From Bacteroidota bacterium (GTDB lineage Bacteria > Bacteroidota > Bacteroidia > Bacteroidales > VadinHA17): DNA of 43,314 bases. Position 1 is the stretch's first letter. Every line of letters starts with the position of its first letter. The position numbers and the translations under genes were made by a program. The stretch spans positions 1 through 43,314 of the forward strand of contig JANXXP010000146.1 in the NCBI GenBank assembly GCA_025350595.1, given 5' to 3'. Positions 1 to 43,314 of this stretch are shown one piece after another. Under the pieces are notes generated by a model that was not told the origin of the DNA, did not search any database, and was given only the letters and a program-made list of their open reading frames with translations.

Positions 1-741
1 AGTATTGAATATGCCAGCAGAATTCAGAGGGCAATGCTTCCTGAAAACCTTCATTTTAAGAATTTCTTTGCTGATCACTTTATAATCTTCAAACCAAGAG
101 ACATTGTGAGTGGCGATTTTTACTGGATTGGAGAAGATGAAAAACATATTTTCTTTACCGTAGCTGATTGTACCGGTCATGGTGTACCCGGAGCTTTTAT
201 GAGTGCTCTCGGAATCTCAACTTTAAATGAGATAATCACGAATAATGTTGATCTTAAGGCAAATACTGTATTAAGTCTTTTGCGTGAGAAAATTAAAAAA
301 TCACTTCATCAGACAGGAAAAGAGGGTGAAGCAGCTGATGGGATGGATATTGCATTCTGTATTCTTCATAAAACCAAAAAGACCCTGGAGTTTTCTGGAG
401 CTTATAATCCGCTTTTTATTTTTCAGGGTGAAGAACTAAAAGAGTATAAAGCCGACAGGATGCCAATCGGGATTTATTATGGAGAAGAAGATACCTTCAC
501 AAATTATGAGGTTAATGTAAAGAAGGGTGACACAATTTACATTTTTTCAGATGGATTTGCTGATCAGTTTGGAGGTCCTGACGGAGTTAAATATAAGATA
601 GCTAATATGAAAAAGCTACTATCGGGGATTTATTACAAACCAATGGCTGAACAACGCAAAATTATGGAACTCGAGTTTGACAAGTGGAAAGGTTCTGCAG
701 ATCAGGTTGACGACATTACGGTAATAGGTTTAAAAATTTAA
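1..741 (+). CDS. SpoIIE/PP2C-family serine phosphatase, C-terminal part (5' truncated)
   Basis: The frame is open from base 1, so the gene begins outside the window; the first ATG at 34 is internal. The first visible residues (SIEYASRIQRAMLP) are the usual lead-in to the SpoIIE catalytic domain. Metal-binding landmarks follow: GDFYW, the VADCTGHGVPGAFMS block, FSDGFADQFGG and the terminal DQVDDITVIGLKI. The domain would dephosphorylate a serine or threonine on a partner protein, often an anti-sigma antagonist. In Bacteroidota such domains usually end large membrane or TPR/sensor proteins, but the sensor part is not visible here. A beta-CASP nuclease gene follows on the same strand after about 85 bases, with no sign of functional linkage. 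The family call is secure; the signal it answers to is unknown. Confidence 0.9.
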   Translation, partial: SIEYASRIQRAMLPENLHFKNFFADHFIIFKPRDIVSGDFYWIGEDEKHIFFTVADCTGHGVPGAFMSALGISTLNEIITNNVDLKANTVLSLLREKIKKSLHQTGKEGEAADGMDIAFCILHKTKKTLEFSGAYNPLFIFQGEELKEYKADRMPIGIYYGEEDTFTNYEVNVKKGDTIYIFSDGFADQFGGPDGVKYKIANMKKLLSGIYYKPMAEQRKIMELEFDKWKGSADQVDDITVIGLKI

Positions 742-827
742 TATCTCACTTTTGTCTTTTGTCTTAATTTATATGGCATCTGCCACCATTGAAGAAACAA
801 TCAATACACACTAATATATAGACTAAC

Positions 828-2228
828 ATGAAAATAAAATTTATTGGAGCCGCAAGAGAGGTCACGGGAAGTAAACATCTCATTACGACTGATTCAGGTA
901 AAAAATTACTTCTCGATTGTGGTATGTTTCAGGGAAAAGGTCTTGAAACAGATGGTATGAACAGGGATCTTATGTTTGACCCTTCAAAAATTGATCATAT
1001 AATACTCACACATGCTCATATTGATCACGCAGGATTAATTCCATACGCCTACAAGCTTGGCTTCAGGGGATCAGTTATTTGTACCAGTGGAACCCGTGAT
1101 CTCTGCTCAATAATGCTTACCGATTCTGCATTTATTCAGGAGCATGATACTTATACTTTCAATAAACGGCGGGCAAAAAAGGGATTACCGCTTGTTGAAC
1201 CTCTCTACACCCAGGCAGATGCAACTGAGTGTTTGAAACTTTTTATTGGAGTCCCGCTTGATATGAAATTCAGAATTGACGAGAATATAAAAGTAAAATT
1301 CACTGGCACCGGACACATGCTTGGGAGTGCAGTAGCTAATCTTCAGATAAATGAAGGTGGTAAATTTAAAAGAATTTCTTACACTGGCGATATCGGGAGG
1401 CCGGTCGACCCTATCCTTGCCCCACCACAACATTTTCCACAGGCCGATATAATTATTACGGAATCTACCTATGGCGACAGACTTCATCACGATATAGGGA
1501 AGGCTGAAGAAGAACTCCTTAAGGTAGTTATTGATACTTGTGTGACCAAAGGAGGAAAGCTTATTATCCCAGCCTTTAGTGTTGGACGTACCCAGGAAAT
1601 TGTTTTTGCCCTCAATAACTTCTTCAATGCCGGACGCTTACCAAAGATTGATATGTTTGTAGACAGTCCTTTGGCAGTCAATGCAACAACAGTCTTCAGA
1701 ATGCATCCCGAATGTTTCAACCAGAATTTTGCTGATGTACTCGCAAAGGATTCTGATCCATTTGGTTTTGATAACCTGTTTTATATCACAAAGGTTGAAG
1801 ATTCGAAGCGTCTTAATGATCATAAAAAACCATGTGTAATTATTTCAGCATCAGGTATGATGGAAGCTGGAAGAGTAAAACACCACCTGGCCAATAATAT
1901 TTCGGATCCACGTAATACCATTCTTATTGTTGGTTATTGTGCACCAACGACCCTGGGAGCAAAAATTGGAAGAGGTGACAAAGAGGTTTCAATCCATGGA
2001 ATGGTATATAAGGTAAAAGCTGAAGTGAAGAAAATTGAATCATTCAGCGGCCATGGTGACTACCAGGAGATGATCAACTTCCTAAGCTGCCAGGATAAGA
2101 GTTTAGTTAGTAAGATGTTTATTGTTCACGGAGAGTATGAAACGCAGAAAAAATATGTTGTTTCCCTGACTGGTGACGGGTTTAAAAACATTGAAATACC
2201 GGCCAAAGGCCAGGAATTTGATTTGTAG
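828..2228 (+). CDS. Metallo-beta-lactamase / beta-CASP family RNase-like hydrolase
   Basis: A 466-residue cytosolic protein of the CPSF-73/Ysh1-like beta-CASP family, whose members cleave RNA with a two-zinc centre. The zinc motif HAHIDH lies near residues 62-67, GTGHMLGSA supplies a further ligand, and SYTGDIG follows. The beta-CASP inserts are visible as ESTYGD, PAFSVGRTQE, SASGMMEAGRVKHHL and FSGHGDYQE, with a late IVHGE. Length and motif order match complete bacterial members often annotated as MBL-fold RNA-specific exonucleases. The ATG start gives the canonical MKIKFIGAAREVTGS beginning, where GAAREVTGS is typical. It stands alone and ends at a strong hairpin shared with the convergent gene. 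RNA cleavage is inferred from the family only. Confidence 0.92.
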   Translation: MKIKFIGAAREVTGSKHLITTDSGKKLLLDCGMFQGKGLETDGMNRDLMFDPSKIDHIILTHAHIDHAGLIPYAYKLGFRGSVICTSGTRDLCSIMLTDSAFIQEHDTYTFNKRRAKKGLPLVEPLYTQADATECLKLFIGVPLDMKFRIDENIKVKFTGTGHMLGSAVANLQINEGGKFKRISYTGDIGRPVDPILAPPQHFPQADIIITESTYGDRLHHDIGKAEEELLKVVIDTCVTKGGKLIIPAFSVGRTQEIVFALNNFFNAGRLPKIDMFVDSPLAVNATTVFRMHPECFNQNFADVLAKDSDPFGFDNLFYITKVEDSKRLNDHKKPCVIISASGMMEAGRVKHHLANNISDPRNTILIVGYCAPTTLGAKIGRGDKEVSIHGMVYKVKAEVKKIESFSGHGDYQEMINFLSCQDKSLVSKMFIVHGEYETQKKYVVSLTGDGFKNIEIPAKGQEFDL

Positions 2229-2259
2229 GGAATTGCCACAGAAAGGAAATGGTTAAATA

Positions 2260-2285
2260 TAGGGAATGGTAGCGACCATTCCCTA
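2260..2285. terminator. Bidirectional hairpin terminator between convergent genes
   Basis: The arms 2260-2270 and 2275-2285 are perfectly complementary (11 bp) around the 4-base loop AGCG. The hairpin sits in the 54-base gap between two convergent genes and overlaps the stop codon of the leftward peptidase gene. No long T tract follows, so intrinsic termination is likely but not certain. Confidence 0.6.
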
Positions 2286-2990
2286 CTGTATATATTGCCT
2301 TAGATTTTTTCTGACTGATTTCCATTCCGGAAATGATTCAGATAATAGTTCATAAAATCCAGTACCATGATTATGGTGCTTTAGGTGGCACAATTCATGA
2401 ATAATTACATATTCAATGTATTGGTCAGGGAGTTTGATAAGCTCTGTGCTGAGTGTAATTAAACCTTTATTTGAACAGCTTCCCCACCGGCGTTTCATTG
2501 ACCTGATAATCAATCCTGTTGGTTTAAATGACTGATTTTCATGTTTAATCACGGCAGCTTGCATAAGCTCGGGAAAGATTCTTGCTGCTTCCGCCTTATA
2601 GCCTTTATAGAGAAGTCTTTTTACAGCTTTTTCATCATTTTCTTTTTCCAGACCCATATGGATGGTGCTGTCAAGAAACAGGACAAAGCTCTTTTGTGTT
2701 TTTTCAATCCTTAGAACAGATTCGTTGCCACGAAATAAGTGACTCTCACCATTGATATAGGACCTTGAAATCTTTCCGTTTCCTCTGTTTCTGTAGTTAT
2801 CCCTGTGCTTAATTATCCATGCTGCCTTCTCCTGTACAATTCTGTTTATTGTTTTCTCAGATGTGCGGTATGGTACCCTTACAACAACAGAAGAGTCGGG
2901 AAGTACACTAATCCCAAGAGTCCTTCTTCTCGAAAAAACAACTTTGAATTCTATATCCTGAAAATCAAGAGTGCCTTGTTTATAAATCAT
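2283..2990 (-). CDS. YgjP-like zinc metallopeptidase (DUF45, M48-type HExxH)
   Basis: A 235-residue protein of the YgjP/DUF45 family. The C-terminal domain carries IIHELCHLKHHNHG, a HELCH zinc motif with a third ligand region downstream and the family ending GFYELLSESFPEWK. The N-terminal half has the usual SRRRTLGISV strand and the helix TINRIVQEKAAWI. Upstream of the zinc site is RRWGSCSNKGLITLS, which is diagnostic of the family. It has no signal peptide and is probably cytosolic. Its substrate is unknown; some relatives are encoded beside restriction systems, but there is none here. It ends inside the hairpin shared with the convergent nuclease gene. The start at MIYKQGTLDFQDIEF gives the normal family length. 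Confidence 0.9.
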   Translation of the reverse strand: MIYKQGTLDFQDIEFKVVFSRRRTLGISVLPDSSVVVRVPYRTSEKTINRIVQEKAAWIIKHRDNYRNRGNGKISRSYINGESHLFRGNESVLRIEKTQKSFVLFLDSTIHMGLEKENDEKAVKRLLYKGYKAEAARIFPELMQAAVIKHENQSFKPTGLIIRSMKRRWGSCSNKGLITLSTELIKLPDQYIEYVIIHELCHLKHHNHGTGFYELLSESFPEWKSVRKNLRQYIQ

Positions 2991-3006
2991 TAAAATGTCT
3001 TCCCTG

Positions 3007-5490
3007 TTAATTTATTTCTGAAAATGAATGAAAACTGTATTTCCTGTTTTCACAGTATCTTAATATTGAGTCGAGGCGAAGATAAAACTTATCTTTTCTT
3101 CTCGGGTCTGTCCCTGGATGAATAAGTAAAATATATCCGTTCAATCCCTTGTTTTCTTCAAATGACACTAGATTTTTCATAAGAGAATCGCTCGAAAAAT
3201 ATGTCCTCCCTTTATCGGGAAATGTCCAGTCCTGATTTACAATAGTACCAGAAGAAATGTTAACAATCTTAAGTCCGATCTGCTTTGCCCATGCAGCAAC
3301 AGTGTCATTATACCATTCATACGGAGGTAAAAAGACTGAGGCTTCCTTTTTTGATATTCCCAGTTTATTTAATGCCTTGTAATTTTCCTTTACATCTTTC
3401 AAAAACTCAATTTTTGTAACAAGCAAAGAATCTCTTTTTTCCCAGGAACAATATAATAGGTGCTTATCTGAATGTGGACCAATATAATGGAACCCGGTCT
3501 TAATACTGTCAATTATTCCTTGAAATTCCGGTGTTCTGCAAAAATCACCTGTTAAAAAGAATGATGCTTTGATATTATGACTTTTTAGAGTTTTCAAAAT
3601 ATGATCAAATCCGTCTGCAAAATCATGAGCAGTGAAACATAGCCAGATCTCTTTCTTTGTTGTATCCATTCTGGAAATAGCCCCTCTGACCATTGAAATG
3701 TTTGGGTTATTATTAATTTTTTCATTTTCGGATTGTAATGCAGAAAGGTAGTATTCCAGAGAAGCTGTTCCATCCATTGTACATTCATTTGTCGAATAGT
3801 CGGCATAATCATCATGGTAAACTGCCATTTTTGTTTGAAACTGGGCATACTCATCCATTTTTGTGAGGGAAACATACTTCAGTGAATTGAAGATAGTTGG
3901 ATATACTGGTCCGTCAACAAGTCCTCCAGGAACCTGAGCTCCCTTTACTACAAAGGAAGAATGTGAATTAATCGGGTAATCACCATTTTGAGGAAGCCCC
4001 ACTATCATACTTGTTCCCCAGGGATTACAACCGAAAAGCCAGTCGCGGTGAGCTGCCTCAAGCTCTGCAAATGATGTATCATTGGTTATCTTGTTATAGA
4101 GATGAGCTTGGGTAAGAATTACTGCAACAAGGTTATTTGAGCACCAGATGAAGGGAACTCCGATATGAAAAGGGTTTTTCATTCCTTTTTGTTTTGTGAG
4201 TTCCAGTCCTTTCTTCATAAAGCCGGCAAATTCCGTCTCATTCGAAAATTTCTGTTCCCTGGCAACTGCAGGGTGTCCCATATTAACAAACGGATACCAC
4301 TGATAATGACGTGCCGTATCGCTTCCAATCCATGGTGTGACCTGTTCCTTACGGCCAAAATCAATCGCAAAGCCAAGATATTTTGAGTCACCTGTCTGAT
4401 TGTACAGCTCAATTGCTGCAAGCTCCATATCATCAGTCCAGTTATCTTCCTCATAAAAATAGGGGGCTGTACCAGGAGCGGTCTGACATACTCCGGGATA
4501 TTTCAGTCCAAGATTGAATGCGTCGGCAGCTTTATTAATAAGTACCTGGGAGAACTCCGGATTGATCTTTTTAAATACTTCTGAGCCTTTTGCAAATGCT
4601 GATGCGAATTTTCCTGCTGTTGAAGCAATCCCTGTCGTCCTGTTCTTGTACTTAAAGAGTCCTTGTGGTTCTCCTGAGCAGAAGTAGACAGGACGCTCAC
4701 GACCTTTTCCGTATTTTGCCGTGTCATTATTTGGAAATCTGAAACCTATATGATCGCGATCGTCGGCAATCTGGTTGTACATTTCATTAGGTCGGGGATT
4801 CATTTTAATCAACCAGTCTAGACCCCATTTACTCTCATTCAGAACATCTGGAAGTCCATCAGATCCGGGTAATCCGTTAGCAAGGTAGTTGTCGGTAAAA
4901 GAGCCTGGATTTTCAGAATAGGCGAAAAGCATCTGGTAAGTTGCATTGGCGGAGGTTGCAACATATTGAAGATAATCGGCAGCATCGTGCCATCCTCCGG
5001 CTACATTAATGTGGGCTGAATCGTCTTTTTTTCCATACATTACATATCCATCTTGCGTATGACAGGAATCTTTCAGATATGGGTTAAAGCCACTTCTCTG
5101 TTGCCTCATATAATTTAACAGAAAATCAGCTGTTCCGTTATAAATATCATCTGCAATCCTGAAATCGGTAGATACTGCACTCCCTGCAACAATTCTGTAT
5201 GTACCTGTTTTCTTAAGTTTTGTGAAGGTTAGACGGTAACAACTTTTGAAAGGATCCAGAGAAACAGTTTTTTCGATATTTCCGGAGATCATTGAAACAT
5301 CACCTGTATTTACATCAATTACTTTAAATGACTTAAGGGTCAGATTTTTTTTACCAAGAAAAACTGCAACTTTTATATCGTTGTTCCTGTATCCAAGTTG
5401 GTTAATCCTTATCCATGCATTTTTTCCCTTACATGAGAAAGAAAGGAGGACTAAGCATGTGATTGTTAATAATATAAACGATTTTTTCAT
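3007..5490 (-). CDS. GH9 glycoside hydrolase fused to a CE4/NodB-like polysaccharide deacetylase domain
   Basis: An 827-residue exported protein. Residues 1-20 form a signal peptide ending in Cys20, a plausible but loose lipoprotein site. An N-terminal cellulase Ig-like domain (about 25-110) begins WIRINQLGY. The GH9 catalytic domain (about 115-590) has GGWHDAADY with Asp169 and Asp172 in the expected nucleophile/base positions, GCNPWGTSM, and a late NECTMDGTA with the likely acid Glu. After residue ~610 comes a NodB-like deacetylase fold: a divergent first motif (FTAHDFADGF), the zinc motif HSDKH, PPYEWYN and HPG. GH9 members cleave beta-1,4-glucans or exo-beta-glucosaminide bonds; CE4 domains remove N- or O-acetyl groups. 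A fused chain suggests an acetylated amino-sugar or hemicellulose substrate, but the sequence does not settle which. It stands alone, with no SusC/SusD pair nearby. Confidence 0.88.
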   Translation of the reverse strand: MKKSFILLTITCLVLLSFSCKGKNAWIRINQLGYRNNDIKVAVFLGKKNLTLKSFKVIDVNTGDVSMISGNIEKTVSLDPFKSCYRLTFTKLKKTGTYRIVAGSAVSTDFRIADDIYNGTADFLLNYMRQQRSGFNPYLKDSCHTQDGYVMYGKKDDSAHINVAGGWHDAADYLQYVATSANATYQMLFAYSENPGSFTDNYLANGLPGSDGLPDVLNESKWGLDWLIKMNPRPNEMYNQIADDRDHIGFRFPNNDTAKYGKGRERPVYFCSGEPQGLFKYKNRTTGIASTAGKFASAFAKGSEVFKKINPEFSQVLINKAADAFNLGLKYPGVCQTAPGTAPYFYEEDNWTDDMELAAIELYNQTGDSKYLGFAIDFGRKEQVTPWIGSDTARHYQWYPFVNMGHPAVAREQKFSNETEFAGFMKKGLELTKQKGMKNPFHIGVPFIWCSNNLVAVILTQAHLYNKITNDTSFAELEAAHRDWLFGCNPWGTSMIVGLPQNGDYPINSHSSFVVKGAQVPGGLVDGPVYPTIFNSLKYVSLTKMDEYAQFQTKMAVYHDDYADYSTNECTMDGTASLEYYLSALQSENEKINNNPNISMVRGAISRMDTTKKEIWLCFTAHDFADGFDHILKTLKSHNIKASFFLTGDFCRTPEFQGIIDSIKTGFHYIGPHSDKHLLYCSWEKRDSLLVTKIEFLKDVKENYKALNKLGISKKEASVFLPPYEWYNDTVAAWAKQIGLKIVNISSGTIVNQDWTFPDKGRTYFSSDSLMKNLVSFEENKGLNGYILLIHPGTDPRRKDKFYLRLDSILRYCENRKYSFHSFSEIN

Positions 5491-5675
5491 ACTTTACGTG
5501 GAGTATCTATTGTGTTGCAATTTAATAAAAACAGACCATATATAGAAAGCTCATATTGCCCCTAAATCCCATAAACGTCAACAATATTATTTATCTTCGG
5601 ACAGAGTTTAATTTTGCAATCCGTTTAGTAATGTTGATCCTACATAAAAAATATGAGAGTCTTGTATTTTTATTT

Positions 5676-5683
5676 TATATTTG
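5676..5683 (+). promoter_or_regulatory. Candidate Bacteroidota -7 box (TATATTTG) upstream of the carbonic anhydrase gene
   Basis: This octamer matches TAnnTTTG, the -7 element used by the Bacteroidota primary sigma factor, and lies about 40 bases before the start codon at 5724. No good -33 TTTG was seen at the usual spacing, so the support is weak. The rest of the divergent gap (5491-5723) is AT-rich. A fragment around 5613-5629 resembles part of the short hairpin at 38214-38230. Confidence 0.35.
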
Positions 5684-5723
5684 AAGATACTCAGTATAAA
5701 CCAGCTAATCTAATCTGATAGGG

Positions 5724-6395
5724 ATGAAGATTCAGGAAATAATAAGCCAGATAGTAGAAGGGAACAATCAGTTTACAAAAGCTCATCATCAGGAGTATTT
5801 TGATAGTTTTAAATCAGAACAGCGCCCATATATAACTCTGGTAACCTGTTCCGATTCGAGGGTTCCACTTAATGCACTAATGATGGATACTTCAAATAAA
5901 GTCTTTTCGATTCAGAATATTGGTAATCAGATTTTATCGACTGAGGGCTCCGTAGATTACGGAATATTTCATTTAAAGACACCTTTGTTAATGTTTATGG
6001 GTCATTCCGATTGTGGTGCTATAAAAGCATATTTAAAGGGCTTCGAAACTGAAACCTATGGGATTAAGCATGAGCTTGATTTTTTACGACCAACAATCGC
6101 TGAGCATATTAGTAACCTGGAATTTGAGAAACTTCATGCCCATATCATTGAGAAAAACCTGGACTATCAGGTAAATATTGCATGCAAAAAATACAAAGAC
6201 CTAATACATTCAGGTGAGCTTACTGTAATTGCAGGGTTCTACGATTTCAGAGGAGAATTTGGCAAAGGAGCTGGTACCATAATCGTTGTTAATGTCAATC
6301 GGCATAAAGAAATTGGAGTAATGCACAATATGAATGTTTTTGAAAACCTGACTTTAAAGCAAAAAGAACTGCATATAGGGAGACTTCCGGAATAG
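5724..6395 (+). CDS. Beta-class carbonic anhydrase
   Basis: A 223-residue cytosolic protein with beta-carbonic anhydrase signatures: the first zinc cysteine with its Asp-Arg dyad in CSDSRVP, QNIGNQI, and the His/Cys pair in GHSDCGAIKAY. It interconverts CO2 and bicarbonate. In a fermenter this would serve carboxylations and pH balance. Downstream, the chain ends in GTIIVVNVNRHKEIG and a short tail. The gene is monocistronic, divergent from the GH9 gene and convergent with the phosphoesterase gene only 19 bases away. The class call is strong; activity is inferred from retained ligands. Confidence 0.92.
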   Translation: MKIQEIISQIVEGNNQFTKAHHQEYFDSFKSEQRPYITLVTCSDSRVPLNALMMDTSNKVFSIQNIGNQILSTEGSVDYGIFHLKTPLLMFMGHSDCGAIKAYLKGFETETYGIKHELDFLRPTIAEHISNLEFEKLHAHIIEKNLDYQVNIACKKYKDLIHSGELTVIAGFYDFRGEFGKGAGTIIVVNVNRHKEIGVMHNMNVFENLTLKQKELHIGRLPE

Positions 6396-6414
6396 GGGTT
6401 GCCAAAATCTGGAT

Positions 6415-7596
6415 TTATTCCCCTTTAATTGTAATAAGAGTTATTTCAGGCGGCATCCATATCCTGAATGGAATTGCCAGAACTCCAAGTCCACGGTTGA
6501 CATACTGGTACTGTTCTCCCTTTTTCCAAAGCCCGTTCCAATGAGGATAGAAATATTTTGAAGGGCTCCATTTGAAAGTTTTTGTAAGTATTCCCATTTG
6601 CATGCCATGTGTGTGTCCCGACAAGGTAAGATTTATGTCAGTTTTTCCGGTCACATCTTCTTCCCACTGATTAGGATCGTGGCTCAGAAGTATTTTAAGA
6701 TCAACAGAATCAAGTCCGGATATTGCATTGGTCAGATTACCGTGAGTAATATCCGGATGGCGTCCCATTGTGATTATACCTATCAGTCCTATTCTTGCAC
6801 TTCCAATTTTTACTATAGTGTTCTCATCATTCAGAACTTTGTATCCTGAAGCTTTTATAAGTTGGTTCATTAATAGTACATTATTCGCCCTGTCTGCCTG
6901 TGTGAAATCTGGTTGGTAAGTACCAAAATCGTGGTTTCCCATTACCGCAAAATTGCCATACTTACTTTTTGCAACTGACAATATTGTATCATTTCCTGCA
7001 AATTCCCTCCACCCATAACTTACGAAATCACCTGTATTAAGAATAAGGTCGGGTTTATAAGTATTCACCCTCTCCATGACATCAAGCAATACTTTTTTAT
7101 GATGATAAAATCCGGTGAGATGCAGATCTGAAATCTGAACTATTTTTAGCCCATCGAGATCTTTATTGAGCCCCTTGATCTTGATTGTAACTTCTTCAGT
7201 TTTAAAATTAAATCGGCCATGAAGGGTACTTGTTGCTATTATTGAAAAAATCAATACTGAAAAAGCGAGTCCGGTATTTGTTACCCAATTTATATGACCA
7301 CCGGAATTTCTTCTTAGCAATTTGCCATTAAAATGGAAAATAATCAAAATAATTCTTGGCGCGACAACTCCGCAGATCATCCCGGTCATGTTCAGCATGA
7401 GCCAAATGTGTTGAGGATTATCGAAAAAGCTGTTATAAAGAGCTAGTTCAAAGAAAAGCACCCAGAGCCAAAGGCTGAGGAGAGCATGAATAACGATTGA
7501 AATATAATATAGCGGTTTTGATTTGCCGAAAAGATGTTGACGCAGAACCAAAGGTGTAAGGATCTCAGCAAAGATCAGAACTAGAAATAATATCAT
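6415..7596 (-). CDS. Membrane-anchored metallophosphoesterase (YkuE/YaeI-like)
   Basis: A 393-residue protein. Hydrophobic segments in about the first 130 residues look like four membrane spans, starting MILFLVLIFAEILTPLVL. The calcineurin-like domain follows with the ordered metal motifs QISDLHLTG, NTGDFVSYG, GNHDFG, LLSHDPNQW and LSGHTHGMQMG. This layout is typical of the YkuE/YaeI group, some of which act on lipid-linked nucleotides such as UDP-diacylglucosamine; most are unassigned. The catalytic domain's side of the membrane cannot be decided from sequence alone. All metal ligands are present, so a hydrolase is likely, substrate unknown. The gene stands alone. Confidence 0.88.
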   Translation of the reverse strand: MILFLVLIFAEILTPLVLRQHLFGKSKPLYYISIVIHALLSLWLWVLFFELALYNSFFDNPQHIWLMLNMTGMICGVVAPRIILIIFHFNGKLLRRNSGGHINWVTNTGLAFSVLIFSIIATSTLHGRFNFKTEEVTIKIKGLNKDLDGLKIVQISDLHLTGFYHHKKVLLDVMERVNTYKPDLILNTGDFVSYGWREFAGNDTILSVAKSKYGNFAVMGNHDFGTYQPDFTQADRANNVLLMNQLIKASGYKVLNDENTIVKIGSARIGLIGIITMGRHPDITHGNLTNAISGLDSVDLKILLSHDPNQWEEDVTGKTDINLTLSGHTHGMQMGILTKTFKWSPSKYFYPHWNGLWKKGEQYQYVNRGLGVLAIPFRIWMPPEITLITIKGE

Positions 7597-7743
7597 TTAA
7601 AATAGTTTAGAGTGTAAAAGTACTCAATTATTATTTATCATGTTTATTCATTAATTTTTAGAATTCTTCATAGCTCTCATCAAGTTTTATATTTTAGTAG
7701 AGTGGATTTTTTAAGGTGCTGCAATTTTAAATCGAAAAGTTAA

Positions 7744-7902
7744 ATGGAAAAGAAATTATCAAAACCGAACCAGACAATTTTTGAACAGATCAAAAGGTTG
7801 GATCGACACAATAATGAATACTGGCCTGCCAGAGATTTAAGCAAGGTATTGGAATATTCGGAATACAGGCATTGCAAACCCGTAATTGCTAACAATAGTT
7901 GA
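7744..7902 (+). pseudogene. Truncated dinD-like remnant (52 codons)
   Basis: An open frame from ATG 7744 to TGA 7902 reads FEQIKRLDRHNNEYW, then PARDLSKVLEYSEYRH and KPVI. This is the N-terminal signature of DinD-type (Bro-N-like) proteins, which are normally about 270-300 residues long. Here the frame stops right after KPVIANNS and no C-terminal homology follows before the DUF1801 gene at 7966. It is therefore a decayed or truncated copy, or at best a micro-protein retaining part of the Bro-N fold. It lies in a 369-base stretch that otherwise holds nothing recognisable. Confidence 0.7.
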
Positions 7903-7965
7903 ACATAATTCACAGATTTGGGTTAAAGTAGTATTTTTGTTAGTGATACCAATATCCTTATTCCT

Positions 7966-8361
7966 ATGGCAGAATTGAAGACAAAAAAGACCGAACTCAG
8001 TGTCGATGCTTTCATAAAAACGGTAACTGACTTACAAAAGCAAAAAGATGCTTTTACGATTCTGGAGCTAATGGAAAAAGCCACAAAAGAAAAGGCAAAG
8101 ATGTGGGGATCATCCATTATTGGGTTTGGTGACCGGCATCTGATATACGAAAGCGGTCGAGAACTTGATTGGTTTATAATGGGATTTTCTCCACGCAAGC
8201 AAAATTTTGCATTATATATAACAGGAACAGTGGAGAAGCAGCAGGAACTTTTAAAAAAGCTGGGAAAACATAAAACTGGAAAGGGTTGTTTGTATATTAA
8301 TAAACTCGAAGAAGTTAATCTGGATGTTTTGAAGGAGATAATCAGCAGAGGGGTAATTTAA
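7966..8361 (+). CDS. DUF1801 (YdhG-like) small protein
   Basis: A 131-residue cytosolic protein with the DUF1801 fold: an N-terminal helix SVDAFIKTVTDLQKQKD, the core MWGSSIIGFGDRHLIY, FIMGFSPRKQNFALYITG and the C-terminal KTGKGCLYINKLEEVNLDVLKEII. The central WG.SIIGFG..HLIY and FSPRKQ..LYI blocks are family hallmarks. The molecular role of the family is not established. It sits between two broken genes (dinD and rhuM remnants) but is itself intact and of normal length. Confidence 0.85.
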   Translation: MAELKTKKTELSVDAFIKTVTDLQKQKDAFTILELMEKATKEKAKMWGSSIIGFGDRHLIYESGRELDWFIMGFSPRKQNFALYITGTVEKQQELLKKLGKHKTGKGCLYINKLEEVNLDVLKEIISRGVI

Positions 8362-8404
8362 AATCAGATATTTAATCATTCAATCATTATAAAGATAAGT
8401 TGAG

Positions 8405-8776
8405 ATGGCTAAAAAAACCGAATTAGCAAAAGAGGGGTTTAATGATATATTACTTTACACTACGGCAAACGGGAAGGTAAAAGTTGAGATTTTTTTGCAA
8501 AATGGAATAATATGGCTTACACAGCAAAAGATTGCTTATTTGTTTGTAGTTGATAATGGTCTCAATAGAATAGTAACTATGTATTTAGATTATGCCGAAA
8601 CACAAGCACAAAAAAAAGTGCCAATGTATATGAGGGATTGGGTTGCACGTCTTGATGCATTTCTTCAATTTAATGAGCATGAAATTTTGAAAGAGACGGG
8701 GAAAGTATCACATGAGATAGCTTTAGCTCTGGCTGAAAAAGAATTTAATAAATACAGCACTGTTCAAGACAGGTAA
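8405..8776 (+). pseudogene. RhuM-family gene with a large in-frame internal deletion
   Basis: The first ~53 residues match the start of RhuM proteins (ILLYTTANGKVKVEIFLQNG, IWLTQQKIAYLF). The chain then jumps directly to the family's C-terminal block LNRIVTMYLDYAETQA, MYMRDWVARLDAFLQFNE and KVSHEIALALAEKEFNKY. Complete RhuM proteins are about 330 residues, so roughly 200 central codons are missing with the frame preserved. After the TAA at 8774 the same frame continues with the expected RhuM tail (IESDFDK) up to 8818, directly before the NUDIX ATG. The stop is thus probably a later nonsense change. RhuM was named as a putative virulence protein; its function is unclear. Confidence 0.75.
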
Positions 8777-8818
8777 ATAGAAAGTGACTTTGATAAAATA
8801 CTGAAAAAAAAGAAAAAA

Positions 8819-9253
8819 ATGCAGCACACCGAAGTAAAATTTTACGACCCCATATTTGATCCTGGTACAAAACTGACTTACTCGGTTATATCAGCAAAAC
8901 TTAAAGATAAATGGATATTTGTTCGCCATAATAAACGTATTACCTGGGAGATAGCAGGTGGTCATATCGAAGAAGGTGAGACCTCATTCGAAGCTGCAGG
9001 AAGGGAATTGATGGAAGAAACCGGGGCTCTGAAGTTTGATCTGGCTTGTATTGCTACATATTCAGTAAATAAGGATGGAGAAACCGGATGGGGGAGACTT
9101 TATCTTGCTGATGTAAAGGAAATCGGACCTATTCCCGATATGTCCGAAATAGCTGAAATCGCTATTCTTGATAAGCTACCTGATAATCCAACTCATCCTG
9201 ATATTCAACCGCACCTCTTCAGGAAAACCCTTAATTTTATAGGTAAAGGTTGA
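8819..9253 (+). CDS. NUDIX hydrolase
   Basis: A 144-residue protein with a complete Nudix box: GGHIEEGETSFEAAGRELM followed by EETGA fits GX5EX7REUXEEXGU. Such enzymes hydrolyse nucleoside diphosphates linked to another group, often damaged nucleotides or nucleotide sugars; the substrate is not readable here. The start ATG directly follows a poly-A rich stretch that is also the decayed tail of the rhuM remnant, in the same reading frame. The gene may therefore rely on signals that evolved within that remnant. It converges on the phosphatase gene at 9301, with only a hexamer repeat between. Confidence 0.9.
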   Translation: MQHTEVKFYDPIFDPGTKLTYSVISAKLKDKWIFVRHNKRITWEIAGGHIEEGETSFEAAGRELMEETGALKFDLACIATYSVNKDGETGWGRLYLADVKEIGPIPDMSEIAEIAILDKLPDNPTHPDIQPHLFRKTLNFIGKG

Positions 9254-9263
9254 GACAGTTATC

Positions 9264-9305
9264 TCTTAGCCTTAACCTTAGCCTCAACCTCAGCCTTAAC
9301 CTAAA
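9264..9305. repeat. Imperfect hexanucleotide tandem repeat (CCTTAA/CCTTAG/CCTCAA)
   Basis: About seven 6-base units of the form CCTYAR stand head to tail in the gap between the convergent NUDIX and SpoIIE genes. The last unit contains the stop codon of the leftward gene. No hairpin is formed. Length polymorphism by slippage is expected. Confidence 0.75.
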
Positions 9306-10485
9306 TGTATTCGAAGGTGACTTTCTTCAGCCATTTTTCTTCAAGCAGACGGGCAATGCGTTTTACAACGGTCCTTCTTATTTCGAGATCAACCGGAAGG
9401 TTTGGATCCTGATGTGCGATATTTATCCTGGTGCCAATAACAAAGTGAATTTCATCACTTTCCATGATAAGCCTGACAATCTTATCTGCCGGCCCTTTTC
9501 CAAGTTTGACACTGTTATTATATGTCTTAAGGATTTCATTTACTTTTTGGAGAGTCAGGATTCCTTCTGTAACCAGGTCAATTCCTTCCAGGAAACTCTC
9601 CGGCGGTAGTTCCGGGTCTTCAAAGATCAGTTCATCAACTATGGCTCTACCCAATTCCCGGGCAACTATATCAGCCGTAGTCCCGCCACAAAGAATCACT
9701 TTTCCTTTATAATTGAGGACTTTTACTGATAAATCTTTGTCTTTGTCTTTTTCGTAAGGAGGACCGGTACAGATCAGTAATTTTCGGGGTTCCCTGAAAT
9801 AGATTGTTGCACAGCTGATATCGTCGCGGGCTTTATAACTATCATTTTTATGAGCCATTGTGACGATCTTCCCGGCAAGCATCATAGCTGAAATGGAGGC
9901 TTCACTTGTAACCAGGGAAGCAGCGTAAGTTGCAATATTTTCTCTTTCCCAGCCAAACGGAAATGCGTCACCACCCATCCCACTCTGTGAAACTCCGTCG
10001 GAGCAAAAGATTATCCTGTCTTCTTTCTCAGGCACAAACGTGCAGTTTTTAAGCACTTTACCTGCATGTTTACCTTTGTCCAGAACAACTTTTTTCCAGT
10101 TGGGATCAAATATCTGATTCCCTCTCAGAACAATTGTCGATGGATTGTCATATTCAAGAATTGTAGCACGTCCGCTGCTCTCAATATCGATTATTGTAAA
10201 TGTCGAATAGCTTATTTTTCTTTCACTGCAAACCGGAAGGGTATTCATAATTATTTCTGCGATACGATCGACCTCTTTATGCTCGCGGGTAAAATTAAGA
10301 GCCATTGTTGCTGTGAGAGTTGCGAGGATATTTGCTTTTACACCATGACCCATTCCATCTGATAATACTGCTATAACCCTGTTCTCCTCTTTTATGGACC
10401 TGTACAGGAACACATCCCCGCAGATCCTCTCTCCGTCGTAGTTTCTTTGCTGGCTGTTTATCTCTATGAAAAAGTTCCTGTTCAC
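9301..10485 (-). CDS. SpoIIE-family phosphatase of the hydrogenase locus
   Basis: The frame is open from 10629, but upstream of 10502 it lies inside the end of the hydrogenase gene. The likely start is GTG 10485 (or TTG 10488), just after the upstream stop, giving about 394 residues beginning VNRNFFIEINSQQRN. The PP2C/SpoIIE domain shows ERICGDVFL, AVLSDGMGHGVKA, IFCSDGVSQ and ARDDISCATIYF, all metal ligands retained. A C-terminal extension of about 150 residues follows, with VILCGGTTADIVAREL and LLEEKWLKKV. Genes of this kind accompany PAS-containing sensory [FeFe]-hydrogenases, so it is the probable output of the upstream HydS-like protein, dephosphorylating an unknown target. The genes are adjacent, 16 bases apart, on the same strand. 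Confidence 0.88.
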   Translation of the reverse strand: MNRNFFIEINSQQRNYDGERICGDVFLYRSIKEENRVIAVLSDGMGHGVKANILATLTATMALNFTREHKEVDRIAEIIMNTLPVCSERKISYSTFTIIDIESSGRATILEYDNPSTIVLRGNQIFDPNWKKVVLDKGKHAGKVLKNCTFVPEKEDRIIFCSDGVSQSGMGGDAFPFGWERENIATYAASLVTSEASISAMMLAGKIVTMAHKNDSYKARDDISCATIYFREPRKLLICTGPPYEKDKDKDLSVKVLNYKGKVILCGGTTADIVARELGRAIVDELIFEDPELPPESFLEGIDLVTEGILTLQKVNEILKTYNNSVKLGKGPADKIVRLIMESDEIHFVIGTRINIAHQDPNLPVDLEIRRTVVKRIARLLEEKWLKKVTFEYI

Positions 10486-10501
10486 CAATTTCTGTTTCTG
10501 A

Positions 10502-12379
10502 TTATTTTCTTTGAGTATTTTTCTTTGTCTTATATGATTCAATAATCGAGTTGAGCATCTGTTCAGTTTCTGATGCCCCTTCGCCAAGCAGGAATCCGAT
10601 CTTTTGTACCATCTCAAGGTTTTTATCAATTACTTCACTCACCCTGTTAGTAACCTCTTCACCCTGCACTTCAGGGGAGTAAAGATCGCGGATTATTGCT
10701 CCGCACATCTTGTTCTTTTTGATCGGGAAAATTGAAATATTCAGCAACTTATCTTCAAAGTGCACATCCTTGCTTACTACAGGTTCATCTTCTTTAATAA
10801 CAAAGGTGAACATATTATAAACATTAAATGGGATAAGTGTTTTAATGTCAGCGCCTGCCAATCCGGGTATTACATCGGAAATGGCTTTGGCATCTTCACC
10901 TATTATGTTTATAAAGCTTTGATTTGAATGAAGTATCTTAAGATAATTATCAACAATTACCACCCCGGTGGGAAGTTTTTCAAGCATGTTATTCATCATG
11001 TCTGAAGCGCTCTGGGCAATCTCTTTTTCTCTCATAGCCAGCTCTTCCGAGTCTTTCAAAGCTTTTTTGGTTTCAGCCAGTTTCCTGTTTGTATGTCTGA
11101 GAGTTTCTATGTATTCCTGTTTATTACGAAGGTTGAAAGTGTGGCACATTTCGGGAACGGCAAGTCCTTTAGCGACAGTAGATGCGAATTCACGGCATGA
11201 CAGGTATCCGCAGGCTCCGCAGTTTATCTCTTCATCAGGATTGTTCTTCCCGATAATTTTAAGAACCTCATTTATAGCTTCTTCAGGGGGATCTGGAATT
11301 CTCTGGTCGTTAGGGGAAAAGGTCCTTGAAAGTTTAAGTTTCGACCATTTTTCCATGTCTTTCTGCCAACCAGCCTTATCAAGTACCCCGACTTTCTTCT
11401 CAGCATAGTGCCTCACCAATGACCTTCTTCTAAATCTCTCGTTGTGATGTTCCATGGCTGGTCCGAGTAAACAACCATGACAGAAGAATAAGTTGAAATG
11501 ATGCTGTATAGTGTCGATGTACTTGTCGAAATCATTTATTGCCTCAAGTATTTCTTCTTTGCCTGAGGCTGTTATAACACTGCTGGAAACCATGTCGCGC
11601 TTTATTCCTCCAGCCTGAATGATCCCTGCAGGAAGAGGGTAAAGGGCTCCCCAGTTTCCATGAGGAGGATCGAAATCCGACAATTTTACCAGTCGCTCCT
11701 GTATCTTAAATTCATCAAAAAGCTGTCTTAGTTCAATAAAAGTGAGAACCCCATCAACAAGTTTGCCTGAATTATAAATCAAGGCTTCATCTTTTGCGTC
11801 GAGACAGGGACCTATTAACACCGTAGCCACATCTTCGCCATATAACTCTTTTACAACCATTGCTGTGGCTATCATGGGAGATACCAGTGGAGCCAGGTTT
11901 GGTACAAGTTCCGGATGAAATTTTTCGATAAGCTTAACTATTGCCGGGCAATTTGCTGTTATCAGGTACTTCCCTTCAGCTTTGGAGAAAAGTTTTGCAT
12001 AAGCTGCTGCTACTAGATCTACCCCGAAAGATACCTCATGAACATAATCAAAACCCAACGATCTGATCATAGCCACGAATTTCCTATAGTCGGTTATATC
12101 ATCAAACTCCGAGGCAATACTTGGCTCGATAAGTGCTGCGGTCTTCCTTGGAGATGATAACAGGAATTTGACTTCTTCCCTTGAATCACGGAATTCTATC
12201 GCATGTGGTGTGCATGACACGAAGCATAATCCACAGCCTATGCATCTGTCGGGAAGAATAAAGGGATGCTCCTTTTGGGGTTTAACCTCAATGGCGTTGA
12301 CAGGGCAGACCCTAACGCAGGAATATGAATTTCTGCATTTATCATCATTTATATAAAGAACAGGTTTTCTGACTGACAT
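10502..12379 (-). CDS. hydS: Sensory-type [FeFe]-hydrogenase-like protein with C-terminal PAS domain
   Basis: 625 residues. Domain order: two ferredoxin-type clusters (14-57), an H-cluster domain (about 80-330), a Fe-S motif NCGACGYLSC (387-395) with Cys412, a coiled coil (420-465), then PAS (about 470-580). The first ferredoxin motif has only three of four cysteines (second is Ser18). H-cluster motifs are altered: TANCP has Asn143 before ligand Cys144; GPCLDAK has Cys192 with its Lys one place late; the third motif is FCHGC, so Cys300-Cys303 are one residue closer than the canonical C-x3-C. This architecture matches group C sensory hydrogenases, thought to report H2 or redox state rather than turn over H2 quickly. 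The downstream phosphatase is the likely output. Whether a full H-cluster can assemble is open. Confidence 0.9.
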   Translation of the reverse strand: MSVRKPVLYINDDKCRNSYSCVRVCPVNAIEVKPQKEHPFILPDRCIGCGLCFVSCTPHAIEFRDSREEVKFLLSSPRKTAALIEPSIASEFDDITDYRKFVAMIRSLGFDYVHEVSFGVDLVAAAYAKLFSKAEGKYLITANCPAIVKLIEKFHPELVPNLAPLVSPMIATAMVVKELYGEDVATVLIGPCLDAKDEALIYNSGKLVDGVLTFIELRQLFDEFKIQERLVKLSDFDPPHGNWGALYPLPAGIIQAGGIKRDMVSSSVITASGKEEILEAINDFDKYIDTIQHHFNLFFCHGCLLGPAMEHHNERFRRRSLVRHYAEKKVGVLDKAGWQKDMEKWSKLKLSRTFSPNDQRIPDPPEEAINEVLKIIGKNNPDEEINCGACGYLSCREFASTVAKGLAVPEMCHTFNLRNKQEYIETLRHTNRKLAETKKALKDSEELAMREKEIAQSASDMMNNMLEKLPTGVVIVDNYLKILHSNQSFINIIGEDAKAISDVIPGLAGADIKTLIPFNVYNMFTFVIKEDEPVVSKDVHFEDKLLNISIFPIKKNKMCGAIIRDLYSPEVQGEEVTNRVSEVIDKNLEMVQKIGFLLGEGASETEQMLNSIIESYKTKKNTQRK

Positions 12380-12409
12380 AATGGCTCCTATCCTGATTTA
12401 AGTTCTGTG

Positions 12410-12467
12410 TTCTGATATTTATTCTGTTATTGTTGTGGAGACGCACAATTGTGCGTCTTTACAATTA
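12410..12467. repeat. 58-base direct repeat, copy 1, containing a perfect palindrome
   Basis: Copy 1 of a near-identical pair. It contains a perfect 20-base palindrome at 12439-12458 centred on AATT, with arms AGACGCACAA. It lies in the gap between the ferredoxin gene and the downstream hydS gene of the leftward operon. It may be a mobile intergenic repeat, or a structured element that separates expression of the two genes. Confidence 0.85.
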
Positions 12468-12490
12468 ATCCCTGTTCTATTGTTCTATTG

Positions 12491-12548
12491 TTCTGATATT
12501 TATTCTGTTATTGTTGTGGAGACGCACAATGGTGCATCTTTACTATTA
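12491..12548. repeat. 58-base direct repeat, copy 2, with degraded palindrome
   Basis: Copy 2 starts 81 bases after copy 1 and matches it except for a few changes, all in the second half of the palindrome and just beyond. The palindrome here is therefore imperfect (arms 12520-12539). It ends at the stop codon of the ferredoxin gene, suggesting local duplication. Confidence 0.85.
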
Positions 12549-12800
12549 TGCCAACCGGGCGAACTCCTTTTCGAGGATAGTTTCAATTTTCGTAATTGTT
12601 ACTCCTTCAATTGTTACTCCGTTTATGTTGAGATTTGGCCCATTACTGCAATGACCCATACAGCGGGCTCCTTTAAAAATGACTTTGTCGTCGAGGTGAT
12701 TCTTCCGAAGATATTCCCTGATAAACATTACAACATCTTTGTTACCCCTTGAAAAGCAGGAACTGCCAAGACAAATTTGCATTTCAATTCTCTGAGCCAT
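12546..12800 (-). CDS. Thioredoxin-like [2Fe-2S] ferredoxin (NuoE C-domain type)
   Basis: An 84-residue protein consisting of only the thioredoxin-fold [2Fe-2S] domain found at the end of NuoE/HydC/HndA. The four ligands are in ICLGSSC (C-x4-C) and RCMGHC (C-x3-C), followed by SNGPNLNING. It is a small electron carrier, probably passing electrons between the HydABC-type complex and the sensory hydrogenase or another partner. It is the first gene of the leftward operon and diverges from hydC across a 179-base gap with a Rex-like operator, so it may share redox control with the hydABC operon. Confidence 0.88.
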   Translation of the reverse strand: MAQRIEMQICLGSSCFSRGNKDVVMFIREYLRKNHLDDKVIFKGARCMGHCSNGPNLNINGVTIEGVTITKIETILEKEFARLA

Positions 12801-12896
12801 TTTTTCTTACTAGTCATGCTTAAACAACAACATCAAAAGTAATAATTTTTTTACGAGTTATGATCAATATCTTTCAATCAAAGACATTCATTATTT

Positions 12897-12916
12897 ATTG
12901 TTAATAAAATAACAAT
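12897..12916. promoter_or_regulatory. Predicted Rex operator upstream of hydC (divergent region)
   Basis: An inverted repeat ATTGTTA-N6-TAACAAT, perfectly symmetric, fits the Rex consensus TTGTTA-N6-TAACAA. It lies 63 bases before the hydC start and adjoins the expected -33 region of the -7 box at 12942. Binding would repress hydABC when NADH is low. It could also serve the divergent ferredoxin-hydS operon. The rex gene itself lies at 20888. Confidence 0.72.
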
Positions 12917-12941
12917 GTTTATTTATTCACAATAAAACTTT

Positions 12942-12949
12942 TATCTTTG
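12942..12949 (+). promoter_or_regulatory. Candidate -7 promoter box (TATCTTTG) for hydC
   Basis: The octamer matches TAnnTTTG exactly and ends 30 bases before the hydC ATG, placing transcription start near 12955. The -33 region is poor. Its position next to the predicted Rex operator (12897-12916) supports it. Confidence 0.5.
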
Positions 12950-12979
12950 TATTGAACTTCATTACATTAAATTTTCTGA

Positions 12980-13450
12980 ATGGGCACGGAACTCGACATA
13001 ATTCTGAAAAAATACAAGCAGGGAAAAAGGGAGGATCTTATTCCTCTTCTTCAGGATATTCAGGAAGATCTGGGTTATCTTTCGGAAGAAGCTATCGTTA
13101 AAGTGGGTAGCTTTTTAGGATTAAGCACTACAAAAATTTATGGACTGGCCACATTTTACGACAGATTCCACTTTATTCCTTCAGGAAAGATTCAGATCAG
13201 GATATGCAATGGTACATCATGTTTCCTAAATGGATCGCTGACCATAATTAACAAAATTAAAGAAGAAACAGGTGTAAATGCCGGACAAACAACCAGGGAT
13301 GGTAATTTTAGCTATGAGATTGTATCATGTATGGGAGGGTGTCATAATGGACCTTTGTTAAATGTAAACGGTAAGTATCACACTCACGTTAAAGCAGAAC
13401 AATTGCCTGAACTTATTAAAAAACTGAAGTATATAATTGAAAACGACTAA
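12980..13450 (+). CDS. hydC: HydC/NuoE-type [2Fe-2S] subunit of a NAD(H)-linked hydrogenase complex
   Basis: 156 residues, the normal length for NuoE-like subunits. An N-terminal helical bundle contains LIPLLQDIQEDLGYLS and KIYGLATFYDRFHF. The C-terminal thioredoxin-fold has the four cluster cysteines in ICNGTSC (C-x4-C) and SCMGGC (C-x3-C) followed by HNGPLLNVNG. It passes electrons within the HydABC complex next to the flavin subunit. It heads the operon hydC-hydB-hydA-sensor kinase, with 18 bases to hydB. The ATG at 12980 gives MGTELDIILKKYKQG, the typical start. All ligands present, so a working subunit is expected. Confidence 0.92.
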   Translation: MGTELDIILKKYKQGKREDLIPLLQDIQEDLGYLSEEAIVKVGSFLGLSTTKIYGLATFYDRFHFIPSGKIQIRICNGTSCFLNGSLTIINKIKEETGVNAGQTTRDGNFSYEIVSCMGGCHNGPLLNVNGKYHTHVKAEQLPELIKKLKYIIEND

Positions 13451-13468
13451 TACTGTAATATATCACCG

Positions 13469-15403
13469 ATGGAAGACTTAAAGACCTTCCTTATAGATAA
13501 AATTCTGTTGTATGAATCCGACGCATTGCCGACGGAATCAGAAAAAATATTGCAACAGATCAGACGTGAGAAGCCGGTGAACCCTATTATCTATGTGTCA
13601 TCAGGGACCAGTAGTATAATTGCCGGATCAGAAAAAACATTGTCTGCAATTGAAACCTATATATCCGAGAATTCTCCACTTGTCGAGGTAATAAATGTAG
13701 GATGCAACGGACCCGCTAATTTTGAACCGTTGGTGTGCTTTCACATCCCGGGCAAGAATAAACTTTTTTTTAGAAATATAACAGAGGAAAAAGTTGAGCC
13801 TCTTCTTAACGGTGTTTTTCATAATGATATAAATGAAGATGATCTGGCAGGTCAGACAGGTACCAAAGGTTTTGAACTCTGGCCAGGGATCCCTTTTATT
13901 GATGAGCTCCCATTTTTTGCCCTTCAAAAGAGAGTTGTTCTGGGAAATTGCGGATGTTATGATCCGGAAAGCATAGAAGAATATATAGCCCGAGGAGGGT
14001 ATCGTGCTTATATTAAAGCTATCAGGCATTATACATATGAAGAGGTTTGCGATGTAATTGAGAGAAGTGGTCTTCGTGGAAGAAGCGGTGGCGGATACCC
14101 AACAGGACTAAAGTGGAAACATGCTTTAAATACTACTTCAAACGCCAGATATCTTATATGCAATGCCAAAGAGAGTGATCCGGGAGCCTTTACCGACAGA
14201 ACAATTCTTGAAAGTGATCCTCATCGCCTAATTGAAGGTATTGCAATTGCGTCATACGCTATCGGAGCATCGAATGCTATTGTATTTATGCGCTCAGGTT
14301 CAGAGCATGCTCAGAACAGACTTCAGAAAGCAATTGACAGGGCACGGGAATATGGTTTATTCGGACATAATATTTACTCGAGTGGCTACAATCTCGATAT
14401 AGTTATCAGAAAAGAACCCGGAGCATTTGTCTGTGGCGAAGAGACAGCCCTGATCAACACTCTTGAAGGAAAAAGAGGAATGCCCCAGCTTAAACCTCCT
14501 TACCCTACAACATCAGGATTATTTGGTAAACCAACAGTCATTAACAATGTCGAGACTCTGATAAATGTTCCACTGATAATGCAGAATGGTCCTGAATGGT
14601 TCAGGTCAATGGGTACCGAGAAAAGTCCGGGAACGAAGGTATTTGCAGTAGCAGGAAAAGGCCGTATGTCGGGTGTGGTGGAGATTGAAATGGGTACAAC
14701 AATCAGAACAGTCCTTGAAGATATTGCTGATGGAATACACGAGGGAAAAGAGTTTAAAGCTATTCAGCTTGGAGGATCTTCAGGCTCTTTCCTGACTAAA
14801 GATGATCTTGATATTGCAATAGATTATGAAACTCTCAGGGAAAAAGGTATCGGAATGGGAGCTGGGGGATTCGTTATTATCGATGAGAACACCTGTATGG
14901 TTGATCTCGTAAGGTATTATATGGAATTCATCAGGAACGAAAGTTGCGGAAAATGTATCCCATGCCGCGAGGGAACAGGAAGAATGCTTGAGATACTTGA
15001 AAGTGTAATAAGAAAACCATTAAATGAAGACTCGGGTACTACACTCGAAAGATTTAAGGGTGTGATGCAGCTGGAGACGATAGCTTCAGTTATGAAAGAT
15101 ACGTCACTTTGCGGCCTAGGACAGACGGCGCCTAATCCTTTTATAAGCGCTCTTAAAAATTTCAGGGATGAATTTGAAGAACATATTTTTGACAGAAAAT
15201 GCCGTGCGAACATTTGCCGTGGGTTAAGATCATTTTCCATAGATGTTGATAAGTGCACCGGGTGCACTGCCTGTGCTTCAAAATGCCCGGTAAATGCAAT
15301 CTATGGTACACGTTTACAGCCATTTTTTATTGTTGAGGAAAAATGTATTGGTTGCGGTATCTGTTTCGATATATGTAAATTCAGTGCAATTAATGTTAAA
15401 TAG
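13469..15403 (+). CDS. hydB: HydB/NuoF-type flavin and NAD-binding subunit
   Basis: 644 residues. Order: N-terminal thioredoxin-like domain (about 35-110), NuoF core with FMN site RGRSGGGYPTG (203-213), the NAD-site loop CNAKESDPGAF (231-241), SCGKCIPC for a [4Fe-4S] cluster, and a C-terminal pair of ferredoxin clusters (KCTGCTACASKCP, KCIGCGICFDIC). It moves electrons between NAD(H) and the complex and is the presumed bifurcation site in HydABC enzymes. Two oddities: the N-terminal domain has lost three of its four [2Fe-2S] ligands (Ser44, Ser49 and Ala83; Cys79 kept), and the NAD loop has Lys234 where NADE or GDEG is usual, with the following Glu235 kept. It is 5 bases from hydA. Confidence 0.93.
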   Translation: MEDLKTFLIDKILLYESDALPTESEKILQQIRREKPVNPIIYVSSGTSSIIAGSEKTLSAIETYISENSPLVEVINVGCNGPANFEPLVCFHIPGKNKLFFRNITEEKVEPLLNGVFHNDINEDDLAGQTGTKGFELWPGIPFIDELPFFALQKRVVLGNCGCYDPESIEEYIARGGYRAYIKAIRHYTYEEVCDVIERSGLRGRSGGGYPTGLKWKHALNTTSNARYLICNAKESDPGAFTDRTILESDPHRLIEGIAIASYAIGASNAIVFMRSGSEHAQNRLQKAIDRAREYGLFGHNIYSSGYNLDIVIRKEPGAFVCGEETALINTLEGKRGMPQLKPPYPTTSGLFGKPTVINNVETLINVPLIMQNGPEWFRSMGTEKSPGTKVFAVAGKGRMSGVVEIEMGTTIRTVLEDIADGIHEGKEFKAIQLGGSSGSFLTKDDLDIAIDYETLREKGIGMGAGGFVIIDENTCMVDLVRYYMEFIRNESCGKCIPCREGTGRMLEILESVIRKPLNEDSGTTLERFKGVMQLETIASVMKDTSLCGLGQTAPNPFISALKNFRDEFEEHIFDRKCRANICRGLRSFSIDVDKCTGCTACASKCPVNAIYGTRLQPFFIVEEKCIGCGICFDICKFSAINVK

Positions 15404-15408
15404 GCTAT

Positions 15409-17130
15409 ATGCTTTTTACAATACAGGTAAATAATAAGAAGATCAAAGCTGAAAAGGGTGAAACGATCCTTTCTGCTCTTAACCGCAACGGGATTATTAT
15501 ACCTACTCTGTGCAGGATGAAAGACTTCACACCAACAGGCGCCTGTCGTATGTGTGTGGTTGAAGTGGAAGGGCGCGATCGTTTGGTCACTGCCTGCTCA
15601 CAGCCGGTTGAAGAATGGATGAAGATTAAGACCCATTCTCCTCGAGTGATTCAGGCGAGGAAGACAATTGTAGAACTTCTGCTATCAAACCACCCCGACG
15701 ATTGTTTGTATTGCGACAGAAACCTTAATTGTGAATTACAGCGTCTTGCTGAAGAACTTAATATACGGGAGCGTCGAATTCGCGGTAAGAAAATTAGACC
15801 TCGTCTCGATCAGTCCAGTCCGGCTATTGTCAGAGAATTATCCAAATGTATCCTTTGCGGTAGATGTGTAAGGGTATGCGAAGAGGTCATTACATCTACC
15901 TCTCTGGATTTTATCAATAAGGGAAGAGAAACACATGTCGGGGCTGCCATGGACAGGGATTTCAACTTTTCAAGCTGTATTCATTGCGGACAATGCGTAC
16001 TGGTGTGCCCTACCGGTGCTCTTCACGAAAAACACTACATTTCAGAAGTTCAGGAGTATCTCCATAAAACTGAGATTGTAAAAGTCATTCAATATTCTTC
16101 AATGGTTGTCTATGGGATAGCCGAAGAACTTGGAATGAAGTACACCAGAGAATTTGATCAGATATTGAATGCCATCCTTCGTAAAATTGGCTTTGATAAA
16201 GTTTATAAAACAGGGACCGGAACCGATGTTTGTATAACGGAAATCGTTGGTCAACTTAACGAAAAAATTGAAAATAAGACTGATACACCATTATATATAT
16301 CGGCCTGTCCTGCATGGGTCAAGTATGCTGAACAGTTCATGCCTTCTCTTATCCCTTTCATGTCAACAGTAAAATCACCACAGCAAATTACAGGTGTATT
16401 GATAAAAACTCTTGTTGCCGGTCAGTTGGGTGTAAAACCTGAAGAAATATATTCTGTTTCAGCAACTCCGTGTATGGCTATGAAATTCGAAGCACGTCGA
16501 GACGGCATGATGCGTAAGGGGATTAGTGATGTTGATTCGGTACTTACTGTAAGAGAGCTTGCAAGGCTTATCAGACTGTATGGTATTGATACATCAAATG
16601 TTGAACATGAACCGGCTGATGAGCCTTTGGCTGGTAGAAGTTCCGCAGCTATACTTGCAGAAGTATCAGGAGGAATGGCTGAAGGTGTCATACGGTCATT
16701 TCATTTCCAGAAAATGAAAAAAGAGCCTGATAAACAGATATTCAAAAAGTTAAGAAATGGAGGTAATTTCAGAGAAACTACTGTCCCGATCGGAGAGACA
16801 GAGATGCGGGTTGCTGTTGTTGACGGACTAACAGGACTTGAAAAACTAAAAATTTCTCTTGCTTCAGGGAAAAAATATGACCTCATTGAAGTGATGACTT
16901 GTCCTGGTGGTTGTGTACATGGAGCTGGTCTGACTTTCAATACTTCCAAGGATGAGATAAAGTCGAGAGCTAAACTCGTATATCAGTCAGATGACACTGA
17001 AGCAATTAATCTGCCCTGTAAATCCGCCTCACTGATTAATCTGTATGATAAGCTTTTAAAGGAAAACAGCGATATTTCAGATAAGAAAATATTCTATACT
17101 CATTTTGAGAAAAGAAACGTATTATTATAA
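15409..17130 (+). CDS. hydA: HydA-type [FeFe]-hydrogenase large subunit with atypical active-site motifs
   Basis: 573 residues. N-terminal [2Fe-2S] (Cys35, 46, 49, 63), a His-Cys3 cluster (His95, Cys99, 102, 108) and two [4Fe-4S] clusters (147-157, 190-200) precede an H-cluster domain (about 225-530). The cluster ligands are kept: Cys300, Cys355, Cys498, Cys502. By alignment from memory to clostridial CpI, whose numbering happens to coincide up to residue 360, catalytic helpers are lost: motif 1 is ISACP (Ala299 for the proton-relay Cys), Ile279 and Gln282 replace both proton-path Glu, and motif 2 TPCMAMKFE has Thr353 and Met358 for the usual Met and Lys. Ser319 is kept. It should be the H2-facing subunit of HydABC, but normal turnover is doubtful. 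The sensor-kinase gene follows 18 bases later. Confidence 0.92.
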   Translation: MLFTIQVNNKKIKAEKGETILSALNRNGIIIPTLCRMKDFTPTGACRMCVVEVEGRDRLVTACSQPVEEWMKIKTHSPRVIQARKTIVELLLSNHPDDCLYCDRNLNCELQRLAEELNIRERRIRGKKIRPRLDQSSPAIVRELSKCILCGRCVRVCEEVITSTSLDFINKGRETHVGAAMDRDFNFSSCIHCGQCVLVCPTGALHEKHYISEVQEYLHKTEIVKVIQYSSMVVYGIAEELGMKYTREFDQILNAILRKIGFDKVYKTGTGTDVCITEIVGQLNEKIENKTDTPLYISACPAWVKYAEQFMPSLIPFMSTVKSPQQITGVLIKTLVAGQLGVKPEEIYSVSATPCMAMKFEARRDGMMRKGISDVDSVLTVRELARLIRLYGIDTSNVEHEPADEPLAGRSSAAILAEVSGGMAEGVIRSFHFQKMKKEPDKQIFKKLRNGGNFRETTVPIGETEMRVAVVDGLTGLEKLKISLASGKKYDLIEVMTCPGGCVHGAGLTFNTSKDEIKSRAKLVYQSDDTEAINLPCKSASLINLYDKLLKENSDISDKKIFYTHFEKRNVLL

Positions 17131-17148
17131 TATTCTAGGTGATATAAG

Positions 17149-19110
17149 ATGCTGGTCTATACAATAAAGGAACTTTGCCGTACATGCTATACCTGCGTAA
17201 GGGAATGCCCTGCTAAAGCTATCCGTATTGTTGGTGGTCAGGCTGAGGTTATTGATGAAAGGTGCATTGCCTGCGGTAATTGCACCAAAGTATGTAGCCA
17301 GGGGGCAAAAGTATTTCTGAATACAACAGACAGAGTTGTAAAACTACTCGAAACAGATCAGAAGGTGGCTGCAATAATAGCTCCGAGTTTTCCTGCAGAA
17401 TTTTCTGATATTCCTGATCACCACGTTTTAACAGGAATGATAAAAGCCCTGGGTTTTGAATATGTTGCTGAGGTTTCTTTTGGCGCCGATTTGGTTGCTG
17501 ACAGATATAAAAAACTTGTATCGGAAAGTAAGAATTTTTATATCTCATCAGATTGTCCTTCGATTGTAAACTATATAAAATTTTATCATCCATCACTTGT
17601 TGACAGTCTTGCTCCGATTGTATCTCCAATGGTGGCTATGAGCAGGGTTGTCAGGGAAAAATATGGCAAGGATACACGTATAGTATTTATTGGCCCGTGC
17701 ATTGCCAAGAAAGCTGAGAGTACTGAAATAGATGAGGCTATAACTTTTACTGAATTAAGGGATATGCTGTCAGACAACGGCATAACTCCTGATAATTGTA
17801 TTCCGGTCGATTTTGATCAGCCTGTAGGTGGCAGAGGGGCTATTTTCCCCGTTGCCAGGGGATTGCTTCAGACGGCTAAGATAAGTGATAACGCGATTAC
17901 CGGTAATATTATTGCTGCTGAAGGGAGAATTGATTTTCAGGGGGCATTAAAGGAATTTGAGGCTGGTTTGATAAAGAACCAGCACATGGAATTATTATGC
18001 TGTGAAGGGTGTATTATGGGTCCTGGATTATCAAAAAACGGGAAGCAGTACAACAGGAGGTCTCTTGTTAGCTCTTATGCAAACAGTAAAATGCAGAATA
18101 TCGATTCTGACAGCTGGCAAAAATCATTTGAAGAATTTTCAGAACTTGATCTGTCATTCCGGCACCGGCATGAGGATCCTCTTATTGAGACTCTTGAGGA
18201 GGAGGATGTAAGGGATATCCTGATAAAGATGGGCAAGAAAACCAAAAAAGATCAACTCGATTGTGGCGCTTGTGGGTATGAAAGCTGTGTGGAACATGCA
18301 ATCGCTATAAAGAAGGGTCTTGCGGAAGTGGAAATGTGCCTTCCATATACAATTGAAAAGCTTCATAAATCTGTCAAGGAACTGGCTTTGTCGAATGAGA
18401 AACTTTCATCAATGAAACAAGCTCTGAAACAGTCAGAAAAGCTTGCTCACATGGGACAGCTTTCTGCCGGTATTGCACATGAGCTAAATAATCCACTGGG
18501 AGTAGTCATTATGTACAGTAATATCCTTTTGGAAGAAGCAAAAGCTGAAGATCCGGTAAGGGAAGACCTTAAACTGATAGTGGAGCAAGCAGGCAGATGT
18601 AAAAAAATCGTTGCCGGGTTACTTAATTTTGCCCGGAAGAACCAGGTAAATCATCAATTGGTTAGTATCAAGGATCTTGTTAATCATAGTCTTGAAAGTC
18701 TTATTATCCCTGAAAATGTAAAAATCAATATTGACGATCTGACTACCAGCGCGGAAGCAATGCTCGATTCTGAACAGATGACTCAGGTACTTACCAATCT
18801 GGTAAAGAATGCCATAGATGCAATGCCAACGGGTGGATCAATCAATATTAAACTGGAAGATACTCTTGGTGATGTTATCTTTACAATCACCGATACCGGA
18901 ACCGGGATCAAAGAAGAAGACAGGGCTAAGATCTTCGAACCATTCTTCACAACAAAAGGTATTGGACATGGAACAGGTCTTGGACTAGCGACTGCTTATG
19001 GTGTTGTAAAGATGCATAAAGGGCATATTACTGCCGAATCGAATAACGATCCGGCGAAAGGCCCAACTGGTACGAGCTTTAAGATTATGTTGCCCAGGAG
19101 GAAGGAGTGA
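17149..19110 (+). CDS. hydS: [FeFe]-hydrogenase-like sensor fused to a histidine kinase
   Basis: 653 residues. Two intact ferredoxin clusters (10-20, 39-49), an H-cluster domain (about 70-330), a Fe-S motif DCGACGYESC (371-380), a coiled coil (400-432), then HisKA with phospho-acceptor His444 in GIAHELNNP and HATPase_c with NLVKNAIDA, DTGTGI and GHGTGLGL. H-cluster motifs: SSDCP with Asp135 before ligand Cys136, GPCIAKK (Cys184, Lys187 in the usual place), and CCEGC (Cys284, Cys288). It is a paralogue of the PAS-type sensor at 10502 with a kinase in place of PAS. No membrane segment is seen, so it is a cytosolic kinase. H2 or cluster redox state would set autophosphorylation; the receiver gene at 19349 is the nearest partner. 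Confidence 0.92.
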   Translation: MLVYTIKELCRTCYTCVRECPAKAIRIVGGQAEVIDERCIACGNCTKVCSQGAKVFLNTTDRVVKLLETDQKVAAIIAPSFPAEFSDIPDHHVLTGMIKALGFEYVAEVSFGADLVADRYKKLVSESKNFYISSDCPSIVNYIKFYHPSLVDSLAPIVSPMVAMSRVVREKYGKDTRIVFIGPCIAKKAESTEIDEAITFTELRDMLSDNGITPDNCIPVDFDQPVGGRGAIFPVARGLLQTAKISDNAITGNIIAAEGRIDFQGALKEFEAGLIKNQHMELLCCEGCIMGPGLSKNGKQYNRRSLVSSYANSKMQNIDSDSWQKSFEEFSELDLSFRHRHEDPLIETLEEEDVRDILIKMGKKTKKDQLDCGACGYESCVEHAIAIKKGLAEVEMCLPYTIEKLHKSVKELALSNEKLSSMKQALKQSEKLAHMGQLSAGIAHELNNPLGVVIMYSNILLEEAKAEDPVREDLKLIVEQAGRCKKIVAGLLNFARKNQVNHQLVSIKDLVNHSLESLIIPENVKINIDDLTTSAEAMLDSEQMTQVLTNLVKNAIDAMPTGGSINIKLEDTLGDVIFTITDTGTGIKEEDRAKIFEPFFTTKGIGHGTGLGLATAYGVVKMHKGHITAESNNDPAKGPTGTSFKIMLPRRKE

Positions 19111-19270
19111 GCTGGTGACTAAGAGCCTGAATGAAGAGAATAGAGGGAGACGATAGAATTTTAAAGATGCATAATTTGAGCGTCTGATTTCCGTGAAACT
19201 CTGTGTCACATCAGTAGTAAAAAAAAGGTTGGAAATGATTATTAAAATCTGAACAAAATGTAGTTGAGGG

Positions 19271-19288
19271 ATGTTAATAATTTAACAA
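19271..19288. promoter_or_regulatory. Predicted Rex operator upstream of the receiver-kinase-rex operon
   Basis: ATGTTA-N6-TAACAA differs from the Rex consensus by one base (A for T at position 1). It lies 61 bases before the receiver gene, in the 238-base gap after the sensor kinase gene. Since rex is the third gene of that operon, this would be autoregulation. The rest of the gap (19111-19270, 19289-19348) is AT-rich with no gene seen. Confidence 0.62.
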
Positions 19289-19348
19289 TAAATCATATTT
19301 ATCATAATAACAGTTTGATTCAAAGAATTTTTAGAAATTTGTGGAAAG

Positions 19349-19744
19349 ATGAAGAAGAGTGATATTACGATTCTGGTAGCTGATGATGATCCTGATTATC
19401 TTTTCCAGACGGTTTTTAATCTTGAAAAAGCTGGATATAAGACCATGGCCGCAGAGAGCCAGGCAGAGGCGGAATCGGTAATTGCCAAATTCAAACCTAA
19501 CCTGGCAATATTTGATCTGATGATGGAGAGTGACGACAGTGGTTTTATCTTGTGCTACAAGATAAAGAGGAAATATCCTGATGTACCGGTAATACTTGCA
19601 ACTGCAGTATCGCACGAGACGGGTTTGTCGTTCAGTATTGATTCGGAACAGGAAAAATCGTGGATCAGAGCTGACCGGTATCTTGAAAAAGGTATCAGAC
19701 CGGAACAACTTGATCAGGAGGTTATGAAACTATTAAAACTTTAA
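19349..19744 (+). CDS. Single-domain response regulator (receiver only)
   Basis: 131 residues, a lone CheY-like receiver. The acidic pocket is VADDDPD, and the phospho-acceptor region is LAIFDLMMESDDSG with Asp in LAIFDLM. LATA supplies the conserved Thr and the C-terminal YLEKGIRPEQL supplies the Lys. There is no output domain, so it would act by protein contact or as a phosphorelay intermediate. It lies 1 base before the receiver-kinase gene and 238 bases after the hydrogenase-kinase fusion, which makes it the natural phosphate acceptor of that kinase. The partner assignment is inferred from position. Confidence 0.9.
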   Translation: MKKSDITILVADDDPDYLFQTVFNLEKAGYKTMAAESQAEAESVIAKFKPNLAIFDLMMESDDSGFILCYKIKRKYPDVPVILATAVSHETGLSFSIDSEQEKSWIRADRYLEKGIRPEQLDQEVMKLLKL

Positions 19745-19745
19745 C

Positions 19746-20882
19746 ATGGCTGTTCTAAAAGTACTTGTTATTGATGACGAACCAGGAATCCGTTCAGGTG
19801 TTTCTCGTATCCTGAATAACTTCCATGTTACGTATCCTTTTATGGATGAGGATTATACATTTGAAGTTACTGAAGCCGGAACTGGGGAGGATGGTATAGC
19901 TATTCTGGAACGCGACATGCCTGATATACTTTTGCTTGATAATAAGTTACCCGGAATTCAGGGGGTAGATGTTCTCGAATATATCAGAAAACGAAATTAC
20001 GATATTGTCGTAGCGATGATAACATCATATGCATCGCTGGATGTTGCAATCAGGGCTACCCGCGATGGCGCAATTGATTTCATCCCTAAGCCATTTACAC
20101 CACAAGAGCTTAAATCAAGTATCGAAAACATAACCAAACAGCAGTATCTTAAGAGGATAACTCATAAGATGAAGCAGGAAGGAAAAAAGATAAGATATCA
20201 GTTCCTCTCAGTCCTTTCCCATGAACTTAAGGCTCCTCTGAATGCACTTGAGGGTTATCTTCGTATGATGCAGGAAAAACAGGCAGGCGACAGGATTGAA
20301 GATTATGCTACTCCTATAGAAAGATCACTCCAGAGAATTCAGGGCATGAGGAGTCTTATAATGGATCTACTTGATTTTACAAAAATACGACTCGAAAGAA
20401 AAGAAGAGAAAATTCAGGAAGTAAACCTTACTGATGTAGCTAAAGATGCAATAGTTACAGTGCAGCCTTATGCTATTCAGATGGATGTTTCAATTAGTCT
20501 TGATATAAGGTCAGAAACTATAATAATGGCAGATCCTGATGATATGGAGATTGTTTTTAATAATCTCATCTCGAATGCAGTTAAGTATAATAAAGTTGGC
20601 GGGAAAGCAGAGATTACAATCGATAGTTCCGATAGTGAAGCAATTCTCATCTTTTCAGATTCAGGTATCGGTATAACAAAAAATGATACTGAAAATCTAT
20701 TTGAAGAGTTTGTGAGAATAAAAAATGAAAAGACCAGAAATATATCAGGGAGCGGACTTGGGCTATCAATTGTCAAGAAAGTGGTTGCACTTTATCATGG
20801 GACAATAAATGTTGAAAGTACCCCTGATGTAGGTACAGTATTTACTATCAGATTACCTAAGAAACCAATAACAATAACCTGA
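19746..20882 (+). CDS. Receiver-histidine kinase hybrid (REC-HisKA-HATPase)
   Basis: 378 residues. An N-terminal receiver (1-125) has VIDDEPG, phospho-acceptor Asp in LLLDNKLPG, ITSYAS and the Lys in FIPKPFTPQEL. A HisKA domain follows with SVLSHELKAPLNALEGYL, then HATPase_c with NNLISNAVKYN, FSDSGIGI and GSGLGLSIVKKV. It has no membrane segments or sensor domain, so its input is probably phosphorylation of its own receiver by an upstream kinase, making it a relay stage. It has no C-terminal receiver. The genes run receiver, hybrid, rex with tiny gaps (1 and 5 bases), which implies co-transcription and coupling of the relay to NADH-sensing repression. Confidence 0.92.
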   Translation: MAVLKVLVIDDEPGIRSGVSRILNNFHVTYPFMDEDYTFEVTEAGTGEDGIAILERDMPDILLLDNKLPGIQGVDVLEYIRKRNYDIVVAMITSYASLDVAIRATRDGAIDFIPKPFTPQELKSSIENITKQQYLKRITHKMKQEGKKIRYQFLSVLSHELKAPLNALEGYLRMMQEKQAGDRIEDYATPIERSLQRIQGMRSLIMDLLDFTKIRLERKEEKIQEVNLTDVAKDAIVTVQPYAIQMDVSISLDIRSETIIMADPDDMEIVFNNLISNAVKYNKVGGKAEITIDSSDSEAILIFSDSGIGITKNDTENLFEEFVRIKNEKTRNISGSGLGLSIVKKVVALYHGTINVESTPDVGTVFTIRLPKKPITIT

Positions 20883-20887
20883 ATAAG

Positions 20888-21514
20888 ATGACTAGATTAC
20901 CAGGAAAAACCGTTGAAAGGCTTAGCGAGTACAGAAGAACCCTTCTTGAATGCCTTATTGAGAAAAAAAGCTTTATATTCTCTCACGATCTTGCTGCCCG
21001 GCTTCATATTACTGCTGTTCAGGTCAGACGCGATTTAATGCTTATTGGCTATTCGAGCGTTTTAAGGAAAGGGTACGATGTCAGGGAACTGATTGATACT
21101 ATCGGAAAGATTATTGACTCTGAAGAAAGTATGAATGTTGCGGTAATCGGAATTGGGAACCTTGGGCGTGCGGTGGCAGGCTATTTTAAGGGAAAGCGTT
21201 CAAAACTTAGCCTTGTGGCTTCGTTCGACAATGATCCTCAAAAGGTAAATAAAGTTATTTCTGGTGTTAAATGCTATCCTTATAGTGAGATTGAAAGGGT
21301 AGTCAAAGAGTTGGATATAAAAATTGCAATACTTACGGTTCCACCGGATTTTGCCAGGGAGATTTCAGAAGAAACAGTCCGCTTCGGGATAAAAGGAATT
21401 TTAAACTTTACAACTATACCTTTAAATGTCCCTTCAGGAGTACATCTGGAAGAATATGATATGATAACCTCAATAGAAAAGGTTGCATATTTTGTGAAGG
21501 ATAATAAAATATAG
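20888..21514 (+). CDS. rex: Rex redox-sensing transcriptional repressor
   Basis: 208 residues, standard length. The N-terminal winged helix has ITAVQVRRDLMLIGYS, the recognition-helix signature of Rex, with KGYDV beyond it. The Rossmann fold follows with VAVIGIGNLGRAV and an Asp at the end of strand 2 (SFDNDPQ), as for NADH preference. The C-terminal domain-swapped helix is EKVAYFVKDN. Rex releases DNA when NADH/NAD+ rises, switching on NADH-consuming fermentation genes. Predicted operators lie upstream of hydC (12897) and of its own operon (19271), with a weaker one before the hydG operon (24140). Operators were judged by eye. Confidence 0.93.
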   Translation: MTRLPGKTVERLSEYRRTLLECLIEKKSFIFSHDLAARLHITAVQVRRDLMLIGYSSVLRKGYDVRELIDTIGKIIDSEESMNVAVIGIGNLGRAVAGYFKGKRSKLSLVASFDNDPQKVNKVISGVKCYPYSEIERVVKELDIKIAILTVPPDFAREISEETVRFGIKGILNFTTIPLNVPSGVHLEEYDMITSIEKVAYFVKDNKI

Positions 21515-21529
21515 GTTTTTGGTTACAGC

Positions 21530-22450
21530 ATGAATATCTACAGGAGCTTTGAAGATGCAAAGGGTATAAGAAATCCTGTTGTAACCACAGGGTCGTTCGA
21601 CGGGGTACATATCGGACATAAAACAATACTAAATCGTCTTAAGATGCTGGCTGCCAAACACGATGGCGAGTCGGTACTAATTACATTCGACCCTCACCCC
21701 AGGAAAGTATTATATCCTGAAACTGCTGGTAAAGATCTTAAACTCATTAATTCGCAGGAGGAAAAGCTGCAACTTCTCGAGAAAGCTGGTCTCAACAATG
21801 TAATAATTATTGAATTTACCAAAGAGTTCTCAACTGTAACAAGTGAACAATTTGTAAGAGACTTTCTTCATGGTCTGTTACATGCAAAGGTAGTGGTTGC
21901 AGGATTTAACCATCATTTCGGGTTTAATAAAGAGGGTGATTATAAACAACTTTGGGAATGGCAGGGGAAATATAATTTTGAAGCTGAAGAGATTCCGGAA
22001 CAGGAGGTTCAGCATGAGACTGTTAGTTCTACCAAGATACGTCAGGCAATTGGCGAAGGGTATATTCAAAGGGCAAATGCCTATCTGGATCATTACTATA
22101 TTATTATTGGTAAGCCTGAATCATATATCTTTGAAATGAATTCTGAATTGCCTCCTCTTGTAAGAATATCACTCACTGAAGAATGTAAGTTGCTTCCTTC
22201 GCCAGGGATCTATGCCGTATCAGTCGAAAACGGAATTGTTCATTCTAAAGGTATGGTGATAATCCACAAGAAACCTGAAGAAAAATCTGAAGTTCTGCTG
22301 AATATTTTTGATAATATCACTTTTCCGGCCAGCGAAAAAGTAACTCTATATTTTCATAAGAAGATTCATGGTGCTGTTAATCTTTCTGATAGCAAAACCA
22401 TCTTTAAAATAAACCTTGCCAAAGAAGAAATTTCAGATCTTATTTACTAA
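21530..22450 (+). CDS. RibF-like FAD synthetase with degenerate riboflavin kinase domain
   Basis: 306 residues, normal RibF length. The N-terminal FMN adenylyltransferase half is well conserved: VTTGSFDGVHIGHKTIL, LITFDPHPRKVL, GFNHHFGFNKEGD and VSSTKIRQAIGEG. The C-terminal half lacks the riboflavin kinase hallmarks: no GFPTANL after HYYIIIGK and no NIGxRPTF. It keeps only LLPSPGIYAV. It probably makes FAD from FMN or is a diverged paralogue, and a second, canonical ribF would be expected elsewhere. It lies 15 bases after rex and overlaps hydG tail-to-tail by 4 bases. A flavin-supply gene in this locus fits the flavin subunit HydB. Confidence 0.85.
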   Translation: MNIYRSFEDAKGIRNPVVTTGSFDGVHIGHKTILNRLKMLAAKHDGESVLITFDPHPRKVLYPETAGKDLKLINSQEEKLQLLEKAGLNNVIIIEFTKEFSTVTSEQFVRDFLHGLLHAKVVVAGFNHHFGFNKEGDYKQLWEWQGKYNFEAEEIPEQEVQHETVSSTKIRQAIGEGYIQRANAYLDHYYIIIGKPESYIFEMNSELPPLVRISLTEECKLLPSPGIYAVSVENGIVHSKGMVIIHKKPEEKSEVLLNIFDNITFPASEKVTLYFHKKIHGAVNLSDSKTIFKINLAKEEISDLIY

Positions 22451-23853
22451 AAATAAATATCCCGTTGTCCTTCCTGAATGGTCATGAGGTTCCCGGATAT
22501 TTTGCTCTTAAGGTTTTTATTTTCAACCTCACTTACAAGTTTATTTATTAGAGCAAATCCTTTTGCCATGGTTTCAGGAGAAGCAAAGTCTTCCAGATAT
22601 TCCTTGAAAGTGAACAGAGCATTTGGCATACAATACTCCTTAATAAGGCCCGGTTTGGCGAGGTCCATAAAATCCTGTCCGACTCTTCCTTTTCGGTAGC
22701 AGCCTGTGCAAAATGAAGGTATATAACCTCCATCGGCAAGAGAAGATATTACCTCATCCAGAGTTCTGTGGTCGCCTAAAGTAAACTGACTTCCAGACTG
22801 TTCTTCTTCATGGGAATATGATCCGGGGTTAGTACGCGAGCCTGCTGAAACCTGACTTATCCCATAATCGCATAATTCATTTCGCATGACATCGTTCTCA
22901 CGAGTGCTCAGGATAATGCCTGTATAAGGTAATGCGATACGTATTATAGCTACTATTTTCTTAAAATCATTATCGCTTACCTTAGACGGAATATTTTCAG
23001 AATGGGGTGCACCTACTGCATACTCAATACGAGGGACACTCACTGTATGAGGGCCGCAGCCAAACGCTCTTTCAAGGTGATGAGCATGTTCCATCATTGC
23101 CAGAACCTCAAAGCGATAGTCAACCAGACCAAGAAGCGCACCAATACCTATATCATCAACACCGCCCTCCATGGCTCGGTCCATCACTGTAAGTCGATAC
23201 TCATAGTCACCTTTTTTTGTGTTGCCAGGATGAAACTCCTTGTATAATAATGGGTCGTAAGTCTCCTGAAAACAGACGTAAGTTCCGATTTTTTCAGCTT
23301 TCAGTTTTGCGAAGTCTTCAACTTCCATAGGTGCCAGCTCCACGTTAATACGGCGAACGTAATCACGTCCTCCATGCTCTTTTACAGAATAAGTCGTGCG
23401 TATAGCCTCCACCATATAGTCGGTGTCGTTTCGTTTACTTTCACCACAGATAAGAAGGACGCGTTTATGGCCTTCCTGCAGAAGAGAACGAGTCTCATCC
23501 GCGATCTCCTCCATAGTAAGAACCTTACGTTTAATAAGTTTATTATCAGACCTGAACGAGCAGTAAGTGCAATTATTAATACAGGCATTCCCAGTATAAA
23601 TAGGTGCGAAGATAACCAGTCGCCTTCCATAAATTTCTTCTTTTACCGTGTGAGCGGTTTCCATAATTTTATGAATAACCAATGGATCCTGTACACGTAG
23701 AAGCGAAGCTACATCCTCCAGATTTAAACCTTTAAGCTTTAATGCTTTGTTAAGGATGGTGTTTGTCTCACTTTCTGAAGGAGTCTTACCCTCTATCAGT
23801 GAATATAATTTATCCCTGTCAATAAATACTTTATTCCGTTCGCTCTTGTTCAT
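22447..23853 (-). CDS. hydG: HydG, [FeFe]-hydrogenase maturase (tyrosine lyase, radical SAM)
   Basis: 468 residues from the ATG at 23853, which reads MNKSERNKVF. The frame is open 48 bases further upstream, but that part overlaps the regulator gene and is not preceded by a ribosome site, whereas GGAGG lies just before 23853. The radical SAM motif is CINNCTYC (C-x3-C-x2-C) in the context TGNACINNCTYCSFRSDN. The HydG-specific C-terminal auxiliary-cluster region has FCTGCYRKGRVG and a following EYC (C-x2-C then a distal Cys). HydG cleaves tyrosine to give the CO and CN ligands of the H-cluster diiron site. It overlaps the TM1266-like gene by 23 bases and ribF at its tail by 4. Confidence 0.95.
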   Translation of the reverse strand: MNKSERNKVFIDRDKLYSLIEGKTPSESETNTILNKALKLKGLNLEDVASLLRVQDPLVIHKIMETAHTVKEEIYGRRLVIFAPIYTGNACINNCTYCSFRSDNKLIKRKVLTMEEIADETRSLLQEGHKRVLLICGESKRNDTDYMVEAIRTTYSVKEHGGRDYVRRINVELAPMEVEDFAKLKAEKIGTYVCFQETYDPLLYKEFHPGNTKKGDYEYRLTVMDRAMEGGVDDIGIGALLGLVDYRFEVLAMMEHAHHLERAFGCGPHTVSVPRIEYAVGAPHSENIPSKVSDNDFKKIVAIIRIALPYTGIILSTRENDVMRNELCDYGISQVSAGSRTNPGSYSHEEEQSGSQFTLGDHRTLDEVISSLADGGYIPSFCTGCYRKGRVGQDFMDLAKPGLIKEYCMPNALFTFKEYLEDFASPETMAKGFALINKLVSEVENKNLKSKISGNLMTIQEGQRDIYF

Positions 23854-24112
23854 TATTTTGCTCCTCCTTGTATTTTGTAAGAATAGATTTAACTTCAACA
23901 TCCTTTAAACGTCCAATCTTACCGGTAAGAGCACTGATTGTTTCGATCGTACCTTCGATAACAAGAGAAATTACATTTATATTCCGATGATGCAGAGGCA
24001 GTCCCTGGCGGGCGAGAATAATATCACCGTATTCAGATAGTAAGGTGTTTACAAGCGGAACAGCGGTTTTGCCTATTATTAAGATCGTAATTGTGCCAAT
24101 TCTCTTTTCCAT
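23831..24112 (-). CDS. TM1266-like iron-only hydrogenase system regulator
   Basis: 93 residues, matching the small family that is almost always beside [FeFe]-hydrogenase maturase genes. It has the ferredoxin-like ACT/NikR-type fold signature: KRIGTITILI, YGDIILARQGLPL, NVISLVIEGTIETISALTGKIGRL and GRLKDVEVKSIL. Its exact role is unknown; it is assumed to regulate hydrogenase assembly or genes. It is translationally coupled to hydG by a 23-base overlap and starts 152 bases downstream of the convergently oriented hydE coding end. A weak Rex-like site (24140-24157) lies just upstream. Confidence 0.88.
   Translation of the reverse strand: MEKRIGTITILIIGKTAVPLVNTLLSEYGDIILARQGLPLHHRNINVISLVIEGTIETISALTGKIGRLKDVEVKSILTKYKEEQNNEQERTE
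23861..23869 (-). promoter_or_regulatory. Strong Shine-Dalgarno that fixes the hydG start
   Basis: On the minus strand this reads AAGGAGGAG, 7 bases before ATG 23853, inside the end of the regulator gene. Bacteroidota often lack such strong sites, so it supports the shorter hydG start over the longer frame. Confidence 0.7.
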
Positions 24113-24139
24113 CAGATCTCTTTTGGATTAGATTTGCGT

Positions 24140-24157
24140 TTAATAAATTTCTAACAA
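24140..24157. promoter_or_regulatory. Weak Rex-like half-symmetric site upstream of the TM1266-hydG operon
   Basis: TTAATA-N6-TAACAA keeps one perfect half-site and 4 of 6 bases of the other. Position suits control of the leftward maturase genes. It may be chance in AT-rich DNA; the gap 24113-24263 holds no gene. Confidence 0.3.
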
Positions 24158-24263
24158 GCTTTGAAAAAATGTTAATCGTTTCTCAGAATTGTCAGCTTGC
24201 AAAATTAACATTAAAGATCGATTTTTAGAGGTGAAATTCATGATTTATTTCATCTTTTTCTAC

Positions 24264-25349
24264 CTACTGCCTTCTGCCTTCATAGTGCTTCGAATCGCCC
24301 CATTCCCCATAAACGACCTCGGCATCAGCAAGACTTACCCTGGCTTCAAGACAACTCTGGCAATCTTCAGCTGAGTCATCAGTACAGGGTTTATTATCGT
24401 AAAGCTTATAGCTGTCTCGGTATTTACCGGGAGTTATGTTGGGCATTAGGATATTGGCTCCTATTTTAACTGCTTTTTCTCTTCCTATCGGATCGATTGC
24501 CTGGAGCGCTGTTGCGGCGACAATATTGATATCCTTCATCATTATTCTGATTAATGCTATCATCTTAAGGGTAAGATCAAATCTGTCTTTAAGAGGCATT
24601 AGGTTTCCGGCATGTTCTATTAGTGGGGTGTCGGCATGTTCAATGTACGGCCCCATACCGCACATGTCGATATTGAATTCTTTCATAAACAGCAAATCGC
24701 CGGCAAGATCATCCATTGTCTGAAAGGGGAGTCCTATCATTACACCTGTACCTGTTTGGTATCCAATATCCTGCAAGCTCTTAAGGCAGGCAAGTCTTTT
24801 ATTGAAATCATGATTGGAATCGTTTGGATGGATCTTTTGATACAGTGATTGATTTGTTGACTCAACACGTAAAAGATAACGGTGAGCTCCTGCATCGTAC
24901 CATTTTTTATATGTCGTCGGTTTCTGTTCACCTACTGACAATGTAACTCCCAATTCACCATTTGATAATTCCTTAATCTTGTGAAGAAGATTCTCTATTC
25001 TGTCTGTAATAAACTGACTTTCAAGTTCTCCTGATTGAAGAGCAATAGATCCATACCTGTTGGTATATGCAAATTTTGCAGCTGCAAGGATCTCATCATC
25101 TGACAGATTATATCGATTCAGATTTTTATTGCCCTTCCTGATTCCGCAATAGAGACAATCCTTTCCACAAATATTTGAGAACTCAATCAATCCCCTGAAC
25201 CAGACCTTATTCCCGATATATTTTTCTTTGATCTCAGCAGATTTTTTGAATAAAAGAGTGCGGTCTTCACTTTCAGATTCAAGAAGTGAGATTATATTAC
25301 TTTTCGAGAACTCGTCTTTTTCGAGTATATCTTTGATATTCAATTCCAT
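24264..25349 (-). CDS. hydE: HydE, [FeFe]-hydrogenase maturase (radical SAM)
   Basis: 361 residues. The radical SAM motif CGKDCLYCGIRKGN (C-x3-C-x2-C) lies near residue 60, followed by the HydE signature GSIALQSGEL, TLSVGEQ and GTGVMIGLPFQT. The C-terminal tail DDSAEDCQSCL holds extra cysteines seen in part of the family. HydE acts with HydG and HydF on the diiron subcluster of the H-cluster; HydF is absent from this window. It is on the same strand as hydG, separated by 151 bases, and lies 45 bases after the C69 peptidase gene. The sequence is full-length and its motifs intact. Confidence 0.94.
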   Translation of the reverse strand: MELNIKDILEKDEFSKSNIISLLESESEDRTLLFKKSAEIKEKYIGNKVWFRGLIEFSNICGKDCLYCGIRKGNKNLNRYNLSDDEILAAAKFAYTNRYGSIALQSGELESQFITDRIENLLHKIKELSNGELGVTLSVGEQKPTTYKKWYDAGAHRYLLRVESTNQSLYQKIHPNDSNHDFNKRLACLKSLQDIGYQTGTGVMIGLPFQTMDDLAGDLLFMKEFNIDMCGMGPYIEHADTPLIEHAGNLMPLKDRFDLTLKMIALIRIMMKDINIVAATALQAIDPIGREKAVKIGANILMPNITPGKYRDSYKLYDNKPCTDDSAEDCQSCLEARVSLADAEVVYGEWGDSKHYEGRRQ

Positions 25350-25394
25350 ATTTTTCTTAAAATGATCTTTGTGGTTAAAGGAATTCAGCTTTTC

Positions 25395-27014
25395 TCAAAA
25401 ACCTCTTCCGAACATCCCCCACAAAGTAACTTTCATTTCGGCCCATTTATTCATTGCTGAACCGGCAAAGCTGTTGGTATATGAAGTCACTAACTTCTTT
25501 GCATCATCATTTTTACCTTCTTTCACTAAATCAGCAACCTTTTTTTCTAATGCAGGAAGCTCTTCGAATGCTTTATCTTCCAACTCTTTTACAGCTGGTT
25601 CCAGGAGTAATCTTCCTTTTGACCAGTTCACTGTTGCAAGTCTGTTTGCCTCACGGAATGACCAGATTGCTGCATCGGTTCTATAGCGTTGCTGGCCGCA
25701 TATCCCGAAGGAAGGAGGAAGGGTTAATACTCCTGAGAAGATCGGAATCCTTGGACTCTCGCCGGGATTATCGAATGAAAACCATGCAATTGCACCAACC
25801 TCATCAGGGAGCCAGCTGCGGCATTGGATTACATGTGAGTAGGAGCACCCTGCAATCGCAATTGTCCTTTGACGCTCAACAATTCCCGGCTTAACTTCAT
25901 TTAGTAAAGTGCGAAGATCGTTATTCATCCAATTGCTCATGACAGGCGATTTAACTTTCTTCTCAATCTCTTTTCCGTCTTTATCTTTTTCTTTAAGCGT
26001 AATAAATAGATTTTTAGTCATATCCCACTGTGTCCCTTCGTAAGTCTCTCTGAAATACTTCATCACATCACGTGGCGATACTTTCTTTTCTGGCTTTACA
26101 GAAAATGGAAGCTCTTCAGCCTCGAATGAGAGATTTAGTGATGGAGCAAGTGTGCTTAGTATGTAAAATTCCCTTATCTGAAATGGTTTCTTCCCGTTAA
26201 TGATTTTCCAGAATTTAAAAGGTTCCTTTCCATCCCAGTATCCCAGCTTTTTAGCCGTATTTTGCAAATCAGAGCTATACATGAAATAATCATGATTTGT
26301 AAAATCTATATCTGAAATCCTTGGAATATTAGCGCAAACTCCGACGTTCTCATCAGGAATGCGCTGTGCACACCAGATTGACGATGGCTTGCCTTTACCT
26401 GAACCGGCAATCTCCAGCTGCCATACCTCTTTAGGATCGGCCAGAGTTATACATTCTGCCAGGTCAGCGTATCCGAATTCCTCTGCAAGTTTGCCAATAA
26501 GAGCAATCCCTTCCCGTGCAGTTTTGCAACGTTGAAGAGCTATCTTTTCAAGTTCTTCTATATAAAACATCCCTTCTGCATTAATGAGTTCCTGCCTGCC
26601 GTAAATAGTTGTTTCTCCTATTGCAAGCTGCTTTTCATTAAGACATGGGTAAGCTGTATTAAGAAACGCGTAGGTTTCAGCAACCTCCGGAATCTCTCCT
26701 TTTTTTGTAACCTTGGTCATATCCCATGATGCTTCCGTGTGAAGCATCCCCTCATAAACTGAATGCATTATCCCTTTATCATATTTCTGATGAGGGAAGA
26801 TCTCCAGCCATGTCCTATAATTCCCATCGCAGCTATGAGATGTCATTACTGATCCATCTGTGGAAGCAAGCCGGCCAACCATAATTGTGGTACAGTTTTC
26901 GCCGTATCCAGGGCCATCAGTATCAATATCAGAATATTGAGCATTTGATAAATAAGGAAATACGAATAACAGAATAAACGTTATAAAACCGGCTATTGGA
27001 AGAAATTTTTTCAT
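25395..27014 (-). CDS. C69-family dipeptidase (secreted)
   Basis: 539 residues. A signal peptide (about 1-25, ending SNAQ) precedes a short propeptide and the catalytic Cys41 in ENCTTIMVGRLAS, with TDGSVMTSHSCDG following. This is the Ntn-hydrolase N-terminal nucleophile region of peptidase family C69 (U34 dipeptidases). The remainder fits the family, with GSGKGKPSSIWCAQRIPD and NDLRTLLNE. It would cleave dipeptides in the periplasm or outside and release amino acids, which links to the aminotransferase and oxidoreductase genes further right. It is monocistronic and is followed by a 304-base gap to the next gene. Confidence 0.9.
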   Translation of the reverse strand: MKKFLPIAGFITFILLFVFPYLSNAQYSDIDTDGPGYGENCTTIMVGRLASTDGSVMTSHSCDGNYRTWLEIFPHQKYDKGIMHSVYEGMLHTEASWDMTKVTKKGEIPEVAETYAFLNTAYPCLNEKQLAIGETTIYGRQELINAEGMFYIEELEKIALQRCKTAREGIALIGKLAEEFGYADLAECITLADPKEVWQLEIAGSGKGKPSSIWCAQRIPDENVGVCANIPRISDIDFTNHDYFMYSSDLQNTAKKLGYWDGKEPFKFWKIINGKKPFQIREFYILSTLAPSLNLSFEAEELPFSVKPEKKVSPRDVMKYFRETYEGTQWDMTKNLFITLKEKDKDGKEIEKKVKSPVMSNWMNNDLRTLLNEVKPGIVERQRTIAIAGCSYSHVIQCRSWLPDEVGAIAWFSFDNPGESPRIPIFSGVLTLPPSFGICGQQRYRTDAAIWSFREANRLATVNWSKGRLLLEPAVKELEDKAFEELPALEKKVADLVKEGKNDDAKKLVTSYTNSFAGSAMNKWAEMKVTLWGMFGRGF

Positions 27015-27318
27015 TGAATATTTTTTTAAGGTAATTCTTCAAAAACAGACTGAAGTTGCAAATGTAATTTTTAAAGTTATTCATTAGATGATATTTTAAA
27101 TTTTTCTCAGGATGTTTTTCATGTTTTGAACAGTAAATATTTCTTATCTTGCCTTCATGAAATTTGATATGGCGTTGATTCTAAGTCATTATATATCAGA
27201 AAAATATTTATTTGTGGTTGCCCAGAATGTCAGTTTTTTAAAGAGGTTTTCAGGGTTGTAATAATTTGTCCTCACGATTTTTTGGTTTCATAATTCATCT
27301 CTTCACCAAAATTTTATC
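27015..27318. other. Divergent intergenic region, no gene recognised
   Basis: 304 AT-rich bases between the leftward C69 gene and the rightward acyl-CoA synthetase gene. A partial promoter-like pair (TTTTG at 27124-27128 and TATCTTG at 27145-27151) is present with a 16-base spacer. A 34-codon frame at 27157-27261 has no recognisable homology. Nothing else stands out. Confidence 0.5.
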
Positions 27319-29376
27319 ATGATAAATGAAAAACTTATAAATCCGGGCAGCATAGTTGTTGTAGGAGGCTCAGACGATCTTTTCAAACCGGGAGGGAAAG
27401 TCCTGAAAAATATCATCGACGGAAAATTCTCAGGGAAACTATATGTAGTTAATCCTAAACAGGATGAAGTACAGGGAATCAAATCCTATAAAGACATAAA
27501 TGAAATTCCTAAAACTGATCTGGCTATTCTCGCAATCTCATCGAAGCTGTGTTTAAATGTAATTGAGATCCTTGTAAGGGATAAAAACACTAAGGCTTTC
27601 ATAATCATCTCAGCCGGTTTTAGTGAAGCAGGAGAGGAAGGAAAGAAGCTTGAAAAAGATATAGTTGAAATAATTGATAAAGCCGGAGCCAGTCTTATTG
27701 GCCCAAACTGTATTGGAGTTATTACCCAATCTTATCAGGGTGTTTTTACCACACCAGTACCAAAGCTCAATGTAAAAGGTTGTGATTTCGTATCCGGTTC
27801 GGGTGCTACTGCGGTCTTTATTTTTGAATCGGCCATGCCTAAAGGTCTGAATTTTTCAAGTGTGTTTTCTGTAGGGAACAGTGCGCAAACCGGAGTTGAA
27901 GAAGTTCTTGAGTACTGGGATAATACTTATGTTCCGGGTGTCAGTTCACCTATTAAATTGATCTATGTAGAAAGCATTCATAATCCCGATAAACTTCTGC
28001 GTCATGCTTCATCGCTCATACGTAAAGGTTGCAGGATTGCCGCAATTAAAGCGGGCACCACTGAAGCTGGCAGCAGAGCAGCTTCATCACATACAGGTGC
28101 CATGGCATCGTCCGACTCGGCAGTTGAAGCATTATTTCGTAAAGCCGGAATTGTAAGATGTTCTGGCCGTGAGGAACTTACAACTGTGGCATCAGTATTC
28201 TTTCATAAGCCATTAAAAGGGAAGAATATTGCGATTATAACACATGCAGGTGGTCCTGCCGTTATGCTTACTGACGCATTATCTGCCGGGGGTATGAATA
28301 TTCCAAAAATTTCGGGCATTCATCACGAAAATTTACTGGCAATGATGAACTCCGGTGCTTCAGCAGTTAACCCAATTGATATGATTGCTACAGCAACTTA
28401 TGATCAACTGGATGATGTGATCGAATATGTTGATAAGAAACTTCCTTCGATCGATGGGATTAGTGTTATATTCGGCAGCAACGGATTGAATGATATGACT
28501 GCGATATATGACCTCCTTCATAATAAGATCCTGAATTGCAATAAGCCTCTGTATCCAATACTTCCTTCAGTTACCAGCTCCTCCGAAGAGCTGGAGTATT
28601 TTCTTAACAAAGGACATGTTAATTTTCCTGATGAAGTAGTTTTGGGTCGTGCTCTGACAAAAATATTTAACACCCCATATCCTGCCGAAGAAAAAATCTT
28701 CCTTGAAAATATTGATGTTCCAAAAGTAAGGCAGATTATAGACAAATGCTCAAATGGGTATATTGAACCTGCTGTAATACAGGAACTTCTCAATGCAGCA
28801 AATATTCCGGTTGTGAAGGAGAATGTAGCTTCAACAAAAAAAGCATTACTTTCAGTTGCTAAGAAAACCGGTTATCCTCTCGCTTTAAAAGTTGTAGGTC
28901 CTGTTCATAAATCGGATGTTGGTGGGGTAACATTAAATATAAGATCTGAAAAACATCTTGAAGCTGAGTTTGTCAGGATGATGAAAATCAAGGGGGTTAA
29001 GGCTGTCCTGGTTCAGCAGATGCTTTCAGGGACAGAGCTATTTATCGGGGCAAAGTATGAACCCCGTTTCGGACATATAATTCTTTGCGGCTTGGGAGGA
29101 ATATTCGTGGAAGTGCTCGGTGATGTATCATCAGGACTCGCACCTCTTACATTCAGTGAGGCAGAGTCGATGATCAGGAGCCTTAAGAGCTATAAAATAA
29201 TCCATGGTACAAGGGGCAAGCCTGGGATAAATGAATCAAAATTTGCAGAAATAATTGTCAGACTTTCAAGTCTTTTGCGATATGCAACTGAGATCAAGGA
29301 GATGGATCTGAATCCGCTTATAGGCAGCATGGAAAACATTACTGTGGTTGATGCAAGGATAAGAATCGAAAAGTAG
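27319..29376 (+). CDS. ADP-forming acyl-CoA synthetase (alpha-beta fusion)
   Basis: 685 residues in the fused order CoA-binding domain, ligase domain, ATP-grasp domain. The CoA-binding Rossmann part starts with IVVVGGSDDLFKPGGKVL and has GPNCIGVI. The phospho-His loop is in SSHTGAMASSDSAV. The C-terminal ATP-grasp has YPLALKVVGPVHKSDVGG, ELFIGAKYEPRFGH and LDLNPL-like MDLNPLIG. It converts acyl-CoA plus ADP and phosphate to the acid plus ATP. This is the ATP-yielding step in amino-acid fermentation and sits just upstream of an ACT protein, a CoA ligase and a 2-oxoacid:ferredoxin oxidoreductase. The acyl specificity is not visible. The ATG at 27319 is preceded by an AT-rich gap. Confidence 0.92.
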   Translation: MINEKLINPGSIVVVGGSDDLFKPGGKVLKNIIDGKFSGKLYVVNPKQDEVQGIKSYKDINEIPKTDLAILAISSKLCLNVIEILVRDKNTKAFIIISAGFSEAGEEGKKLEKDIVEIIDKAGASLIGPNCIGVITQSYQGVFTTPVPKLNVKGCDFVSGSGATAVFIFESAMPKGLNFSSVFSVGNSAQTGVEEVLEYWDNTYVPGVSSPIKLIYVESIHNPDKLLRHASSLIRKGCRIAAIKAGTTEAGSRAASSHTGAMASSDSAVEALFRKAGIVRCSGREELTTVASVFFHKPLKGKNIAIITHAGGPAVMLTDALSAGGMNIPKISGIHHENLLAMMNSGASAVNPIDMIATATYDQLDDVIEYVDKKLPSIDGISVIFGSNGLNDMTAIYDLLHNKILNCNKPLYPILPSVTSSSEELEYFLNKGHVNFPDEVVLGRALTKIFNTPYPAEEKIFLENIDVPKVRQIIDKCSNGYIEPAVIQELLNAANIPVVKENVASTKKALLSVAKKTGYPLALKVVGPVHKSDVGGVTLNIRSEKHLEAEFVRMMKIKGVKAVLVQQMLSGTELFIGAKYEPRFGHIILCGLGGIFVEVLGDVSSGLAPLTFSEAESMIRSLKSYKIIHGTRGKPGINESKFAEIIVRLSSLLRYATEIKEMDLNPLIGSMENITVVDARIRIEK

Positions 29377-29468
29377 CCTTCATACTGATTTTTTGATCCA
29401 ATAAAATCTATTATGAACATCTGTTTTTATAAGTATTTTTTGTGCTTGAAAATCAATTATTTGCCCAT

Positions 29469-29540
29469 CCCTAAAGGGTGTAAATGATTTTGGCTGCGCC
29501 GAGCTCGCACTGCGTGCTCGGTTCTTCGCACCCTTTAGGG
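29469..29540. repeat. Long intergenic palindrome with nested GC-rich hairpin
   Basis: Perfect 12-bp arms (29469-29480 and 29529-29540, CCCTAAAGGGTG and its complement) enclose a GC-rich hairpin with arms CCGAGC (29499-29504) and GCTCGG (29516-29521). The GC-rich core (about 29489-29523) recurs in modified form at 41108-41140. It could terminate the synthetase transcript. The rest of the gap 29377-29650 holds no gene. Confidence 0.75.
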
Positions 29541-29650
29541 TAAGGGGCTAACGAAGAAAATCAGAGAAAATTTGTAAACGAATACTTATACTCATTAGAT
29601 TTATTGTTTATATTAGAACTTTCTATTAATTTTTTGAAATATTTAAAAGC

Positions 29651-30076
29651 ATGGTTATTAATCAGTTGTCAGTTTTTCTTGAAAACAAATCAGGACGACT
29701 TACCGAGGTTCTTGAAGTTCTCGGGAAAGAGAATATCCGGATAACTGCTCTCAGTGTGGCAGATACTGCTGAATTTGGCATTCTTCGTTTAATAGTTCCC
29801 GATCCTGAAAGAACCAGGGAGTTACTTAAAAAGCATAACTTCACAGTTAATCTTACAGAAGTTATTTCTGTTACGGCACCGAATGAGGCACAGCACTATG
29901 CAAAAATATTACGGGTTTTATCTGACCTCGATATCAGCGTCGAATATACCTACGCTTTTTCTTTAGGTGAAAAATCGCTTATTATTTTGCGTTGCAGCAA
30001 TTCAGATGAAGCAATTAAAGCACTTAAGAGCCATGAAGTGGAATTTCTAAAGGCTAGTGATTTATACAATATTTAA
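29651..30076 (+). CDS. Tandem ACT-domain protein (amino-acid binding)
   Basis: 141 residues made of two ACT repeats: [20 protein letters not shown] starts the first, and [19 protein letters not shown] is its core. The second begins [22 protein letters not shown] domains bind amino acids and regulate enzymes by ligand. Proteins of this type are commonly next to phenylacetate-CoA ligase genes, as here, with only 2 bases to the next start. It probably senses an aromatic or branched amino acid and modulates the ligase or the oxidoreductase; this is inference. It is the first gene of a cluster that continues to 35524. Confidence 0.88.
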
Positions 30077-30078
30077 TT

Positions 30079-31380
30079 ATGGAAATCTGGAACCGCCATT
30101 TCGAATGTATGGATCGGGATGGAATCAAACATGTTCAAAGTGAAAGGCTCAGGGAAACAGTTGAAAGGGTTTATTTCAATGTGCCTTATTACAGGAACAG
30201 AATGCAGAAAGCTGGGATAGGTCCTGAAAACATAAACTCAATAGATGATCTGCAAAAATTACCTTTTACCACAAAACAGGATCTGAGAGATAATTATCCA
30301 TTTGGTTTGTTTGCGGTACCAATGAGCGAAATTGTCCGTATTCATGCTTCATCAGGTACTACCGGTAAGCCAACAGTAGTCGGATATACCCGCAATGATA
30401 TTGCAACCTGGTCAGAAGTGATGGCACGTACTCTTACCAGTGCTGGTGCCAGCCGGCATGATTTTATTCATATAGCCTATGGTTACGGACTTTTCACAGG
30501 TGGTCTCGGACTTCATTATGGCGGAGAAAAAATCGGCGCATCTGTTATCCCGATTTCAGGGGGTAATACCGCTCGACAAATTCAACTTATGCACGACTTT
30601 GGAAGCACTGTTCTTGCCTGCACTCCATCCTATGCATTGCATCTTGCTGAAGCCATCCAGGAAAGCGGTATAAAACGTGAGGAACTAAAACTGAGAGTAG
30701 GGGTATTTGGCGCTGAACCGTGGACAGAAAATATGCGGCGGGAAATAGAAGAAAAGCTTCAGATCAGAGCAATTGATATTTACGGCTTAAGTGAGGTAAT
30801 CGGTCCTGGTGTTGCAAGTGAATGCCCCGTGCAGGATGGTTTGCATATTAATGAAGACCATTTCTATGCAGAAATCATTGATCCTGTTAGTCTGAATGTT
30901 CTACCCGAGGGAAGTTCCGGAGAACTGGTATTTACAACAATCACCAAAGAGGGTTTGCCTCTTATCCGATATCGTACCCGTGACCTTACCCGTCTTAACT
31001 ATGAGAAATGCAAATGCGGCAGGACGATGGTGCGAATGGAAAAATGTCTTGGACGCAGCGATGACATGTTGATTATCAGAGGAGTTAATTTATTCCCCTC
31101 TCAGGTAGAGAGTGTACTTCTTGAGATGAGTGAAATAAAGCCGCACTATCTTCTGATTGTTGACAGAGTGAATAACCTTGATACTCTTGAGCTTAAGGTA
31201 GAAGTTGATGAAGAGTTTTTCCAGGATAAGATAAGTCAGCTTGAAGCGCTCCGTCAGAAACTTCAGAATAACCTCGAAAATTCTATAGGGCTTGGAATTA
31301 AGGTTACCCTGGTTGAACCAAAAATTATTCAGAGAAGTGAAGGCAAAGCCCAACGTGTTATTGATAATAGAAAATTCTGA
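30079..31380 (+). CDS. paaK: Phenylacetate-CoA ligase family enzyme (AMP-forming)
   Basis: 433 residues, normal PaaK length. Motifs in order: the P-loop-like [53 protein letters not shown] and the C-terminal [21 protein letters not shown]. It activates an aryl or similar carboxylic acid to its CoA thioester with ATP to AMP. In anaerobic Bacteroidota such a gene beside a 2-oxoacid oxidoreductase is often used to take up arylacetates for reductive synthesis of aromatic amino acids, or to recycle arylacetyl groups. The exact acid cannot be read from the sequence. It starts 2 bases after the ACT gene. Confidence 0.9.
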
Positions 31381-31512
31381 TTTGGTAAATCTTTATAATC
31401 TCTGATTAATTATCATAACAGAAGGTACAACACCCGAGACTGATAAATAGCATGTTTATTAGCTATATAATTGATTATTTTTGACTGTTTTTTTAAAGGC
31501 CTTTTATTTAAG

Positions 31513-32838
31513 ATGAAAAAAACACCTATTGATTCCAATATAGTTAAAACCCGGTTAGCTGAAAACGGACTGACTAATCTGGGAATAGCCAGTATTAGGG
31601 AGATTGTAAAGCTTGTCAATCAGATTGAATCTGATACCAGGACAAAATTTATCAGGATGGAGATGGGTGTTCCCGGACTTTATCCTCCTTCAATTGGAAT
31701 TGAAGCTGAAATTGCAGCTCTCAGGGATGGAGTTGCGGCTGACTATCCTAACATTGAAGGTATCAGACCTTTAAAAGACGAAGCTTCAAGGTTCATCAAA
31801 TTATTCCTCAATATAGATGTTAATCCTCAGGGATGTATACCTACTGTTGGTTCGATGATGGGTTCTATGGTTAGTTTTCTGGTGGCAAACAGAAATGATA
31901 AAACCAAAGAAGGGACTCTCTTTCTTGATCCGGGTTTTCCTGTACAAAAAACACAGGTAAAAATGCTTGGTCATGATTACCAGTCATTTGATATTTTTGA
32001 ATATAGGGGATCAAAGCTAAAAGATAAGCTTGAGTCCTATCTGAAATCAGGTAAGATCTCCTCAATATTATATTCAAATCCGAATAACCCGACATGGATG
32101 TGTTTAAATGAGGAAGAACTTTCAATAATTGGAGAACTTTCAAGGAAGTATGGCGTTATCGTTATTGAAGACCTTGCTTATTTCGGAATGGATTTCAGAA
32201 AAGACTATTCAAAACCGGGAGTGCCTCCTTTTCAACCAACAATTGGAAGATATACTGACGATTATATCATTTTGATCTCAAGTTCGAAAGCATTCAGCTA
32301 TGCAGGGCAGAGAATAGGAATGATGGCGATTTCAGATCATCTTTTTGACAGGCATTACCCTGATCTTCTACGATATTACTCAACTGATAAATTTGGCCAT
32401 TCAATAGTTTATGGCGCATTATACGGCCTTTCTGCTGGTGTAGCACACTCAGTACAGTATGGTCTTGCTGCAATATTTAAAGCTGTTAATGAAGGTCAGT
32501 ATAAGTTCATTGAAGATGTTCGTGAATACGGTGAGAAAGCCAAAATAATGAAAGCTATGTTTATTTCCAACGGGTTTAAAATATTGTACGATACTGATGT
32601 AAATGAAGCTTTGGCAGATGGTTTTTATTTTACTATTTCTTATCCAGGGATGACCAGCAGTGAATTATTAGAGGAGCTTCTTTGTTATGGTATAAGCGCA
32701 ATTTCTCTCGAAATTACGGGCAGTAAAAAGGTTGGTGGATTAAGAGCTTGTGTTTCTCATGTTTCAAGGAAGCATTTCGGTGACCTCGAAACCCGGTTAA
32801 AAAATTTCAAAGAAGATCACCCTATAATAAAGAATTAA
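31513..32838 (+). CDS. PLP-dependent aminotransferase (class I fold)
   Basis: 441 residues from ATG 31513 (MKKTPIDSN). A frame open from 31471 would add MIIFDCFFKGLLFK, which is hydrophobic and not family-like, so the shorter start is preferred. The lid VPGLYPPS, the cofactor region NPNNPTWMCLN, VIEDLAYFGMD and the Schiff-base Lys in ISSSKAFSYAGQRIGMM are class I/II features. It would convert an amino acid to its 2-oxoacid, feeding the oxidoreductase that follows 12 bases later. The amino acid is unknown; neighbours suggest an aromatic or branched one. Confidence 0.88.
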   Translation: MKKTPIDSNIVKTRLAENGLTNLGIASIREIVKLVNQIESDTRTKFIRMEMGVPGLYPPSIGIEAEIAALRDGVAADYPNIEGIRPLKDEASRFIKLFLNIDVNPQGCIPTVGSMMGSMVSFLVANRNDKTKEGTLFLDPGFPVQKTQVKMLGHDYQSFDIFEYRGSKLKDKLESYLKSGKISSILYSNPNNPTWMCLNEEELSIIGELSRKYGVIVIEDLAYFGMDFRKDYSKPGVPPFQPTIGRYTDDYIILISSSKAFSYAGQRIGMMAISDHLFDRHYPDLLRYYSTDKFGHSIVYGALYGLSAGVAHSVQYGLAAIFKAVNEGQYKFIEDVREYGEKAKIMKAMFISNGFKILYDTDVNEALADGFYFTISYPGMTSSELLEELLCYGISAISLEITGSKKVGGLRACVSHVSRKHFGDLETRLKNFKEDHPIIKN

Positions 32839-32850
32839 TATAAGCGAAAT

Positions 32851-33075
32851 ATGGCAAAGATAAGGGGAAGCATTGTAGTAGATGCTGAGAGATGTAAAGG
32901 ATGCGAAGTGTGTATGGTTTCCTGTCCTACAGGTACCATCGCAATGGCAAAGGAGGTAAATGGAAAAGGGTATTATTATGCCTATCCTGCTAACCAGGAA
33001 TTATGTATTGGTTGTGCCAACTGCGCGATGGTTTGTCCTGATGGAGTTATAACAGTTTATAAAACCAAAATATAA
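32851..33075 (+). CDS. 2-oxoacid:acceptor oxidoreductase, delta (2[4Fe-4S]) subunit
   Basis: 74 residues with two ferredoxin motifs, RCKGCEVCMVSCP and LCIGCANCAMVCP, separated by a short linker with VNGKGYYYAY. It carries electrons from the thiamine centre to free ferredoxin. It is the first subunit of a delta-alpha-beta-gamma set with 7 bases to the next gene. Reduced ferredoxin made here is the likely fuel of the hydrogenase complex. Confidence 0.92.
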   Translation: MAKIRGSIVVDAERCKGCEVCMVSCPTGTIAMAKEVNGKGYYYAYPANQELCIGCANCAMVCPDGVITVYKTKI

Positions 33076-33082
33076 CCAGTTA

Positions 33083-34153
33083 ATGGAAAAGGAATTAAGG
33101 TTAATGAAGGGAAATGAGGCTGTTGCAGAAGCTGCAATACGCGCCGGAGCAGATGGCTATTTTGGATATCCTATCACTCCCCAGAGCGAAATTCTGGAAT
33201 ACCTGATGGAAGCAAACCCCTCACAGACAACAGGGATGGTTGTTCTTCAGGCTGAAAGCGAAGTTGCAGCTATTAATATGGTATACGGCGGAGCTGCCTG
33301 TGGTAAAAAAGTTATGACCTCGTCATCTTCCCCCGGAATAAGTCTTAAGCAGGAAGGTATATCATATATTGCAGGAGCAGAGCTCCCTTGCCTTATAGTT
33401 AACGTCGTAAGGGGAGGACCAGGCCTTGGCACCATCCAGCCTGCTCAGTCAGATTATTTTCAATCGGTTAAAGGTGGAGGCCATGGCGATTATCATATGA
33501 TAGTTCTTGCACCGGCTTCGGTACAGGAGATGGCTGATTTTGTGGATCTGAGTTTCGAGCTGGCATTTAAATACCGTAACCCGGTTATGATGCTTTCAGA
33601 CGGAGCAATAGGGCAGATGATGGAAAAAGTCTACCTGAGTCCTCAAAAAGAACGTGTGAAAGTATTCCCTGAATGGGCTACAACAGGAAAACCACCTACG
33701 CGGGCAAGAAATATAATTACATCTCTTGATCTTGATTCTGATGGTATGGAACAGCATAATCGTGATCTTCAGGCAAAGTATCAGGTGATTAGAGAAAAAG
33801 AAGTAAGACTTGAGGAGTTTCAGACAAGTGATGCTGAATACCTGCTGGTGGCTTATGGCACAAGTGCAAGAGTATGCCAGAAAGCAGTGCAGCTTCTGCG
33901 TGCACAGGGTATAAAAGCAGGATTACTCAGACCAATAACATTATTCCCTTTCCCAACCAAAAGGATAAGTGAACTTGCATCAAAGGTTAAAGGTATCCTT
34001 TCAGTAGAAATGAGTGCCGGACAGATGGTGGAAGATGTTTTGCTTGCTGTTAACGGAAAAGTCCCGGTTAAACACTTTGGCAGATTAGGTGGTATAGTAA
34101 CAACACCTGAAGAGGTAGTAGACAATCTGAAATCAGAAATTATTAAAGGTTAA
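33083..34153 (+). CDS. 2-oxoacid:acceptor oxidoreductase, alpha subunit (VorB/KorA-like)
   Basis: 356 residues. The pyrimidine-binding domain of the thiamine diphosphate fold starts MKGNEAVAEAAIRAGADGYF and has FGYPITPQSEI, a signature of VorB/KorA subunits. VVLQAESEVAAINMVYGGA and SSSSPGISLKQEG hold the conserved glutamate and substrate loop, and VVRGGPGLGTIQPAQSDYF follows. It oxidises a 2-oxoacid (branched-chain or 2-oxoglutarate) to acyl-CoA and CO2. The split four-gene format is typical of VOR/KOR enzymes. The aminotransferase upstream supplies the substrate. Confidence 0.91.
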   Translation: MEKELRLMKGNEAVAEAAIRAGADGYFGYPITPQSEILEYLMEANPSQTTGMVVLQAESEVAAINMVYGGAACGKKVMTSSSSPGISLKQEGISYIAGAELPCLIVNVVRGGPGLGTIQPAQSDYFQSVKGGGHGDYHMIVLAPASVQEMADFVDLSFELAFKYRNPVMMLSDGAIGQMMEKVYLSPQKERVKVFPEWATTGKPPTRARNIITSLDLDSDGMEQHNRDLQAKYQVIREKEVRLEEFQTSDAEYLLVAYGTSARVCQKAVQLLRAQGIKAGLLRPITLFPFPTKRISELASKVKGILSVEMSAGQMVEDVLLAVNGKVPVKHFGRLGGIVTTPEEVVDNLKSEIIKG

Positions 34154-34156
34154 GTT

Positions 34157-34936
34157 ATGATAGAAGCTACAGGAATAAAAGAGATAATAAAGCCTGAGAA
34201 CCTGGTTTACAGGAAAACGGATATTATGACAGACAATATTCTGTCGTATTGCCCGGGTTGTGGACATGGAACCGCACACAGGATCCTTGCAGAGATTATA
34301 GATGAACTGGGACTTCAGTCTGAGACAATCGGAGTATCTCCGGTCGGATGTTCAGTTCTGTTATATAATTACCTCGATGTTGATATCCAGGAAGCTGCAC
34401 ACGGTCGTGCCCCTGCAGTCGCTACTGCAATAAAACGACTCCTGCCGGATAAATTCGTCTTCACTTATCAGGGCGATGGTGACCTGGCTGCAATTGGTAC
34501 TGCTGAAACAATTCATGCCTGTAACAGGGGTGAAAATATACTGATCATTTTTATCAATAATGGTATTTATGGTATGACAGGCGGGCAGATGGCGCCAACC
34601 ACACTTGAAGGAATGAAATCATCAACATCACCTTATGGACGTGATATAAAATCTATGGGTAATCCTCTTAAGATGACCGATATAGTTGCAACACTGGCTG
34701 GTACCTATTATGTTACACGTCAGAGTGTTCATACACCGGCAAATGTTAAGAAAACAAAGAAAGCAATAAGAAAAGCTGTTCAGTATCAGAAGCTTGATAA
34801 GGGAACCTGTTTTATTGAGATAGTATCCAATTGTCCATCGGGCTGGAAGATGACTCCAACACAATCGAATAAGTGGATGGAAGAGACGATGTTCCCGTTC
34901 TATCCTCTCGGAGATCTGAAAGTTCCGGAAGAATAG
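34157..34936 (+). CDS. 2-oxoacid:acceptor oxidoreductase, beta (thiamine diphosphate) subunit
   Basis: 259 residues. It holds the thiamine diphosphate site GDGDLAAIGTAETIHACNRG ending in NNGIYGMTGGQ, and the proximal CPGCGHGTAHRIL that starts these subunits. The sequence SPVGCSVLLYNY is typical. It is only 3 bases from the alpha gene and pairs with it. Full length, no lost residue noted. Confidence 0.92.
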   Translation: MIEATGIKEIIKPENLVYRKTDIMTDNILSYCPGCGHGTAHRILAEIIDELGLQSETIGVSPVGCSVLLYNYLDVDIQEAAHGRAPAVATAIKRLLPDKFVFTYQGDGDLAAIGTAETIHACNRGENILIIFINNGIYGMTGGQMAPTTLEGMKSSTSPYGRDIKSMGNPLKMTDIVATLAGTYYVTRQSVHTPANVKKTKKAIRKAVQYQKLDKGTCFIEIVSNCPSGWKMTPTQSNKWMEETMFPFYPLGDLKVPEE

Positions 34937-34969
34937 TCTGTTTGTATTAATAAAGAAATTTTTAAGATA

Positions 34970-35524
34970 ATGACTGAAGAAATTATTATAGCAGGTTTTG
35001 GCGGACAAGGTGTACTTTCGATGGGTAAAATAATGGCGTATTCGGCAGTAATGCAGGATATGGAAGTTAGCTGGATGCCATCGTACGGACCAGAGATGCG
35101 CGGAGGTACTGCAAATGTTACGGTAATCCTAAGCACAGATAGGATCAGTTCCCCGATAGTAAAACACTTCGATACTGCTATTATTCTTAACCAGCAATCG
35201 CTTGATAAATTTGAGAGCTCTGTAAAACCCGGAGGCGTACTTATCTATGATGGCAATGGTATCACCCGTCATCCTGAACGAAAAGATATATCCATATATC
35301 GTGTTGATGCCACAGAAGAGGCTGCCAGGATGAACAGCCCAAAAACATTCAACATGATCGTTCTCGGAGGTTTCATAAAAGTAAAACCCATTATTAAAAT
35401 CGAGAATGTTTTGAAAGGTTTGAAGAAATCGCTTCCTGAAAGATATCACAATCTTATTCCTATGAATGAAAAGGCATTGATAAGAGGGGAGGAGATTATT
35501 AAGGAAGTGCACAAGGCAAAATAA
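34970..35524 (+). CDS. 2-oxoacid:acceptor oxidoreductase, gamma subunit
   Basis: 184 residues beginning IIIAGFGGQGVLSMGKIMAY, the GGQG signature of the CoA-binding gamma domain. WMPSYGPEMRGGTANVTV is the other family block. It completes the delta-alpha-beta-gamma set. It lies 33 bases after the beta gene, the only notable gap in the four genes, and is followed by a hairpin-rich gap. The complex as a whole should work in the cytosol. Confidence 0.91.
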   Translation: MTEEIIIAGFGGQGVLSMGKIMAYSAVMQDMEVSWMPSYGPEMRGGTANVTVILSTDRISSPIVKHFDTAIILNQQSLDKFESSVKPGGVLIYDGNGITRHPERKDISIYRVDATEEAARMNSPKTFNMIVLGGFIKVKPIIKIENVLKGLKKSLPERYHNLIPMNEKALIRGEEIIKEVHKAK

Positions 35525-35590
35525 ATTTCATATTCCTCCGCTTTTACCCCCTGACGAGGCTGTTGAAAAATTATATTTCTTTGGATTTTT

Positions 35591-35693
35591 CCCTTTGTGT
35601 TACTTTATGCTTTGCTTTGTGATCCTTTGTGGTTCAGTGATTTATGTTTAATCACAAAGGTACACTAAGGTTATCACAATGGTTCACAAAGGG
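35591..35693. repeat. Nested inverted repeat (CTTTGTG family), possible terminator
   Basis: Outer arms CCCTTTGTG (35591-35599) and CACAAAGGG (35685-35693) enclose inner arms CCTTTGTG (35624-35631) and CACAAAGG (35653-35660). A pyrimidine-rich tail (CTTTTTC) follows, so it may end transcription of the oxidoreductase genes and of the convergent permease gene. A related but distinct structure sits at 41080-41196. A run of 9 C follows at 35702-35710. Confidence 0.65.
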
Positions 35694-35724
35694 CTTTTTC
35701 ACCCCCCCCCTTATCAACTAAAAT

Positions 35725-38097
35725 CTATTCGTACCTGAGGGCCTTTACAGGGTTAATCCTCGAGGCTTTAAATGACTGTACAAAAACTGTCAATAATACT
35801 ACTACGGCAGCAATGACAAACCCAGCCAGAAATATCCATCCGTTTATTGAGACTTTGAACGCAAAGTTGCTCAGCCATTTATTCATAAAATAAAGTGTTA
35901 CAGGTATTGATATTACTCCTGCTGTAAGGACAAGGATGAAATTGTTCTTAAGAAATGAGATAACAATCGATTTTCCTGAGCTTCCGAATACTTTCTTGAT
36001 TCCAATTTCCTTTGTACGCGACCGTGCAACGAAAAGGATTAATCCGAATAGTCCTGATGCTGCTATAATCAGAGTAAAGAAGGCAAAAATTGAAACTATC
36101 GTACTTAGGTTTTTTTCCGATGAATAGAGATCAATTATTGTATTTTCAATTGTTTCAAAATGGAAGGGTCTGTCAGGTACTTCCTTTTTCCATTCTTTTT
36201 CAAGGAATGGGAGCACATTATCGATAGTTCCTGGTTTATAGTGCACAACGACCTGCATAATATATTTGTCAGTCATATGGATCGACATTGGCGGTATATT
36301 CCTGTGAAGTGAATGAAGGTTAAAATCCTTTACTACCCCTATGATTGTTGCGTTTCCTAATTTCTTTCCGATAGGGTCTGTTATCCCAAGGTTTTTCACA
36401 GCTTTTTCATTCAGCATGCATGAACCTGTGAGATCACTGCCAAAATCCTGAGAGAACTCACGTCCCTGAAGTATTTCTATCCCCATGGTTTTAATGAAAT
36501 TATAATCAACAGCCAACCCCTCAACCTCAACCTTTTTTTCTTTATCCTGGAAATGAGAATACATTGATGACATCGATCCTTCCATTGGCAGTCCATCCAT
36601 AACACCTGCTGCCATTATGATATTGGGACTGGCTTTAATGGTGTTAATATAAGCAGTATACCCTTTGAAATCACTGCCCAGGTCTATAATAAGGATATCA
36701 TTTGTATAATAACCCATGTCTTTTTTCAAAACATACTTATATTGTGATCTTATAATCAAGGTCCCTGAAACAAATGAGCAGAATATAACAAGCTGAATAA
36801 CAATAAGAGCTGAACGAAAATATTGTTTCCTCTTTCCTGTATGAGTGGCATTTTTAAGAATCGCCATAACTTTCAACCTCGATAAATATGCTGAGGTGTA
36901 GATCCCGGAAATTGTGCCAATTAAAATAGTAACTACTACATATACAGAAATATATATGGGAATGTTTGAATTGATGATTGAGAGTTTTGTCTCGAACAGT
37001 TTTCCTGCATATGAAAGCGAAAGCCGCATGAGGATAAGTGCGACAGGAAGAACAAGTGCGGCAAGAATTATCGATTCACTCAGAAGTTGCTTCCTGATAT
37101 TATTATTATGAGCCCCAAAAGTCTTCCTGATTCCTATCTCTTTTCCCCGGTCCGATGAAACTGCAGTTGACAGGATTATGTAATTGATGGCTGCTACAAG
37201 AACAATCAGTAGGGCTATTGCTGAAAAGAGCCTCACATTGTTTATGTTACCACCTATTCCGCTATTCATAACATCTTCGGAATGGAGATAGACATCTGAA
37301 AGATTCTGAAGGGAGTATTCATTATGAGGATCTTCACTGATATTCTTCTTCTCAAAAGCTCTGAATTGCTTTTCAAGGTTCGTTGGACTGGTCCCTTTGG
37401 AAAGTTTGATCCATGTTGTCCAGAAATCTTTGTCCCAGCTGCTTTCGGTATTGGTAACATTAAAAGATTTATTGATAGGGTCGATGGTCCATTTACTATT
37501 GACCAGGCATGAGGCCCTGAAGGTGGAGTTGACTGGTAAATTCTCAAAGACCCCTTTCACAACCATAATAACGTCTGAATTATTTATATAAGCCATAATC
37601 TCCTTTCCAACAGGATCTTCACCAGGGAATATTTTTGCAGACAGATCTTTTGAGAGAACAATTGAGTTCCGATCATCGAGGATATTTGCATTTCCGCCTC
37701 CTGAAATGAGTTTAAGCGAAAAAATGTCAAATATCTGAGAATCCGTTGCCATGGCATCGGGAACAGTGAAAGTGTTATCTTTTGCTTTAAGCCTTAGTCC
37801 CCTCATATATCTTGCCCTGACGGAACTTTCAATCTGTGGAAACTCCTCTCTGATTGCTTTTGCAAGAATATAGGGTGTGCCGGCCATGGTTTTTTTAAAA
37901 TCCTTGTAATAGTTAACTACCCTGTAAACCTCTTTTCTGTTCTTATGGCAATGGTCATAACTAAGTTCATTTATAACATACAGGAGGATAATAAATGATG
38001 CCGCCAGGGCTATAGAGAGTCCCAGCATGTTGATTGAAGCAAAAACCTTATTGTGCCTGATAAAGCGGAGTGCAGTTTTTAAATAATTTTTAAGCAT
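35725..38097 (-). CDS. ABC transporter permease (MacB/FtsX-type, Bacteroidota long form)
   Basis: 790 residues. Pattern: an N-terminal membrane span near 20-40 (INMLGLSIALAASFIILLYV), a large periplasmic MacB_PCD domain, three spans around 285-420 (LFSAIALLIVLVAAINYI, with SSDRGKEIGIRKTFG), a second periplasmic domain, then three C-terminal spans with VARSRTKEIGIKKVFGSSG. The ending NPVKALRYE is the hallmark of the family. It is the membrane half of a transporter or lipoprotein/peptide extruder, and no ATPase gene is next to it. Such solitary permeases are numerous in Bacteroidota. Substrate not assignable. Confidence 0.9.
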   Translation of the reverse strand: MLKNYLKTALRFIRHNKVFASINMLGLSIALAASFIILLYVINELSYDHCHKNRKEVYRVVNYYKDFKKTMAGTPYILAKAIREEFPQIESSVRARYMRGLRLKAKDNTFTVPDAMATDSQIFDIFSLKLISGGGNANILDDRNSIVLSKDLSAKIFPGEDPVGKEIMAYINNSDVIMVVKGVFENLPVNSTFRASCLVNSKWTIDPINKSFNVTNTESSWDKDFWTTWIKLSKGTSPTNLEKQFRAFEKKNISEDPHNEYSLQNLSDVYLHSEDVMNSGIGGNINNVRLFSAIALLIVLVAAINYIILSTAVSSDRGKEIGIRKTFGAHNNNIRKQLLSESIILAALVLPVALILMRLSLSYAGKLFETKLSIINSNIPIYISVYVVVTILIGTISGIYTSAYLSRLKVMAILKNATHTGKRKQYFRSALIVIQLVIFCSFVSGTLIIRSQYKYVLKKDMGYYTNDILIIDLGSDFKGYTAYINTIKASPNIIMAAGVMDGLPMEGSMSSMYSHFQDKEKKVEVEGLAVDYNFIKTMGIEILQGREFSQDFGSDLTGSCMLNEKAVKNLGITDPIGKKLGNATIIGVVKDFNLHSLHRNIPPMSIHMTDKYIMQVVVHYKPGTIDNVLPFLEKEWKKEVPDRPFHFETIENTIIDLYSSEKNLSTIVSIFAFFTLIIAASGLFGLILFVARSRTKEIGIKKVFGSSGKSIVISFLKNNFILVLTAGVISIPVTLYFMNKWLSNFAFKVSINGWIFLAGFVIAAVVVLLTVFVQSFKASRINPVKALRYE

Positions 38098-38213
38098 GGG
38101 GTTAACTTTAAGAAATTATTTAAAATTAAGAAATATTTTGTTTAACTTAAACTAATATTTTCGTTAATTATTTTGTATTGCTAATCAGCATAATCAATTA
38201 TTTCTTCGCTGGC

Positions 38214-38230
38214 ACGGATTTGCAATCCGT
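38214..38230. repeat. Short intergenic hairpin ACGGATT-TGC-AATCCGT
   Basis: Seven perfect base pairs around a 3-base loop, in the 175-base gap between the permease gene and the following small gene. The right arm with flank resembles 5617-5629, suggesting a dispersed repeat fragment. The remaining gap (38098-38272) is AT-rich with no gene seen. Confidence 0.45.
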
Positions 38231-38272
38231 TCATTTTGTATTTTTTTAACGGATTTGAAATATTTGCGTGGG

Positions 38273-38794
38273 TTATTTGGTTTTGAATGCTTTCCCCGAA
38301 AGATACATTTTGAAAACTTCAAGAGCTTGCGGCGAAGCCATTTCAAAGGTAATATTTACAGTTTTTGGATCAATTGTAACGTACGAGAGCCTGAACCGAG
38401 GACTGTTGGCCGAAATGTCGCTGGTAAAAACAACTGAGTTATCTGTAATAGATACCTTATAATTGATGACATTTCCTTCGTTATCAAAATAGATCGCTTC
38501 CTTAGGAGCACCTGACTCTCCGGGATAAACAATAAGCAGATCATCATGAACCTTTTGTTGTGATGTTGAAGTGGCAGGAAAAACAGTATGGTTCTTCCTG
38601 ACAAGTATCTTTCCATCGAGATCAGGCTGAAAAGAGAATTTCCCTTCATTCTGTCCGGGCTGACCTGTGCCTTCACCTACCCATTCCCCAATCAGATGGT
38701 TCCATTTTTCCCATTGATTACTTGCCTGTTGGCCAAATACTAACTGTCCGGAAAACAGTAAAATAGCTGCTACTAGAATTTTCGATGATTTCAT
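38273..38794 (-). CDS. Small secreted protein, DUF1579-like
   Basis: 173 residues with a clear signal peptide (MKSSKILVAAILLFSGQLVFGQ, cleaved near residue 22). The mature part reads as a beta-rich barrel of the DUF1579/THAP4-like type: WNHLIGEWVGEGTG begins it, followed by FSFQPDLDGKILVRKNH, YFDNEGNVINYKVSITDNSV and a late FEMASPQALEVFKMYLSGK. The role of this family is unknown. It stands alone upstream of nadD in the same direction, with 98 bases between them that hold no gene. The call rests on pattern memory, so it is moderate. Confidence 0.65.
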   Translation of the reverse strand: MKSSKILVAAILLFSGQLVFGQQASNQWEKWNHLIGEWVGEGTGQPGQNEGKFSFQPDLDGKILVRKNHTVFPATSTSQQKVHDDLLIVYPGESGAPKEAIYFDNEGNVINYKVSITDNSVVFTSDISANSPRFRLSYVTIDPKTVNITFEMASPQALEVFKMYLSGKAFKTK

Positions 38795-38892
38795 ATTGGA
38801 ATATTTTTAATTAATTAATATATCTCGCAAAGACGCTCTTCGTACACCGAAGCTTTATCGGAATTTCGTCACTTCGTCCCTCAACTTTCTAC

Positions 38893-39489
38893 TTACTTTT
38901 CGTAGAAATGCATTTCTCTTATATATTTCCATACTGATGGTGCCAGGAAATAAGACATATCCTTTCCATCCCTGATACCATTTCTTATAAAAGTACCCGA
39001 TATATCCATCATCGGAGCATCAACATGATGTATATCAGCCAAAGAAAGTATCTTATCGAGCATGGTGGAACATGGTTTTGCCGATTCCGGCCGCGGGTAA
39101 ACATATATAGGATATTTGCTTATCAGCTCATCTGTATTCTTCCACTTATGGAGTGTATAAAGATTGTCTTCACCCATCACCAGACAGAATTCATTTTTAG
39201 GGAATTTCTCTTTTAAATATGTAAGTGTATCAATGGTGTAGGAGGGTACAGGCAGTTTGAATTCTATATCTGAGGCTTTTAGTTTGTCATTATCTCCTAT
39301 CGCAAGCTGTGCCATGTAAAGACGATGATGATCTTTTAGAAGCGTTTCTTTCTTCTTAAGAGGATTGTGCGGACTGACAACAAACCATACCTGATCGAGA
39401 CCTGCAAATTCAGTCATGTAGCCTGCAATAGCGATATGCCCGATATGAATTGGATTGAATGATCCGAAGTATAAACCTATTTTAGCCAT
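38893..39489 (-). CDS. nadD: Nicotinate-nucleotide adenylyltransferase
   Basis: 198 residues. The nucleotidyltransferase motif GSFNPIHIGH opens the protein (KIGLYFGSFNPIHIGHIAIAGYM), PSYTIDTLTYLKEKFP and GEDNLYTLHKWKN follow, and MDISGTFIRNGIRDGKD ends the active site region (the ISSTxIR-type block). It makes NaAD in NAD biosynthesis. It is the last gene of the conserved leftward operon yicC-gmk-nadD, 14 bases after gmk. NAD supply is general housekeeping. Confidence 0.95.
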   Translation of the reverse strand: MAKIGLYFGSFNPIHIGHIAIAGYMTEFAGLDQVWFVVSPHNPLKKKETLLKDHHRLYMAQLAIGDNDKLKASDIEFKLPVPSYTIDTLTYLKEKFPKNEFCLVMGEDNLYTLHKWKNTDELISKYPIYVYPRPESAKPCSTMLDKILSLADIHHVDAPMMDISGTFIRNGIRDGKDMSYFLAPSVWKYIREMHFYEK

Positions 39490-39503
39490 TCGGGTTTACA
39501 AAA

Positions 39504-40070
39504 TTAGGTTCCAAGAAATGATGTAACTATCTCAAGAGCTGTCTTTTTAGCCTGGTCGAGCTGATGGTTGACAATAACAGTATCAAATTCTTTAGCAAAT
39601 TTCATTTCCTCTCTTGCTTTTTCAACCCTCATTCTGATTTTATCAGGAGTGTCAGTTGCTCTTTTAATAAGTCTGGTCTCTAGTTCCTTTACCGACGGTG
39701 GCATTATAAATATTGCAATTGCATCATTACCGAATTTACTTTTGAGAGTAATTCCTCCCTTTACATCAACGTCAAAAAGCACAAAACATCCATTTGCCCA
39801 GATTCTCTCCATCTCACTTTTAAGAGTTCCGTAAAACAAATCTTTATAAACCTCTTCCCACTCGACGAATTCATTGTTTGCTATTCGTTTCCTGAATTCC
39901 ACTACTGATAGAAAAAAGTAGTCAGTACCATCTGTTTCATTACCTCTTATCGGTCGTGTAGTCGCAGAAACCGAAAATGACAGATTTAAACCACTTTCAA
40001 GTAAGTGTTTTACTATAGTTGTCTTTCCTGCTCCTGATGGCGCTGATATTATAACGAGTTTCTTTTTCAT
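39504..40070 (-). CDS. gmk: Guanylate kinase
   Basis: 188 residues. The P-loop SAPSGAGKTTI starts the protein, then the GMP-binding block SVSATTRPIRGNETDG and YFFLSVVEFRKRI, EWEEVYKDLFYGT and LFDVDVKGG. It phosphorylates GMP to GDP. It lies between yicC (17 bases upstream) and nadD (14 bases downstream), a gene order typical of Bacteroidota. Intact and full length. Confidence 0.96.
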   Translation of the reverse strand: MKKKLVIISAPSGAGKTTIVKHLLESGLNLSFSVSATTRPIRGNETDGTDYFFLSVVEFRKRIANNEFVEWEEVYKDLFYGTLKSEMERIWANGCFVLFDVDVKGGITLKSKFGNDAIAIFIMPPSVKELETRLIKRATDTPDKIRMRVEKAREEMKFAKEFDTVIVNHQLDQAKKTALEIVTSFLGT

Positions 40071-40087
40071 TTGATTTTCTTCGCACC

Positions 40088-40963
40088 CTACAACACATTC
40101 AACGTCTGCTCTTTAATCTTCTCCAACTCGTCCTTCATCATAACCACCATTTTTTGTATTGAAGCATCGTTAGCCTTTGATCCAATGGTGTTTATTTCAC
40201 GACCAATTTCCTGTGCTATAAAGTTCAGAATTTTTCCGTTAGGAGAGGGGGTATTCATAGTTTCGATAAAGTACTCGCAATGAGTTTTTAATCTTACTTT
40301 TTCTTCGTTGATGTCGTACTTCTCGAGGTAGAAAATAAGTTCCTGCTCAAATCTGTTCTTGTCGATATTTTCCGAACCAACATGTTCTTCAAGAAGAGCA
40401 GCCAGTTTCTCTCTTACTTTTGTAATTCTTCCTGCTTCGAAGGTTCCTATCGATTCCAAAAGTGTCAGAATATTTCCTATGCACTTTTTCAGATCGGTCA
40501 TAATAGAATTACCCTCTTCGATCCTGTAAAGGTCGAGCATTGTAACTGATTCAATGATTTGGGTTTTTACTGTTTCCCATTCACTTTCCGTCATCTCGGT
40601 TTTTTCAGTTTTGAGAGTATCGGGAAGTTTCATTATTGCCGAAAAGATCTGGTCATCGAGTTCTATTTTAAGATCAGCGGCAATTTCCTTAAACTGGTTG
40701 TAATAATTTCGAACAGAAGTTTTGTTTATAACTGTAGCTACTTCATTATCAATAATATCGAAATAAATAGAAAAATCAATTTTCCCTCTGTCGAGTCGCT
40801 GGCTAATAAGGTTTCTGATTTCTGTTTCCTTTTCTTTATATAGCCAGGGCATTTTGGTATTCAGATCGAGCTGTTTTGAATTGAGTGATTTTATCTCGAT
40901 GGTAATTTTTTTCTGCGGGGTTTCTGCAATGGCTTTCCCGTAGCCAGTCATAGATTTTATCAT
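40088..40963 (-). CDS. YicC-family endoribonuclease-like protein
   Basis: 291 residues, full family length. It begins MIKSMTGYGKA, the family signature, with EIKSLNSKQLDLNTKMP and RGKIDFSIYFDI. The C-terminal half has ENIDKNRFEQELIFYLEKYDINEE, RLKTHCEYF and PSPNGKILNFIAQEIGREINTIGSKAND. YicC-type proteins are now linked to RNA turnover; earlier they were called stress-induced. It is the first gene of the yicC-gmk-nadD operon. The start is a good ATG in a TTTTAT-rich context. Confidence 0.94.
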   Translation of the reverse strand: MIKSMTGYGKAIAETPQKKITIEIKSLNSKQLDLNTKMPWLYKEKETEIRNLISQRLDRGKIDFSIYFDIIDNEVATVINKTSVRNYYNQFKEIAADLKIELDDQIFSAIMKLPDTLKTEKTEMTESEWETVKTQIIESVTMLDLYRIEEGNSIMTDLKKCIGNILTLLESIGTFEAGRITKVREKLAALLEEHVGSENIDKNRFEQELIFYLEKYDINEEKVRLKTHCEYFIETMNTPSPNGKILNFIAQEIGREINTIGSKANDASIQKMVVMMKDELEKIKEQTLNVL

Positions 40964-41079
40964 CTACCTTTATTTTGATTTTTTTAAATATTTATGGGTT
41001 GAAAGTTACGAATTCTCTGAAGATATAGCAATTACTTTCTTCTTCCTGATTTCGACTTTACCGATACTTACTGTATTTA

Positions 41080-41196
41080 CTCTGTGGTTCTCTGTGTCTC
41101 CTTCGCATTTGGCTTCGCCGAGCTCGCTATCGCTCGGTTCCTCTGTGTAACAAAAAAATAAAAACTTACACAGAGTAACACCGAGAAGGCACAGAG
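41080..41196. repeat. Composite intergenic palindrome with GC-rich hairpin insert
   Basis: Arms CTCTGTG (41080-41086) and CACAGAG (41190-41196) flank a perfect 10-bp stem (41141-41150 with 41166-41175). Between them, 41108-41140 holds the GC-rich hairpin (CCGAGC 41118-41123 and GCTCGG 41132-41137) that also occurs at 29489-29523. It lies in the 268-base gap between the yicC and tnaA genes, which otherwise holds nothing. Confidence 0.7.
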
Positions 41197-41231
41197 GCTC
41201 ACAAAGAAGTAAACCTAAAATTCAATTTTTA

Positions 41232-42608
41232 CTATTTCCTTTCGAGCTTTACAGTAAAATGTCTCATAAGAGGCGCTTCCCATTTTATTGAGACTCCGCG
41301 TTTAATATTATTTCTTCTTTCAAAAACATTCCCGGCAACAGCTGCAACATAATCCATGTGGTTATTTGTATAGACTCTTCTGGGTATTGCAAGCCTTACC
41401 ATTTCAAGTTCAGGATACCTGTTTTCACGGGTCTCGGGATCTCTGTCAGCCATGAGTGCGCCAATCTCAACTCCTCTTAAACCGCCTTCTATATATAGCT
41501 CAATAGCAAGTGTCTGGGCGGGAAATTCTTCTTTTGGAATTTCCTGCAGAAACTTCTTTGCATCAATAAAAATTGCATGTCCGCCAAAAGGCTCTAGAAT
41601 AGGTATTCCATAGTCCTTCAGCTTTTTTCCAAGGCAGGCAACCTGATTAATGCGTGATTCCAGATAATCAAATTCAGTTCCCTCATAAAGTCCCTGTGCA
41701 AGCGCGTTCATGTCGCGTCCCGACATTCCGCCATAAGTTATAAATCCTTCGTATATAATGTTGAAAGTCGAAGCCTGACGAAATAATTCTTCATCCCTGA
41801 ATCCGATGAATCCACCCATATTTACAATTGCGTCTTTCTTCGAGCTCATTGTCATTCCATCGGCATATGAGAACATTTCACGAACTATTTCCCTGATATC
41901 TTTTTCAGCATAACCCTCTTCCCTTGTTTTGATAAAGTATGCATTTTCAGCAAAACGTGCAGAATCAATGATGAACTTCACTCCATATCTTTTCGAGAGC
42001 TTCCCTACTTCTCTGAGATTTTCCATGCTTACAGGTTGTCCGCCCCCTGTATTATTAGTTATTGTAACAATTATGCATGAAATTTTATCAGCCGGATTGT
42101 TTTTAAGAACATTTTCAAGTTTTGTGATGTCTACATTTCCCTTAAATGGATGCCAGGCAGTAATATCATAAGCAATATCAATGGTACAATCAACAGCTTG
42201 CGCCTTTCTGAATTCAATATGCCCTTTGGTTGTGTCGAAGTGGGAATTGCCTGGAACCAGGTCTCCTTCTTTAACCAGGACTGAGAACAGAACATTTTCA
42301 GCAGCTCTTCCCTGGTGAGTTGGAAGATAATAGTTAAATCCGGTTATATCATTTATTGCATCTTTTAATTTGTAATACGACGAAGCTCCGGCATAACTCT
42401 CATCTCCAACCATCATTGATGACCATTGTTTATCGCTCATCGCACCTGTCCCTGAATCTGTAAGCAGATCAATAAAAACCTGTTCAGATTTCAGGTTGAA
42501 AAGATTGTATGATGCCTCTTTTATCCAGCTTTCTCTTTGTTCTCTTGTGCTTTTGTATATATTTTCAACCATCTTTATTTTAAATGGTTCTGTGAATGGT
42601 AGGATCAT
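41232..42608 (-). CDS. tnaA: Tryptophanase
   Basis: 458 residues of the beta-eliminating lyase family. LLTDSGTGAMSDKQW, PTHQGRAAENV, and the cofactor Lys in MTMSSKKDAIVNMGG are clear. It resembles tryptophanase and not tyrosine phenol-lyase: FDTTKGH keeps the Trp-type Asp, GVEIGAL replaces the phenol-lyase Arg position, and the C-terminus has RHFTVKL with the tryptophanase His. It cleaves tryptophan to indole, pyruvate and ammonia. It stands alone with no tnaC-like leader or tnaB permease seen. The ATG at 42608 fits the family start (TEPFKIK). Confidence 0.93.
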   Translation of the reverse strand: MILPFTEPFKIKMVENIYKSTREQRESWIKEASYNLFNLKSEQVFIDLLTDSGTGAMSDKQWSSMMVGDESYAGASSYYKLKDAINDITGFNYYLPTHQGRAAENVLFSVLVKEGDLVPGNSHFDTTKGHIEFRKAQAVDCTIDIAYDITAWHPFKGNVDITKLENVLKNNPADKISCIIVTITNNTGGGQPVSMENLREVGKLSKRYGVKFIIDSARFAENAYFIKTREEGYAEKDIREIVREMFSYADGMTMSSKKDAIVNMGGFIGFRDEELFRQASTFNIIYEGFITYGGMSGRDMNALAQGLYEGTEFDYLESRINQVACLGKKLKDYGIPILEPFGGHAIFIDAKKFLQEIPKEEFPAQTLAIELYIEGGLRGVEIGALMADRDPETRENRYPELEMVRLAIPRRVYTNNHMDYVAAVAGNVFERRNNIKRGVSIKWEAPLMRHFTVKLERK

Positions 42609-43036
42609 AATTGTAAAGATTAGAAGATAATTTAATAAATTGAAAGTTGTTAAAAATCAGTTACTAACTTTTAAATTCATTCTATCCCCGTTTTTGCCCA
42701 ACTCTTTTAGCCCCCGTGCCCCCCCCCCCCCCAAAAAAAGGTAAATACAGCGTATGTCGTTAATATTATTGATGTTACAAGAATTAGCTCCCCCTTGGGG
42801 GGATGGGGGTGATTTACGTTTGGGATGAATCTTTGGGTTAAAACGAATCTATAAAGTTTAGATTCTAAAGTCTTCCGGAAAAGAAATCTCTGTTTTTAAT
42901 ATTTTTATATATATCAAACAGGTAATTTGCCGTTATAGTAAACCTGGTCTTCAATTTTGAAATCATTTTTGCAAAATTAAAAGTATTTTGTGATATATTC
43001 AACCGGGAAATGGTTTAATAATAATTAAGGAAGGTA
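42609..43036. other. Long intergenic region with poly-C tract and assembly-suspect end
   Basis: About 428 bases with no gene recognised. It holds a run of 14 C at 42719-42732 followed by 7 A, and a short G/C palindrome CCCCCTTGGGGG near 42790-42801. The right end grades from AT-rich DNA into GC-rich DNA near 43030-43040. The homopolymer and the composition switch make this stretch the least reliable part of the window. Confidence 0.6.
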
Positions 43037-43231
43037 TGCGTTGACTATCTCTCGGTCGACCCCTACTGGGCCAACCAATTGCCCGCGCATCGGGCGCTGC
43101 TAGCAAACCGGGTGATCGTGCTGGAGGGGCTGGACTTGCGTGAGATAAAGGCGGGCGGCTACGAGTTGCTCTGCCTGCCGCTGAAGCTGGTGGGCGCGGA
43201 TGGCGCACCCGCACGGGCGGCGCTGCGGTGA
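43037..43231 (+). CDS. Cyclase-family (kynurenine formamidase-like) protein, C-terminal fragment from a different genome
   Basis: The frame entering at the composition switch reads VDYLSVDPYWANQLPAHRAL, then VIVLEGLDLREI, YELLCLPLKLVGADGAPARA and a TGA at 43229. These are the last ~64 residues of a cyclase-family (PF04199) hydrolase. LEGLDLR, YELLCLPLKLVGADGAPAR is very characteristic. Codon use is strongly GC-rich, unlike every other gene in the window. It has no start here and the preceding bases are from an unrelated AT-rich context, so it is a joined fragment. Confidence 0.75.
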   Translation, partial: CVDYLSVDPYWANQLPAHRALLANRVIVLEGLDLREIKAGGYELLCLPLKLVGADGAPARAALR

Positions 43232-43257
43232 CGACAGATTGGTTATAACGGAGGGCT

Positions 43258-43314
43258 ATGGGCATCATTCTGGGGTTGATGGCGGCAGTAGGCTGGGGGT
43301 CGGCGGATTTTGTG
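43258..43314 (+). CDS. EamA/DMT-type transporter, N-terminal fragment (3' truncated)
   Basis: The frame opens at ATG 43258 with GGAGGG just before it and reads MGIILGLMAAVGWGSADF, a hydrophobic first helix with the GWGSADF pattern of drug/metabolite exporters. It runs off the window edge after 19 codons. It follows the cyclase-family end by 26 bases in the same GC-rich composition, so the two probably belong to one foreign operon. Confidence 0.5.
   Translation, partial: MGIILGLMAAVGWGSADFV

Follow-up and report, generated by a model that had tools for sequence, protein, structure and literature searches.

A HydABC-type hydrogenase of the Bacteroidales with a remodelled H-cluster pocket and a possible sensory function

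We identified, in a 43,314-nucleotide stretch of a Bacteroidota genome (hereafter the window; contig JANXXP010000146.1), a HydABC-type hydrogenase whose large subunit, HydA, carries a remodelled H-cluster pocket. Judged from its sequence, the complex is a HydABC descendant that lacks the motifs, and falls short of the scores, expected of a working HydABC, and we give an even chance to the interpretation that it is a canonical, probably bifurcating, HydABC hydrogenase turned into a regulatory module that senses H2 and redox state. A fuller version, held more tentatively, is that the whole NADH- and ferredoxin-wired HydABC became the sensor, with a pocket that converged on those of groups C and D, a gained E418 relay and a rebuilt flavin site, and that it reports H2 and redox state to hydrogenase-domain kinases. 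If this is true, H2 sensing would have arisen here by a path separate from that of the HydS families, with intermediates alive in the Bacteroidales. By its domains the remodelled HydA resembles the H2-producing HydABC enzymes, yet it is without the residues needed, and the hydrogenase counts given for Bacteroidales genomes may be one too high. No report of a HydABC variant with a remodelled pocket was found in the open-access hydrogenase literature; related cassettes with canonical HydABC are already in print (PMC11406978).

Architecture and pocket residues of the remodelled HydA

The gene is an open reading frame of 573 residues (Table 1). Its product has the domain set of HydABC, with a 2Fe-2S domain, a His/Cys 4Fe-4S site, two sets of 4Fe-4S ligands and the hydrogenase domain; its accessory Fe-S ligands are intact and hydB and hydC adjoin it on the same strand, as in HydABC-type (group A3/M3) hydrogenases. 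The closest solved relatives by sequence are the HydA chains of T. kivui, A. woodii and T. maritima.

Alignment to CpI and T. kivui HydA identified I279, Q282, K286, A299, T353 and M358 where CpI has E, E, R, C, M and K, respectively; the numbering of the protein itself coincides with that of CpI at the positions checked up to 418. S319, M497 and the cysteines C300, C355, C499 and C503 are kept, in agreement with the preliminary description of this DNA, which had counted all four H-cluster cysteines as present. Its list of altered residues (Ile279, Gln282, Ala299, Thr353 and Met358, with Ser319 kept) was right but short, as A230S, P231S, S232M, T356M, F417A and G418E have also occurred. The protein has ISACPAW in place of the P1 motif TSC[CS]PxW, TPCMAMK in place of the P2 motif MPCxAKK, and I279 and Q282 in the Glu/Cys proton path, and scores below the curated NCBIfam cut-offs for both FeFe_hydrog_A6 (559.9 versus 765 bits) and TIGR02512 (337.7 versus 406 bits).

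An AlphaFold2 model built with 31 family members is confident across the H-domain (84-96 in 10-residue blocks from residue 211 to 500) and falls below 50 at residues 127-199. Solved structures that match the model include CbA5H, with Z 49.2 (rmsd 2.9 across 397), CpI, with Z of about 48 (rmsd 7-8 across some 500), and the three HydABC chains, with Z 44-46 (rmsd 7-8 across some 480-520); the fold is therefore predicted to be intact.

Table 1. Positions of the remodelled HydA, its altered codons and the neighbouring genes in the window
Feature	Position	Strand	Evidence or remarks
SpoIIE-type phosphatase (start codon uncertain)	9301..10629	-	PF07228; conserved context
HydS_PAS (name coined here): ferredoxin, hydrogenase-like domain, FeS domain, weak PAS-like region	10502..12379	-	
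84-aa thioredoxin-like 2Fe-2S protein, first gene of divergent arm	12546..12800	-	PF01257; conserved context
HydC (thioredoxin-like 2Fe-2S)	12980..13450	+	four Cys kept
HydB-like subunit	13469..15403	+	altered: N-terminal Cys, FMN loop (S206), NADH motif (K234); kept: remaining Fe-S ligands, C-terminal H/C/C
HydA, HydABC-type large subunit with remodelled H-cluster pocket	15409..17130	+	573 aa; Fe_hyd_lg_C PF02906 220 bits; AF2 model matches CpI/HydABC structures
Codons I279 to Q282 (CpI proton-path Glu279, Glu282)	16243..16254	+	alignment
Codons A299 and C300 (loss of proton-relay Cys; cubane Cys retained)	16303..16308	+	alignment
Codons 353-358, T-P-C-M-A-M (M353T, C355 kept, K358M)	16465..16482	+	alignment
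Codons A417 and E418 (F417A; new acid beside 2Fe site)	16657..16662	+	alignment
HydS_HK (name coined here): hydrogenase-like domain fused to histidine kinase	17149..19110	+	GPCIAKK Lys kept
Response regulator receiver	19349..19744	+	PF00072
Receiver and histidine kinase	19746..20882	+	PF00072, PF00512, PF02518
Rex redox (NADH/NAD+) repressor	20888..21514	+	NF003995 193 bits, cut-off 126
RibF-like FAD synthetase/riboflavin kinase	21530..22450	+	PF06574
HydG maturase	22447..23901	-	TIGR03955 494 bits, cut-off 312
TM1266-family hydrogenase system regulator	23831..24112	-	TIGR03959, above cut-off
HydE maturase	24264..25349	-	TIGR03956 355 bits, cut-off 255

Conservation and a graded series of pockets

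Intact orthologues, with 60-100% identity, were found in 24 of 25 genomes of the genus (the window's included). The residue identities that the preliminary description had proposed to tabulate within the clade proved uniform, with A299, M358 and T or S353 in 24/24 genus orthologues, and in the trees described below the non-canonical proteins form one clade. Values of dN/dS to near relatives were 0.017-0.033 in four of seven pairs (dS being saturated in all, and the ratio incomputable in three), which points to purifying selection on the gene. It is scarcely credible that the gene is decaying, or that errors of assembly or sequencing in a MAG account for its residues: the window does come from a fragmented genome of 396 contigs, and HydA is split into two ORFs, perhaps by assembly frameshifts, in two relatives (L112 and L132), but the reading frame is intact, the same states recur throughout the genus, the computable dN/dS values are low and the H-domain model is confident. 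Many independent assemblies with the same residues refute sequencing error and pseudogene status, and the recurrence of the changes across relatives rules out a sporadic loss in one genome.

Beyond the genus, a scan of named genomes yielded 110 relatives, of which 80 were kept; all 80 titles are of Bacteroidota of some rank, mostly Bacteroidales, and the identities are 48-91%. In an order-wide sample, 134 of 393 genomes contained a match (E <= 1e-125), and HydA was read in 93 of these (30 loci, 60 regions, and genomes G031, G034 and G037). Taking loci of >2,500 bases and matches aligned over >350 residues, and merging identical proteins, gave 174 unique sequences, from which eight canonical paralogues of <38% identity were dropped to leave 166. 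We defined as canonical those that have all seven residues at 279, 282, 299, 319, 353, 358 and 417. A sample from elsewhere in the phylum contained a match in 18 of 295 other genomes, all 18 canonical at these seven positions, and no relative was found in the viral contigs searched.

Among the 166 related HydA sequences, 43 are canonical, and the other 123 lack one or more of the seven residues. The latter form a graded series: 29 intermediates have lost E279 and retain C299, M353 and K358; in a further 30, residue 299 is D, S, N, H, R or A, or 353/358 have changed; and 64 have A299 and M358 together, a group defined by those two residues, so that the independent statement of their co-occurrence is the 24/24 in the genus. 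E279 is retained in only 3/123 non-canonical proteins (L214, L279 and L282), all within the group of 30. In contrast to the pocket, the wiring is largely fixed. Cubane cysteines 300 and 355 are present in 166/166 sequences and 499 and 503 in all 164 that are readable there, and the accessory ligands are kept in every readable relative, one His excepted. S319 is retained in 152/166, Q325 in 162/166 and M497 in 161/164. The family thus offers a natural series from a canonical to a fully changed pocket, with which to identify the residues that bind the [2Fe] unit or conduct protons, and to trace the conversion of an enzyme into a sensor.

One non-canonical clade with repeated change

With 31 pocket columns removed from the alignment, 24/24 non-canonical representatives resolve into one clade (bootstrap 100, SH-aLRT 99) that contains no canonical sequence and nests among 14 canonical representatives, with the outgroups at the root. 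A larger tree, built with 19 pocket columns removed, likewise places 54/54 non-canonical rows in one clade (SH-aLRT 97), with no canonical sequence inside. The window's protein belongs to a clade of 16, of which 14 have A299/M358 and two H299/A358.

Within the 54 non-canonical rows, a minimum of 30 changes is required at position 279, 17 at 299, 13 at 353, 12 at 358 and 26 at 417. Total branch lengths are 7.4 for the 23 canonical and 24.9 for the 54 non-canonical rows of this tree, the canonical rows having zero change at the seven positions by construction. No other of the 96 H-domain sites that are invariant in canonical rows has changed as often as E279, and a comparison of 12 chosen pocket sites with the 84 others gave p = 0.001, for a site list partly drawn up after the data had been seen. 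Pocket sites have changed many times while the cubane and the wiring of HydA stayed fixed; in this clade, therefore, selection on catalysis was lifted or redirected.

The proton route and the fate of the 2Fe unit

Mutants of CpI and CrHydA1 provide a measure of what these changes might cost (PMC6226526). E279A/Q leaves <1% activity, E282Q 0.4-8%, and C299A no significant measured activity, C299D being only mildly affected; thus, the canonical proton route is closed in the remodelled HydA. The preliminary description had concluded that the site cannot shuttle protons in the usual way. This stands, but a dead site does not follow, as the sensory hydrogenases TmHydS (A131) and TamHydS (A137) have Ala at the position of 299 and are active, though slow, by other routes (PMC10055695, PMC10407848), and the window's protein has a new acid at 418.

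This acid is found in 63/63 readable A299/M358 proteins. Across the 164 readable sequences, an acid at 418 or 423 accompanies Cys299 in 0/76, Asp299 in 2/11 and any other residue at 299 in 68/77; the trait requires at least five changes on the larger tree, and most of the 68 derive from one gain. The pattern suggests a continuing role for proton chemistry at the site and so counts against a simple remnant with only the cubane, and the retention of S319, Q325 and M497 in most relatives leaves room for catalysis.

Two alternatives to the sensor interpretation bear on these residues. We consider it unlikely that the complex has stayed a metabolic hydrogenase of low rate or altered bias (for example towards uptake), with a new proton route via E418. 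Such an enzyme would be in keeping with the activity of TmHydS and TamHydS, with the occurrence of Thr or Gly at 353 in active enzymes of altered bias (PMC10055695), with the invariant acid of the A299/M358 group and with the conserved S319, Q325 and M497; against it, E279, E282, C299, K358 and F417 are all gone in the window's HydA, and further evidence from paralogues and from HydB is given below.

Also rather unlikely, in our estimation, is a complex without the [2Fe] unit that serves as a cubane-only electron relay, either as an NAD(P)H/ferredoxin oxidoreductase or as a donor to another protein. There is a precedent in the Nar1/IOP1 proteins, which keep the cubane of the hydrogenase fold, have no [2Fe] unit and function in Fe-S assembly. 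Lys358 touches the 2Fe unit in canonical enzymes. Phe417 also touches it (PMC5954619), and both have been lost in the window's protein while the cubane ligands are invariant. K358M, F417A and E418 might exclude the [2Fe] unit, and the NADH motif of HydB, rebuilt with a Lys, would suit such a relay. Nevertheless, the bridging Cys503 (164/164), M497 and Q325 have been kept, and the gain of a carboxylate where residue 299 was lost makes most sense if proton chemistry remains.

Remodelling of HydB

The preliminary description had taken the accessory clusters and the HydB and HydC partners to be intact; this holds for the accessory ligands of HydA and for the four cysteines of HydC, but not for HydB. 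In the window, the N-terminal 2Fe-2S-like domain of HydB retains one of the three cysteines conserved in canonical relatives (S, C, A), GRSGG replaces GRGGG, NAKESDP replaces NADEGDP, and AFTDR replaces AFMDR. The Met of the last motif, which we matched by motif to residue 234 of T. maritima HydB, is one residue proposed to be diagnostic of bifurcating beta subunits (PMC7311640).

HydB in 38 canonical loci has the three N-terminal cysteines, NADEGDP and AFMDR in all 38 and GRGGG in 37. HydB partnered with A299/M358 HydA (n=57) never keeps more than one of the three cysteines, and has GRSGG in 57/57, NAKESDP in 55/57 and the Met in 0/57. In the 56 intermediate loci (27 + 29) all three cysteines are present in 38. 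The remaining Fe-S ligands and the H/C/C set are kept throughout, one truncated canonical entry excepted. The replacement of the flavin and NADH motifs, and that of the bifurcation-diagnostic Met in all 57, argue against a metabolic hydrogenase. In NuoF, a flip of the E95-S96 peptide governs NAD+ release (PMC6560083); by motif matching, the Lys of HydB would replace an Asp beside the position of this peptide.

The gene cassette and a putative sensory function

The HydABC genes stand beside a divergent arm, in which a SpoIIE phosphatase, HydS_PAS and the 84-aa 2Fe-2S protein are on one strand. On the other are HydC, HydB, HydA, HydS_HK, a receiver, a receiver-kinase, Rex and RibF, with hydG and hydE nearby in many genomes. 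The PAS match of HydS_PAS is weak (PAS_8, E=0.029, under cut-off).

We examined 109 HydA orthologues with at least 4.2 kb of upstream sequence. The divergent arm was present at 82 loci, 82/82 of which depart from canonical at one or more of the seven positions (in 81 cases at 279 or 299), and absent at 27, of which 25 are canonical and two, L260 and L268, lack E279. A Fisher test of this association (p = 1e-22) is invalid as it stands, since the tree shows about one event: the minimum is three changes for the arm and four for E279. Gain of the arm and loss of the pocket are thus close to one joint event, with too few independent pairs to test, and the argument therefore leans on the order of events and on the repeated change inside the clade. 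In L272, L273 and L282, canonical hydrogenase genes lie directly upstream of the arm, as does part of one in L250 and L252; where complete, these have the order hydB-hydA-hydC.

HydS_HK follows HydA at 36/39 canonical and 89/99 non-canonical loci with at least 2.5 kb downstream and, as it also follows canonical HydA, is not by itself a mark of a sensor. Its second-motif Lys is kept in 128/128 proteins read. The Lys358 equivalent of HydS_PAS is not Lys in 80/80 relatives read, and HydS_PAS may be losing its own cluster, as the third-motif Cys and the Lys358 equivalent would suggest; the first Cys of the third H-cluster motif has become N, D or K in 9/18 loci of one class (9/80 overall). At some loci, for example L074, L082, L170, L172 and L277, no HydS_HK was found after HydA, and the receiver and receiver-kinase still follow.

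The preliminary description had offered signal generation as one option, and the conserved sensor and two-component context favours it; this context and the convergence with HydS pockets together favour a sensor. Under the sensor interpretation, the active site of HydA would no longer serve bulk H2 turnover, and would hold the [4Fe-4S] cubane, probably together with a slow H-cluster that has been re-tuned and whose protons would move via the new carboxylate E418, as proposed for E252 of TamHydS. H2 would set the redox state of the site, as would NAD(H)/ferredoxin via HydB and HydC, and this state would be handed to HydS_HK and HydS_PAS by contact or electron transfer; these proteins would then set the outputs of kinase/receiver and SpoIIE, by which hydrogenase and redox genes would be controlled.

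Comparison with known hydrogenases and sensors

The remodelled complex shares with the HydABC structures of T. kivui, A. woodii and T. maritima (8a6t, 7q4v, 7p5h) the subunit set, the HydA accessory ligands, the cubane cysteines, the C-terminal clusters of HydB and the fold. It differs from them in the proton path, the P1 and P2 motifs, F417/G418, the N-terminal cysteines of HydB and the FMN and NADH motifs.

Sub-types IV and V of BfuABC(T), from Hydrogenedentota (PMC11406978), also have HydABC genes that adjoin a hydrogenase-like sensor (group C3, with a PAS or kinase domain). In contrast, their P1, P2 and P3 motifs are reported to be in general conserved, and the accessible part of that paper describes no loss of catalytic residues.

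The sensors TmHydS (group C) and TamHydS (group D) share Ala at 299 with the remodelled HydA (PMC10055695, PMC8163306, PMC10407848, PMC11803613). The TamHydS pocket has F279, K286 and S353 (PMC11803613) against I279, K286 and T353 here, with a hydrophobic 279, Lys286 and a hydroxyl at 353 in common, and a glutamate, E252, is its proposed alternative relay (PMC10407848), where the window's protein has E418. The positions are not the same: TamHydS 252 aligns with CpI 423, a match inferred from the statement that group A has a valine there (PMC10407848), and the window has M423, with E423 found in five relatives. TmHydS and TamHydS are single-chain sensors, while the remodelled HydA belongs to a HydABC complex. 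TamHydS lacks S319 and M497, both of which are kept here, and M358 and E418 are not described for either sensor in the available excerpts. The remodelled HydA has the usual marks of group C and D pockets, a non-Cys 299 and a non-Met 353; it is without the fusion of the H-domain to a C-terminal FeS domain (PF04060) and PAS or kinase domains that is found in these groups. Within the cassette, the FeS domain is present in both HydS_HK and HydS_PAS and the kinase domain in HydS_HK. The family is an independent set in which to study alternative proton routes in sensory [FeFe]-hydrogenases.

Finally, S. wolfei Hyd1ABC and S. aciditrophicus HydAB (PMC7311640), which are NADH-dependent and non-bifurcating, have a similar NADH-linked HydAB(C) architecture and beta-subunit differences near the NADH and FMN sites. 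Both are active hydrogenases; the window's HydB keeps its C-terminal clusters.

Canonical paralogues and H-cluster maturation

In 20 genomes with A299 proteins besides the window's, we examined one paralogue each, 20/20 canonical at 279, 282, 299, 353, 358 and 417, and two paralogues from the window's genome are canonical as well. The presence of canonical paralogues in every genome checked counts against a metabolic function of the remodelled complex. In 2/20 of these paralogues, and also in the canonical paralogues L001 (the same gene as L037) and L049, the residue at cubane position 300 is Ser (TSCSP), a feature shared with A. woodii HydA.

The maturases HydE and HydG, encoded in the window, are as a metabolic hydrogenase would need. 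HydF is found elsewhere in the window's genome, and the H-cluster can therefore be made. The window's genome contains a single HydG above cut-off. Two HydG lineages, about 42% identical, swap at the same site downstream of RibF (for example L050:16430-17878, L069, L092 and L125; 22447-23901 in the window), the lineage other than the window's being present in many relatives. Among the aligned rows, neither has lost the radical-SAM or the C-terminal cysteine motifs, and we rejected a special maturase for a different cofactor, as the maturase motifs persist and there was no sign of a new cofactor. The window's genome additionally contains a sixth, more distant hydrogenase-domain protein, in a 467-residue frame (G000:C197:2772-3422).
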